64,000 nt of DNA. Source: Drechmeria coniospora. Its lineage: Eukaryota; Ascomycota; Sordariomycetes; Hypocreales; Ophiocordycipitaceae. Each line of letters begins with the position of its first letter. The first letter of the stretch is position 1. Both the position numbers and the translations under genes were made by a program. The notes under the pieces are model-generated. The model had not been told where the DNA came from. It worked only from the letters and a program-made list of their open reading frames with translations, and searched no databases. The DNA lies in NCBI RefSeq assembly GCF_001625195.1, contig NC_054390.1:3496027-3560026 (forward strand). Direction: 5' to 3'. Positions 1 to 64,000 of the stretch are shown piece by piece.

Positions 1-570
1 GCGTCGTCGCACGACCCGCTTTGTCCAATGGGCAGAGGACAACCTTTCGCTGACGCGAGGTACAGGCTACGCGCCTGAGAAGATTCAGTACGGCATTGAC
101 CGATACGTCAACGAGACCCGTCGCCTCTACCGCACCTTGGACACCCATCTGTCCAAGGCGCCCCACGGATTCCTCGTCGGCGACCGCTTGACCATTGCCG
201 ACATCTCCTGCTGGGGCTGGGTCGCCGCCCACGGTACGTTCATGGCTGCCCGCCCCTCTCTGCATGCGTCGCACCACCACGGCCATCATCGACGCCCTTC
301 CACCTCCGCTCGACCCCCCGCCAGCAGGACCTATCGCTAACGAAAGGAGCGACAGCCTGGGCCGGTGTCAGTCTCGATGAATTCACCCACCTCGAAACTT
401 GGCTCCAGAAGCTCTTGAAGCGGCCGGGCTTCGAAAAGGGCCGCAACGTGCCATCGGCCCACACCGTCTTCGACAATAACAAGCTGACGGAGGAGGAGTT
501 GGACAAGAAGGCCGTCGAGGCGAGAACTTGGGTCCAGGGCGGCATGAAGAACGATGCAGCGGCCAAGTAG
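1..570 (+). CDS. Glutathione S-transferase, C-terminal part (5' end outside window)
   Basis: The visible part is the all-alpha C-terminal domain of a fungal Ure2/GstB-like glutathione S-transferase, an enzyme that conjugates glutathione to electrophiles in the cytosol. Exon 1 runs to 233 and exon 2 covers 356-570, ending with TAG at 568-570. The 122-bp intron (234-355) has a GTACGT donor, a GCTAAC branch site and a CAG acceptor. Seen in the protein: YAPEKIQYGIDRY, then GFLVGDRLTIADISCWGWVA, the conserved helix-6 signature, and the family tail GFEKGRNVPS. Oddity: bases 1-63 read best in frame 1, where PMGRGQPF resembles a conserved GST segment. From about 70 on, frame 2 is correct, so a small frameshift or an unseen intron boundary lies near 60-72. 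The gene is convergent with the decarboxylase that follows. Family assignment is secure; substrate is unknown. Confidence 0.85.
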
Positions 571-789
571 TCATGGAGAGTGGAGCGCCTCAAGGCCTTT
601 GGCCGCTACGCGACAGGCGAGGAGGGCCGGATGATGCTGCGACAACAGCACAACGGCACGCAGCAGCCACGGGTTTGCCATCCCTTGCCATGGCACGTTT
701 GGTTGGTAGCCAAGTAGGAAAACAGAGACGGAATTTGATGGAAATGGGGACGCCTCGCAGCGTCATCTGCTATGCTTGCTGTGTTGCCT

Positions 790-2537
790 TCATCCCTTGA
801 CGACGGCGAGCTTGCCCCTCACCGGCACGTTCGTCGTCCTCCCGATGGCCGGAAATCCGTCAACCTCGACGCCCTCGCGGAAGAGCAAGCAGTGGCTCGA
901 ACCGCCAAAGTGAAACATGCCCAGCTCGTCGCCCTTCTTGATCTTCTGACCCTCCCGCACCGTGATGTCGCACGTGCTCACCTCGTCCATGCCGACGCCG
1001 ACAAAGGCCATCAGTCCGATGCGCGGGTTGTCGGCGTCGATGAAGATGACGGCCCGCGTCGCGAGCGCCGAGAGGTATCCCTGCGCGACGACGATGCCCT
1101 TTGTGTCGATCTCGTGCACCGACGGATCGCCGAGGCCCTCGAAGAGCGGCTCGCTAAAGTAGGTGCCGTCCTGCACGAACGCCCGCCGCACCGTCCCGCT
1201 CACGGGCGAGTGCCACCGGTGGTACGACAGCGCCGAGAGGAAGGCCTGGTAGACCGTGCCGCCGGCGAAGTGCTCGTGCGCGAGCGGGTCGTGCGCGAGC
1301 ATATCGAGCGGCGAGTAGGGCTGTCCTTTGATGAAGAACTTGTCGCGTAGATGAACGCCGCGGACGAGGTTGTACACCTTGGATTCGCACGCGTTGGCGA
1401 TGACGTTGTCATCCTCGGGCGAGGCCACCGGACGTGCCTCGTCGCGCACCCGACGAGTGAAGAAGTCTTTCGTTCGTGACCGTCAGCGGGTCCATGTTCA
1501 AAAAGGGGGCCTAGGGGGGCCTTGCGTACCATCCCACGACTTGAAGCCGTAATGCTTCGACGTCGGATCGCAGATGTACATGTCCTCGAACCGGTGGGAC
1601 GTGTTGTTCGGCGCGTTCGCCACCTCCATGAGGTCCCCCAGTCCCGTCTTTCCGAACCAGCAGGTGATGCGGTCGCCGAGCACCTCGGCCGACGCCGGCG
1701 TCTACCATGTCGTCCGTCCATCAGCTCCGCCGTGCACATCAGGCACCAAGACGAAGAAGCGGAAACGTACCTGGAGATACTTTCCCCACTCGTTCAGCAC
1801 CCTTTTCAGCATCCGGTTCACGTCGGGGTCGAGAAAGGCGGCATGTCCACTGCCATCGATCATCAATCAGCAACAGCCTTGGGTCTGCCTGACCTCGTCT
1901 CCCTCACGAAATGGCGCGCACAGACGCAAGCCGGGAAGCTTGGCTCTGCATGGCTTGGCCCTGGACGGAGAGATGGACGGGAGGGCTGTGTGCATACCTC
2001 GCTGTACCCATTGCGTAGTCGAAAATGGCGCTCATCGGCACGCCGACGACGCCGGCGAGCTCCGCCTCATCCGTCCATTCGGGTGCCCGGGTGACGATGT
2101 GATTGAGCACCTGCAGCATCTGCTTGTAGTCGCGAATCTGCTTCATGCCCGCCGGGTCACGCCAGTACGGATGCTTGCGCGGGATCTCGTCAAACATCTG
2201 GACAAAGTACATGTAGATCCTCGGCGTGCCTTCGATGAAGTCCTTGAACGCCGTCACGGCCGGCGTCAGCGTCTCCGCCGGGTGGGCGTCCACGTGCCGG
2301 GTTACGTGTTGAAGGAACGCGCGGTGCACTCTGTGGTCGGCTGGGAGCCAGGCGCCCGCCCTTGCCGCCGTCGATGACGAGTTAGTCGCTGTCTTCTTGA
2401 GCGAGAAGGGAACGGGACGGGGAGGGAGAAGGACGGAAATTGGAGAGGGCCACGAAATATGCGGTGAGGTGCGCTGCGTACTTGTGAACCCGAAAGTGCG
2501 CTGGAATCTCATGACTATCGCCGTGTTGGACAACCAT
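790..2537 (-). CDS. PsiD-like / phosphatidylserine decarboxylase family enzyme
   Basis: Modelled as five exons: 2537-2482, 2360-1998, 1849-1771, 1701-1530 and 1466-790, giving 448 aa. All introns are GT-AG (121, 148, 69 and 63 bp) and phases agree throughout. The start at 2537 was chosen because it joins in frame to AGAWLPADHRVH in exon 2. The N-terminal half matches the accessory domain found in PsiD-type decarboxylases. The C-terminal half is the PSD catalytic domain, with YHRWHSPVSGTV (residues about 305-316) and the self-cleavage site in GMFHFGGSSH (GGSS about 411-414). Family knowledge: such pyruvoyl enzymes cut themselves before the serine, and cytosolic members of this length (PsiD is 439 aa) decarboxylate L-tryptophan or related amino acids rather than phosphatidylserine. 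No transmembrane or mitochondrial leader is seen. The substrate (tryptophan, another aromatic acid or phosphatidylserine) is inferred, not shown. Confidence 0.85.
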
Positions 2538-4020
2538 GATGTCGGTATCGTCGGCTTCGAGAGGAGGAGCTGGGTTGATGGGCTGAGATCAGTATAATAT
2601 CAAGCACGGTATGGGTAAGAAGCGTCGAGTAACGGGAAGCTGTCATGCTCAAGAAAAAGCCTCTTCCTGCGGCCCTCCTCCTCGCTACATATATACATGT
2701 ACAAGTGCATACAGCTTGTCTGCATACGCATTGTACTCGCATATACGTGTATGCATGCTTGTATCCGTACTACTGACTGTCGGTGTGCCCAGACTACCTG
2801 CATCGGTCCATGATGTCAACGCTTACCCTTCTCACCGTCACACGGAAAAGCACGACGAACGCAGGGGGGCCGTTCGAATTCGCCACGGTAGTTGCCGCCG
2901 TGGAAATGCGACGCTCCATCGGCACGGGTGAAACGCACGGCGATCGTACGTGCCAGCCCAGCAATCAACGCTGTGTTCCCGCAACCGGCTGGCCAGATTC
3001 ACATGCCTACATTTCCCCCATCTAACTGGTCAAGTGTTCCCGCAACAATGAAGGACGGCATTCATCCTGCCATGGTGCGTCGTATCGTGTCGCTTCGCTT
3101 CCATCGTCGAGTCTCTTGCTGTTTCGGTCGGCCTTCGGCTCCGATGGGCAAACACAGATGAGGTGGATGCAACCTCGTCTCCTCCTCTCTCACCATGCGT
3201 GTTCGAGCTTCGGCGCTGACGGACGGAACACGGAACTGACTGACCTCCACTCGTGTCCAATATTGTCGCTATCTACTACCGAGTACCGAATGCACGACAG
3301 GGTCCAGCCCCGGTCCGAGATAACATGGGGAGCCGTCTGTGCCGCGAATCGAATGCCTCCAGTCCCGAGTCAGTCCCGGCAACAATCCGCCTCGCATCCT
3401 TCTATCCTCGCTAGAGGGGGTATCTATGCCACATCACCTGACCCTCGACTCGTCGCGCCCCCTTCTCTCCGCCGTGCTTGGATGCGTGCAACGTATGCAG
3501 CACAGCGACCTGCCTCGCGAGTCGGAACACTCGCAGGCGCGGACCACGATCCGACCTCGCCCGAAATCCACCACGACACCAAGCTGGGTGCCAACAATGC
3601 TGTGATGCGAGGGCAAAAACAAAGGAGAATGAAGCAAGAAGGGAACAAAGAAAAGGGGGGTCATTGTACGACTGTGACGCGTACATGCAGTTCGCTCCGG
3701 GAGCTAGGCAAGGTGCAATGCATCGTGAGCTATGAGCCGTGAGCCGTCGTCCAACGAACTCGTACCCGAGCGGGCGCAATGGGCTGGCCCGATCAGTCGG
3801 CATAAAAAAAGCAAGGAAACAAAACGGGCAGCGACGGTTGTCGCCACCATGGCAGTGGGCTGAGTCGAAAGAGTGACGTGGCGCGGCGGCCGAAGTCTGC
3901 AGCGGCAAGGGAATCGATAGTCGTAACTTCGTCAAAACATCTCGTCGGCCCATCCGGGGTCGACGAAACCTCGAGCGCCAAAGGTTGCGCGAGCTGGCGG
4001 GGTATCCTTCTCGCCTCGCC
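2538..4020. other. Intergenic, no supported gene
   Basis: Short open frames on both strands have no recognisable domain, splice logic or codon bias. A TGTAC/ATGTAC-rich patch lies near 2690-2770. The stretch holds the promoter side of the PsiD-like gene and the 3' flank of the TeaR-like gene. Confidence 0.6.
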
Positions 4021-5705
4021 TCACATGACGACGCAGCAGCCGCAGCCACGCTTCCCGGCGGCGGCTTGGCTCTCCGTCACGCGCAAGACGTCATCCTGCC
4101 CTTGCGCCTGCAGAGGCTGCGCCGACGCCGGCGGCGGCGAGCCGGGAGCCCAGGGGTTGGGTGTGTCGGAGATCCGGGGCATGGTCGAGTAGGAGCCCTG
4201 GCGCGCCTTGGTGCTTGCGAGGCCGGACTTGAGCGGCCATTCGGCCGAATTCTCACCGTCGCTCTCGGGCTCTGCCTCGCCCTCGCCGTTCGGCCGAGCG
4301 CCCGGCTCCGGCGACCTGGGAAACTCGTGGTGGTTGAGGGGGCGGAACTCCTTGTCGTACGTGTCGCCGAACTTGCCCTCCTTCTCCCACCTCTCCTGCT
4401 GCAGTCGTCGAGCGACGGTCGGGAGAAGTTGCTGGTCGGGAGGCAGCCTCGGGTCGGGCTTGTACGCGTTGATCATCCACGGCGGATCACCCTCCGGGTG
4501 CCTCGTCGCCGAGGAATGCTCGCCGGCCTTGGTCACGGGTCGCGCACCGTTCGAGTCTCTGTTGGATCCGTTCCGCGTCTTGGGCCGCCCGACAACCGGG
4601 CCAGTCTTGGAGGCGGTCGAGGATTTGCGCGTCGTGCTTGTCGCATTCTTCTTCGGCGATGTCTCCGTCGCGGCCTTCTTTCCCGGCCCTCGTATTCCGA
4701 GACCGCCGCCCTGGTCAGCGACGGAAAGACTGCCGCTTCTGGAGCGTGCCTTGGGGTGCGGAATCCCATCGCCTTCGCCCGTCTCCCCCATCCTCCGCAC
4801 CGCAGGCGATCCGCGCTCGAGGCAGTCGACGGGGATCGGCACCGGGCTCGTCTTGGCCAAGGGGATCCGGCTGCCGCCCCGGACGCCGTTGGAGGCAAAG
4901 TAGGCTGCCGCCTCGGCTTGGGCAATCTCTTGGGGGCTCCGCAAGTCCCAATGCGGCGAGTTCGGCTCCGAGGCCGACTGCTCGATCGAGGAAGAGTCCT
5001 TCCAAGGGCGAGCGTTGCCCATGTCGGCCGAGCTGGTTCCTCGGCCGAGCCGATTCTGGCTGCGCTCCCGCCTCTGCTTGCTGCTCGCTCTCGATCGTGG
5101 CACGAAGAGGCCGGCGGCCTGGAGCTCGGCGTTTTCGATCCTGGCCAGCTTGTCTCGGTGGATCCATTTGGAGTCGTCCTCGCCGCCTGCCTTGGGCGGC
5201 GGGCTTTGGTCCATTTCCTCGTTGCTGTCGTCGGCCACGTCCGGTTGGCCGCGCCCCTGCCTGCCGGCGGCCGCTCGGCCAGCCTTGCCTTGGATGGACA
5301 GCGGCGGCGAGAGGACACGGTCGCTGGCGGCCGGCTCCCAGCGAGGCGTCTCCTTCGACTTGTCGGACGAGGTCATCACGCCGGCTCCAAAGTCAAACCC
5401 GTGGTCGGCACCGGGCTGGAAGGAAGAGGAGAGAGAGATGCCGTTCTGCTCGGGGGGAGGGTGCCTCCTATCCTGGTGAACGCGGGTCACGGCCCCGGTC
5501 TTTTCATGGACCGCCTGCGAGCAAACAAGATCCTTGTCAGCGCACGATCGACTTGCTGCAGCGGCCCTTCGGAGCGGAACGACGGGCGGAGAGAACGCAC
5601 CTCGAAGTCGGCGGCGGAGAATTCCCAGAGAGCCTCCTCCTCGCCATTGTTGCTGCTCGGGGGCGTCAAAGCGGCGGCAGCGGGCGCCGTGGAAATGGCA
5701 GCCAT
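4021..5705 (-). CDS. teaR: TeaR-like prenylated cell-polarity marker
   Basis: Two exons, 5705-5601 and 5514-4021 (intron 86 bp, GTGCGT donor, CTCGCAG acceptor, phase 0), give 532 aa. The N-terminus holds a compact block, ALWEFSAADFE, and the rest is long, hydrophilic and low in complexity (Ser, Pro, Arg and Lys rich). A more conserved segment near PWMINAYKPDPRLPPDQQ and DKEFRPLNHHEFP follows. The C-terminus is GCGCCVVM, in which the last four residues CVVM form a CaaX box, with neighbouring cysteines that could be palmitoylated. In Aspergillus, TeaR is a prenylated plasma-membrane receptor that anchors TeaA and microtubule plus ends at hyphal tips. The assignment rests on the CaaX end, the N-terminal block and general architecture. 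A different CaaX scaffold is possible. The long opposite-strand frame in the same interval is a shadow. Confidence 0.72.
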
Positions 5706-8700
5706 GACGACGGTGTCGGTGATTGGGGCCCCCGCCGCCCCTTATCGTGCGAGCGTCGTCCGTTGATTGCGTCGTCGAATGGATCGAGGGCGAGAGTGCG
5801 AGGGCGTGAGACGATCGGGCGGATGATGGCCGGTGCTGCCAACGAGGAGCCCGACGGAGGGGTCCAAACCAGAGGGCCGACGGAGACGGCGTCGTGGCCC
5901 GCGGATTGCGGGATTCGCTGGGAGGATGGGTGGATGGACGGGTGTATCTGCACCGTACGGCGAGGCGAAGGAGCCTTCCGCCTGCCTGGGGGAGTTGGCA
6001 CGACGCAGCAGGCAGCGGATTTTTGTGACGAGGAATCCACCGCGCTGCACCTCTTCGCTGCTTCGAGCGGGTCGACTGTCGGTGGTCGGAAACGAGTGAA
6101 CGAGGAGTCCGTCCGGAAGGGGCTGTGCATGAGCTGGCGGGACGAGGCGAAGGAAAGTCGGAGGAGTCGTCGAGGCGTAGGGGCGAGTTGAGAATTGTTT
6201 CCGCCGCTGAAATGGACGGACAGCTTGGACTTGGGGAAACGTTCTCCCAACTTTGGTGGATGCTCCGCAGGAGGACCGTTGCCCGAAAATGAGGCACCTA
6301 GCCGCAGCCTCCTGGTTCTCCTTGGGACCGTTAGCACAGCACTCGTTCGTACCTAGTAATTAGTTCCTACCCCGTACTTCGTTAGCGAGGTACCTGCGGC
6401 CCCTCGCCGAAATTGGGACGAGTAGGGGACAAATCATGGCTGTCATTGAGCCAGCGGCCGAAGACGCTAAACGACCCTGCTTGGATTGCACCCGAGTACA
6501 AGCACAGTACATGTACGGAGTACTCCGAGCGTACAGTACTTGTTTGCATGTACATGTACTGATAAGCTTGTGCACTTGTACTCCGTACTGCGTACTCCGT
6601 ACGTACAACGTGCATGAACTATGCACACCTCCATGCAAGGAAGTAAGTGTACAACGTGCTACAGCACTCCTACGTACCAGGTACGCCCAAGTACGTGTGC
6701 AGTTGCTAGTTTGCGGTACCACAGGTGTACAGCGCGCAGCCCATGTTCAAGTGCAGTGCATCATTGATTCATTGCTGCTGTCGCCCGTATGGCCACTGCG
6801 TTCGGTTTCTGCTGGCATAGGGCCAAGACTCTTTGTCGAATGAACTGCACGACAAGAGACGATTATTCTGGACGGATCGAACGGCTCCGTTCCGTCTGCT
6901 CGTGCTCCGCACGGTTTGCTTGCATGTGTTCCTCGTGGCCGTCAGTAGCCGGTAACCACGTGCAAGTGTCCGAGGTAGGTGTTTCGAACATGTAGCAAGT
7001 ACTGTTACTTACTCCGTACAGTACAACTACACCCGCACAACTATACACGTGTACTCCGTACTCCGTAAAAGTACTCTTGTACTCTTGTACTTACAGTACT
7101 CGGTGCGTTGTAAGTAGTAATTACGTACTGTACATGTAGTAGTACCTACTTGTGCTCCGTAAATGTACGCTGTATTTGCAGTAGGTGTAGGCACAAGTAC
7201 GTGTACTTTCATTACTGTATGGAGTAATCCGTCCCATCACGAGCACAGTACAGGAACTTGTACGCAGATGAATGGCAAGTCAATGGCGGTGCATCGTTTG
7301 GTAATCCACTTGTCAGCTCTCCCCAGCATCGTTCCCTTGCCTAGCACCGTCCAGCACGGTGAGCAATGCACCACGCGTGCACGCGTGCTGCGAAAGAACC
7401 ATTTGCACGTCCTGCCTCCATGTGTGCATGGATGCCATCCTTGACTCGGCATCTTCTTCATGGACCGAACGGTGCAAGGGCGTCCCCCCCTCCCGATCTC
7501 GCCGCTCACCATCACGGGCCAAGGGTAGCCACCGAAACTTTCGCACGACGAGGCTGTTGCCGGCGATACGGAAGGCTGCGAGCAAATGTCGTCTCTACAA
7601 CCAACACAACTGGCGTCGGCGGCGTCAGGAGGCATCGTGCGACAGTGAAGGAGATGCTTCGCACTCCGTACGGCACCTTGATTCGCTTGCCGAATCAGTA
7701 GGCATTCGAACAGACATCCTGCCCTCGTCTGTGGGTTTTCTTCGTCCGAGCCCTCGCCGAAACTTCATGGTTCCCTGTCCAGGCATGCGGCTGAGGTCTT
7801 GCGACAGTCTCCGGCTCACGCTCAGGCCCGAGAGCTTCGTTCCATCCACCTGTGTGTACACTGTACTCCGTACGTCTGGATGATTATATGCAGGATGACA
7901 GGGGCAACGCCCGTGAATGCTGGCCTGCGAGATGCACCCCGGCGGGCAACCCCTTCTCCCCTCCTGCATCGATGGCCAAGATCTGTCAGCCCATGGACTC
8001 CTGCCTCGTTTTGCAGCATCTCGATTCGGGCGTCAACGCCAGGTCACCGACGGACGCGTTCAGACTTTACCGTGCAGGCAGGCTGCCATTGCCCGGGTCT
8101 GAGTACGAAAATGGGTCGTACACGTTCACCGCGTCGTACGAGCATCTTGTGCTCCGTGCTCGCCGTCTGTGCGCTTCAACAACGTTGTAGCAGTACGTCT
8201 TAATCGTCCTGTTGCAGCATCGAAATTCCCAGCCATTTTCCACCACTCGGCACCAACACAACTCGCCATGTCGTCTCGGCCTGGTCATTACCATGCCGGA
8301 TTCTTCCTCACCTGGCGTCATGGCCCGAAATTGCGCCCCGTTCTTCCCCCCACCAGCGACGTGCGATGCTGCACGATCATCTCGGCAGCGAATGGTTACC
8401 TCGGTGACGAATCCATTCTCAGAGGGGCGCGCAGTCCGCATCGGGAATCCTGCATCCGGTCCATGATCAGTCAAGGGTGAACGTGCGCCGACGAGTTGTC
8501 GGTCGGGCATCCGCCGGTTTGACCTACCGCCCACTGGTGCGGACGAGCCCTTGTAGCACGGACAAGCATCTCGTCGAGTGGCGGAGTCGAGTGCGTGCCT
8601 GGCGACCCGGTCCGTCGTGATGACCGAACTAGCCTCCTCGTGCGCAGCGCCCGAGTTGCCGTCTTCATACGAGATCTCGTGTCCAGAGAGGCGGCCGACG

Positions 8701-10545
8701 TGCGTGCTCTTTCAATGCCATGGCGGAGGACGGTTTGATCGATGCATGGTGCGCAATACCCACCTGTGGACGGCCCGGATGACATGCTTCCGTCGTGATG
8801 GACAAGGTGCCCGCAACAGTACAAATGGACACGGCGTCTCGACTCTGCATCTCCCTCCCCCCAGCTGGTCTCGGCTCGGCCCATCGATGCAAGAGTCCAC
8901 CGAAGACTCCGACTGTTGCATATCATTGGACGTATAGGCACGCGTTCCGTGCACTCAAATGCACGCACACCCACTCCGTACATGTACAGAATTGCACAAG
9001 TACAATAGGTCTTGTTGGATGTTGGCGGCTCTTGGTCAACAACCGTCGCTGCCCGTACGCCGTAGGCGATGGGTATATGGCAGCATATGGCAGCTTGTAC
9101 GGATGCACCGGTCCAGAGCATCCTTTGCCAGAAGCAAATCTCATGAGAGGCTGCGTCACCGATGGCAGCAAGAGCCTGTCCCAAACAAAGCTGTGCGAGC
9201 AGCCACGAAGCGGGGGTAATTGCCCATCATGACCCCTCCATTGCAGGAGACGGGTCATTTTCGCCGAGTATGCACCCTGGACGGTTTCCTGCACTGTGCC
9301 GGTGCGCGAAGGTACGTGCAACGACGACGACGCGACACACCCAATTCCATGTATTGTACAAGCACATGTACAGTACGGTCTGCTTCAGAGGCACGGTGGT
9401 GGCGAACTGGTGGTGTTGTGGCGGTCACAAAGTAGCCAGCAGAAGGGGCCCGAGCGAAGACATTCTCGCTGCTAGGCACTGGAGTTTTCTGCAACACGTC
9501 GAGTCTTGAGTACTGTATTATGTGCATGCGCGCGTTCATGTGCGATTTTTTTTTTCACCATGGACCGTACGAGTCGCGTTGACGTATACTTTTCTTTTGG
9601 AGACGAACAAGGACACGGCGCCGACGTTCATCATCTCGATGCCTGATTACGGCGCTCGATGAGAAGCAGCAGCGGCAGAGACGGACTTGATACATACCTA
9701 GTATTATATCGGTGCTGTAACTGCGGGGTACGAAGCGAACAAAGAGCACTCCGTACAATCTATTAGTACATTAAGTTTGCACGGTCGGCGTTTACTGGTA
9801 CGGCCACGAGCGAGTGAGTGCATGTACCCCTAGTCTCCTACAAATGCTCGCGCATGTTCACATACAGTACAAGTAATATAGTGCTCTGGTCAGAGAGTAC
9901 GCCGTACTACGGAGTACTGTCGTATGGCTTGTCGTGGAAGGTTACTACCAGGTAAGTAGGGACCTAGCACCAAGTAGGTACTAAGGCAATGGATGTTGAC
10001 CCGATCTCTCAAGTGTTTGACGACATCATGGACAAAACGTAAGCTAGAAGTTGTCCGTAGTGCAGGTCCGTTGTGCAGGCAATGTCTTTTGCACTCCGCT
10101 TGCGTGCCATCTCTAGCTTCGTCCGACTGTCGTTTGATCAAGTTTCACAAATTCCAATCCCAAGTCCACGCAATGCCTGCTTGAATCAACGCCCTGTTTA
10201 GAGTCATGGTACTGTTCGCGGTCTGCACACCGCTTGGTGTCGTCAATGGCAAGTGCATGTACGGGGGAGTCTACGGGCATGGCACAGCGACAACCACTAC
10301 CTAGGACCAGTACATGCACGTTGGGCACTAGGTATTACCAAGGTAGCGATTAGGGTAGTAGACACCTACAGCAACGACAAGTACTGCATTCTGTACCTAC
10401 TGCGGAGCACAGTGGTCTGTACCTACTACGGAGCACAGTACCGGTAGTCATCCTGCTACTGTGGGCTTGAGGGGATTCTCCGTTGACCCAGCGAGCAAGC
10501 GACTGGCTGGCGGTTCATCATGGACATCAGGGACGATTCCACGAC
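5706..10545. repeat. 4.8-kb intergenic island with GTAC-rich low-complexity DNA
   Basis: No convincing gene was found: candidate frames are short, overlap on both strands and lack known motifs or plausible introns. 5706-6300 is the TeaR-like promoter/leader. From 6480 to 7220 and 9300 to 10450 the sequence is full of GTAC, TACATGTAC, GTACTCCGTAC and GTACGGAGTAC words (for example near 6510, 6585, 7050, 7862 and 9912), also seen in other islands of this window. Confidence 0.6.
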
Positions 10546-11930
10546 ATGGCATCACCCAAGACGCGGCGGACACGAATTGTCTGCATCTCAGACACGCACA
10601 ACCACGCCTTTGGCCTGCCCAAAGGGGACGTGCTGATTCACGCAGGAGACATCACCAACCAGGGGAGCTATTCCGAGGTACATGCACTGTATTCTCTACG
10701 AACTGGTGACGTGATGCCCGCCACCCACCAATGCATCTGCACCCGCCTCGTCCTCGTGCCCTCGTGTCCCCCGCTACGTCGAGGCAGTCAGGCATGACGG
10801 GAAGGAAGGTGACGATGATTCTGATGCGCTGCCTAGCTTTCCAAGGCCATCAAGTGGCTGGAAGATGCCGACTTTCAAGCCAAGATTGTCGTCGCCGGTA
10901 TTCTCCGCAGGCCAACTCGCGGGGTTCCTCACGATACGGACGCTGACATTGGTCGGCAGGAAATCACGACATTACCTTGGACGCCGAATTTTACACCAAG
11001 CATGGCCACTTGTTCCATAACCAAGTCTCTCAGAACCCAGCATCGTGCCTCGCGCTCGTTGCCTCCTCGCCCTCCGTCACCTACCTCGCCCACGAGGCCA
11101 CGACGATCCGGCTGCAGTCCCCGACAGGACCGCGTACAGAGTTCACGGTATTCGGCTCGCCTTACTCGCCGCGCCACGGCGTGTGGGCGTTCCATTACGA
11201 CTCTCCCAACGGTCCTTCCTCCGCCGACGCGGACCTCACGGCACTGTGGGAGCGCATCCCTCTGCAGGCCGACATTGTCGTCACCCACACGCCGCCCCGG
11301 ACGCACCGCGACGACGCCGACGACGGCGAAAGGACGGGTTGTGAGGCGCTCAGACGCGCCCTCTGGCGGGTGAGGCCAAAGCTCGCCGTCTGCGGTCACA
11401 TTCACGACGGTCGGGGGGCCGAGCGCGTGACCTGGGATCTGCATGAGCCGAACGTCGCCTACGCGGAGAAGGGCACCATCCTCTGGACGGACGCCGGAGA
11501 GGGCAACAAGAAGCTTAGCCTCATCGACCTCACCGGTAAACATTCACGCCCGCTCGACAATGATGGCACCGACCCATCTCGTACAAGGACGAGCACGGCA
11601 CCGTCGTCGGAGCACCATGACCTTGCTCAATCAAGCCCATCACCGGCCTCGCCGTCTTCTGCTGGAGACACTTTGGAGCCGGGCTCTAGGACAGAAGCTG
11701 GTCGCGAGGTCGCTTGCAAGGGACATGGACTGGCCGGAGACCCAAACGCGGCACCGTGGGATTGCGAAGCTCTCGTCGGACGAATGGGACGCAAGGAGAC
11801 GTGTGTCGTCAACGCGGCGATTATGAAGAGCAGCTATCCGCACGCCGGCGGGAAGAAATTCCACAAGCCCATCGTCGTCGACGTTGACTTGCCAGTTTGG
11901 GAGCAAGCCTCGACGGACGACGTGGCATGA
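10546..11930 (+). CDS. Calcineurin-like metallophosphoesterase (MPPED-like)
   Basis: Three exons: 10546-10677, 10846-10897 and 10960-11930 (introns 168 and 62 bp, GT-AG), 384 aa. The metal-binding motifs of the calcineurin-like phosphoesterase fold are all present in order: SDTHN (Asp16, His18), HAGDI (Asp35), AGNHD (Asn63, His64; assembled across intron 2), VVTHTPP and CGHIHDG. This places it with the short MPPED2/UPF0046-like group that hydrolyses phosphomonoesters or diesters with two bound metal ions. The C-terminus GRMGRKETCVVNAAIM followed by KPIVVDVDLPVWE is typical of the fungal members, which supports reading through 11540-11800 without an intron. The segment between about residues 255 and 300 is Ser/Pro/Thr rich and poorly conserved in appearance. 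Substrate is unknown. No functional link to neighbours is evident. Confidence 0.9.
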
Positions 11931-14900
11931 CGGCATGACACCACCTGCGGCTGCCAATTGCCAAGCACCCCTCGAGCCGTCCGTCCCCGAGCGGTTGGCG
12001 CCCGTTGGTCTGGCGGCAACCGAGGTCAAGCTTCGTGCCCAAGGAACTTGGCCCGTCAGAGTCGCACACCAACGTCGCTCACGCTTCGGACGATTTGAAT
12101 TGTAGCTTGCCGCACCATGATTTTTGATGATCATCAGAGGCCACGACTGGTATGGAGGCGCCTTCTGTCAGTGATTGCGAGGTCATGGACGACCTTGCAA
12201 CCTCCCCAAGGGACGACGACCGACGACGGCATTCTTGTCAAGCAGGGCGTATCGCCCGTGGCGGCCCACGATTCGGGGAACCACAGCCGTCCCGCAGTTG
12301 GTGCCTGCAATCGACGCTACCCAGTCCCAACCACCCACATCCAAGCCCAACACGAGGTGGGCCCCTCTGGCGCCGCCAGGGTCCAAACCACCAGCACGCT
12401 CGCTCGCACCCGTTCGATTGATTACTACTGGCAACAGCTCTGCTACGAAGTCCGGCGTGATTCAAGCACGGATGACGTGGTCCTCTTACCGTCTAACCAC
12501 ACGCCTCACCCTGGAGCACGTCCCAGGGTTCAAATGTACGTGGGATGCTCTCCACGTACGGCCTGCTCAGTGCTGGACTTGTCAGTGCTGGACGGGAGCA
12601 AGCATCCTCGGGCGGGGATAGTTGGTTCGTCAGACCATCACCGTACTCGCCGCTGTGCGTCTCGCACTGGCCGTTCGACCTGTCATCGTCCCTCCGTGCT
12701 GAAAAGCGCAGAGCCCAGAGATATCTAGGTCTCCGGTAGCCGATGATGCCGCGGTGTGAGCGTGGCACCTGTTGCGCGACGTGCCGTCGGCTGGTCCTCG
12801 TCCACGCCGTCCCATGTTGCGTTGGGTCGATGCGTGAGGAGAGCATCCCCCCAAGGCCATCCGGGCAAACAGACGCAGCGCGGCGGGAGCGACCTCGTCG
12901 GCGGCCCGCCAAGGACCCATGGAAGCCGTGACGAGGCGAGGACTGCTTACGAAGGGATGGTCTCGCTCTCGGCACCAGACGCTGCGACGGGTGCTTGCAA
13001 TGCTCCGGTCTCCGTACGTACCGGGAAGTGCAGCTATGAGCGCACGGCGCACGACGCACCCTTGCACAGCCTCGTCCCTTTCCTTGGCCCTCGCAGCGTC
13101 CCAGATTCCACGGGACCCTGGACCGGGAGCATGGAGGGACTGCCCTAGCTGGTGACGCAACATGCCGCTTCGGGTGAACCAAGTTGCGATGTGACGACTT
13201 GAGCTGACGGACGAGCCAAGCCAAGCCAACGAATTCGGCCTCGGACGAGAACGACGCTGGCGGACCCGTCGACCAGTGACGGCCACTGACGGGCGTCAGC
13301 TGGCAGGACGCAGACGACGAGCATTGCCATTCTGGCTCTGCGACGGTCTCGAAGGAGCTGGCGCCGTCTGCTTGTCTTTCCGCCCCACGTTTTCCTGTTC
13401 CCCTCCATCCCTCGTCCCCGTCCGACCCACACAAAAGCACGCACATCCGCCAACCTCCTCCCGCCCGAAATACCCCTCGCCAGACCCCTCGCGATATTAC
13501 CCCTCGCAACACCCCGTCGTGCTACCCCTCCTCCCGAGACTGTCGATGGAAGGCGAAAGGGGTTGTTTGCTTTGGCCGACGTCGAAGAGCACAGGACCCG
13601 GGTGATGCAACGAGGCGGCCTCCCATCGACCGGCCAGCGGGCCGCCCTTGGCAGAAGCGGCGAGGCGGGAATGCGATAATGCTACGCGCTTCGCTCACGG
13701 CACGCCCACGGCACGCCGCAGGAGCGCAGGGAGCTTGGCCACCTTGAGCTGCGGCCGTCATAAGGAGACGAGACGAGGACCCTGAACGGTCCGGATCCCC
13801 CGTCGTCGCCCCTCCCCTCAGCTGCGCGGCGCACCGTGCTCGGTCCTGGTTGGCCGGAGCTCCGTCAGCAAGATGGCTCTAGATCGGCACATGCCCATGC
13901 TGTTCCGAAGCGGCAGGGGCAGGGTGGCTGCTGGTCATTGCCGGCCACGACGCTCTCCCCCACCATGCTCGCGGATGGCGAGGCAGTGTAGAGGATGACG
14001 GGCGAATGAGCTCGCAGGACCCCTATTCTGATAGCGGTACCCCGGCCGGGCGAGTCGATGGGTGTTCAGCTCGTCCATCCATCGACGTGGTATCGATGAT
14101 CATGCAGGCCGCGGCGTCGCTCTACTGCGTCACGGCGGAGGACGCTGGCGCTCGTGCGGAAGCTAGACGGCCGTGGGGAAAAGGTGCCGTGGTGCCGTGG
14201 TGCCACGAGGAAAGCCACTTCCCCTGCGGAGCGCAAGCGAGCAGCAGTGCTTGAGCGGGAGGAGCCGAGGGCGAGCGGAGGGGAGACGGTGCTGGTGCCT
14301 CCTGCGCTGGACCTGGAACGCTTGATGAGGCAGCCTGCCGTTGGCCAGAGACGACCGGGACGACGGCCAGCCTTGTTGCCCAGGTTGGAACGCAGCAGTC
14401 TCTGCTCGGCAGGTGTGCGTAAGCATCACTTGCACCGTTGGGGGGGTGCTTAGGCAAAGCACGTGCTGAAGGACACCTGCAGTATACACGTACTGTGCTG
14501 TAAGTACGCGAACATGTGTCTGGGAGCAGACCTGCTTACCTAGTATTACCCCAGGGCGCCGACCTTTCTACCAAGGACACGTTGATCGCCTCGCCTCATC
14601 GCTTCGTTCCACCTCGAATCCATCCCCCCCTTCTGCTCCGTACTTTTGAAAGTGCCCGTGCCCCGTACGACTCCGTTCGCCTACGACTCGTATCCCTACG
14701 GGATATGTACAAGCACCACTTGTATGCGTTGCGTATTGGTGTTCCAAATCGCCGCTGTCGTCATTGATTGGGCAGCCAGTACTGCAGGACAGCGATCATG
14801 CTCCGGCGCGACAAAGAGTCGGAAGCGACGCCGGTCGTGCCCCGTCGGGACGGTGGATCCTTCGTCGTCATGGGCACGTCGGTCGTTTGCAGGGCACCCA

Positions 14901-17900
14901 CCGACCGTCTCGCCGCAACGCTCACCGCTTGTCGCCTGCCAGTCGATGGCAGGCCCCAATAACGCGACCACCTAGCTGCAGGCCAGCTGCGTGTCCTTTG
15001 TCGGTGCTGCGTGTCCTTTGTCGGCCGCGATATGCACGGCACTCCGCATCCTCCATGGCGACGAACAGTTGGCCTGTTCCTCGCTTCCCCGCCGGTGTCG
15101 CCAGGCCGAGCATGCCGACTCGGTGACGGACATCAATCACCATTACCGACGGAGACTACTGTCTACGGCACCGACGTCAAGGGCGAATCCTACGTGCGAG
15201 TGACAAGGACCTGTTTTGGTACTCGGCACATTGGTACTGTCACACTCCGATCTGCCTCCAGAACTGCTGGACCTACCTACTTGGATTCTCCTGCAGTCCT
15301 TTGTCGCGGCGCGTACTAGGCACCCGAGGTGGTAGCCAGTGCCAAGTAGCGGTAACATTGCAGGTTCACAGCGGCTTGGCTGGCCAGTCATCGTGCTGTA
15401 GAGTCGCTGAGCTCGACGCATACGCAGCGCTCGAGGGTTAAGCCACCGCCTGGCACGCCGCCGCCGCTGCGCAGGCACCCTGGACACCCAAGTACTGTAC
15501 TAGGTATGTACTCCGTACTTACAGTACTGTGGTCATGGAAGCGCCCGTCCAACCCAGTGGACCAGTTGCCATCCGGTGTTGCCTCAGGCAGGCAAGGGAA
15601 GTTCCTGTCCTGCATTGGCCACCGATTGACCTCGCAGCGACGCCATCACCGACACTTGGCCCGTCCTGACAGTATCGCCTCCCGTAGGCCGACCTCCCGG
15701 CCTCGAGTATTTGCATGGTTCGAATGGCCATCGGCGATTCGTGCTCCGTCACCGCTGATTCAGTCGGTCGTCATGGCCGCAGGAGAGCATTCGCGTCGGC
15801 GTCATGGGCGGGCCCCCCATTTCCGCCATTCCCTCATTCCAGCCGCTGCTTCGGCCAAGGCGCGGAACGCGGGTGCGGCTTTCGCTCGAGGCATCCCAAA
15901 GTCTACTTTTACTCCGTGCCTTGGACTCGACGAGATGTCCACCTGCTCAGTGCGGGAGCCAAAAACAGCAGCCACCCACGACGAAGGCCTTCCCGCCTGG
16001 TCGTTTCTTAGGAACCCGCGGACGAGCCGTCCCCGTCCCAGCCCATCCCGCACCAGCACCAGGGGCGCTTCTCCGGTACTTCCGCAGCCACGCTCTCGAC
16101 GCTCGCTGCGGAGTGCCCTTTGGCCACTGCACGCCTCCGCCCTTCAGGCCCGCCTGCGCCACGCCGGCACCTACGACGTTGGCTTGGTTGGGGCGCTAAA
16201 ACATCACCGAGGTGCCTCCTCGTTCTCGCCCAGGTGCCTGCGAGGTGCTTGGTCGGTGCCGCGGGTGGGCGGCGTGCAGATCTACTGTACTGTACCTACG
16301 GAGTACTGGTACCATTACTCCGTACTCCGTACACAATCACGGTACGCTGTATTCGTAAACGCACGGCTCGACAGGGGAATACGTGTGCACTCTCGTACTC
16401 GCTCGTAACTGCACAGCGTACATTACATGTACAGTACAGTGCCGCACAGTACGGAGCACAAGTACTGTGAGTACTATTGTTCCCGGTGACTATTATGCCT
16501 TGGTACTAGTATAGGCATCGTCGTACCAGGCACGGCACGCTTCCAGCTGCACTGGGTCGCCGCACCGGGACTGCACAGGTGACAGACAGCCCTTTCTCGA
16601 TGGCTACTGGCGTGCTGAAGCCGGTAGTGCATGCACTCGAACACGCCGTCCTGGTCCTTGGTCAGGCGATTAATAGCACTCGACGGCACCAACATCGACG
16701 GGAGCGGGAACGGGAACCCACGGCCTGCGTCCATCTCCTTCTCGCCGCTTCCTCGCTCTCTTTTCGCCATTCCGTCCGTGAGCGATTTCTTACCAATCCG
16801 ATAATTCTCCCTCTCCCGACTCTCGCTCCGACGGCGCATCGCTGCTACCCATCGCCATCGCCATTACCATTACCGGTGCGGCACTGCTGGCACCGACGCG
16901 TGCGAGCCTCGGCGTCCTTGTCGAGCCTTTTCCTTCGAGCCCTATCCATACCTCAGCGCAGGCCTCCCGTCCGTTGCTGGCTCAGGCCGACGCGGCGTTC
17001 CACTCGGGAGCGAGACATCCACGTCGATTTCGTCAGCAGGGCGTCATCGGCCTTCCCTTCGGCTCGACGCGCTTCTTCCTTCTCTTTGTTGCATCCGATC
17101 CGTCACCCGTCACCGGCACGCCAGGCCTCTGGTCAACTTCACTTGACGCTGCCGTCATCGTTCCATCCATCAATAGCACGACGGCCTGAACCGCTCTCAG
17201 TGGCCTCGGGCGTGCTTGTTGTGTCGACGGTTCGGCGCTAGGTCCTCATAAACACCCCTCCACCCCCCTCTCGCTTCTCCTCTCTCCCCACCCCTTTCAG
17301 GGCTACTGCCGTCCAGCCATCGCCTAGCATCCAAATTCAGCACCCAAATTCAGCACCCACATCCAGCACCCACATCCAGCACCCACATCCAGCACCCACA
17401 TCCAGCACCCACATCCAGCACCCACATCCAGCATCCACATTCAGCATCCACATTCAGCATCCACCATCCTACCCACCCATCCGCTGGGCACCCACCCATT
17501 CACTGTACCGTCCACCACCCGCTGGCTGCTCCTGCTGCTGCTGCTGCTGCTCTCGCTGGTCACTGGACGCCCCACACTCGGCTGCACTGACTGGCTGCAC
17601 TGTCTGATCCGCCACCCTGCGTCTCCCTTCCCCCCCCCCACCCAGAGCGCCGGCGAATCAGGTTTTGCCGCAACCCCTGGCGGCCCGTGACCTCATCACT
17701 CTTCAGCACGCCACCCCAGGCACAACCCAACGGGGCCCGAGGAGAGGAACACCAACCACCAGCATCTGCAGCCTGGCTTGTGTGACTGACGACGACGGAC
17801 GAACGACTGGTCCCTCAAATATCCCGCCTGCTCCCCGCACTCTTCTGTACCCTTCCAAATTCTCCCCCCCCCCCGGTCAAGCTATCGGACGCCGCATACT

Positions 17901-18312
17901 TCAGGTACGGCTTCAGGTAGAGAGCGAGAGAGCGAGAGAGCGAGAGAGAGCTGCAGGTAGTAGCTTCGTCTCTCCGATCGCACGAGGCACGGACCGAAAC
18001 TGGGGCTGGATCCTGGAGCCTCTCCTTAACACCCACCTCCGCATTTTCACCACCACTTTACGCCACCACCCGGCCGCCCAAGTCACGACCAACGGGGCCG
18101 GCAGCATTCCTGAACAGCCGCCGCTGCCAAACGACGACTGGACTCGACCATAACCCTCACCGCCATCCGTTTGTCATTTGCAACTTCTACCCTCTCGTCT
18201 CCTTCCAAGGCAAACGGCCTGTCTGATTAGAAAGTTCCTCATTTTGCCACCCGAAACGATTCCCTTCGCCCTCGAAGGGCTCCGGCCGTCCTCGACATCC
18301 ATCCCCCTCAAC
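11931..18312. other. 6.4-kb intergenic stretch, no supported gene
   Basis: Several long open frames occur (for example 12493-13512 on the minus strand), but they are GC-driven, share no known motif and overlap opposite-strand frames, so I do not call them. The stretch contains GTAC-rich patches at 14480-14710, 15490-15530 and 16290-16470, a 13-bp minisatellite at 17328-17457, a CTG run near 17532-17550 and a GAGAGC microsatellite at about 17920-17951. The last part is probably the long promoter and 5' leader of the J-domain gene. Confidence 0.55.
17328..17457. repeat. 13-bp minisatellite, ten units
   Basis: Ten head-to-tail 13-bp units run from 17328 to 17457. The core unit is CACCCACATCCAG (six identical copies, 17354-17431). 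Flanking units vary as CATCCAAATTCAG, CACCCAAATTCAG and CATCCACATTCAG. A partial unit follows. It lies about 0.85 kb upstream of the J-domain start codon. Confidence 0.95.
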
Positions 18313-20070
18313 ATGACTCGCCTTCCTCCCGACCCTTACAAGATTCTCGGCGTTTCCAAGGACGCCCAGATGCCCGAGATCCGGTCGGCCCATCGCAAGC
18401 TCGTCCTGAAGTGCCACCCCGACAAGATTCAAGACCCCAACCTCAGAGCCGAGAAGCAGAACGAGTTCCAGACGGTCCAGCAGGCGTACGAGCTGCTCTC
18501 CGACGACCGCGAGCGCCAAAAGTACGACGACCAGGTCAAGCTCGCCGAGCTGCGCAAGCAGTTTCAGACCAAGGCCAACGTCTCCAGTCCCCGCTCGCCG
18601 AAGGAGTACGACGTCTACTCGGCCGAACCCTCGCCGCGCTCGACGACGAGGACGAGCCGGGCCTCGCCGCCTCCCTTCTCCCAGCCATACTACTCAAGGT
18701 CCTGGGAGGAGGAGCTCGGCCGCGGGCCCCGCATCTTTGACGCCGCGCCGCCTCGGTCGTCGAGACGAGACTCCAGCTATTCCGACCGACCGTCGAAGCG
18801 GGAGGCGGAGCGCGAGCGCGAACGCGAGCGAGATCGAGAGCGAGAGCGCGACAAGGACAAGGATCGCGAGCGCCGGCGGAAGGCAGAGTCGGACGGGGCC
18901 AAACGTTCGGACAAGGAGCAGCGCCGCGCGGAGAAGAAGCTCCGGGAGAAGCAGCGCGACAAGGACATCAGGCGGGAGACGGAGGAGAAGAAGCGACATG
19001 CCAAACCGTACATCGAGTCGTTCGAGGAGGAGCTGACGCCCAAGTCGGAGAGGAAGAAGTCGAGCGGCAAAAAGTACGACGAGAAGCGCGACCGATCGTC
19101 GGGCCGCGAGGACGCCACGACGGCCCGGCCGCCGCCGCAGCGGTCCTACTCTTCGTCGCAGGCGGGACCGATACCCGCGTACCTGGCCTACGCCCAGTCG
19201 TACATCGAGGCGTCGAGGGCAAAGACGGCACCGACCCTCCAGCGGTCCGCCACGTACCACGCGCGGAACCAACCGCCGGCGGCTCCCACGCCGCCGCCGC
19301 TGGCGACGCAATCCTCGCTCTTCGGCGCCCCCGACGAGGATGTGCGCCGGTCCTCGGCTCGCCCCCGACGAGCCTCGGGCGACGGCCCCTGGCTGTCGAG
19401 GGAGCGTTGCTATCGCCCCTCGTCGATGGAGCCGGCGGACGAGCCGATCGTCTTGACGGCGTCGCCCACGGCCCGCCACGCCGGCCTCTTCCAACCGTCG
19501 ACGCCCCCCATCCTGCCCGACTCCCCGCCCCGACGGGATCTGCCTCGCACCAGCACGATGCCGGCGGACCCGTCCTACGGCCGACCGAGGCCTTCCATCT
19601 CCCGAGCGCAGACGTTTGGCGGCTACGGCGAGGCCACGCCGCGCGGGCGCGACCGCTCGCGCATGCACCCCCAGATCCCCGAGGAGTCCGACTCGGACGA
19701 CGGCTACGACCGCCGGGCCGGCGAGCACAACCGGAAGCAGCGAAGCGGCCGGCGGACGACGCGCTCTCCCGAAGTGCTCACGCCGCGGCCCGACAACGTG
19801 TCCCGCTATCAAGTCGACGGCGGGCGCGCCAAGCTGCACAGCTCCTACTCGCGCCGGCTCGAGCCCGAGCTGGACCCGTACCACCGGTACTACACCGAGA
19901 GGGGCATCCCCATCGTCGAGGCTCGTCCTCCCATGGCCCGCGGCAGCAGCTACAGCTCGGGCATGAAGTTTCCCAAGGTCAAGACGTCCAAGGTCTACGG
20001 CCACGAGGATGTGACGTACGGCAACGTTTACTACGACAAGACGAGCCACGAGGGGTACGCATACGCATGA
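18313..20070 (+). CDS. J-domain (DnaJ/Hsp40 class C) protein with long charged tail
   Basis: Single exon, 585 aa. The start at 18313 (ACATGACT context) puts the J domain at the N-terminus. Residues about 7-75 form the J domain with DPYKILGV, the HPD tripeptide at 35-37 that stimulates Hsp70 ATPase, and the helix-IV segment QQAYELLSDDRERQKYD. After it come a Ser/Pro linker, a strongly charged Arg/Glu/Lys stretch (about 160-300, coiled-coil-like) and a disordered Ser/Arg/Pro-rich region to the end. No Gly/Phe region, zinc finger or membrane segment is present, so it is a class C J protein specialised by its own tail. The partner and client are unknown. The C-terminal motif MKFPKVKTSKVYGHEDVTYG looks ordered and may be a binding site. 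The long opposite-strand frame across this gene is a shadow. Confidence 0.9.
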   Translation: MTRLPPDPYKILGVSKDAQMPEIRSAHRKLVLKCHPDKIQDPNLRAEKQNEFQTVQQAYELLSDDRERQKYDDQVKLAELRKQFQTKANVSSPRSPKEYDVYSAEPSPRSTTRTSRASPPPFSQPYYSRSWEEELGRGPRIFDAAPPRSSRRDSSYSDRPSKREAERERERERDRERERDKDKDRERRRKAESDGAKRSDKEQRRAEKKLREKQRDKDIRRETEEKKRHAKPYIESFEEELTPKSERKKSSGKKYDEKRDRSSGREDATTARPPPQRSYSSSQAGPIPAYLAYAQSYIEASRAKTAPTLQRSATYHARNQPPAAPTPPPLATQSSLFGAPDEDVRRSSARPRRASGDGPWLSRERCYRPSSMEPADEPIVLTASPTARHAGLFQPSTPPILPDSPPRRDLPRTSTMPADPSYGRPRPSISRAQTFGGYGEATPRGRDRSRMHPQIPEESDSDDGYDRRAGEHNRKQRSGRRTTRSPEVLTPRPDNVSRYQVDGGRAKLHSSYSRRLEPELDPYHRYYTERGIPIVEARPPMARGSSYSSGMKFPKVKTSKVYGHEDVTYGNVYYDKTSHEGYAYA

Positions 20071-22640
20071 TGAGCCTTTGCATTTGCGTCCAATCTTGCA
20101 TCCGGCGCTTTGTTTCCCATTGTTTCACCTTTTCACATATATTTTTTACGCAAGCAAGAGCCGCCTTGTTGATGTTGGTTGCGCGTCATAACGGCCGGCT
20201 GCATGCATGCATGCATGCATTTGTTTGATTCTTGTCTCTACCATGAACGACTGAAACGGCGACTCACCTTTGAACGGACGGGAGCCATGTGGAGGGTTTG
20301 GGCCATGCGCCCACAATGTTGTCGGCGGACGCGAGGGCCATCCGCTTGAGATGGGATGGAGGAAGCACCGCACGTGGCAGCCACGCGGGAAGGACGTTTG
20401 GTGATGCGTCGCTGGCTGCCTTGGCTTGGCTCGTGCCGAACGATGACCGAATGCATGACCACGGGAGCAAGTTGCCTCTTGTGGGCGATGGGGCGTTTGG
20501 GTTGTGTCTGTGGCAAGGGATTACCACGCTCTCTCCAGCGTCGAATGCCGTCATGTGACGCAATACACCATGTTTTATCACCCTCCACCTGATGATTGAC
20601 GCCTGTTCCACTCTCCATCGACAAAAGGCCCGTGAAGATGAATCGCCTTGCGCAGCCTGATGCGGCCCCATCACACACTACAGACCTGTACCACCAGCAC
20701 AACCAACCACTACGGAGCACGGCGTACAGTACATGTACGTAACAGCGAGTTTGTCTCATGAGATTCCATGGTCCGCAATCAGACAGGCTTGCCAGGCGCT
20801 CGAGGTATCGGATCGGTGCCTGGCGCCTGTGCCCCATCTAGCAGGGTCCTAGGGGTAGGGGGGCCTGGCAACGGCCTTGCCTTCTCGAACTGCCAGTTTT
20901 GCTGAGCCCTGGGTGGCCAAAGGAAGGGGTCGCCGACGGGGAGGATCATGAGGCTGCTTGAAGGAAGACGAGGGAGGAGGAAGAAGGTGGTTGGAATAAG
21001 GGCGTTGGTGAAGGCGGCGTCGAGCATCAATTCCCAGCAGAGAGGAGCGGCACGTGGCGCCACCCACCCACCATGGTGTACATGCCATCAGCCGGGTCCA
21101 GCCGTGCCTTAAATACCCTTCACGCAGGGCGCCTAATCGCCTGTCTTAGCGCCCCCAGCCCCCAACGCAACCACATATACGGGCCACATCGGGCCACATC
21201 TACTAATAAGAGTAGGTAGGAGTAGGTAGGAGTAGGTGCAATTATGGGTGTAATTATGTCTACTGCATACCTGCCCTGCTTTCTTCATCCCTCACTACCA
21301 GTGGTTTTGTCACGCATTTCTACGGAGTACCAGCGTGAAGCATTTCCTGCTCCGCCTAGACCACCTACCGTACACGCAGGTGCGTCACACCTTGCCTACT
21401 CGTACCTAGGCAACGTCCATCCCATCCCCCGTGCCGCTTCGACGAGCTTTCCAGGGCGCAGCCCCCGTTTTTAGGGCAACCCGGCGTCGTTTACCGTCTC
21501 GGTCTCGAGTCTTGATATCGGCCGTCTGGTCCAAGACACTCGAAGATGCAGTGATTGACGACAGGATGCGAAACTCATTCCCCGTGCTCCCGTACGTCGG
21601 ACAAGTCATACTACGGGAGCACGGGGAATGAGTTTCGCATCCTGTCGTCAATCACTGCATCTTCGAGTGCCATGCGACCACTGACGATTCGCCGCCTTGG
21701 CAGGTACAGACTGGTCAACCAACCCATGGCTGGGTTGCTAGCATCTCGTCATGAAGCGCCTCAATCTGGCGGCGAAAGCATCCTGAATGCTAGCGAATAG
21801 GTGTCGGTATTGGCACTGTGCAAAGTAAGTACGGAGTAATAGGTGGTCTGCCAGGCGGTGCTCCCTTCTCCTCTGTGGCTACCAATAGTGCATGTACATA
21901 TCGGCACAGTGTATCCCGTACTCCTTACGTACGGGTAGTTAAAGCACCGGCACACCTACAAGAAGTACGGGTAATTATGTACAGCACCAGCACACCTACT
22001 TACAAGATGTACTAACTAGTACGTACATTAAAGTGCTCACGGGACTACCAAGCGATAAATAATGTTCAAATGAATCATTGCGTACTTGCACATATCTACT
22101 GCAGTATATTTCGAACCTCCAACCGTCGGTGGGTCGTCCATGACCAAATTACAATCAGCAATGGCAGGCAAGCGCGACCATGCGGCGGTGACGTAGCCTG
22201 TCCCGTTCGTTCCTTCCTCTTTTTTTTTGGCCGGACCGTACGGAGCAGGCACGCCCCTGGCACCCAAAGTCGTACTAGCTCAACTTCAACACCACGAAGC
22301 TCCTTGAAACGGCCAAGTTCCCAGCAGCAACCGGATGCAGTGTCAAAGTTCCCCATCGTCAACGCCAGTCTCTGTCACAAATCATCTCCAATCCGCCACG
22401 CTGTTCCCTACCGCGTCTAGATTTCCTCTCCTTTCCCGCTTTCACGGTCTCACCGCTGCACGCACTCGACCCACGACTGCCGCTCGCTCGCTGATCTTGA
22501 CTGGCTACTCCCCGATCGATTCCATTTCGTCCTGTTCTGTCATGGTCCTGTCCTCTGGCGAATCCAGCTGTGCCGCAAGAATCTGAAGAGTCCCTCCGCT
22601 CCACCCGTCGGTTGGGACCCTGTTCGTACGGGAGGGAGAG
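20071..22640. other. Intergenic, 2.6 kb, with a large inverted repeat
   Basis: No supported gene. It contains a short GCATGCAT run near 20202-20220, a GTAC-rich patch at 21825-22030 and the perfect inverted repeat at 21537-21669, listed separately. The 3' part (22370-22640) is pyrimidine rich and is probably the leader of the acyltransferase gene. Confidence 0.6.
21537..21669. repeat. Perfect 58-bp inverted repeat with 17-nt spacer
   Basis: The arm at 21537-21594 is the exact reverse complement of 21612-21669, separated by 17 nt (21595-21611). I checked the pairing base by base and found no mismatch. The arms contain no obvious coding content. Possible origins are a small foldback/MITE-like element, a hairpin-forming ncRNA locus, or a palindromic assembly artefact. 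Confidence 0.95.
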
Positions 22641-24499
22641 ATGAGTTCGGCAACAGACACCGTCGCAAGTGGCCTCGATCACGCCCATGGCTCTCACCTG
22701 TGGTCGAGGAAGCTGCGGAATTCCAAGCCATCTCCTCAGCAGATCTCGCAAAACGACCGTTTGGCTCCGCCCGCCGACGCCGGGAGCGACCTCGCGAGGT
22801 GACTCATCTTCCCATCCTCTCCCCATCCATCCTACCACTCCCCCCTGCTTACACCCTCTCTCTCAGCGGCCGCTCCACGCCCATTCCAGAAAATGCCCCC
22901 CCGTCGACCAAGTCCCTCTCGTCGGCCCGCAGGCTCGCCCGCGCGCAGGAGAAGCGTCGCATCTTCCCGACCGTCGACTACGCCTCCCGCGTCTCCCACT
23001 TCGACCCGGCGAGCGACTACCGCGACTTCCATGGCTTCTTCACTCTCTTCTGGATCGGCCTCGCCATCATGGGAATCACCACCATGCTGCGCAACTTCAA
23101 GGACACCGGCCACCCCATGCGCATCAAGATCTGGACCCTCTTCACCGTCAAGCTGTGGCACCTCGCCATTGCCGACTTTCTCATGGTTGCCAGCACCGCC
23201 CTGAGCCTGCCGCTGCACCGCTGGGCCAGGAGCGCGGCCCCCGAGAGCCTCGCCACCTGGAAGTACGGCGGCATGGCCGTCCAGAGCCTGTATCAATCTG
23301 CCTGGCTCGCCCTTTGGATCGGAATCCCCTTCTGGCTCGAGTGGACCTGGACCTCGCAGGTCTTTTTCCTGCTCCACACCATGGTCCTGCTCATGAAGAT
23401 GCACTCGTACGCCTTTTACAACGGCCACCTCTCCGAGACGGAGAAGCGCCTTCGCGCCCTCGACAACCCCACCTCCGGTGCCGACCGCGCTCCCGCCTAC
23501 GTCTACCCCACCGCCGACCTGCGCAAGGGGAGCGTCTCCGGCATCCCTTCCATCCCGGACCCCATCATCAGCCGCGATCCGCCCGCCCCGGAAGCGTTGA
23601 CCCGCGACGATGATGCCGACGGCATCGCCGGCGCCGACGAGCTCGAGGTTCTCCGCGAGGACCTGGCCCGGGAGCTTATCAGCCCGATGGGCCATGTCAC
23701 CTACCCTAGCAACCTCACATGGGCCAACTACTTGGACTTCCTCCTATGCCCAACCCTCTGCTACGAGCTCGAGTATCCGCGTCTCGAAACCATCAACTGG
23801 ACCTCGCTCAACGCCAAGATTCTCGCCACCTTTGGCTGCATTTTCCTGCTCACCATCACCTCGGAGGAATTCATCCTCCCCGTCCTAGTCGATGCCTCGC
23901 GACGCCTCGACGAGCTGCAGGCTTCGTCCGGCTCCCTCTCCGAGATGCTGCTCATCCTGGCCGAGAGCATCTCTTGGCTTCTCTTCCCCTTCATGCTCAC
24001 CTTCCTGCTCACCTTCCTCGTCGTGTTCGAGTACGTTCTCGGTGCCTTTGCTGAGATCACCCGCTTCGCCGACCGACACTTCTACGCCGACTGGTGGAAT
24101 TCAACCGACTGGATGGAGTTTTCGCGCGAGTGGAACGTGCCCGTCCACTCGTTTCTGCGTCGTCATGTCTACGGCGCGAGCAAGCCCCATACGGGAAAGA
24201 CGGGTGCCACCTTCATCACCTTCTTCATCTCGGCCGTCGGTCATGAGATCGTCATGGCCTGCATCACCAAGAAAATCCGCGGCTACGGCTTCGTCTGCCA
24301 GATGCTGCAGCTGCCCATTTTCATGCTGCAGCGGACGAGATGGGTGAGAGGGAAGGAGACGCTGAAGAACGTTTTCTTTTGGTGCTCCATGATTTTGGGT
24401 CTGAGCTTGGTGAGTTCCCTTTCCATGCCTACCGGTGTATACCAGTTCGTATTGCCTTGCTAATGCTATCAGATTTGCGCCCTATATGTGTTGGTGTGA
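22641..24499 (+). CDS. Sterol O-acyltransferase (ARE1/ARE2-like, MBOAT family)
   Basis: Three exons: 22641-22798, 22867-24409 and 24473-24499 (introns 68 and 63 bp, GT-AG), 575 aa. The last exon encodes only ICALYVLV plus the stop and was chosen because the reading without it ends in an unrelated tail. The protein is polytopic. It has the SOAT/DGAT1 hallmark FYADWWNS and the catalytic histidine segment GHEIVMACI, with a hydrophilic N-terminus. Family role: it transfers long-chain acyl groups from acyl-CoA to ergosterol or precursors in the ER, making sterol esters for lipid droplets. DGAT1 is the main alternative, but the long N-terminus, the first-TM region HGFFTLFWIG and the LEYPRLETINW segment fit ARE-type sterol acyltransferases better. 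A repeat array starts about 0.3 kb after the stop. Confidence 0.88.
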
Positions 24500-25965
24500 T
24501 GATGCGAAATAGCTGTGGCGATGCAAAGGTACCATTTGAATACGGACTTTCGTGCCATTGTGGCACTGTGTATTATTCTACGAGTAGGATAGAGTCCCTG
24601 TAGGATAGAGTGAGTCCCTGGTAAAATCGAGATACCCTCTGCATGATTGGGCATCGCCCACCCATATCATGGCTCCGCCACATCAATATCCCGCATAAGT
24701 ACACTTGACTCTTGCCAATTGGCATTGCAACGGATGTCCAGACCCCCTTCTGCTTGTTTGAATACACATCTAAATGGGTTGGGCAAAAGCCCAAAAAAAA
24801 ATACAACAGCCGGTGTTCGCTGATCGTCACCGACTCAACTACTAATCTGCCGGTCAGGGGCTTGACGTGTGGAGAGCAGACGGGATCCAGTATTTTCCAC
24901 TGCCTATGGTCGTATGTATTAGGCACAGAAGGTATCTTGGTTTATCCATGTACCTCAGGCACGTATCCTGTTGGGAAAAAGTACAAAAAACAGCTGGTGG
25001 TCGATGATCGTCACCGACTGTTGACAGCTACTCCGTTAATCTGCCGGCCATTTCATCTCAGGCATGAAAACCTGTTGGGCAAAAAGTGCAAAAAACATAC
25101 AACAGCCGGTGTTCGCTGATCGTCACCGACTCAACTACTAATCTGCCGGTCAGTGGCTTGACGTGTGGAGAGCAGACGGGATCCAGTATTTTCCACTGCC
25201 TATGGTCGTATGTGCTAGACGTAGAAATTAATTTGGTTTATCGGTTTACCTCAAGCATAAACCTGGGCAAAAGTAAGTAAGTACAAAAAACAGCCGGTGC
25301 TTGCTGATCTTCACCGACTCAACTATGAAATCTGCTGGTCACTTTACCTCAGGTATTAGGAGCTGTTGGGCAAAAGTACAAAAAACATACAACAGCCGGT
25401 GTTCGCTGATCGTCACCGACTCAACTACTAATCTGCCGGTCAGTGGCTTGACGTGTGGAGAGCAGACGGGATCCAGTATTTTCCACTGCCTATGGTCGTA
25501 TGTACTAGACACAGCAATTAATTTGGTTTATCACTTTACCTCAGGCAGGCATGGAACCTGTTGGATAGCGAAAATACGAAGAAACTGTTAGCCGAAATCA
25601 AGTACAAGTACTGTATAACATGACCAATTGGCTCTTGATTTCGGCTGAACCCGAGCAACCGGCTCTACTATTGACGGTTTCATAAATCGCTGTTGGAATA
25701 GTTCACCAAGTTCTGCAAGTGCAATCGACAAGCGCATGTTATCAATGCATCAATGCATTCCATTTGCATGCATCTATCTCGTCTGCTTCATCATCATGAG
25801 CTAGTGACCTAGAGTACATCCCATCCTCCCGCTGCGGAGATGACAGAAGCAAAGTATCGTAACGCGAAGACGATGAACCATTAAACCCATATCATGTCCG
25901 AAAGTATCAATTGCTCAAAACCATTCAACTCCAAAATTTTTCCGCTTGCGTCGTGCGCCGGCATT
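24500..25965. repeat. Intergenic composite tandem array (about 290-bp period)
   Basis: Three near-identical copies of a unit of about 117 bp begin at 24804, 25100 and 25390 with CAACAGCCGGTGTTCGCTGA. Copies 1 and 2 differ by about one base. Between them lie shorter, diverged copies (about 24985-25080 and 25285-25380) sharing the AAAAACAGC start, the CACCGACT core and a CTGTTGGGCAAAA end. At the right edge a 13-bp inverted repeat (25590-25602 and 25634-25646) flanks 31 bp. The array lies between two convergent genes, the acyltransferase and Hsp90. No coding potential was seen. Confidence 0.9.
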
Positions 25966-26799
25966 CTAGTCGACCTCCTCCATGGCGCTGTCGCCAGTGG
26001 GCGTCTCGGTAGGCGCGTCCGTGGCAACGGCCATGGCGGGCTCGGCGGCGTCGTCCTCCTCAATGTTGAGGCCGAGCTGAACGAGCTTGTGGATGCGCTC
26101 GGCGAAGCCGGCGGGCTCCTCGATGGTGAAGCCCGAGACGAGCAGCGACGTCTCGAACAGAAGCTGGACGATCGACTTGACGGTGCGGTCGTTCTCGCCA
26201 TCAGACTCCACCTTCTTCTTGAGCTCCTGGATGATGGGAGACTTGGGAGAGATCTCAAACGTCTTCTTCGACGACATGTACGAGCTCATCGACGTGTCAC
26301 GGAGGGCCTGGGCCTTCATGATACGCTCCATGTTGGCGGACCAGCCAAACTGGCCAGTGCGGATGGCGCAAGGGGAGAGGCCGAGCTTCTGGGAGACGAC
26401 AACCTTCTCGACCTTCTCGCCGAGGACGTTCTTGAGGCTCTTGGCCAGGCTCTCGTACTCCTTCTCCTCCTCCTCGCGGGCCTTCTTCTCCTCGTCCGTC
26501 TCCTCGAGCTCAAAGTCCTTGGTGATGTCGACGAGCTTCTTGTCCTCAAACTCCTTGAGCTGCGTCATGGCGTACTCGTCAATGGGGTCGACGAGGAAGA
26601 GAACCTCGAAGCCCTTCTCGCGGAGCGTGTCGAGGAAGGGGGACTTGGCGACGGCCTTGAGGGACTCGCCGGTGATGTAGTAGATGTTCTTCTGGTGCTC
26701 GGGCATGCGCGTGACGTAGTCGGAGAGCGACGTCATCTCGTCACCAGACTTGGTGGAGCTGAAGCGGAGCAGCTTGGCGAGGATCTGGCGGTTCTGCGA

Positions 26800-26830
<31 letters not shown>

Positions 26831-28083
26831 GAGAAGGCGCTGTAGAACTTGTCGAACTGCTCCTTGTCCTCGGCAATCTCGGTGAAGAGCTCGAGGGACT
26901 TCTTGACAATGTTCTTCTTGATCACCTTCATGATCTTGTTCTGCTGCAGCGTCTCACGAGACAGGTTGAGGGGAAGGTCCTCCGAGTCGACGACACCCTT
27001 GACGAAGCTGAGCCACTCGGGGATCAGATCCGTGGCATCGTCGGTGATGAAGACGCGGCGGACGTAGAGCTTGATGTTGTTCTTCGTCTTCTTCGTCTCG
27101 AAGAGATCGAAGGGGGCCCGCTTGGGGACGAAGAGGATGGCACGGAACTCGAGCTGACCCTCGACCGAGAAGTGCTTGACGGCGAGGTGGTCCTCCCAGT
27201 CGTTGGAGAGAGACTTGTAGAAGGAAGCGTACTCCTCCTGGTTGATGTCCTGGGGGTTGCGAGTCCAGATGGGCTTCTGCTTGTTGAGCTCCTCCTCCTC
27301 GATCTTGGTCTCCTTGACCTTCTTGGTCTTGGTCTTCTTCTCCTTCTCCTCGTCCTCGTCGTCCTCGACCTCCTCGATCTTGGGCTTCTTGTCGTCGCCC
27401 TCCTCGGTCACCTCCTCGACGGCGTCCTCGTCGGGGACCTCCGTCTCAATCTCCTTCTTGACGTGGAGGTAGATGGGGTACGAGATGAACTCGGAGTGCT
27501 TCTTGATCACCTCCTTGATCTTGCTCTCGTTGAGGTAGTCGGCCTGCTCGTCCTTGAGGTGGAGGACGATGGCGGTACCGCGGCCGAGAGGCTCACCCTC
27601 GGTGTCGGCGGTGATGCTGAAGGTGCCGCCGGCGCTAGACTCCCAAATGTACTGCTCGTCATCATTGTGCTTGGACACGACGCTGACGCGGTCGGCGACG
27701 AGGTAGGCAGAGTAGAAACCGACACCGAACTGGCCAATCATGGAAACGTCGGCGCCCGCCGTCAGAGCCTCCATGAACTGCTTGGTGCCGGAGCGGGCAA
27801 TTGTGCCGAGGTTGTTGACCAGGTCAGCCTTGGTCATACCGATACCGGTATCGCGGATGGTCAACGTCTTCTTCTCCTTGTTGGGGATGATGTCGATGCG
27901 CAGGTCCTTGCCGGATTCCAGCTGGCTGGGGTCCGACAGGGCCTTGTAGCGGATCTTGTCCAAGGCATCGGAGGCGTTGGAGACGAGTTCTCGCAGGAAG
28001 ATTTCCTTGTTGGAGTAGACGGTGTTGATGATGAGGGAGAGAAGCTGAGAGATCTCAGCCTGGAACTCGAAAGTCTCGGCCAT
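25966..28083 (-). CDS. hsp90: Cytosolic heat shock protein 90
   Basis: A single uninterrupted coding exon of 705 aa, the usual length for fungal Hsp82/Hsp90. ATG at 28083 gives the canonical [20 protein letters not shown] start; an upstream in-frame TTG is not used. The N-terminal GHKL ATPase domain has [21 protein letters not shown] and [16 protein letters not shown] highly acidic and lysine-rich linker follows (about 215-265). The middle domain has the catalytic-loop segment [12 protein letters not shown], and the C-terminal dimerisation domain ends in MEEVD, which docks TPR co-chaperones. It folds and activates kinases, receptors and transcription factors. A 5' UTR intron is likely (listed separately). 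I see only an imperfect heat-shock-element-like TTCTAGAG at 28577-28584, not a full nGAAnnTTCn array. Confidence 0.98.
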
Positions 28084-28104
28084 TGTGACGGGTATCAAGT
28101 GAAT

Positions 28105-28291
28105 CTGGCCACGTTAGTCGGAGCTGTTCACACCCTCAAAGTCGTTACGTTACGGCACAGGTTTGCAAGAAAACTTTGGCTCGCACAAAACTCAAATTGC
28201 TCCGAGCAAGGAATCGTGCGTGAGAGGGGATAATGTGCAGTGTGCTGGCTGGCTGCGGCAGGAGGAGAGGAGCAGCAGTGGAAGGGCTTAC
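28105..28291 (-). other. Probable 5' UTR intron of hsp90
   Basis: Minus-strand donor AATAG|GTAAGC at 28291 and acceptor GGCCAG at 28106-28105, with GACTAAC about 20 nt before the acceptor. The 187-bp intron would end 21 nt upstream of the ATG. Inferred from splice signals only. Confidence 0.6.
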
Positions 28292-30788
28292 CTATTGACG
28301 CTGGTATGTGAAAAGGCAAAAGCTCCAGGTGACAACAAGGTGTCTTGAGCAAGTGGGAGGATTGTGAGAGATTTGTGAGGAGGAATGAGATGAGGGAGAG
28401 AAGAGGGAAGGAAGCCGAGAGAGCGAGGAGGAAAAACGGTGAAGTAATAAAAAAGGGTCGCTGCCTTTGCGCTTGCAGGGCAAGATTCCATGAGATTCTA
28501 TGACTGCTTGCCTTCCACGGCAACCAAAGAGACCCACATTTGTTGGCTGTTGGTGGGTGCTCGGAACCGTGGAGCCTTCTAGAGCTAACGAGACGGCTAC
28601 CCGCCATGTAAGTACCTAGGGGCACATCATGCACCACTTCCTTCGCAAGTAGTACTTGCTGCACATGTACTCGCCGCACCGTCCAGGTACCAGTAAGTCT
28701 GGGTACGCCAGCATCAGGTCCCAGAGGTTGCGGCCGTCCAATTTTCAATCCCCTCATTCCCGTTGACATCTGACATTGCGGCTCTACAAGTACCGATGGC
28801 AATTATTTTGAGCCTGCAAACTCTATTGAAGGATGCTAACGTCTTGTTGAACGTCGCAGAGATGGTGTCATTGTCCATGACTCTGCCCGGTGGCGGGCGC
28901 ATTGTTCGGTGGAACCCACTGGATCCCGCGAGAAACCTCTAATATTGCCAACTCAACGAAGCGGCTTTGGCGCTAGGGGGACTTTTTTTTTGACAGGTTT
29001 TCTTATCTTATCGGCGTGGTTCCTGGCAATGCCCGGCTGGTAAGTACATGTACTTTTACTTTTGCTTGCACATGTACAGTTTTTAGTGATGGGTGTAGTA
29101 GACTCCGTGCTGTAGAGACAGTAATACTTACAGCACAAGTTCGTGTAAGTACATGTACATGTTCATGTACATGTTCATGTAATTACTCGCTACTACTCCG
29201 TACAGACTACTGTACACCGCGCACACACATGACTACTGCACTCCGTGTGGTGTGCTTGGACGGACCATGCGTTCGCCAACTGCATAATGTCTATCGCATT
29301 TGATTTTTTGCAACATTATTGCCTTGGAAAGATGTAGGAGAAGGAGGAGACGGGCCGGTTGCAATAATTTGTAACACACATGCGATTTAGGTCCAAGGGG
29401 GACCAATGTAGTACCATAGCATATTCGTCGTCCCGTCCAAGCACTGGCAGTTATTCACGGTTTGTACTGTTCATATGAATACTTGTAAGGAGCACACCTT
29501 CGCCTATAACTACTTGCATGTACAAGTAGGTAGTTATACATGCGACATGGTATTATTTCTTTCCGTACGGATTACAGGTATAACTACTAGGTACTTACAG
29601 TTCTCCGTACGAGTACTGCTCCGTATAGTGTGTCTTGCCAGTACTGAGCATTAGGTACCCTACCCTGTAGTATAGTAAGTACTATTTCGGTGAGTACAGG
29701 AGGCAACGATGAGTGAGCTGCCAAGGTATGGAGTAATACCAGCACGTTGAATGTGTACTCGTAGTGCTCATCAGTGATCCTTCTACAGTACTCCGTACAT
29801 ACTGTACGTGTTCTCCAATGCCTGTGCAGAATTACTACTCTGTACCAGTTTTGTTCAGGCAATATGCCCAAGTACTTCTTTGTAGGTGCATGTAGTAATA
29901 TTAATACTCGTTCAAATACGTCTCTGGACAAACACGTCCCCAGGTATCCTGTAAATCCACACATCCCTTTGTTGCAATATTCGACGTAAGTAGCTTGCCA
30001 ATTTTTTTCGGCTAAACCTTGATCTGTCGTGGCTAGGGGGGAGACGGTATTTTGTACCGATTTCACAATAGACATTCATCCATGTCGCCGTTGGAATGCA
30101 TCGGCTCTCTCAAATACCAAAGTTCGGACAATGACATTGTACTTCCGCCCGTCCATCCTTCATCATCTACTTATGTCCAGACGAGGAGTCAAAGGTGCAT
30201 CCAAGCTCTGAACCCCCTCGCTCCTGTTGTGAGCTGCAGCACTACTCAATTATACTCAGTCTACTTGTCTTCAGAGGCCTGGGGCGATTGTTTCGTCGGT
30301 TCAAGGTGAGTCATGCTTTCTACTGCTTGCTCCAGAACTGAAGCAAATCCGTGATCCCCGGTAGCGTAATTGCCACCTGGATGAAGGAGAAGAAGATAAG
30401 TGTCCGATGAGCGAGGGAGACGGTGTGAATAGCTGCCCGGCAATTTTACTGGAGAACAGGAACGCCTCCTAGATGGATATGACTTGAACTCCTTCCCTCC
30501 CGATGTCTGAAGCCAAGCGTGCGACGATGCTGGCAGGTGCATGGCATACTTGCATTGCCTGGGAGCCGTTGCACATTTTAATCGCGATATTTAATCGCGA
30601 TAGTAGATCCGTCGGGAGACCAAGCAGCTCATCCAACATGCAAGTCAGCGACCACAAGTGCACGGGTATTGGATGACCCCAGTTGTCCCTTCGTATCCAG
30701 TACAGTCTATATGACGACGAGGAGTCACGAGGTTATAACAATGCATGGTTTGACATGTTTACCTGCTTTGCGTCGGCAGATGGTGTGC
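28292..30788. other. Intergenic, GTAC-rich, no supported gene
   Basis: Contains the hsp90 promoter side (to about 28700) and a low-complexity island at 29040-29990 with many TACATGTAC and GTACTCCGTAC words. Short frames on both strands have no recognisable features. Confidence 0.6.
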
Positions 30789-31780
30789 TTATTCGTCCCT
30801 CGCGATGACGTCGCCGATCTGCCTGTACTGCCGATCCGCGTACGCCAACCCAAACTCCTTGCTCTGTTTCCCGGGTATCATATCCATCACCTCTCCTACC
30901 ACGATGACATGGTCACGCACCCTAACCAACCCCGATTGCTTCTCATCTTGCAGTACCTTGCAATTCAGCACGCGTAGGATCCCATCCCCGATCAACAGCG
31001 GTGGTCCGTCGCCTTCTTCCCGCTGCATGGCCACGGGCCCCAGCCCCTCAAAGATCCCATCGATATTCCCCCTCGTGAAATGGTCTGCCACTGCCGCACC
31101 ATGCTCATCGCCGGCCAGGATGTGGATGTTGAATGCGCCGCTGGAGGAGATGGCGTCGAGGGTGCGGCTCGGTGTCGCAATGTTGAACGTGACGAGAGGC
31201 GTAGGGTAAAGCGTGAGCGACGTGAAAGACGACATGGTCATGGCGCGATTGACGCATTGGTCACGGTCTCGAGATGTGCAGACGACGACTGGGCTGGCCA
31301 GCAGGCGCATCACCGAGCGAAGCAGTTCCGACAGTGACGATTCGCCGTTTGGGTCGGCGGTCGGACGGGACGGAGGAGAGATGTGAAAGGAAGACGCCGG
31401 CGCGCCAGTTGTTCGAGGATGTTTGGTATGAGCTGCAGCAATTATCAGCTCAAAAGAACTGTATGACGAAGAGAAGCAGGGGAGGGAGGGCGCTCACGTT
31501 CACCGTTGACAGTTGACGAGCATTCCTTGCGTGACGGCGACATCACAGAGGCATGCCGAAACCTTCTCCAATCATTCGACCGAGCTGTGATCTGAGGAGC
31601 ACCCATGATCCTGCCATCAGCACCCCTCACAGGGCTCATCCAAGAAAGACGCCTCCTTTGGGCATCCCAATTCCCGGTGATGCTGCTCAAGGCCTGGACC
31701 GCACACCCCATGGAGCTGCATCTTGCTGACGCTCTCACCGACGAAAGCGATACATTGCGCATCGCCGAGCAAGTTTTCAT
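30789..31780 (-). CDS. Flavin reductase-like (FMN-binding split-barrel) protein
   Basis: Modelled as two exons, 31780-31504 and 31432-30789 (intron 71 bp, GTGAAC donor, GCTGCAG acceptor, phase 1), 306 aa. The C-terminal two thirds is a flavin-reductase-like domain: LLRSVMRLLASPVVVCTS, then MSSFTSLTLYPTPLVTFNI, PSRTLDAISSSGAFNIHIL and a terminal strand GDHVIVVGEV-like (RDHVIVVGEVMDM). Members bind FMN and reduce it with NAD(P)H or act with a monooxygenase. The N-terminal part is Arg/Ser rich with few acids, which would suit a mitochondrial presequence. The start codon and exon 1 are less certain than exon 2; a later ATG in exon 1 (MSPVRGADG) is possible. It is divergent from the mitoribosomal protein gene, with a 414-bp shared region. 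The partner enzyme is unknown. Confidence 0.75.
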
Positions 31781-32194
31781 AGCCACATCCGGCTCATTAT
31801 GCGGCAATCTATTTGTCGATTGATGGTGTGAGGCGATGGAGGAGGTGGGTTGTTGCAAATGCAGCCCTCCAAGTGCAGCCCAAAATCGCCATGTTGAAAT
31901 GGCGACGCAGCACAGTGAGCTTATCGATAAGGCTCTTGGTGTTCGAGTTCACGTTCCCAAACAGGCACCTTTCCGATAGCCGTTAGCTGCGGAAAAGTCG
32001 GATTGACTGTTGCCCATGTTTCACCGGCCATCAAGGAACGGCCCGGAAATTTTGCGACGCCAGCGCTTCACTTCGCGGGACATGAGCCGACGAAGCTTGC
32101 GAAACCACGTCTCGACCAAACCGCCACCGTCCGTTTTACCCATACCCCGTCGCCCACTCTACCTCCTGGTAGAAAACCGAGGGAACAGACAACC
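31781..32194. promoter_or_regulatory. Divergent promoter region, flavin reductase / bL31m
   Basis: A 414-bp interval separates the two start codons. No clear TATA box was found. It is probably a shared bidirectional promoter for two proteins that may both act in mitochondria. Confidence 0.4.
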
Positions 32195-32713
32195 ATGGGG
32201 AGACTACCAACCCTCGCACCACGCCGCGCCTGCGCTATTGCAACAGCTCGAAGCGTGGTTCACCTCCCACGACCGTCACAACCTTCCACATGCATTCAAG
32301 TCCGGCACGCAACTTTCATTCCCCGACCGCGTCGTCCCTACACGTTCACGCAGCTCGTCCAGCTCTCCGACGGATCCACCTACACAGCCCGCACAACGTC
32401 TCCGCTACCCCTCTACCGCACGGCCAAGGACACGCGCAACACCCTTCTTTGGCAGCCGAGCGAGAAGTCCCTCCGCAACGTCGAGCTGGACGAGGCTGGC
32501 AAACTCGCCGCCTTCCGCGAACGTTTCGGCAGGGGCTTTGATGCTTCGGTCGATGCTGCCGCCGATGCGGGCGCCGGTGAGGATGCCGTCGGGAGCGAGA
32601 ATGCGGACGACACGAGGGACGTGCTGGCGGATCTGATTTCGGGCTATGCCTCGCAGGAATCAAACAGCATGAGGGACTCTGGACCGAAGAAGGCGGCGAC
32701 GAGGAGAAAATGA
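32195..32713 (+). CDS. mrpl36: Mitochondrial large-subunit ribosomal protein bL31m
   Basis: Single exon, 172 aa, ATG at 32195 in an AACCATGGGG context. An Arg/Ala-rich leader of about 50 residues fits a mitochondrial targeting peptide. The conserved L31 core follows: RHATFIPRPRRPYTFTQLVQ, LSDGSTYTARTTSP and TRNTLLWQPSEKSLRNVELD with EAGKLAAFRERFG. The C-terminus is acidic and then basic (PKKAATRRK). Role: a structural component of the mitoribosome large subunit (yeast Mrpl36). Longer upstream in-frame sequence exists but lacks an ATG in good context. Confidence 0.88.
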   Translation: MGRLPTLAPRRACAIATARSVVHLPRPSQPSTCIQVRHATFIPRPRRPYTFTQLVQLSDGSTYTARTTSPLPLYRTAKDTRNTLLWQPSEKSLRNVELDEAGKLAAFRERFGRGFDASVDAAADAGAGEDAVGSENADDTRDVLADLISGYASQESNSMRDSGPKKAATRRK

Positions 32714-32958
32714 TGTGGACGAAGCGTGGGGTGGAGGTCACACGTGGTGACTTGATCGATGCCGAGGTAGGCTCGACTGTCGAGAGCATGTTCAATATTA
32801 CAGCGCGACATTTGCCGGCACGACACGGCTTGTATGATATGAACTATAGCAGATGCGTTTGTCGGATTCACATTTTGCCGCTTCGCTGGCGTCGGCCGTC
32901 ACGTCACATAGAACTACTCGTACGAATCCTGTGGTCAAAGCCACGCAACAAGCAACTT

Positions 32959-34782
32959 CTAGTCCGAATCGTCGTCCATTGTTGCCCGGGCGCGATCAAT
33001 CGCCGTGTTCCCCGGATGCTTGGGCTGCTGCTGGAAGACGGGTGGCCGGTAGAAGACCGATTCGTCGTCCTCGGCATCCAATTGCATGAGGAACGTCTCC
33101 CACTTCTCGATCAGCTGCAGCACGTTAGCATCCAGTTGGCCATGCACCCCTTTGACCTGCCGGCGGCCATGGTCGGAATGGGTGAGTATGTGTGTGTGCG
33201 AGGTACTTGCCTCCTTTTGTGCCTCGACCGCACTCTCAAGAAAGGTCTCGACGCCGCTCTTAAAGTCCTCGACCTTTTCCTTCTCGAACCGTTCAATCTC
33301 GAGCCTCAGCGACCGGCCCATGTCTTCGAAGAGCAATCTTGCCTGGTGGACCTTTTTCTCCGTGTCGGCCACCTCCATATCCATCTGGTTTAGGCGATCC
33401 TGCTGGCTCCTACCCTGGCGGAGGAGCTTGTCCTGCGTGTTCTTCTTCTTCTGCAGCTCCGACTCGGCCAAGTGCCAGGCGTAGAAGCCCTTCTGGCGCT
33501 GGGAGAAGGCTTGCTTGACCGAGGCGATGAGTCGGATGTACTCCTCGATGATGATGCCAAACGTCAGCACGTCCTGCTGCGCCTGGCGGTCGTAGACGTC
33601 GCGGATGGTGAGCTGGAGGTCGGAGAGGGCGTCGAGGGGACCGGACAGGGTGGGGGAGATTTCGACGGTGGACAGGGCGTGGAGGGAGGCGGAGAATTCG
33701 CCGGCGGCTTCGGCCATCATCTTGCGCTGGCCGACCATGGTCTCCATGGCCTTGAGAAGGCCGCGAAGCTGGTTCTCCAGGGCGTCGAGGTAGAGCTTGC
33801 GATCGTGGAACCAGTCGTCCTGCTCGACAAACTTGCTGCCGCCGCCGACGTTGAGCCCGAGCGAGCCGAAGACGCCCTTGCTCTCCACGGGCAGGGGGTC
33901 CCTGCGCTCCTTGTGCTTGATGTCGACGTTGAAGGACTCGCTTTCGAGGAAAAGCTTGAGATCGGCATCCTGCTGCAGCGTGGGGTGTGCGGCCGTCTTG
34001 TTGAGCATCTTTTCGAGCGCCGACCTCCGCGCCTCGACAAAGTTGCTGTCGAAGCGGCCGACGGCCTGCTTGTCGGGCGGGGGCGGGACGATGTATCCGG
34101 GATTGTTGCCGTGGAGGGTGTTGTATAGCCAGAGGAAGTCGCGGTATCGTCGTTTGACCTCAAACTCGGGTTGCTTGTACGCCCGGGAGGTCGTCTGATT
34201 GCCCGTCGGCCGTCAGCGGAGGCAGCCAGGCTGGAGCGCGGCCGTACTCACCCTTGTCCGGACCGAGTAGACGATGTGCGAGCTCGTCAGGTCCCCAATC
34301 TTGACGGGGTCCCCGACGGTGATGTGGAAGCTCGGCCTCGCCGCCTGCTCGACGCTGACGCTCGGTTGCGTGCTGCTCTTGATGCTGCTCGGCCTGGCCG
34401 CATCCACCGGCGGAGGCACCCGCGGTCCCCTGGGCCCGTCGAGCATATCGTCGTCGAAGCCATGAGGATCCGCCAGCCGTCGCGATTGCGGCTGCGGCGG
34501 TGACGAAGGCATCGTCGTGCGGATCACCATCTGTTCTTTCTGCGGCGGCACCGGTGGGGTGGCCACCTCCCGCGCAGCATCGTCATCGCCGCCGCCGCCG
34601 AGGGGATCGAGGGGATCATCGACGGCTTGGAGCCGGGTGGGTTGGGCGACGAGTCGACGGGGACCGCGCGTCAACCGAGGCGGAGGCGAGCTGACGGGCT
34701 CGGAGCCGCTCGCCTGAGCGCTCTGAGTCGACTTCTGGGACGTCTGCGGGGAGTCGGCCCATGGCGACTCCTCAGCGTCCAT
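32959..34782 (-). CDS. vps5: Vps5/SNX1-type sorting nexin (retromer)
   Basis: Three exons: 34782-34252, 34194-33211 and 33114-32959, 556 aa. The first intron (57 bp) is GT-AG. The second (33115-33210, 96 bp) has a GC donor, GAG|GCAAGT, with a GCTAAC branch site and CTGCAG acceptor. Splicing joins AVEAQKE to LIEKWETFLMQL, the family sequence. Unspliced, the intron is open and in frame and would add 32 residues. Domains: a disordered N-terminus (1-140), a PX domain (about 150-265) with the phosphoinositide-binding KRRYRDFLWLY and the VPPPPDKQAVGRF loop, and a C-terminal BAR/Vps5 domain rich in coiled coil. The protein dimerises on endosomes, bends the membrane and with Vps17 and the Vps26-29-35 trimer returns cargo to the Golgi. 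Confidence 0.95.
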
Positions 34783-35592
34783 GGCTGCACTTGGTCCCGT
34801 TCTGGGGCGAGGGAATGTGACGAGAGCGGAAGGTGATTATTTTGTCGTTGACCTCGCACGCCCGACGATGGACGATGGACGATGGATTGTTCGGATGTTG
34901 CTTGAAGAAGCTGGCGGCGGGTAGCTTTGGGGCCAACGTCAGTCAGTGTCACGGGGAAAGGTGGGTGGGTGGGTGAGGTGAGGTGAGGTGAAGGGATGCC
35001 CCACCGACCACTAAAGCTTCGCCGGCACGTATGAATGCTCGGCCGAGGACAGCACTACGTAACGCGAGACACGCTCCGTCGTCATGCCAATACTACAACT
35101 GCGTACATTACCGATGCACAGCAAGCCCATGCTACGCAGAATTCATCTTCAAGCAGGCCTACAGTACACCACCATCGCGGTCCACGATGCCACAATGATG
35201 GTAGTCGTGGGGGACGCAGCTTTTTTTTTTTTTGTTGGCTCCCGCCATCGCTCTGCTCGCATCATCATCCTCGATCCTTCGTGAACAGGATTCGTAATCG
35301 GATTCGCAGATCAGAGACGGCCATCTCGTCATGTGCATTGCGGGTATCTCTATGCCCGTCCCAACAAACCTAAACTCCAGAGCCAGAGTCACTCCAGGCC
35401 GCCCGACGACGTTCCGACGACCTATGCAGTGCCGCTCTCTCTCGCCATTACGATCCTTCTTTTCTTGCCCCCCCTGCCCGCCTTCTTCGCAGGGAGGTTC
35501 GAATACCCGAGGCGTGCGCTCAACTGCCTGGGCATGCTCTTCCACGCCTCGGCCCTCAGCTGTCGGCCGCAATCCTGCCCCGAAGCATGCTC
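34783..35592. other. Intergenic between vps5 start and taf5 end
   Basis: 810 bp. Contains the vps5 promoter side, with GGTGA/GGTGG reiterations at 34960-34992, an 11-14 nt T-run near 35220-35234 and the taf5 3' flank. No gene seen. Confidence 0.6.
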
Positions 35593-38374
35593 CTAGCGCT
35601 CCGGGTCGTAGCAGCCGCCGGCGACGACGAGGTTCATTCTCGTAAACTTGACCTTGGTCACCGGCGTCTTCTTGGTCGGGAACGCGCTGATCTGGTCCGG
35701 CGTCACCATGACCTCCTTGCCCTTCTTCTTGTGCGGCCCGCTCGACGACGGTACCGACGCCGACTGGGCGGCCGTCGCCGCGTTCGCCTGCGCGCCGGCC
35801 ATGGCTCCGGGCGCACCGGTGGCGTCTGCCGCCGTGACGTCCAGGCCGACCTGCTGGGCGACCTTGTGGGGGTCGGCCGGGGACTCGACGTCCCAGAGCC
35901 GCACGGTGCCGTCCTGGCCACCCGACGCAAGCACGTTGGACTCGACGCTGAAGCTGAGGGACCAGATGCCACCGCGGCCGTGGCCTCGCGAGCGCTTGAT
36001 GCGGGTGCCCTTGTTGATGTCCCAGAAGCAGATGCTGCCGGAACAGTCGGCGCTGGCCAGCAGCATGCCGTTGGGCGCGCACTCGAGCGCGCTGATGTAG
36101 TCGGTGTGCCCCGAAAAGACGCGGACGCACTGGCCCGTGACGATGGACCACATGCGAATCGTCTTGTCCGTCTCGTCCGAGGCCGAGAAGACGTACATGC
36201 CGTTGGGATGCCAGGCGATGGCCGAGATGGCCGTGTCGTGGCCGACCATGAGGCGCTGCGGCGAGGCGTGATCCTGCATCCATATCCGGAGCACCTTGTC
36301 GTAGCCGCCCGTCAGGAAGTAGTGGCCGTGAGGGCTCCACAGGGAGCGGTAGGCAGGGCCGTCGTGCGATTTGTAGACGCACAGGCAGGTCCACGACTCC
36401 AACGACCACAGCCGAACGTGGCCGTCGGCGGCGCAGGACAGGAGCAGCTTGGGCCTGCCGTCGATGGGAGCGTTCTGCCGGCCCTCGTCGCCAAACAGCC
36501 TCTGGGGAGGGCCCGAGGCCGAGTCGGAGAAGGAGACGTCATAGACGGGACCGGCGTGGCCGATGAGCTTCCGGCTGTTGAACTTGGCCTCCTTCTCGTG
36601 GCTGTTCATCGAAGGGAGCTCGGAGCCGTCGAGCGACCAGACGCGAATGTACGACTCACTGGTGCCGACGGCGACAAGACGGCCGTCGTCGGAAAAGTCG
36701 ATGCAGTTCACACTGTCGAGGTTAGCGGCGCGAAATAGGGCGGCAGCGGAATGAATCGCTTGGCTTACCCTCCCAGCGTGTTGTGAAAGGTGAACATGCA
36801 GGAGCTCACGGAGGTGCCGACGCCGCCGGTGCGGCCGTCGATCTTGAACCGGTCTCTGTTTTCGCGCACCTTTTGCATCTCGAGCATGATGTCTCGCGGC
36901 CTCGAGGGGGGCAGAGGAAGATCGGCGCGGGTCGGCGCTTCGGCGCTCTCCTCTCGCTTGATCTTCCGATCGAACTCGTCGACAAGGCTGGCGGCGCCCT
37001 CCGGTGGCGGGTTCCGCTTCTCCTCGTCCTCCAGCTCGGCGCGGACATCGTCGCGAAGGTCCGTTTCCATGGGCAACGGCCCGAGCTTGAGGGGGGCCGA
37101 AGGGTCGAGGACATCCCTGTTGGAGATGCCGATGTTGACGCCCGGGATGCCTTCCTGCACGTCGACGTCTTCGATGTCGGCATTCTTGGACCGGCGGAAG
37201 ACGGCCTCGAAGCTGAAGGGCGTGATGGGTCCTCGGGCCGTCGAGTCGATCTGGCAGTACGAGGCAAGGATATGGCGAATGACGATGCCGCCCTGCTCCG
37301 AATCTCTCTCCATGAAGTTGAACAGATCGCCGGCGGCATGCTGGTTGAGGGGGATTCGGTACTTGTTCTCCTTGTAGGTCTTGGTCATGGCGTTCTCCGA
37401 CAGATGCTGCGGCAGGGTGATGGTCGACAGCGTTTTGAGGTCGTCCGCATGCACGGGCTGAAAGTGGTGGCCCAGTTCCTTGGCAAAGGCTTTCGACTCC
37501 TCCGTGTAGCCATGACTGACGAGCTCTATAAAACTGTAGATGAAGGTCGGCCAGAGCAGCTTGGACAGCTCGAACTGCGAGAGTGGTTAGCGGATGGTTG
37601 GGCGGCTAAGGGCACGCCGGTGACTTGCCTTGTAGAGATCAAGGTTGTTATCGACCCAGTCCTTTAGCAGCTTCAATGCCTTTTGGTACTTCTTAGGCCC
37701 CATGTTTGCCAGCTGCGAGATGGGTTTGCCATCGGGGCCGAGGTGCTTCGACTCCTGACGGAACACCTCTTCGGTATGATTGAAGCCTCTCTTGAGCAAA
37801 TAGTCCGTAACCTGTTTTCGCCCTACGATTAGTGGCACGAATGACGAGGGTGGAAGGTAGCGGCACAGCGACAGGATGCGTAGCTTTCGTTGGCGAGTAC
37901 GACGGGGGCGACGCAGCCCTCGCGAGGCATGGGCGGCCTGCAACACGGGAGGCTTGGCCAACGAGGGTAGGAAGCATGCGGGGGGATGGATCGAGCAGAG
38001 GAGTAGAGGGTATTCAGGCTGTGCTATATGTGATGCATGATGAAGCGTCATGATACACGGCACGGGGACCCTCGCCGCTGGGCCGTAGCCTCGGAGCTGT
38101 GCTAGTGGGGGAGTTGCCGATGGGAGAGGTGCCGATGGGAGAGGTGCCGATGGGAGAGGTGCTGGTGGCAGAGGAGACGCGGATGGCAGAGAGTGACGGG
38201 GGAGAGCACGAGGGCATGCGGACGTACTATCTGGTTTAGATTCTGGTTTGACATGGCTCCCCCGCCCGATGTGGTGGTTGTATTCGCGTTCGGCGTAGGG
38301 ATGGTCGGAGATGTCGTTGCCTGGCCGCCGTAGCTGGCAGCCGGGGCCACTGGGGTTGGGGGTTGGCCAGACAT
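35593..38374 (-). CDS. taf5: TFIID subunit TAF5 (also SAGA), WD40 repeat protein
   Basis: Four exons: 38374-38228, 37811-37629, 37574-36769 and 36712-35593, 751 aa. Introns are 416 bp (GT-AG), 54 bp (GC-AG, AAG|GCAAGT, joining DLYK to FELSKLLWP) and 56 bp (GT-AG). The N-terminus is Pro/Thr rich. A LisH-like segment, [20 protein letters not shown] (about 49-70), is followed by the TAF5 NTD2 alpha-helical domain (about 100-240). After a linker, six WD40 blades are visible, each ending in a WS/WD dipeptide (for example [24 protein letters not shown]). The protein scaffolds TFIID around the TAF6-TAF9 pair and is shared with SAGA. Intron 1 contains a 15-bp repeat, GATGGGAGAGGTGCC on the plus strand, three times at about 38118-38162. 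No alternative assignment is plausible. Confidence 0.96.
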
Positions 38375-39529
38375 GTCCGCGCAGCGGCCGCGAGAATGAA
38401 AGATTCGACCTGTCGTTTGGACAATCGAGATTCCGCGGCGGAGGCGCTCCCCCAGCGACCTAGGTGATGCTCCTTATCAGCACGTCTTGCGCGCAGCAAA
38501 CGTTCGGAAGCCGCTGCAGCGCCCCGAGGCCAAGGAAGTCGAGGGCCCAGGCAGTATCGAGCTCGACCAAGCGGGAGAATTTCCTTCCTCGCAGGTGGTG
38601 GGATGAGATTGGGAGGAGCTGGATGGCGGGGCGTGACAGCGACGATGGACAGGTGCAAGCGTGTTGCGTCGACGAAATCCGGACCGAGATTCAAGGATTC
38701 CTTTGCAGTATCGCTCTCAGCCTTCCAGTACCTGTATTGGTGTACCTTGCCGACCTTGTCATGTAAATTACAGGTATTCTGTACATGTACTGGCGCCATA
38801 CGCACTAATAGTTCGGAGTACATGTACTTGCATGTTTGCCATACTAAGACACCTTCGTAAGTACAATGCAAGTACGGTAATTACAGTACTTGTACAAGTA
38901 AACTTTAGGCTTACTTACACTTATGAGGTACTTTGCACAACTACATGTACAATACATGGAGTACAGCACAGTACTCGTACAGCACGGGGCACTAACATAC
39001 TTGTCTCTGCACAGCACACTTGACATTACCTTTGTACTTGCATGTACGGAGTACAGTGAAGCTATACAAACAAATCCGGTTGCAGTGCCTTGAGCTACCT
39101 AGTATCCAATTGATTGACTGGTTGTGCCTGCAGCAGCGGACAAATAATAGAGAAGTACAGTGCCTACAACGTATCGCCACTACGGATTACAGTGCCGCAA
39201 GTATGTAAGCACAAGTAAGTAAGTGCCTAGTACTGTAAGTACAGTGCCTAGTATCTGGGGCGGATGCTGGCACGTGATTGGTTAGGGAAGCACATTTGCA
39301 GTTAGGCCCAAGCATTTACAGAGTACTCCGTACTCCGTACTCACTGTACATGCACTTGTACGTTGTACTCCGTATCCGTACTTACAGTACACCTACTGTA
39401 CAACTAATACTGTAGTAATATTAATACTTACAACTGCAACGTACACCTACCTCGCCAATAGAACCTCCTGGCCTGCCTAGCAAAGAACAATCAGCTCCTT
39501 CATTCGTGCCACGCCGTCTCCTCCCAGCG
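38375..39529. other. Divergent intergenic, taf5 / med11, GTAC-rich
   Basis: 1.15 kb between two divergent genes for transcription machinery. The part at 38770-39440 is low-complexity with many TACATGTAC and GTACTCCGTAC words (for example near 39320). No further gene seen. Confidence 0.6.
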
Positions 39530-40090
39530 ATGGCGACTCTCGACGATGTCGTCATGGCCGACTCTCAGGACGAGCAATACCAACCCTTTACGCTGGAAGA
39601 AAACATCAATCAGCTCAACGCCATCGACAAATCCATCGTCGAGCTCATGGCTCACACGGCGACGGCACTGAACGCACTCACGACACCTGCCACCACCAAA
39701 ACCTCCGACACTACGGGCGAAGCCAGCAGGCCGCCGGCGCTGGACCCTGCCTCCCAGAAAGACGCGTTTCGATCGGCGACGAACTCGTTCCTCACATTGC
39801 TGCACAGCATTGACGTTCGGATGAAGCGTCAGGTGCTCGCGCTCGAGGAGGTGGGCATCGTGAACTTGTCGAATGCGCAGCGGCAGGAGAGCCCCAACAC
39901 GGGCACGACGGTAGCGCCGAAAGCCTCGCCTCAGCCGAATGGTGTCGGCGACGTGGGCACTCTTGACGTTGGCTGGTTGAACAGCAGGAGCACGAGGGTC
40001 GAGAGGGAGATGGAGGCCGAGGCCTGGCAGGATGCGCGCGAGCTGCTCGAGAGACTGAAGGCGAAGCAAACGGCAGAAAATGAGGGGTAA
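39530..40090 (+). CDS. med11: Mediator complex subunit 11
   Basis: Single exon, 186 aa, ATG at 39530 (GCGATGGCG). The Med11 domain spans about residues 14-120: YQPFTLEENINQLNAIDKSI, a helix VELMAHTATALNALT, and the second helical pair FRSATNSFLTLLHSIDVRMK with RQVLALEEVGIVNL. The C-terminal helix (RVEREMEAEAWQDARELLER) is charged and coiled-coil-like. Med11 pairs with Med22 in the Mediator head module and helps recruit Rad2 and TFIIH-linked functions at promoters. Length is close to that of other filamentous fungi. Confidence 0.9.
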   Translation: MATLDDVVMADSQDEQYQPFTLEENINQLNAIDKSIVELMAHTATALNALTTPATTKTSDTTGEASRPPALDPASQKDAFRSATNSFLTLLHSIDVRMKRQVLALEEVGIVNLSNAQRQESPNTGTTVAPKASPQPNGVGDVGTLDVGWLNSRSTRVEREMEAEAWQDARELLERLKAKQTAENEG

Positions 40091-40866
40091 TTCTTGCAAC
40101 GAAGCGATGGCCGTGGCGGGAGTGGCCATCTCATGGCTTGCGGGTTTCGAAATCTCGACGAAATCTCGGCTCCCCACGCTCTCTCCGTCTTCTCCCCATC
40201 GGCGTTGCCCGTCCCCCACCGTTCCAACCGTTCCAACCACGCCGGCACGCAGGTTCACGCAACAGTCCTACAGAACAGGGCCAACGTATCACGCGCCACG
40301 CTCGTCCAAAGCATACGAAATCATTCGCTCCAGCCGGTCCCATGGCGTCGCCATGCAAGAGTGTAGGCCGAGGATCAGGCGAAACATGAACAGTGCGTCA
40401 CACCCTCACCGACACGAACGCATACTCGCGCGCACACACCATGCTAACAGCGAATTTTAGAAGCGGTATTCGATTTCCTACGCTTCAAAGAGAATGCAAC
40501 GGCCATCGACAACACGGCTGGTGAGGGGCGGAATCAAGACGGACGAGCCGTGCTGGCCACAAGGGTAAGGTGCCGCCGCAGCCCAGACGTTGGCCGCAGC
40601 CGTCCTGGGCTCTCTATTCGCCATGGCCGTGCCAGGCATGGACAAGGTGGAAGTGTTGGGTGAGCGTCGCGCGATGCAGCTGGTCGTAGGAGCTCGATGG
40701 GTACAGTAGATCAGATCAGTAGATGGCATTATGACTGATGAACCTTTTGCCGACCATGGGGTTTGACCGCCGACCGTCAGCAATCGTGCGTTGGCTTGTC
40801 GTCACTGCCAGTTGACCGGCGGCATGGCTCGATGGTGACATGTAGTTTTACCCCGTGGAACGCTCC
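40091..40866. other. Intergenic, no supported gene
   Basis: 776 bp between convergent genes, med11 and the small membrane protein. Short frames only; no motif, repeat or RNA gene recognised. Confidence 0.6.
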
Positions 40867-41151
40867 TCATTCAGCGGGTAGCGCCCCCGTGGCCTGCTCG
40901 TCGAGTTCGGTCGGAAGCTCCCGTTGCAGCTTCATGTACTTTATGCGCCAGTAGCAGAAGCCGTAGGCAAACATGCAAGTCATCATGAAGAGCACACCGA
41001 GGGTGACGGATAGCGCAATCAAGACTTCCCCGCTTGTGCCCGTGCCGCAAGCGTCCTGGGGCAGCGCGTTCAACTCGACCTTTCCACCGCCCAGCGGTTC
41101 CGTGCAGATGCCCGATGTAGGATCGCAGCTTTGGTTGCTGCCGGACGCCAT
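40867..41151 (-). CDS. Small single-pass membrane protein, unknown function
   Basis: Single exon, 94 aa, ATG at 41151 and TGA at 40867-40869. The N-terminal 43 residues are polar and contain four cysteines spaced as C-x6-C and C-later (SCDPTSGICTEP and QDACGTG), which suits an extracellular or lumenal side with disulphides. One hydrophobic span (about 44-69, EVLIALSVTLGVLFMMTCMF onward) is followed by a positive segment WRIKYMKLQREL, so the C-terminus should be cytosolic (type III / N-out). No signal peptide is seen. I recognise no named family. The compositional design and clean start and stop support it as a real gene, but no domain evidence exists. Confidence 0.6.
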   Translation of the reverse strand: MASGSNQSCDPTSGICTEPLGGGKVELNALPQDACGTGTSGEVLIALSVTLGVLFMMTCMFAYGFCYWRIKYMKLQRELPTELDEQATGALPAE

Positions 41152-43168
41152 GCTTCCTCACGGCCCGATGTCGAGAAAACTGGGAGACTTGGCGTCAAGG
41201 TGAGTGACCTGACTGATGAACCGATTGACGGACCGACGGACTGACGCAGCCTATGCAGACGAGGGTGGAGGAGTAGAGATGCAAGACGCGCAGGTGGGCG
41301 CAAGGTGGGTATATGTCAACCAGAACTGGACGGAACATGATCATTCATGGACGTGAGCCAACTGGTTTGTGAACGGATGCGACTTGAAAGGCGACCTGTT
41401 TGCTCGCTTCACAGGTACGAAAGCCGTACGCCTTGGACGTGCCACTGAACAAGGCGAGCACAACACCACTGACCCCATCCTCGTCGGGCACATGCGAATC
41501 GGGCGGCCCAGATGCATGGCAATGCTGGGCCCGTGATTGTCCCTACCGTCGGTGGTAGGTCTGCGAGGTGTCTTCAGTACGGCTGCGACACTTGCACAGC
41601 CGTCATGAGCCGTAGAGCCAGCACCCATGCCATGGGCTGCATTGAAGCAGCCTCTCACAGTCTCGCTCGCCGTGGCAGATTGAAGAAGCTGGCAATGGTA
41701 GAGACTTGGCCTCTCCGCAATGTACGTTGCCATGACGAGATTCCGAGGCAATCATCGCCAGCGTATGAGGTAGTTGAGGGATGGGTGAGAACCGATCCAT
41801 GCGATGGTTGGGAGTGATCGTTGGTTGCCTGTTCATGTGGACAATGCATAATACTGTACGCCTCGTACGGAGGAGATAAGTAGTAATACAGTACAAGTAT
41901 GAGTACCAAGTACATAAGTACAGTACTTACAGTAGATGCTTCGAGTACTCCGTAATACCTGGTAATATTAATAAACGCATACTTACCGTTTGTACTCGGG
42001 CAGTATTACTGTACAAGTACAAGTATGTACTGTATATTAGTACGGAGTACTCCGTACAGGTAGTAATATTAGTCAGTACGTTGTATGTGTGAATCTCGGG
42101 AGATACTTGCCTGCATCACTTGTCCTTGTGCACAGGCAACAATTGTTCCTGAGCAAACTGCTTGTACTTATTATATACTGTACTTGTACAGTACAGTACT
42201 CTGTAGGTGTACATGTAATTACTGTACGGAGTGCATTACGTACTTGCATGACGAGAGGTATGCGACCGACGGGAATGCCGCCAGACAGATATCAGCACAG
42301 CTTAGTACCTAGTATGGACTAGCACTGGGCAGAACATACCTACCTAGTACTAAGAACTGCAGTGTAGTCCATGCACAAGGTACAAGTACAGTACTTGCAG
42401 AACATTAGTGCCGTGCCGTGCAGTGCAAGGCCCGGAATTGTACTGTAAGTACTCGGCCGTCCTCATCGCTGCCAGTAGTGTTGATCTTAGTACTGAACAG
42501 TATTTGTGCTTGCTTCATTGGTGAGCGAGGACCCCGTAGCAAGCGATGCGCCACAGGAGCTGTTCTTCCAGTAATATCCAATTAAATTCCGCGCAATCGC
42601 CTCCTTGGCGAGCCGAGGGGTCCGCCAGAGGCCCCCCAATGCTACGAAATACCTGGTAATAGTAATTATTAGTTGCCAGCCGTAACCCGTATTTCGGTAA
42701 AAGAGGTAATTAATACGGAGGCCCAGAGTACTGTACTGTACTGTAAGTACGGTACTGCACTGCACTGTACATGGCTGGCACCACCAAGCACCGTCGAAAG
42801 GCAGGGCCGCCGCTCCCATCCCCCCCCCCCCCCGACAACTGGTCGACGTGTACGGATAGGAAACTGGTGGCATCCATCCATCCCCGTCCCCCTCCTGCTG
42901 ACCCGACTCGTCGTCAGCATCACGATTTTCTCCTCCCTTGCAAAGGCGACCGGAGGTCACGCCGCTGCTTGCCTCGAAACCCGCTCGTCCTCCGCCCGCC
43001 CCGTCTCATCCGAGTGACAGACGCCCTCCCACCGATTCGCCGACGCCGACTGCTGCGGCGGCCCAGGCGCAACAAACTTTCGGGCCCGGAGACCCATCCA
43101 GGAGGCCCGCGAGTCATCGTCACCGGCCTGTCAGGCGACACCTGGAACGCAGGGCCGAAACAGCCAGC
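41152..43168. other. Intergenic, 2 kb, GTAC-rich island
   Basis: No supported gene. 41830-42480 and 42650-42780 are dense in GTAC, TACGGAGTAC and AATATTA words (perfect GTACGGAGTACTCCGTAC-like block near 42040-42057). An 11-nt C-run lies near 42824-42834. The last 200 bp form the leader of the Ytp1-like gene. Confidence 0.6.
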
Positions 43169-44833
43169 ATGGCGTTGCTCAGCCGAGCGCCGGGACCTGC
43201 ACCCGTCCCTGGCCTTTTCCTCCTCTGCATCGCCGCCCTCGCAAGCATGTCGGACGCTCACGACCACCACGAAGGCGGCGATTCCAAGATTGTCGTCGGC
43301 GACACCGTGTCCAAGGATCCCATTGTGCGTTGGCCGTTAGCCGACTCGGCTTCCCCCATCCGACACGCCCGACGGCTTGCTGACGAGGGGAGAGAGGGGG
43401 GGGAGTAGGATTCGATACTATGGATTCACATCGTCATCCAAATGCTCGCCTACGGCGTCATCTTCCCCATCGGCATGGTCCTCGGCGTACGTCCGGCTCG
43501 CGTCCGGCCAAGAGCCGCTCGGCTAATTCGTCGCACTTGCAGATAACAAAGTCCAGGTGGCACGTTCCGACCCAATCCTTCGGCTCGATCCTCGCCCTCA
43601 TCGGCTTCTTTCTCGGCCACGCCCACGGCGGCCGTGAGTTCGTCGGCAACAACATCCACTCCATCTTCGCCACCATCCTGCAGCTTCTCCTCATCGGCCA
43701 GATCGTCCTCGGTCTCTACCTCAAGGGTCACTGGGAAAAAGGCGTCAACGGCAGGATCAGGAGGCTCATCCGACCCTGCCACTCCGTCATCGGCAAGGCC
43801 ATGCCCCTCCTCGCCTGGGTGCAGATGATCTTTGGCGGCATCACCACGCTCGGCTTCTGCCAGGGCGACCACCTCGGCCAGTGCCTCGCCCACTTCATCA
43901 TGGGCGGTGCCTTTGTCGCCTACGGCATCCTGCTGACCATCATCCTACTCGTCGGCCAGGTCTGGATGCTCCGCTGCGGCCGGTCCCAGGAGTTCTTCGA
44001 CAGCGCCGTCATCGCCGCCTGGGGCTGCGTCAACACCTTCACCGAGCACCGCTGGGGCACCGCCTGGGTCAAGAACGACTGGCAGCACACGACCATGGGC
44101 ATCATCTGGTGGTGCGCCGGCCTCGCCGGCATGTGGCTCAGCAAGGACCGCGACGGCAACCCGAAGCGCAACTTCATCCCCGGCTTCGTCATCTTCGTGA
44201 CCGGCTGGGCCATGTCGGCGCATCCGCAGGCGCTCATGGTCAGCGCCATGACGCACTCCACCTTTGGCAAGACCCTCATGGCCGCCGGCTTGGCCCGCGT
44301 CGTCGAGATTGCCTTTGTCCTGAGGGACAAGCAGTCCCTCTCCGACGACGGCCGCTCCTGGAACAGCTTCCAATTCGTGCCCGTCTTCGTAGGTCCCGCC
44401 CCGAGCCCCCCCTCCCTCCGTCGTGGCGACTCGCTGACCGAGGCAGCTCCTCTACGCCGCCGGCTTCCTCTTCATGGGCGCCACCGAGGAGCAGATGGCT
44501 CTCGTCCACAACTCGCGCATGGACGCCGTCTCGTACATTCTCATCCTCTACTCGCTCGCCTTCCTGCTCTTCCTCTTCGCCAACATGCTCATCAGCCTCT
44601 ACGACCGCCAGGCGAACCCCGCCATGAAGCCCAAGACGCTCGGCAACGGCTACCCGCACGTCAACGGTCACGCCATGGAGGAGGGGCACGTGCGCGACGC
44701 CGAGGAGTTTGAGCTCGACGGACTGATGACGGATGACGAAGGCGACGAGAGCCGACGCATGCTGCGCAAGAGCGAGGACAGCCTCGACACGCCGACGACG
44801 CTTGGGAACAACAACGAGTCGTCGGTGCACTGA
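43169..44833 (+). CDS. Ytp1-like polytopic membrane protein (DUF2427/DUF2435)
   Basis: Four exons: 43169-43324, 43409-43486, 43543-44388 and 44447-44833 (introns 84, 56 and 58 bp, all GT-AG and phase 0), 488 aa. A signal peptide covers about residues 1-30 and is followed by a short His-rich stretch, DAHDHHEGG. The DUF2427 region has WIHIVIQMLAYGVIFPIGM and the cytochrome-b561-like helices with HVPTQ, GHAHGG and HSIFATIL, plus a second half (WMLRCGRSQEFFDSAVIAAW, NDWQHTTMGIIWW) matching the Ytp1 C-terminal domain. About ten transmembrane spans end in a soluble acidic tail. The conserved histidines within helices suggest haem or metal binding by analogy to b561 proteins; the function of Ytp1 itself is not established. 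Confidence 0.88.
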
Positions 44834-45424
44834 CGTCGCCGGCGCCGAGGGAGGAGCAGCAGCAGCATCGAAGCACACGTGTACATGAGCATGGATATTG
44901 ACCGTGCAGGAAGGCGTTGGGGAATGTCCGTTGGGACCTGATCCGCTCGAACGAGAGCCGCGTGAGGCTATCCGCCACCGTCACCGCGCCCGCGGCATGC
45001 TGGGAGACTTGGAAGCAGCCTTGTGCCGTTCTCCCAACCGTCAACGGGTGGAGACGCCGATGATTCGCGAAGATTCACGAACAAGTATTGTAATTGCATA
45101 GATTCAAATGTGCTGCGTACTTATGCTTGGAGAACGGCGAGACCATGTCGACGTTCCAGTGCACCTACTTAATGCATGCACAGGCCTAAAAAGTCGCCGT
45201 GGATCCTCCCGCTAATTATTAACAGCACGTCGCTCATACGCTGCCGGGTCCACTGTTCATGGTGGGGTGCTCGCACTGTGGGGTCGAGATTTTCTACAGT
45301 ACAGAAAGCATCGCATCTCAGAGCGGTCGTGCTATCAAAATCTTTCCGATTCCATCTCGAAACCGACCCTGCCTCTGTCCAAGAACGGCAAACCGACAGG
45401 CTCCAAACCCTTCGACGACGCACG
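44834..45424. other. Intergenic, Ytp1-like 3' flank and alb1 promoter
   Basis: 591 bp. Overlapping short frames only; no supported gene, RNA or repeat. Confidence 0.6.
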
Positions 45425-45883
45425 ATGCCTTCGGTCAAAAACCCCAACGGCCCGTCCAAGAACCGGCTGGTGGCACGCGCCTCCAAGGCCAGGTCCGTTG
45501 CACGAAAGCGCGGCGAGGAGGCCCGGAACAAGATCAGCAAGGCGGACACGACGCGAGGCGCGCGGCCAGGCATTCTCCCGACGAGCGGCCCAAAGGCAAA
45601 GTTGAGCGCCAAGAAGCAGAGGAAGTTGGAGAAGAAGATGGGGTACGCGCTGAAGCGGAGGATGGAGGCTGAGGGTGAGGCCGAGATGAAAGGCAAGTGC
45701 ATCGATGCCCCTCTCCTTTCCTCCCCACGCACATCCCTTCGTCCCAGAAGCTAGTGGGATCGGGGTCGGGTGTACGGCCGTGCGGGTGAACAAGAGTGGC
45801 TAACGGGGAAGACAGATGCCCCGGCGAACCAAGATGACGTCGACAAGCAAATAGCGGCCGAGGAGATGGAGGGGATACAGTGA
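45425..45883 (+). CDS. alb1: Ribosome biogenesis protein Alb1
   Basis: Two exons, 45425-45692 and 45816-45883, 111 aa. The 123-bp intron has a GC donor (AAAG|GCAAGT), GCTAAC branch point and GACAG acceptor. It joins EGEAEMK to DAPANQDDVDKQIAAEEMEG. Reading through the donor as a GT site two bases later breaks the frame. The protein is small and very basic: MPSVKNPNGPSKNRLVARAS at the start, RPGILPTSGPKAKLSAKKQR in the middle and KLEKKMGYALKRRMEAEGE before the splice, all typical of fungal Alb1. Alb1 binds Arx1 on pre-60S particles near the tunnel exit and accompanies them from nucleus to cytosol. It ends in a short acidic tail. Confidence 0.88.
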
Positions 45884-46631
45884 CCGCAAATGCAATCGCC
45901 GTGGCCGAGAGTGCAATTACGAGGCATGGCGGCGGGGTATCTGGCGGATTACAGTGCACCCGAACAAAAGTGACGGCGACATCTTCAACGGGCGTTTGCT
46001 TGGCTGGCGCAAATGGATTAATCACGCGCACCTCTATCAAGTCGGCCGACATGAATGCTGCCGCTGTGGGACGCACCGCGAAGCATCGCATTGCTCTGAC
46101 ATCTTCATCAAGACCTTCTCCACCACGATTCCCGTGCGAGAATGGCCGAATGGGTCAAACGGCCAGCCCTTGGCCCGTGGGATAGGTTGGATAGGGCACC
46201 GAGGAGTGCTGGTGGACCTTGTGCCGGCTGTCGATGACGAGGTGCCGATGAAGTGCAGCTCCCCATTCAAGGGATGCTTTGGAATTCGCCATGGCGACCC
46301 GACCGGCTGCATATGTGGGAGAATCAGGGCAGGTGAAAGAGCGAACCCGAGTTGGGCTCTCTATTCTCCATATTCAGCTGCCTGTTCTTAGTTTCGTTTC
46401 TGGGCAACGGATCGGCAGTATATGAGCATGGACGGAACGGGCATGTGCACCGCCAAATCGTTGACAATGCCACATATTCATGAATGACAATTGGAAGCCA
46501 TTCTGTTGGTGTGCACGTGAGAGTGCCACCGCTTCTTCCATCCTACATCCATCCCAACCTGACCCGTCGCCTCGTCGTGCCACCTTGTTCTTGCACGGCC
46601 TTGTTCGCACCCGTGAATGGCCATCACGCAG
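45884..46631. other. Intergenic, no supported gene
   Basis: 748 bp. A plus-strand open frame (45954-46391) has no ATG in good context and no recognisable domain, so it is not called. Confidence 0.5.
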
Positions 46632-48032
46632 ATGGGGAAATTACAACGGCTTCTCGGAGATGGCATCTCACAGGCCAAGAACCGACCACAATCCGGTGAT
46701 GATGGTGACTCCCCGCCAATGACATGTCGTCAAGATGGTCTGTTTTTTCTCCCACTTCACCTTCACCGACAACCCCTGGCACGTTGCTGAGAAGTGAAAG
46801 CAGAAGGATACGTTGCAAGTCAAGCAGCCTCTGTATCGGCGAAGCGCTTTGCCGAGTTCCTGCACAATACCGTGCCGACGGCATTCATCCCCTCCGACAT
46901 CTTCGACTTCCTGCACCGCGAAGCGAATGCACGTCTAGATCTGGCCAAGGTGGCAGGCGCCCGACTCGAAGAAGTCATCATCGGAGACGATTGTTTGCCC
47001 ACGTGGCCCGGCTTCTTTTGGGATCCAGAGACGGAATCCCTCCATGTGGCAATCCAAAATCGCCTCGTCGACTTTCAGGTATCTTGCGAGCTCGGCAACC
47101 TTGTCCAGCGAGACATTGTCAACAAGGGAAACCTCAAATTAGCCCAAGCTCGCGAGATGGGTATTCATTTGAGAGACATGGTCATCGGCGACAATCTCCT
47201 ACCGACGTGGAAGTTTAGCTGGGAAACGGACGAGGAGGTGAATGGTCAGCGGGAGAATGATGCCGAGCCGGCCCCAGAGAGTGACCTGACAGACTCGCAG
47301 AGGGACAACCTCTCCGTCAACGGGCATTCCGAAAGCGCCACCATCACGCCTGTCAGCGATATTTTTGACTCCAGTGTCCTGCCGGATACTCCCGTTGGAA
47401 GCCCGATCTCGCAGTGCGATACCGAAGTGGACGATGACATTGCGGAAGACTACGGCCAGCTCATTGAGATGAGCAACTTGGTAGCCCTAGAGCCTACCTA
47501 CGAGGAGCCAGAGGACTTTGCGGACAACGTCATCCACAATGTCCAAGTGTTTGGAGCACCACTGGGCTCGTCTTCCGAGGTCGATCTCGAGGTGTACCTG
47601 GTCGAGGAGGACGACATCTCTCATCTCCCGGAGGTGGAACTTGCCATTGACAGGGAGGCATTCGAGTTTCACTTTGGAAATGAATGCGCAATAGATGTGC
47701 ATATTCCCGGCGCTCGAATATTCTCCATGGCGGCGAGCGACGAGGACGAGACCGAGGCCGAGTGTTTTGCGAAAACGCAGCGTCCAACTCCCATTCCACT
47801 ATTCACGCGCAGCGAACTTTACGGTGAAAATATTCTCGCAGATAGAGAAGCGTCAATAGAACCAGAGCATTCGGAAGAAGTCACCGAGGATGAATTGGAG
47901 GCATCAGAACATTCGGCAGAAGTTACAGAAGGTGAAACAGCGGCCGAAAAGCGAGGTGTCAACCCGACGGGAACGCGTAGGATTCTATTGGAGGCAAGCA
48001 AGGCGTTCTGGGGCTTCAATAACGAAGATTAA
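46632..48032 (+). CDS. Acidic protein of unknown function with a duplicated motif
   Basis: The main exon (46801-48032) is clear. It has no ATG, so I infer a first exon 46632-46695 starting MGKLQRLLGDG and a 105-bp intron (GTGATG donor, pyrimidine tract, AAAG acceptor, phase 1), giving 431 aa. A second donor at 46705 is also possible. The N-terminal 150 residues hold two copies of one motif: ANARLDLAKVAG followed by LEEVIIGDDCLPTW, and GNLKLAQAREMG followed by LRDMVIGDNLLPTW, each ending in an aromatic segment. The remainder is strongly acidic (Glu, Asp, Ser) and likely disordered, with EHSEEVTEDELEASEHSAEV near the end. No signal peptide or membrane span. I recognise no family; codon use and uninterrupted length argue that it is real. 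Confidence 0.65.
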
Positions 48033-48847
48033 CTCATGGATAATGCAAGCGGGAAGATGAGGTCTCGTTGTATGATCCTGGTCATTTAGAGCGTCTTGAT
48101 ATTTCGGCATCGTCACCTCGGGTAGGTTCTTCATGCAGCTTTGGGAGCAATATCTAGTGCGTCGTCGTGGTGCAGGAGCGGGATTGAGACATCTGCTCTG
48201 CCATGGCAGCCGGGGTTTATGGAATCAGACTATGTTAACCAGACAGCCTCCATTCATTGTGCATACATGAATCCACAAATGCCCACGAGCTTCGCTTGCA
48301 TAGAGCGTCATATTTCCCTTGTAGCGAGGTCTTGCTTGAGGTGCCTTGCATGGCCGCTTTCTCCTTGCTACGACGAGACCCAGATTTGCCGAATACGATC
48401 CAGGCACAAGGGGAGACAAATTGTGCAGATGCAGGGATGGAGTGACATTTGTATTTTGTCTTGCATATTGCCTCCCATCGGTATCGCAAAGGGGCAGGGG
48501 ACCAAGGACACACAGCCTGGTGGCACCTGGTGGCAGGACTCGGGTAGTTGCCATGATCATTAATATGATAGCTATAGCAACGCTGAAAGAACAATGTACA
48601 TGCAAACTGTATCGTACAAATAAAGGGAGGCTGGCCGATTAAACCAATCGGCAAATCTCCAGACGGCGCTTTTCGTTGCTGTACAAATATCCCCCTGCGT
48701 TCCCTATCCGGGGCATGGACGACGCGGCATGCGGTGGCAACAATCATTCTTGCCTTTATGCGAACTTTTAATCGACGACCGGCTTTCAAAGCGTTCCGCC
48801 CAGCCCGTGTAAGCATTCTCATGCAGCTAGAAAAAAATCATCGTGGA
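48033..48847. other. Intergenic, no supported gene
   Basis: 815 bp between convergent genes. A minus-strand frame (48235-48822) has no motif and looks like non-coding sequence. Confidence 0.55.
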
Positions 48848-50649
48848 CTATACATGCTCTGGTACTCGTATTGCATGAGGGGGCTGCGTAGCTGGAGCAG
48901 TCCGCAAGGGAATCGCGGGGCTCAGCGAAAAGCAGGCTCCCATGAGCGGCGAGTGACCGGCCCAACGTCCGACAAAGGTCCCGGTGGAGAGGGCTGCTCG
49001 TGCGACGCTGGATTTCGTCAGGTACAGGGTTGGGTGACCTTCGATATCGACGATGCAGTTGTGCCAAGGGGTCGGCACATGGAGCTGGTCGTGGAAGAGA
49101 GCGAGGTCGGCGTCGGGCAGGAGTTCTTTCGCCGCCCGCACGCCCTTGCCGAGCATCTGAATGCCAAATTTTGGTCCCGCATTGTTGTGACTACAATCTC
49201 GTTAGTCGAGACGTGAACCTCGGGCGACGGCATGCGGAGAGAAGCAAGGTCGTACGCATGGATCGAGAGTCGCACGTGGTGCGGGAATATGATCTCCACC
49301 AGATTGGAATATGCTTGATTGCGCTACGGCCAACCGTCAGCATGCGGCCAAGGAATGGGAATGAAAAGCAGGGCAGGAAACGGCAACGAACTTGAATCAT
49401 CTCAAAGGCCACCTTGGCCGCCAGTTTCCTGCGCTTCGACTGGCTGAGACCGTTGGTGTAAGGGTTCAGCTCGAGATCCTCGAGCATGAACTTGGAAAAG
49501 CCTCGATAGAGGGCCAGGATACCCTTGTCCTGATTGTCGATGCTCTCCCTCAACGCGCTGTCGTGAAGTTGAAAGCCAAGACGCAGGATGCGGCGACAGG
49601 TCTCGGCCTCCGTCGTTTGCTTGGTTTGAATGTCGTGCTGGATGCATGGAATGCGGTCCAGCATGCAGTCGCGTCGGTCGAGGACGCACCGGTCGGGGGC
49701 GAATATGTCCACGAGGGACTTGAAGCCTATCCGATCAACACCGCCTCGACTCGAAGCGATGTCTTCGTTCATGGCAATGAGCTGGGCTCCGTACCCGTCG
49801 ACGACGGCGTCATCGACGCCGACTGAAAGGCAACAACAGGTCAGCTTCGGCCGGGCCAAAAACGGACGGTCGGTGCCTGGATCGGGAGGAAACCATACTG
49901 CAGTCGCTGAATACGTGGCCATCGCTGATGATCCACAGCTTGGCTCCGGGTGGATATATGCTCTCGATGGCTTGTATGAAGTCGTGCAGGTTGCTCAAGG
50001 CAATGAGCTCACCGCGGTCGGGCGATGTGCCCTGCACCTTGTTCGGGTTGGAGGATTTGCAGGGGAAGGCCGGAAGACAAAACTCGACCCGCTGCCCCCT
50101 GCAGGTAAAGTGGCGGACACTGTCTCGAAAGACCTCTCTGCCTCCCCGCAACCACATGTCATCCTTGGCGACGTATCGGAGAGCGCCGTCAAAGAGATCG
50201 ACGATGAGGTCCGTCACGCGGTCCGGCGTCGACTCTTTCACGTCGCCGTCGGCATCCAGGTGCATGCCGGAGAGAATCAGGGAAGCAAAGAAGAGATCGA
50301 GGTCCTGGTCCGCCAAGGGACATGAACCTGGCTCCAGCTTGAGGGCGATGCCGATGGTGTCGGAGGTGCGTCTCCGTCTTTGGAGCATGACGAGACGTTC
50401 CGACCTCTCATCGTCACCGACCTCGACCGTCACGACCGTTCGGGAGAGCGGTTGGCCCGTCTCGGAGGAGACATTCTGGGACGAGGAGGACGACAGCTGG
50501 CTGCGAATCCGGCTCCAAGCCGAGCTGAGCGTGTCCCGGGAGGGGCCGAAGCAGTAGACAAGCTGGCCGCCGCCATCGTAGATGTAGGTTCCCGCGAACC
50601 GCTCGTAGACGGACAGAGTGTTCTCCATCGTCGGATGGGAGAGCTGCAT
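48848..50649 (-). CDS. Isocyanide synthase, Dit1/PvcA family (stand-alone)
   Basis: Four exons: 50649-49899, 49822-49392, 49323-49256 and 49190-48848, 530 aa; introns 76, 68 and 65 bp, all GT-AG, with consistent phases. Yeast Dit1 is about the same size. Family signatures are seen in order: CLPAFPCKSSNPNKVQGTSP with DRGELIALSNL, KLWIISDGHVFSDC joined to IGVDDAVVDGYGAQ, a helical DRIGFKSLVDIF region, the RNQAYSNLVE and FPHHVRLSIHA block, then HNNAGPKFGIQML, and PTPWHNCIVDIEG near the end. Family knowledge: PvcA/IsnA-type enzymes turn an amino-acid amine into an isonitrile using ribulose-5-phosphate; yeast Dit1 acts on tyrosine to make an N-formyl/isocyanide intermediate for the dityrosine spore wall. 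No NRPS, TauD or transferase fusion is present. It is divergent from the P450 gene, as DIT1 is from DIT2. Substrate and product here are inferred. Confidence 0.92.
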
Positions 50650-50734
50650 CTAGTGCACGACAGAGGAAGAGACGGGAGTCTCAGACCGGCGGCCGCAAGT
50701 TGGCTCGTGGTAAAAGATATACGAGCATGCACGC

Positions 50735-50769
<35 letters not shown>
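50735..50769. repeat. AGC/CTG trinucleotide run, about 11 units
   Basis: Uninterrupted GCA repeats on the plus strand, upstream of the isocyanide synthase start and inside its possible 5' UTR intron. Confidence 0.95.
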
Positions 50770-51284
50770 CGTGAACTCACATCATCTCTCGCCCCTCCCA
50801 GCCCTCTGCGCAAGAGGCGCAAGGACTGATTTCGTGTCGTATCATGCGCGTGCGTACATACGAACAGTATGAGTAAGAATTCATCCTGCGTCCCGCAACG
50901 GCCGCGGCCGGATGACGGCCGCAAACTGAATGAAGAAAGAAGAAAGGAGGAGGCATGTCAGCGTACTTGCCCTGCCGCGCCGCGCCGATAGATCAGGCAA
51001 GCGCCATCGGCGTCTTGTGGAACGGGGGATCCCAGATAGGTTTGGCGCGGCCCTCTATTTAAACCCCTTCCGGCTTGGCGCGAACGTGTCCGAGTCCTCC
51101 TGCCAGTCCGGGTGGAGTTTCGGTGAGAGCCGGAGTTGGGAGCGGGCACCGGGAACCGTCCAGAAATATATAATTAGGAAGTCACGAACGGCGACGAGCA
51201 AGTTTTGCTCACGCGGCAGCTCGAAACCTGAGAGAGAAAAACTCTGCGCAACTCGGCGGGGAAGGCACATCCCCCAATGTCATC

Positions 51285-51429
51285 CATGGCTAGCACCAGA
51301 GCCATAGATAGCACCATAGCTGTAGATGGCACCAAAGTCATAACATCATAGTCATGGCACCGTGGCCATGGCATCGTGGCCATAGCATCTTGGCCGTGGC
51401 ACCTTCGCCATGGCACCTTCGCCATAGTC
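51285..51429. repeat. Degenerate 14/18-bp tandem repeat
   Basis: Units of 18 bp (CATAGATAGCACCATAGC type) change into 14-bp units (CATGGCACCGTGGC, CATGGCATCGTGGC, CATAGCATCTTGGC, CGTGGCACCTTCGC). All share a CATgGCAcC core with a GGC or CGC end. It lies 0.3-0.45 kb upstream of the P450 start. Confidence 0.85.
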
Positions 51430-51742
51430 CTCGTTGCCAAAGTTCGCTTCGGAGCCGTACAGATTCACCTGTCGCCGTCAGCCTATCGTACAAACACCGC
51501 GTCCTGAACGTACATGTTGTGTGCTCTACCCGCACACATTTTCTTCACGAGGTGACGCCCGACTTGTGCCGTCCGGACTGGTAGGTGTCATTTGCCCGCA
51601 CACCCTTCCCTGCATTTCACTCATCATCTCCGTTCCGTCAGCTGGCTTGGTGGGCTGATAATGGAGCTACCAAGGCCTTGTGAGGGCAATATATGACGCC
51701 GTCTCGTCTCCGAAGCCCTTGCCTCACTCAGCCTTGAGCACC

Positions 51743-53471
51743 ATGGCCCTCTTGCTTCGCCTCGCCGGAGGCTTCGGCGTCGTCCTGCTGCTGCTGCTCC
51801 TGCTTGCCGGGCTGATATACTATCTCTGCCTGCTGCCGCCCACGGAGCCGCGCGGGATACCTTCCATCCCGTTCTGGGTTGCGCTTCTTCCGCTCGTCAA
51901 GGACGTCGACCAGCAGGTCGTCTTTGCGCGATATATAGAAAAGCCTCTGCGGACCCACGGAGCCGTCAAGATATTTTTCGCCTCCAAGTGGAACCTTCTC
52001 CTTCACCGGCCCGCCTTGCTCGCCGACCTGTTCAAGCATGAGGACCGGTACCAGAAGAGCGGGAACCAAAAAAAGATTCCCGGAAGCGTCCTCGCCTCCT
52101 TTCTGGGCGACAACATCATATCGAGCCACGGCCAGATCTGGAAGTCGTACCGGCAGATCATCCAGCCCGGCTTGCAGAGGCAGTTTGATCTCGACGTGCT
52201 TCTCACCAACGCCGACCGGCTGTGCGACATGCTCGTCGATTCCCAAGCCGACAAATCGCACAATGGTGACGGCATATCGGTCCAGGCGAGCATCCAACGA
52301 CACACCATTGCCAACTTTGCCCAGGTCGTTTACGAGGTCGACCTTGGCGTGAGTGACAACCGACCTGCCCTGATCACTTCCCGATGGCGCGGCTGCTGAC
52401 ACACGCAGAAGACGCTACGATCGAAGGCTGCCTACCTTGACCACCTGCAGCGGAGGATCAAGCGCGAGATATTCAAGCCAATATTCATGAATTTCCCCTT
52501 CCTCGACCGATTGGGCTTTCCGAGCAGGAGAAGAGCTCGCCTGCTGGCGGCCCACTTTACGGACCAGCTCGTCGAGGCCTTGGAACGCGCGCATCCGACG
52601 GACGTAAAGGAGCCGCGAAACCTGCCCTGCTCGCTGCTGGCGGCAAGGAAGACGGGGGAGTTGACCGAGCAGCAGTTTCGTGACAACGTTACCGTTCTCT
52701 TCGTCGCTGGCCAGGAAAACCCTCAGCTTGCTATCCTGTCGACAATGTATCTGCTGGCCAAGCACCCCGTGAGTCCCGTCCTCGATTAGCCCAAAATTTT
52801 CTCTCCTCGCTCATCTCGGCACCCAACAGGAAATCCAAGAGCGGCTTCATGATGAAGTCGTCGCCGCAGGGAGCCAAGTGCCCACCCACGATGTGCTGCA
52901 GAGCATGCCCCTTCTGACCGCCATTCTCCTCGAGAGCCTGCGACTTCTTCCCCCGATCGGACAGCTGCTCAACCGTCGGGCGGCCGAGCCGCTGATTCTT
53001 GGCAACGGCATCTTCGTCCCGCAAGGCACGTACCTGGGGTACAACTGCTACTCGACGAACCGGGATCCGCTGGCTTGGGGCATCGACGCGGACCAGTTCC
53101 GCCCCCGGCGATGGGGCAGCAACGCTGCCGACATACAGCGAGAGTTTCGCCGGCGGAGGGCGCGCGCCGAGTTCATCTCCTTCCACGGCGGACGGCGAGC
53201 CTGTCTGGGGGAGCGATTTGCCATGCTACAGATGAAGGCGACACTCTTTGTGCTGGCCAAGCGGTTGAGGTGGAAATTGGACTCCACGTGGGAAGATAAG
53301 ATGACACCGGTAAGTTTCGGGAAAGAAACCGTTTGCCCGCATTCGTGAGACGATTGCTCACACATGCCGCTCGAGTAGGCCGGTCCGCTCTGTCCGCGCC
53401 AGTTGCGGTTGGTCATAGAGCCGAGAGCTCAAGGAACGTCGGAGGTCAAATGCGACATGCCTATCCGGTAA
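51743..53471 (+). CDS. Cytochrome P450, CYP56/Dit2-like
   Basis: Four exons: 51743-52348, 52409-52768, 52830-53309 and 53379-53471 (introns 60, 61 and 69 bp, GT-AG, phase 0), 512 aa. An N-terminal anchor (about 5-32, LLLRLAGGFGVVLLLLLLLA) and the PPTEPRGIPSIPFW hinge place it on the ER. Seen motifs: I-helix VAGQENP (about 301-307), ExxR as ESLR (357-360), FRPRRW (412-417) and the haem loop FHGGRRACLG with Cys about 447. The I-helix has Asn where most P450s have the oxygen-activating Thr, which suggests an unusual mechanism or a CYP56-type variant. In yeast, Dit2 couples two N-formyltyrosines into the bisformyl dityrosine. The divergent placement next to a Dit1-type synthase supports a similar oxidative role. 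The exact CYP family cannot be fixed without alignment. Confidence 0.88.
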
Positions 53472-54960
53472 TTGGTGCACCTCGCACCAAGAAACACCAG
53501 GTGATGCCTCGCATGAGGTATCTGCCCAACGCCTACGGGCTATTTCCCACGTTGAGGCCCGAAGTCGGGGACGAGCTGAAAGTCCCCGTTGCACAAGAAC
53601 AGAATCACACGAACTGGTACGTGTTACTCCGCTCCGGACACCGAAGCCATGACTCACATGGTGCTTCTTCAATCAGTTGGGGGATCAAGGAAGAATATGG
53701 ATGGTTCCGTACTATCTTTGTCGCGTGAGCCCGCGGCCGTGTCGGTTGCCGTCTCATTTGATAACTCTGTCGAGAGTTTGCAGAGAGACAAGCATGCTCG
53801 AGCCAAGACGCAGCATTTTCGTACAACGATACGCCTGAGACACGCCGTCGCCAGAGCCATATGGACTGGTCAACATGAATGCACTATCTCGAAATTTTGC
53901 CTAGACTCATAGAAATCACGATGCCAAGTTCACCGATATGTGAGAAGCAAGCAAGCTCTGCGACCACGGCGGCAAGTTAATTGGCCCGAGATGCAATATA
54001 TCAGCACCCATCATGCCACATTACACTCCCTGTGGACTGCGGGATTGGCCTGCTGCAGGATCAGTCATACCAACATATTGCCTGCTTTGAATGCACCATT
54101 GACAGCGAGTTTGCTTCTATCGTACCATTTTGATACGAGAACCTCCTATTGTCCCTGTGGCGAATCATCGTATGACATGTATTGGCGAACTATGTACATT
54201 GCACACGTCTTCCTCCTTTCAAGCTTGCCCTGATCATTGGTGTGTTGAAGGTGACCTGTATTCAGCCATGACACCAATGCTGTGGCACATACCTCCGGGC
54301 ACTCGTTAAATAAACTCCAAGATGCTCGAAAATCATGACAACACTCCTTGAAGCGAAGCAGAAATGCAAGCAGACTCTCGCAGATAGACGCTCATATCAT
54401 CACTACTCAGTAATAGATGCTGCTACCACTTTGCCGAATCTCACCGGCCAATTAAGTATTGTTGACTGAATGTAAGCGAGAAAAAAAGTGCGAGATTGTT
54501 GAGGCTTGTACGGAGTATGATTCGAAAAATAATCATCTGCTGACGATAAGCACAAGTCGTTTGTGTATGGTGGACATGCATCATCACTGACACCAGGAAA
54601 GGCGGGAGCATGACAGTATGGCAGCATGATGGGACTCGAAAATGCGACGCCAACGTCTTCAATAACGAGGTCAAACCATTTGAAAGCTTTACACCGCTAT
54701 CCCTCCCCTCAACATGAAGGCAGGGTTTGATTTGCAATCCCATCGGCTCCAGTCGAGCGGTCGATGCCATCATCCTACGGCACTGTACGTCTGATGAGGG
54801 CTCCAATATCCATCGTTCAAAGCGCGAAACCCACAGCGAAACTGATTCTGAGGCTCTGGGGGAAAAATGGAAGTTGTATTCGAGTAGAATACTTTAATAT
54901 ATGGAAGAGCAATTTTTTTGTTAGTTTTATTTAGGAAATTAAGCATGCCCGCTGGACCTT
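53472..54960. other. Intergenic, no supported gene
   Basis: 1.49 kb between the P450 and the Atg22-like gene, which converge. Composition becomes more AT rich towards 54250-54960. Short frames only. Confidence 0.6.
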
Positions 54961-56927
54961 TCATGCATTCAATCCGTCCGTCCGACCCTGCTCCACGGTA
55001 GACGCTGATGCTGCGAGGGGTGTCTCGGCATCCTTGATGCCTTTGTCTACATCTGTCCAAAGGTACAAGCAGAGGGCAACAACCATGAGCAGCAGATTGG
55101 GAATCATGGGAAAGCGCAGGTTGTGCGTGCTGTTCTGGATCACTCCTTGCACAAGCGGGTTGATCCAACCAGTCGCCAGATCCAGGGTAATCTCGAGGCC
55201 AAAGTAGATTGCCTCGGAACCTTTGGGGATCAGCGAAGAGTAGAGGACGCGGTTCAGGGAACGCAGGGCGCTGCTCGTGCTCATGAAAAGAACGTCGACG
55301 ACCCAGAACTCGGTTTGGCTCTTGTATCCGATGGGCACACTCTTGCTGATTCCGATGCAGCCCCAGAGGACGCAGAGAATGTTCACAGAGAGAAAGATGT
55401 AGGCCCAGCTCTTGATGTGAAGCTTCGCGTGGGGAAAGGAAAACAGCCAGGTGAGCGAGCCGAGGCAAGCGGACAAGACCATGACGAAAGTGTAGACCGT
55501 GTACACGCTGCTGCCCCTCTGGATGCCCGTCGTCTCGAGGAAGAGGGCGCTCAGGAGAGACAGGAAGTTGCCGTAGGCGGTATTCCACAGAACCCAGCCG
55601 ACGCACAGCTTGAAGGCATTGGGATATCGGCGCACGGAGCCCAGGAGCGAAAGCCCTGCGTCGTGGGAGCCATGGTCAGCAGCGGGGATGGGTCATCTGG
55701 CGTCGGGACTTACACGTTCGCAGGGGCAGGAGGAAGATGCTTTTGCCGACCGGTCTCTTCCTACCGGGAATATCTGGCAGCAAGATGTGTCCAGCGATGG
55801 CGAAGAGAACTAAGCACGTCACGTTAGCGCGCCGCCTTGAGCGAGGTGGGGGTGATACTCGGTCGGTCGTACTCGTCAGGCATCCTGCGATGGAAATGGC
55901 CAAAAGAAAGCTTCATCGGTCCACATTAGCCCATGCTTGCATGCATGCCTCCCACGGTCAAGGCGACGTCTCACTTGAAGTAACCCTCCTTCACGGCGCT
56001 GCCACGGGTGTAGGTGATGATGACACCGATCAACAGAGCCACCAAGGCGCCGACGTTGCCCGAGACGAGCCCGAGGACACTGACGCGGCTTCCTTTGATC
56101 CAAGTGCTGTTGATCTTTGGCCTGCCACCTTCCTGGGCCGCCTCGAGCCTACGGGGCGGGTTGAACCAACCAGAGGAACGCATGAATATGGGAATGTACG
56201 ATGCCTCGATGACGGTGTAGACGCCGCTGACGGTCGAGATGACGACGTAGAGCGTCGAGAGCGCGTTGAGATGGCTGTACGAGTTGCCCGTGAGGCCTGC
56301 AAAGGGCAGGGCGAGGGCGCCGAAGAGGTAGATGGACGCCATCATCATCGTCTTCCGGTAGTTGGAGTAGTCGGCCGCACCGGATGCCATGATGGAGACG
56401 ACACCTTCGGACGCTCGGCTGATGGCTCGCAGATACAAGCTGCCAGAGGGCACCCGTCAGCTCATTCTCGGGCGCTTCCGCGGCTCGTGGCGAGCGGGCA
56501 CGAGACGCACAGGTAGCTAAGGTAGTCGACATCGCGACCGCCGAGCTTGACGACACACTTTATGGCCCCCCGTCGGGCGCAGGGCTTGTCCGTGCCGGGT
56601 ATGTGACCGACGGCATTCGCGGCCGACTGGATGCTGGCCGTCACGTAGCTGCTGATCATGCTATTCGTCGGACCCGTCTGGACCGAAGCAAGTCAGCGCA
56701 CGAGCCGTGCCGGCGATGGGGACGGCGGCAGGGCGGATGAGACGAACGGAGAAGCAGAGGATCAGCCAGGCCCAGAGGGCTTTTCTCGTCCTCAGCGGCG
56801 TGACGATCTCATCGCCACTGGTCGAGTCGGACTCCTCATCAGCCGTCTGCGCAACGACGACGTGGGCAGGTGAGGGGGGTTTCGCGTCTTCCTGAATCAA
56901 CGTCGTCCGCGAGTTGGCGTCACTCAT
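54961..56927 (-). CDS. Atg22-like major facilitator membrane protein
   Basis: Six exons: 56927-56748, 56677-56511, 56439-55975, 55910-55873, 55809-55714 and 55655-54961 (introns 70, 71, 64, 63 and 58 bp, GT-AG), 546 aa. Phases fit at every joint. After a polar N-terminus come the Atg22 landmarks: ALWAWLILCFSTGP, SSYVTASIQSAANAVGH, VDYLSYLLYLRAISRA-type segment, and GALALPFAGLTGNSY; later NAFKLCVGWVLWNTAYGNFL and the last helices ending about residue 515. About 12 transmembrane spans are expected. Yeast Atg22 exports amino acids from the vacuole. Here the location between an isocyanide synthase/P450 pair and a second transporter suggests supply of precursor amino acid from the vacuole or sequestration of product; that is inference. 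It could also be an unrelated resident gene. Confidence 0.88.
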
Positions 56928-59183
56928 TGTTGGCGTAGATAGGTACAAATATTGAAACGAATATGTATAATTCGTCTGCCGACCCTAGATGGGGACGAGC
57001 CGGACCGGGATAAAGTATTATTATATTGCTAGCCAGTTGGCAGGTGAGTGAGTAGATGGCGTGTGTCACGGCGATGCGTTACGTACTTACTGTGCAGTCC
57101 TGATAGTAGTGGTAGGCGCTGAATAAAGGTTGCAGATGCGAAGGCCCTCTGCCACGAACACGGTGCGGCATTACGCGAGGAAGTTTGCCCACGTACATGC
57201 ATGCAGGTGTACAAGTACTTGCTGCATTGGCACATCCGCACGGAGCGTCACTGTACATGTACTTGCACAAGTGAGTGTATTGTACGTACCGATGGCACAG
57301 AAGCCATGTGGCAGGTACTTACTGTACGCGCACGCCTACGTACGCCACTTTGTTCGCAACGAGAGACGGAAAGCGCGGGTGCCAGATCAAAATCATATTG
57401 ATATCGTGTCGTTCTTGACCGAATCCTTGACCGACTTGAAATTCGGGTAGGCGCTACGGAGTACCATTACTGCTAATGGTGCAGGAACATACAGTATACT
57501 TACTCAGTACTGTACTGTACTTAGATGAAGGTACTTGCGCACGCCACAAGGCCAACATGTACAGGTACTCGCCCCATGTGCCCTTGCTCGTGCGCTATAC
57601 CTACACTGCCTCCGCACACATACCTACTTGCAAGTACTTGCGTCAACGTCTACGAATTCTGACATGTACACGTACAAGTACGGAATGACATCCTGAAAAT
57701 GCACCCTGAGCCAATGGGAAACTAGCTCATCGACGTTTCGGGCAAGCAGTGCAACACTGCACCCTTGTCACCTAGAGAGCCCCAGAACTCTGCTCCTTGC
57801 TGCATGCTCCTACAGTACAGTAAGTACGTACAAGTATTACGGAGTACTTGGCACACCTGAGTACAGTAGTACTTAAGTATGTGTACGACGTACAGTACTA
57901 AAACAAGTACTGTCAGTGCGGAGGACTCGGCACATGCACAGACAGTACTTACGACGGAGGTTCAAGCACACCTCCAGTTGTTGTACTCCGTGCAAGCACT
58001 GTACTGTCTCAATCTACTCCATACACCACTCTCACCGATAGCCTGATAGGTAACCTCGTGGGCAGGAGCTTGCTCATGTTGCCCGTGCAGGTACTCCGTA
58101 CATGTACGCCTACTTGTACCCTTCAGCGCCGTACGTACTCCCCTTGATGTGATTTTTGTTTTTACCAAAATACCAAGTCGTACAGCAGATCCTTTTCCTC
58201 GTACGAGCAACATCTCCTACCCCGTGCGCCTACCTGCTACTTTCCCCCAGCATACACGATCATGTCCACGCACTCTTTTCATCATATCTCGCAACCCGCC
58301 GAGCCGTCAGCACATACCGGAAAAAATTGCCAAAAACTCGAGTGGAACCGAAACGCCCTCAAATTTGCGCAACCACCATCCTGAGCAGGTGCAAGCCGGA
58401 AGGTAGCATTTGGATGGATACAGACTGCTCCTCCCCACTCTACACCTACCTGGACTTGCACCTACACTTCCACCTACACTTCCAACTACTTGTACACTTA
58501 CACTTGCTTACAGTACATGTACTCGCCCTTACTTGTAACACCTGCGCCTACTCACTTGTACACCCACACCTACTTACTTGTACCCCGTACACTTACACCT
58601 ACTGTACACCTACTACTTGCACCTCCTTGCACCTACTTGTACAACTACATACACCTAGGCGTAGGTGTGCAGTACAGAACACCACTGGCATTGCAGAGTA
58701 AGTACTTGTACAGAGCACAGAGCACTGAGTGGTACTCACTCGTAAATACTTACTGTCTACTGTAGCTGCGGAGCAATGCTTACTGTAGCTGTCGTGTTCG
58801 TACTGACAGGTACTGCAAGTACTTAGGTCCAAGTTCGAGTACTTCCTATTAATAATCCCGTATTATCGGTAATAATAGCATGCGTCTGGAGCGGAAGCAC
58901 TATCCGATCAAACCCGAGTCGAGTCGTTCGTTCTTTTGCGGGGTCAACGATCTGTTCACGACACACGATTCCGCAGGCACCGGCATAGGCGCAACCGCGC
59001 ACCTCGGCCGCTTCTGACGGCAGCAGACGTGCACCCGCAGACCTAGCGCTTGAATGCAAGGCCGCAAGAGTGGGCTGACGGCAATTCATTGATAATATTT
59101 CGCCAGGTCATGGTTACCCATCACCGTCACCGGGACCAATTTCTCCGTCCACACGCATCACGTCGATCTCCCAGGCACTGGCC
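56928..59183. repeat. Intergenic, 2.3 kb, GTAC- and CACCTAC-rich
   Basis: No supported gene. 57080-58120 is a GTAC-rich island. 58438-58670 is a degenerate array built from CACCTAC and CTTGTACA words at about 6-14 bp spacing; any translation of it is low-complexity (Thr, Leu, His, Tyr). The promoters of the Atg22-like gene and the MFS gene lie at its ends. Confidence 0.65.
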
Positions 59184-61158
59184 ATGGCTCCTCAGCCGAC
59201 TGCGGACTCGCACGAGTCCTCCTCAGACCAGTCCATGAGCGACACCTCTCTTGGTTCGGCACAGAAACAACCGATTCAAGACACCAACATCTTGCCTGCC
59301 ACGCCTGCCACGCCTGACAAGGCTACCCTATCACTGCCGGACAACGACTTGGAAAAGGCTCGACAGGATGGCCATGCCGCGCCAGCGCCAGCGTACTGCG
59401 CCCTCCCCGCGGCTCGTCGACGCTTCATCCTTGGCATTGTTACCGTCGCGGGACTCCTCGGGCCCCTGGCCGGCGCCATTTACCTCCCGGCATTGCCTGT
59501 GCTGGAGAGGGAGTTCAACGTCGGCTCCACGGCCCTCAATGCGACGGTCTCGGTCTTCATGGTGACCTTTGCGTTTGCCGTGAGTCCTCCACCCCCCGAC
59601 GCCATCGGCCTTGTCCCGCCGGGCCTGAGCGAGGCCGTGAGCGCCGGTGCTGGGGCCGACATGGATGCTGAACCCGGACATGAATGGATGCTGATCATCG
59701 AGCGTCGCCGCAGCCGCTCTTCTGGGCCAGTCTCGCCGATGTCCAAGGCCGACGACCGTTGTACATCATCTCGCTGGCCGTCTACATCTTCGCCAACATC
59801 CTGATCGCGTCGCTGCCCAAGAATTTCGGCGCCCTGGTATTCTTGCGTCTCGTTCAAGCATTTGGATCGGCCGCCGTCGTTTCCATGGGCGCCGGCACCG
59901 TCGCGGATGTGTGTTGTTCCCACCACCCACCACCGCCGCTTGCCAGCCCGGGCCGCTAACGGTCCCAGATCACGGAACCGAAGCGACGCGCCACCGCCAT
60001 GTCCCTGTTTCTGCTTGGTCCCCAGTGCGGTCCCATCATCGGTCCCGTCCTCGGAGGCGCCTTGGCCGGGCAGACGAGCTGGAGGTGGATTTTCGGCTTT
60101 CTAGGCAAGTGCGCCGACTATCTGTAGCGCTTGACGGAAGTCTGACCCGAGCCGCTCAGCCATCTCTGGCCTCGTCCTGTGGCTCGTTGTCATCTTCATG
60201 CTGCCCGAAACGCTTCGGTGCCGCGTCGGCAACGGCGAAATCCACAGCAACGGCTCTTGGATACTTCTGCCGCCCAGACTCGCCTCGGATCTCGCGCCGG
60301 AGCCTCGGAGAGGACCGAAACCCCCCAAGCCCACTCTGCTGGCCTACTGGAGGCTCTTCTCCTACGCCCCGATCGGCATCGTCTCCGTCAACACGGCGAT
60401 ACTCTACTCGACCTATTTTGCCATCGCCGTCCATCTCCCCCACGCCCTGGAAGATGTCTACCGCTGGTCCACGACGGCCGTAGGTGCCGGGTATCTCGCC
60501 GTCGGCATCGCCCTCGTCATCGGATCCGTCATCGGTGGTCGCGTCAACGATTGGCGCCGCGCGCGACTCGTCAAGGCAGCGCCGGACGGGCATGTCGAGC
60601 CCGAGACGAGATTGGCCGACCAGGCATGGGGTGTCATGCTGTGCGCCGCTGGCACCATCATGTTTGGCTGGTTCGTCGACCGCTCCGTCCACGCTGCGGC
60701 AGTCCTGATTGCTACCTTCCTGAGTATGGCCGTGAACCCCAGCGCTTCCAGGCGCGCATCTTGAGGCTTCCGAACGCTAATTTTCTGCCAGCTGGCTTCG
60801 GCATGAGCTGGGTTTTCATTGCGACGACCGCATTCTTGTCCGAGTGTGTCCCCCAGCAAGCCGCCGGCGCGTTTGCGCTCGGAAACATGCTCCGGAATCC
60901 GGGCGCCGCCATCGCGGCAGTCATCCTTCCCCCCCTCGTATCCAAGATGGGCGTCGCATGGTTCTTCACTGGCTTGGGCATCTTGGATGCCGTGGTTGTC
61001 GGCGGTGCCGTCATACGTAAGTCCACTCCGTGCACGACAGGACCTGTCACCTGCGCTTCATCGGTTAACATACGAGACCCCTAGTCTTGCGCATACGCGG
61101 CCCTTATTGGAGGGAGCAGAGAAAGGCCAAGGCGCAGAATGCGAAGAGCGGAGGGTAA
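59184..61158 (+). CDS. MFS transporter, DHA1 drug:H+ antiporter type (Dtr1-like role possible)
   Basis: Six exons: 59184-59579, 59714-59908, 59969-60104, 60160-60723, 60792-61016 and 61085-61158, 529 aa. Introns are 134, 60, 55, 68 and 68 bp. The 55-bp third intron has a GC donor (CTAG|GCAAGT), and no GT alternative keeps the frame. Seen motifs: LADVQGRRP (MFS motif A, loop 2-3), RLVQAFGSAAV (motif B) and LGPQCGPIIGPVLGG (motif C, typical of antiporters). About 12 spans follow a polar N-terminus of about 75 residues, with a long central loop after LPETLR. DHA1 proteins export drugs and metabolites; yeast Dtr1, of this group, moves bisformyl dityrosine across the prospore membrane. Export of the neighbouring synthase/P450 product is the simplest inference, but substrate is unproven. 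Confidence 0.9.
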
Positions 61159-61369
61159 CCAGATGAAAGAATAATAATACTAGTTCCATACAGTTTGTGA
61201 ACAGACTTTCGAGGACAATGCATTCTTGCGTTGGGCGACGTAAACCGGCTCGCCCACATAATATATACATGTTTGAGCATATGGCTTTCTGTTGAGGATT
61301 GCGATTTGGACGCACTATTCCACTCGCCGCCCTTCTTCTAAACCCGCGAGTCTCACTAATGGTGCAAAG
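61159..61369. other. Short AT-rich spacer after the MFS gene
   Basis: Composition turns AT rich immediately after the MFS stop, marking the edge of a segment (61.16-62.95 kb) unlike the GC-rich rest of the window. No gene seen. Confidence 0.5.
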
Positions 61370-61867
61370 TCAGGCACTAGTAAATGAAGCAAGCACCTGG
61401 CTGGAAATTATCATTCTATCTACAGAGTATTCCATAAGGCTCGAGTTATTCTCTAGCATAGTCTGCTTGTTGCAGAAGCTCTGTATCTTCGTTGCATGCC
61501 TCCAAATATCGCATAGGCTCTCATACATTCGAAGAAGGCTGTACTGCCATCTCGCTAGGGCCCTGATTATCCAAAAAGATCGTTTAATCCTATCCCAATC
61601 TAGATATGCCATCATTTCTTCCCTAGTCCAATCCTTCAGCCTAGCCGTGTTATCTGCTTCCAGTCAATATGTCAGTCGTTTGGAGTCGTAGGGTATGGTA
61701 ATAATGGTACCGATTGCCTTCCGATAATGGGTATTCGTTCGATTGCGGCTATTGTCTTGTAGATCATACCAAGCCTCAATTGCTGTAATATGTCTCTGAT
61801 AGATAGCTTGTGGGACATCAAATGGTAGACTTGATGCTACTGTAAGTGTAGAAGCTTCTTGAGGCAA
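61370..61867 (-). pseudogene. Decayed ORF of unknown family, one in-frame stop
   Basis: On the minus strand a frame starting MPQEASTLTVASS (61867) runs to a stop after the Ala codon at 61370, with a single TGA at about 61664-61666 between KRLTY and LEADN. Both halves share one frame and the same style (charged, Trp/Tyr rich: RLKDWTREEMMAYLDWDR, then LARWQYSLLRMYESL), so they look like one protein of about 165 codons. A TGG-to-TGA change would explain the stop and fits the C-to-T direction of repeat-induced point mutation. I cannot name the family; a remnant of a mobile element or a lineage-specific gene are both possible. Confidence 0.45.
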
Positions 61868-62997
61868 TGGTATCTTTGTATTTCACGGGTGACAGACTGG
61901 CTGGATTGCCGTAGCAGATTGGGTAACGGTAGTCAACCCGGTGACTGACTGGCTGGATTGCTGTAACCGACTCGGCGGCTGACTGACTAGATGGCTGTAA
62001 CCAACGAGGCGACTTTGAAGGATTGGATTGCTGTAACCAGCAAGAAGGCTGCAACTGATTAGGCGACTGTGATTGACTAAATGACTTGAACTATATTCAG
62101 TGGTTGTGTTGCTGGCATAATCCCTTGCTGTTCTCTACGTACAATTTCTGTGCTTCTGATTCACTTGATGCTAGTTCAGAACCCAACCCGTGATATTTGC
62201 ACGATCGATGGTCATATATGGACTGAAATATTTAGTTTCACTTGGGAGGGCAATGTGCCCAGCCGGCCGTATCAACTGACCTTGTTATAGGGGTGGGACT
62301 ATACGATTAGATGGTCAACAGTAGTCTTTGGTATTGCACATCCTCTGTACACAGCGTCGACTTTGAACGAGTACTCCGTACTTACACATACTTTCATCCC
62401 CAGCTGAATGGGGTGAGAAATTTTCATGAGGAGAAGAAGATTTACTCGCATTTCGTCGGGCTAGTTAACAACAGTTGAATAGCCACGCGCAAGGAGTTGC
62501 TAGAAAAAGTGAATGGTGTGCATCTGCGGATTGCACAACTTCTACAGCTATTGTAATAAGTTTCCACCACTGACGGGGACTCGTTTCCTGCTGGCACGTC
62601 ATAAATGAGCTACCTCGCAGAGGTTCCAGTCTTCGGCGATGACCTTCTCACGAAACGAGCCATTGTCCCAAAAGCCAAACCAAGCAGGTTTGGATGGATC
62701 ACACAACGCTGTTGGATCTCGGCTTGGAGAGAAATGGTCCGTTCGGCTGTTTACAGGTGGGACTAGCGATTCGTTTCAATTTGCGTGCAACTTGTTCTGC
62801 CTAGTACCGACTCGTCACATCATGTTGTTTGAGAATGCTGTCCTGTTCTAGTAATTCTACTTCTGTGGCAAAGATCCAACCAGGCTATTGATAAAACTCC
62901 AACTGCCAGCCAACTCTAATAACACGCTTGCTTGCTGATACTATATTCTCTGCCAGTCCGGCCGGTGTACATTCCCCGGCGTCGTATTCCGAAACTT
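61868..62997. repeat. AT-rich intergenic with degenerate repeat
   Basis: Between about 61885 and 62070 the words GACTGACTGGCTGGATTG and GCTGTAACCRA recur with 30-40 bp spacing in four or five diverged copies. The rest is AT rich, with a single GTACTCCGTAC near 62374-62384, and I see no gene in it. Confidence 0.6.
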
Positions 62998-64000
62998 TCA
63001 ACAAATTTGAGCAGCCAAGGCCGTAGCATCCTGTGAATGAGATGCTCGCCGTCGTGACCTTCTCGACAGACCCCATCGAATCAGCATCCTCTCAAGATTC
63101 GGCACACCCACAGGTTTTGGAAGGTAATCGTCCATTCCAGCCTGTGTGCATTTCTCTCGGTCCCCGTTAATAGCAGATGCCGTCATCGCTATGATGGGCA
63201 CATCTTGTAAATCCGAGATGAACGGAGCATGGTGTCGCAGGATGTGTGTGCACTTATACCCATCAATTATCGGCATTTGAACGTCCATAAGTATGATGTT
63301 CGGCTTGGTGTTTTGCCCCAGCGATGATCCCATCAAGTAGTCTATTGCTTCTTTCCCGTTCCAAGAGGCTGTGACACGGAACCCAAGCTTCTGAATTATT
63401 TTGGTGGCAATCTTTTGATTCACGGGGCTGACGGATGATTAGTGCCGGTACAACCCATCACAGGGGGGACATGGGTTCTCTCACTTGTCTTCCACGACCA
63501 GGATGTGTATTTTCTCTCTCTCGCAACGAGGTAGCACCTGTTCGGTGCTTGGTATCGGAATAGGTAACGGTTGAGGGGGCGGTGACAGTAGTTGTGATCT
63601 GCCTGAATCTGTCGAGACATGCTCGGACCTGCAGCTTGGAAAGCCAAGAACGGACTCGAGACGATCAGGCATCGTTCCACTCTGCACCAGATTCAACTTT
63701 CGAGGCAGATTTGGCTTGCCGAAAGGAATCCAAAACGTCGCCGTCGTTCCGGCCCCAGCCGCCGAATGTATGGCTATGCGGCCGCGCATGAGATCGAGCA
63801 AATTCTTGCATATCGTCAGTCCGAGGCCGGTTCCCCCGAACCTTCGAGAGGTCGACGCGTCGCCCTGGGAGAAGGGTTGAAAGAGCTTCTTGCGCACGCC
63901 AGGGTCCATGCCGATTCCGCTGTCTTCGACCGTAAACCGAATCTCAACAGAGTCCGCCGTTTCTTGCTCCGCCGTGACGGAGAAGCGCACCAGCCCCTCG
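62998..64000 (-). CDS. Hybrid sensor histidine kinase, C-terminal part (5' end outside window)
   Basis: Two visible exons, 64000-63485 and 63427-62998 (intron 57 bp, GTGAGA donor, GTCAG acceptor), about 314 aa of a larger protein. The first exon carries the end of a HATPase domain: VEDSGIGMD (G1), FQPFSQGDASTSRRF (F box/lid) and GGTGLGLTICKNLL (G2). A Pro/Ser linker of about 60 residues leads to a receiver domain: IHILVVEDNPVNQK (acidic pocket, assembled across the intron), ILMDVQMPIIDGY (phospho-acceptor Asp), MTAS (conserved Thr region) and DDYLPKPV (Lys). This is a fungal hybrid kinase that would feed the Ypd1 phosphorelay. The sensor part is outside the window, so its group cannot be set. 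Its nearness to the dit-like genes may or may not be functional. Confidence 0.93.

What the first reader, a model, noticed from the sequence alone, without database searches (positions are those of the whole stretch)
48848..61158. Candidate dit-type isocyanide cluster: Dit1-like synthase, Dit2-like P450, Atg22-like and DHA1 transporters
Seen: a stand-alone isocyanide synthase divergent from a P450, followed by two different MFS-fold transporters, in about 12 kb otherwise free of genes. Established: in yeast, DIT1 and DIT2 are divergent and make dityrosine precursors that Dtr1, a DHA1 MFS protein, exports. Inference: this filamentous fungus keeps the same three-part logic (synthase, P450, DHA1 exporter) and adds an Atg22-type transporter, so it probably makes an isocyanide or formyl-amino-acid metabolite for wall, spore or metal chemistry.
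Basis: partly seen in the sequence, partly recalled or inferred. Interest (0 to 1): 0.88.

Follow-up and report, generated by a model that had tools for sequence, protein, structure and literature searches.

The report
Ancient four-gene dityrosine-type fungal cluster
A nematode-killing fungus carries the same small gene set that baker's yeast uses to make a tough cross-linked tyrosine layer on its spores, and one of its four genes, a little-noticed Atg22-like transporter, also sits near parts of this set in many distantly related fungi, so it may be an overlooked part of the pathway.

Summary
In detail: four complete genes lie at exactly 48848-61158: a DIT1/PvcA-family synthase divergent from a P450, then an Atg22-family transporter divergent from a DHA1-type MFS transporter. 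The organism is almost certainly Drechmeria coniospora. This is a dit-type cluster of the kind already described in Sordariomycetes (PMC10153163), not a new pathway. The MFS gene groups with proteins named Dityrosine transporter 1; DIT1 and the MFS gene share a contig in 26 of 34 named species found in both hit lists. The idea that this fungus 'adds' an Atg22-type transporter is contradicted: the gene belongs to a distinct subfamily (about 21% identical to this genome's best canonical Atg22 candidate) and shares a contig with the DTR1-like gene in 22 of 31 named species plus five unnamed contigs, budding yeasts included. No library paper holds both ATG22 and DIT1, or ATG22 and dityrosine; one 2009 Pichia stipitis paper notes a co-located, co-regulated AUT4. 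Likely role: N-formyl-tyrosine dimer precursor for a spore or conidial wall, the Atg22-like protein moving tyrosine or an intermediate (inference). The Dit2 (CYP56) identity of the P450 was not tested.

The parts
48848..50649 (-). DIT1-like synthase, single DIT1_PvcA domain, 530 aa; exons 49899-50649, 49392-49822, 49256-49323, 48848-49190
   Evidence: gene model; PF05141 303.6 bits; 98% identical to a deposited Drechmeria coniospora protein, then 60% Hirsutella rhossiliensis; PDB relatives by sequence are isonitrile synthases and PvcA
50650..51742 (.). 1.1 kb divergent intergenic region between the DIT1-like and P450 genes; holds a tandem array of 14-base units (5.2 copies) at 51353-51425
   Evidence: gene models
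51743..53471 (+). P450 in the DIT2 position, 512 aa; exons 51743-52348, 52409-52768, 52830-53309, 53379-53471; the I-helix region reads AGQEN
   Evidence: gene model; PF00067; the four best-scoring other P450 matches of the genome are 31-35% identical over 160-209 residues
54961..56927 (-). Atg22-like transporter (dit-linked subfamily), 546 aa; exons 56748-56927, 56511-56677, 55975-56439, 55873-55910, 55714-55809, 54961-55655
   Evidence: gene model; PF11700 456.1 bits; 100% identical to a deposited D. coniospora protein; MFS-fold model mean pLDDT 76
56928..59183 (.). 2.3 kb divergent intergenic region between the Atg22-like and DTR1-like genes
   Evidence: gene models
59184..61158 (+). DTR1-like DHA1-type MFS exporter, 529 aa; exons 59184-59579, 59714-59908, 59969-60104, 60160-60723 (preceded by a GC-AG intron), 60792-61016, 61085-61158
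   Evidence: gene model; PF07690; hits named Dityrosine transporter 1 / DTR1; tree; best PDB match by sequence Quinidine resistance protein 2, 135.8 bits against 59.4 for the next

Best explanation
The locus is a complete, probably functional dit-type cluster of Drechmeria coniospora with four members: DIT1, a P450 in the DIT2 position, DTR1 and an Atg22-like transporter. Proposed working: the DIT1-like enzyme attaches a one-carbon unit to L-tyrosine (N-formyl or isocyanide product); the P450 couples two such units into a dityrosine-type dimer; the DTR1-like protein exports it across the membrane around the developing spore or conidium, where it is built into the wall. The Atg22-like protein is a dedicated second transporter whose most likely job is to deliver tyrosine (or an intermediate) from the vacuole or another compartment to the pathway. 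Shown here: gene content, intactness, arrangement, relatives, and linkage of three of the genes across fungi. Known from others: the chemistry in S. cerevisiae, and a wall phenotype of DIT1/DIT2/DTR1 deletion in Coccidioides. Inferred: the product and site in this fungus, the Dit2 identity of the P450, and the role of the Atg22-like protein.
For: Four intact models and Pfam matches. Homologues of the DIT1-like gene include proteins named spore wall maturation protein DIT1; of the MFS, Dityrosine transporter 1, Candida included. MFS tree and identities against two paralogues of the same genome. Where both locus tags are visible, DIT1-Atg22L lie 1-3 tags apart in 10 of 10, MFS-Atg22L are neighbours in 5 of 5, and DIT1-MFS lie 2-3 apart in 10 of 11 (7 in the other). 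The Atg22L tree runs from budding yeasts to Pezizomycotina. Literature: Pichia stipitis DIT2-DIT1-DTR1 cluster, co-regulated with a co-located AUT4 (that AUT4 is an old name of ATG22 is recalled); Coccidioides mutants lacking DIT1/DIT2/DTR1 have thinner arthroconidial walls; DIT1/DIT2 cluster in Sordariomycetes.
Against: No P450 homologue search was run (all three protein searches went to the other genes), so the Dit2/CYP56 identity is untested by sequence. Only 33 of the 120 listed Atg22L rows share a contig with a row of the other two lists; none of the Xylaria-type rows does. In Claviceps maximensis, C. cyperi and Conoideocrella the tags of DIT1 and Atg22L are consecutive, leaving no slot for the P450 between them. 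In Mycothermus, Remersonia and Corynascus DIT1 and DTR1 are two tags apart, leaving room for one gene only. Same-species rows on different contigs exist, e.g. Claviceps africana, C. citrina, Zalerion and Rhypophila for DIT1-MFS, Wickerhamomyces pijperi for MFS-Atg22L. Megabase contigs show linkage, not adjacency. In Candida dubliniensis, deleting DIT1 or DIT2 did not change chlamydospore fluorescence, which the authors say is not due to dityrosine (PMC8092133, passages). No match to a yeast mid-sporulation (MSE) consensus, recalled, lies in either intergenic region. No expression or metabolite data for these genes of this fungus were seen.
Confidence: 0.66

Rival explanations
1. A secreted isocyanide (xanthocillin-like or metal-binding) metabolite cluster rather than a wall precursor: the synthase makes a tyrosine isonitrile, the P450 dimerises it, and the transporters export it.
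For: Solved relatives of the synthase are isonitrile synthases and PvcA. Lim et al. propose XanB/XanG as close parallels of Dit1/Dit2 (passages). Nickles et al. count Dit1 as an isocyanide synthase.
Against: The synthase here shows no dioxygenase domain of the XanB/IcsB kind, while this genome has another PF05141 gene followed by a TauD-type ORF elsewhere (C1:8.534-8.536 Mb). The exporter is Dtr1-like. PvcA did not replace Dit1 in yeast.
Confidence: 0.2
2. The Atg22-like gene is a hitchhiker: an ordinary vacuolar or housekeeping transporter held in place by chance or slow rearrangement, with no role in the pathway.
For: Nickles et al. raise hitchhiking for dit flanking genes. Tag spacing in Mycothermus, Remersonia and Corynascus leaves no slot for it between DIT1 and DTR1 if the P450 is there. 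87 of 120 listed Atg22L rows show no contig match with the other lists, though the lists are capped.
Against: Contig sharing with the DTR1-like gene in 22 of 31 named species plus five unnamed contigs, from budding yeasts to Sordariomycetes, is hard to explain by hitchhiking alone; reported co-regulation of AUT4 in P. stipitis; it is not the canonical Atg22 candidate of this genome.
Confidence: 0.25
3. The Atg22-like protein is a second exporter or loads the dimer into a vesicle or prospore compartment, acting in series or redundantly with the DTR1-like protein, rather than supplying tyrosine.
For: It is divergently paired with the exporter gene; in yeast the triple mutant dtr1 qdr1 qdr3 has less dityrosine fluorescence than the single mutants. 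S. pombe Atg22 is reported to act in uptake into vacuoles, not efflux, so direction is not fixed in the superfamily.
Against: Papers seen describe Atg22 proteins as vacuolar amino-acid transporters, which fits tyrosine better; but identity to the canonical candidate is only about 21%, so neither role is established.
Confidence: 0.3

Closest known systems
dit superfamily, Clan 2 (Eurotiomycetes and Sordariomycetes), Nickles et al. 2023, PMC10153163 (passages and sections 21 and 23 read)
   Same: DIT1-type synthase and P450 in the dit1/dit2 orientation in Sordariomycetes. The paper also reports an MFS gene in Clan 3 and Onygenales dit clusters.
   Different: Its main text has 0 occurrences of DTR1 and of ATG22; the flanking genes of Clan 2 are in a figure I could not see.
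Pichia stipitis DIT2-DIT1-DTR1 cluster with co-located AUT4, PMC2784038 (passages read)
   Same: Same synthase, P450 and exporter, plus a co-located and co-regulated gene named AUT4 (recalled as an old name of ATG22).
   Different: Yeast; listed order puts DTR1 on the DIT1 side; that AUT4 is the same subfamily was not tested (a protein of another Scheffersomyces species, P0332, is).
Coccidioides spore-associated six-gene DIT1/DIT2/DTR1 cluster, PMC12077801 (section 15 read)
   Same: DIT1, DIT2 and DTR1 side by side; mutants lacking the three have thinner arthroconidial walls.
   Different: 0 occurrences of ATG22 in its main text; three further genes, one labelled cutinase. A Coccidioides Atg22L is 62% identical to the window's (P0265), but its location was not seen.
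S. cerevisiae DIT1/DIT2 and DTR1
   Same: Biochemical model for formyl tyrosine, bisformyl dityrosine and its export (passages).
   Different: That DTR1 (YBR180w) is unlinked to DIT1/DIT2 there, and that no dit-linked Atg22L is known there, is recalled.

Membership tests
dit superfamily cluster | single-domain DIT1-type synthase | tested here: met
   Only PF05141 found, 303.6 bits; hits named spore wall maturation protein DIT1. No tree against other isocyanide synthases was built.
dit superfamily cluster | P450 gene divergent from DIT1 | tested here: met
   Gene models, PF00067.
CYP56 (Dit2) | P450 belongs to the monophyletic Dit2 clade / at least 40% identity to CYP56 | not tested
   No CYP56 sequence was obtained; seen only that the best-scoring other P450 matches of this genome are 31-35% identical.
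Dtr1 (DHA1 MFS) | groups with yeast Dtr1 rather than with other DHA1 transporters | tested here: met
   43-46% identity to six yeast hits (three Dtr1-named: Candida tropicalis, C. subhashii, C. viswanathii) against 33.6% and 26.8% to two paralogues of the same genome; the split of those two from the other 121 tips has support 0.81. S. cerevisiae Dtr1 and Qdr sequences were not in the tree, so the test is against two outgroups only.
canonical Atg22 | groups with, or is close in sequence to, the genome's canonical Atg22 | tested here: not met
   20.7% and 17.5% identity to the two other PF11700 proteins of this genome; no listed hit exceeds 22.3% to either. In the tree all 120 hits and the window protein lie beyond a stem of length 3.0, whose printed support is only 0.46. 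Which paralogue is canonical is judged from its higher PF11700 score (614.8 bits) and recall.
xan-type (XanB) isocyanide cluster | isocyanide synthase fused to a TauD-type dioxygenase domain | tested here: not met
   Absent from the window protein. A second PF05141 gene at C1:8.534 Mb is followed by a TauD ORF; the fusion there was not modelled.
dityrosine pathway | makes N-formyl tyrosine / bisformyl dityrosine placed in a wall | not testable with these tools
   Needs metabolite and wall analysis.

The most novel reading that the evidence does not exclude
The dit pathway was a four-gene unit before budding yeasts and filamentous ascomycetes separated, and the Atg22-like subfamily is its unrecognised dedicated transport step (supplying tyrosine, or shuttling the intermediate between the cytosolic Dit1 and the ER-bound Dit2). 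If it has been lost or has left the cluster in S. cerevisiae (not tested here), that would explain why the model system never revealed it.
Probability: 0.42. Interest if true: 0.68.

Novelty: new variant of a known kind. Interest (0 to 1): 0.5.

Why it matters
How the dityrosine precursor is handled between compartments and assembled is described as unresolved even in yeast (PMC7345447, passages: Dit1 is cytosolic, Dit2 is in the ER, assembly mechanism unknown). A linked, conserved transporter names a concrete gene to delete in a tractable yeast, and the cluster gives a reason to look for dityrosine-type walls in the conidia of nematode- and insect-killing fungi, where the spore surface matters for attachment and persistence (the last point is general knowledge).

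Tried and rejected
Considered and rejected: (1) that the Atg22-like gene is the genome's canonical Atg22 (about 21% identity to the best candidate); (2) that it is an addition peculiar to this fungus (contig sharing in yeasts and many Pezizomycotina); (3) that the second DIT1-family gene of the genome is a duplicate of this cluster: it is followed by a TauD-type ORF and lies near a FAD-binding ORF, and matches the window synthase at 25-44%. Led nowhere: the MSE-like motif search (7 matches in the window, 7.15 expected, none in the two intergenic regions); the fold search with the Atg22-like model (general MFS fold, best E 4.3e-08 to GLUT3); profile search of the same family against PDB sequences (0 matches); two D. 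coniospora genome papers (passages: 0 occurrences of dityrosine, pyoverdine or isocyanide in the main texts; supplements not open to me); a last literature search (3 papers, all already seen). Weak points: each hit list shows only its best 120 proteins, drawn from about 8000 best-word candidates, so absence from a list says little; two MFS rows had no contig length; contig equality is judged by equal length, and for megabase contigs it shows linkage only; the denominators of shared species are hand counts, and some misses are different strains or assemblies of one species (Cercospora beticola, Beauveria, Ophidiomyces, Ophiocordyceps sinensis, Claviceps purpurea).
Full report
What is there. The four genes exist as described and are intact. 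Splice-junction models give complete proteins of 530, 512, 546 and 529 residues, with outer stop codons at 48848 and 61158. Pfam assigns DIT1_PvcA, p450, ATG22 and MFS_1. The order is DIT1(-) P450(+) Atg22L(-) DTR1L(+): two divergent pairs. The window lies at C2:3496027-3560026 of a 32.8 Mb assembly. The DIT1-like model is 98% identical to a Drechmeria coniospora protein on a 10,204,147-base contig, the length of C2 in this assembly, and the Atg22-like model is 100% identical to a D. coniospora protein. So the organism is almost certainly D. coniospora, an endoparasite of nematodes.

The synthase. It carries only the DIT1_PvcA domain. Its nearest relatives are proteins of two Hirsutella species and Ophiocordyceps sinensis at 58-60%, with many Sordariomycete proteins beyond, some named spore wall maturation protein DIT1. 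By sequence its solved relatives (3 at E up to 0.001) are tyrosine/tryptophan isonitrile synthases and PvcA. The genome has one other PF05141 gene; a TauD-type dioxygenase ORF follows it and a FAD-binding ORF lies near. That looks like the two-domain XanB/IcsB architecture described by Lim et al. (passages), but I did not model the gene. It is not a copy of this cluster.

The P450. It sits in the DIT2 position. Of the genome's other P450 matches (30 candidates scored), the four best are 31-35% identical over 160-209 residues; one 75-residue piece reaches 38%, and two short stop-broken pieces reach 50-59% (see noticed items). I had no CYP56 sequences and spent the three homologue searches on the other genes, so its Dit2 identity rests on position and on the finding of Nickles et al. 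that the P450s beside DIT1 form one Dit2 clade. This remains the main untested link.

The MFS exporter. Hits are named Dityrosine transporter 1, dityrosine transporter or DTR1 in Colletotrichum, Cercospora, Madurella, several lichens and Candida; others carry names such as Citrate exporter 1 or bicyclomycin resistance protein. In a FastTree tree of 123 sequences the window protein and the 120 hits are split from two paralogues of the same genome with support 0.81. Identity is 43-46% to the six yeast hits compared, three of them Dtr1-named Candida proteins, and 33.6% and 26.8% to the two paralogues. Its best solved relative by sequence is a Quinidine resistance protein 2 (135.8 bits; next 59.4). 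In S. [quoted passage not shown]

The Atg22-like transporter. The genome has two further PF11700 proteins, 20.7% and 17.5% identical to it. 133 database proteins passed E 0.001 among 7998 scored candidates, 120 listed. In the tree all 120 and the window protein lie beyond a stem of length 3.0 (printed support 0.46, two outgroups only). An 81-tip group, mostly Pezizomycotina, has support 1.0; a 31-tip group with most of the named yeasts has 0.85; Geotrichum joins the former side (89 tips, 0.99). Thirty-one members, 41-76% identical to the first, show 66 invariant columns. The fold model (pLDDT 76, pTM 0.76) is an ordinary MFS fold. It is a separate, well-conserved subfamily, although databases name it Autophagy-related protein 22.

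Linkage. I matched contig lengths between the three hit lists of 120 rows each: 26 contigs carry DIT1 and the DTR1-like gene, 27 carry the DTR1-like and Atg22-like genes, 13 carry DIT1 and the Atg22-like gene, and 7 of these carry all three. Under 100 kb are 7, 12 and 8 of them respectively. Seen from the Atg22L list, 33 of 120 rows match. Counting by hand the named species or isolates present in both lists, matches are 26 of 34, 22 of 31 (plus five unnamed contigs of 5.3-39 kb) and 13 of 19 (D. coniospora left out of the last). The misses include different strains or assemblies as well as different contigs (for example Claviceps africana, C. citrina, Zalerion, Rhypophila, Wickerhamomyces pijperi). 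Where both tags are visible, spacing is 1-3 (DIT1-Atg22L, 10 of 10), 1 (DTR1L-Atg22L, 5 of 5), and 2-3 in 10 of 11 with 7 in the other (DIT1-DTR1L). Three of the four named yeasts present in both transporter lists (Candida subhashii, Suhomyces tanzawaensis, Wickerhamomyces ciferrii) carry both on one contig; W. pijperi does not.

Literature. The DIT1/P450 cluster in Sordariomycetes, and an MFS gene in some other dit clusters, are published (PMC10153163). DIT2-DIT1-DTR1 in Pichia stipitis, co-regulated with a co-located AUT4, was noted in 2009 (PMC2784038, passages). Coccidioides mutants lacking DIT1/DIT2/DTR1 have thinner arthroconidial walls (PMC12077801, section 15). In the library searched, 0 papers hold ATG22 with DIT1, 0 hold ATG22 with dityrosine, and 1 holds AUT4 with DIT1. 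That is a statement about these searches only.

Mechanism. Reported in yeast: Dit1 makes formyl tyrosine (an isocyanide product or intermediate is disputed), Dit2 couples it, Dtr1 exports the dimer. Inferred here: the same path in a spore or conidial wall. The Atg22-like role is open; tyrosine supply from a compartment is my first choice because Atg22 proteins are described as vacuolar amino-acid transporters (efflux in S. cerevisiae; uptake in S. pombe), but direction differs between those reports and sequence distance weakens the transfer.

Verdict.

Noticed in passing
G000 C3:777166-777994 (L010), outside the window: Decayed relic of a second copy of the P450: short pieces 53-63% identical, stop codons in the matched stretches, 69.7% identical DNA over 257 bases, in an AT-rich stretch with raised TpA/ApT and mostly lowered CpA indices, as left by repeat-induced point mutation (reading of the indices recalled).
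   Followed up: partly
G000 C1:8534313-8536158 (L007): A second DIT1-family gene followed by a TauD-type dioxygenase ORF, with a FAD-binding ORF some 2-3 kb away: probably a separate xan/isn-type isocyanide locus; gene not modelled.
   Followed up: partly
Claviceps maximensis, C. cyperi, Conoideocrella (tags): DIT1 and Atg22L have consecutive locus tags in these fungi, leaving no slot for the P450 between them; the P450 may have moved, been lost or been missed by annotation there.
   Followed up: no
window 51291-51425: Array of imperfect 14-base repeats (consensus CATGGCACCTTGGC) in the shared DIT1/P450 intergenic region.
   Followed up: no
protein P0082 (Collariella sp.): A DIT1-family gene model that also carries PF04145 (recalled as the Ctr copper transporter family); either two neighbouring genes merged by annotation or a true fusion.
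   Followed up: no
proteins P0300 and P0310: Atg22L sequences labelled Favolaschia claudopus and Lasiodiplodia mahajangana fall inside the Xylaria-type clade, suggesting mislabelling, contamination or transfer.
   Followed up: no
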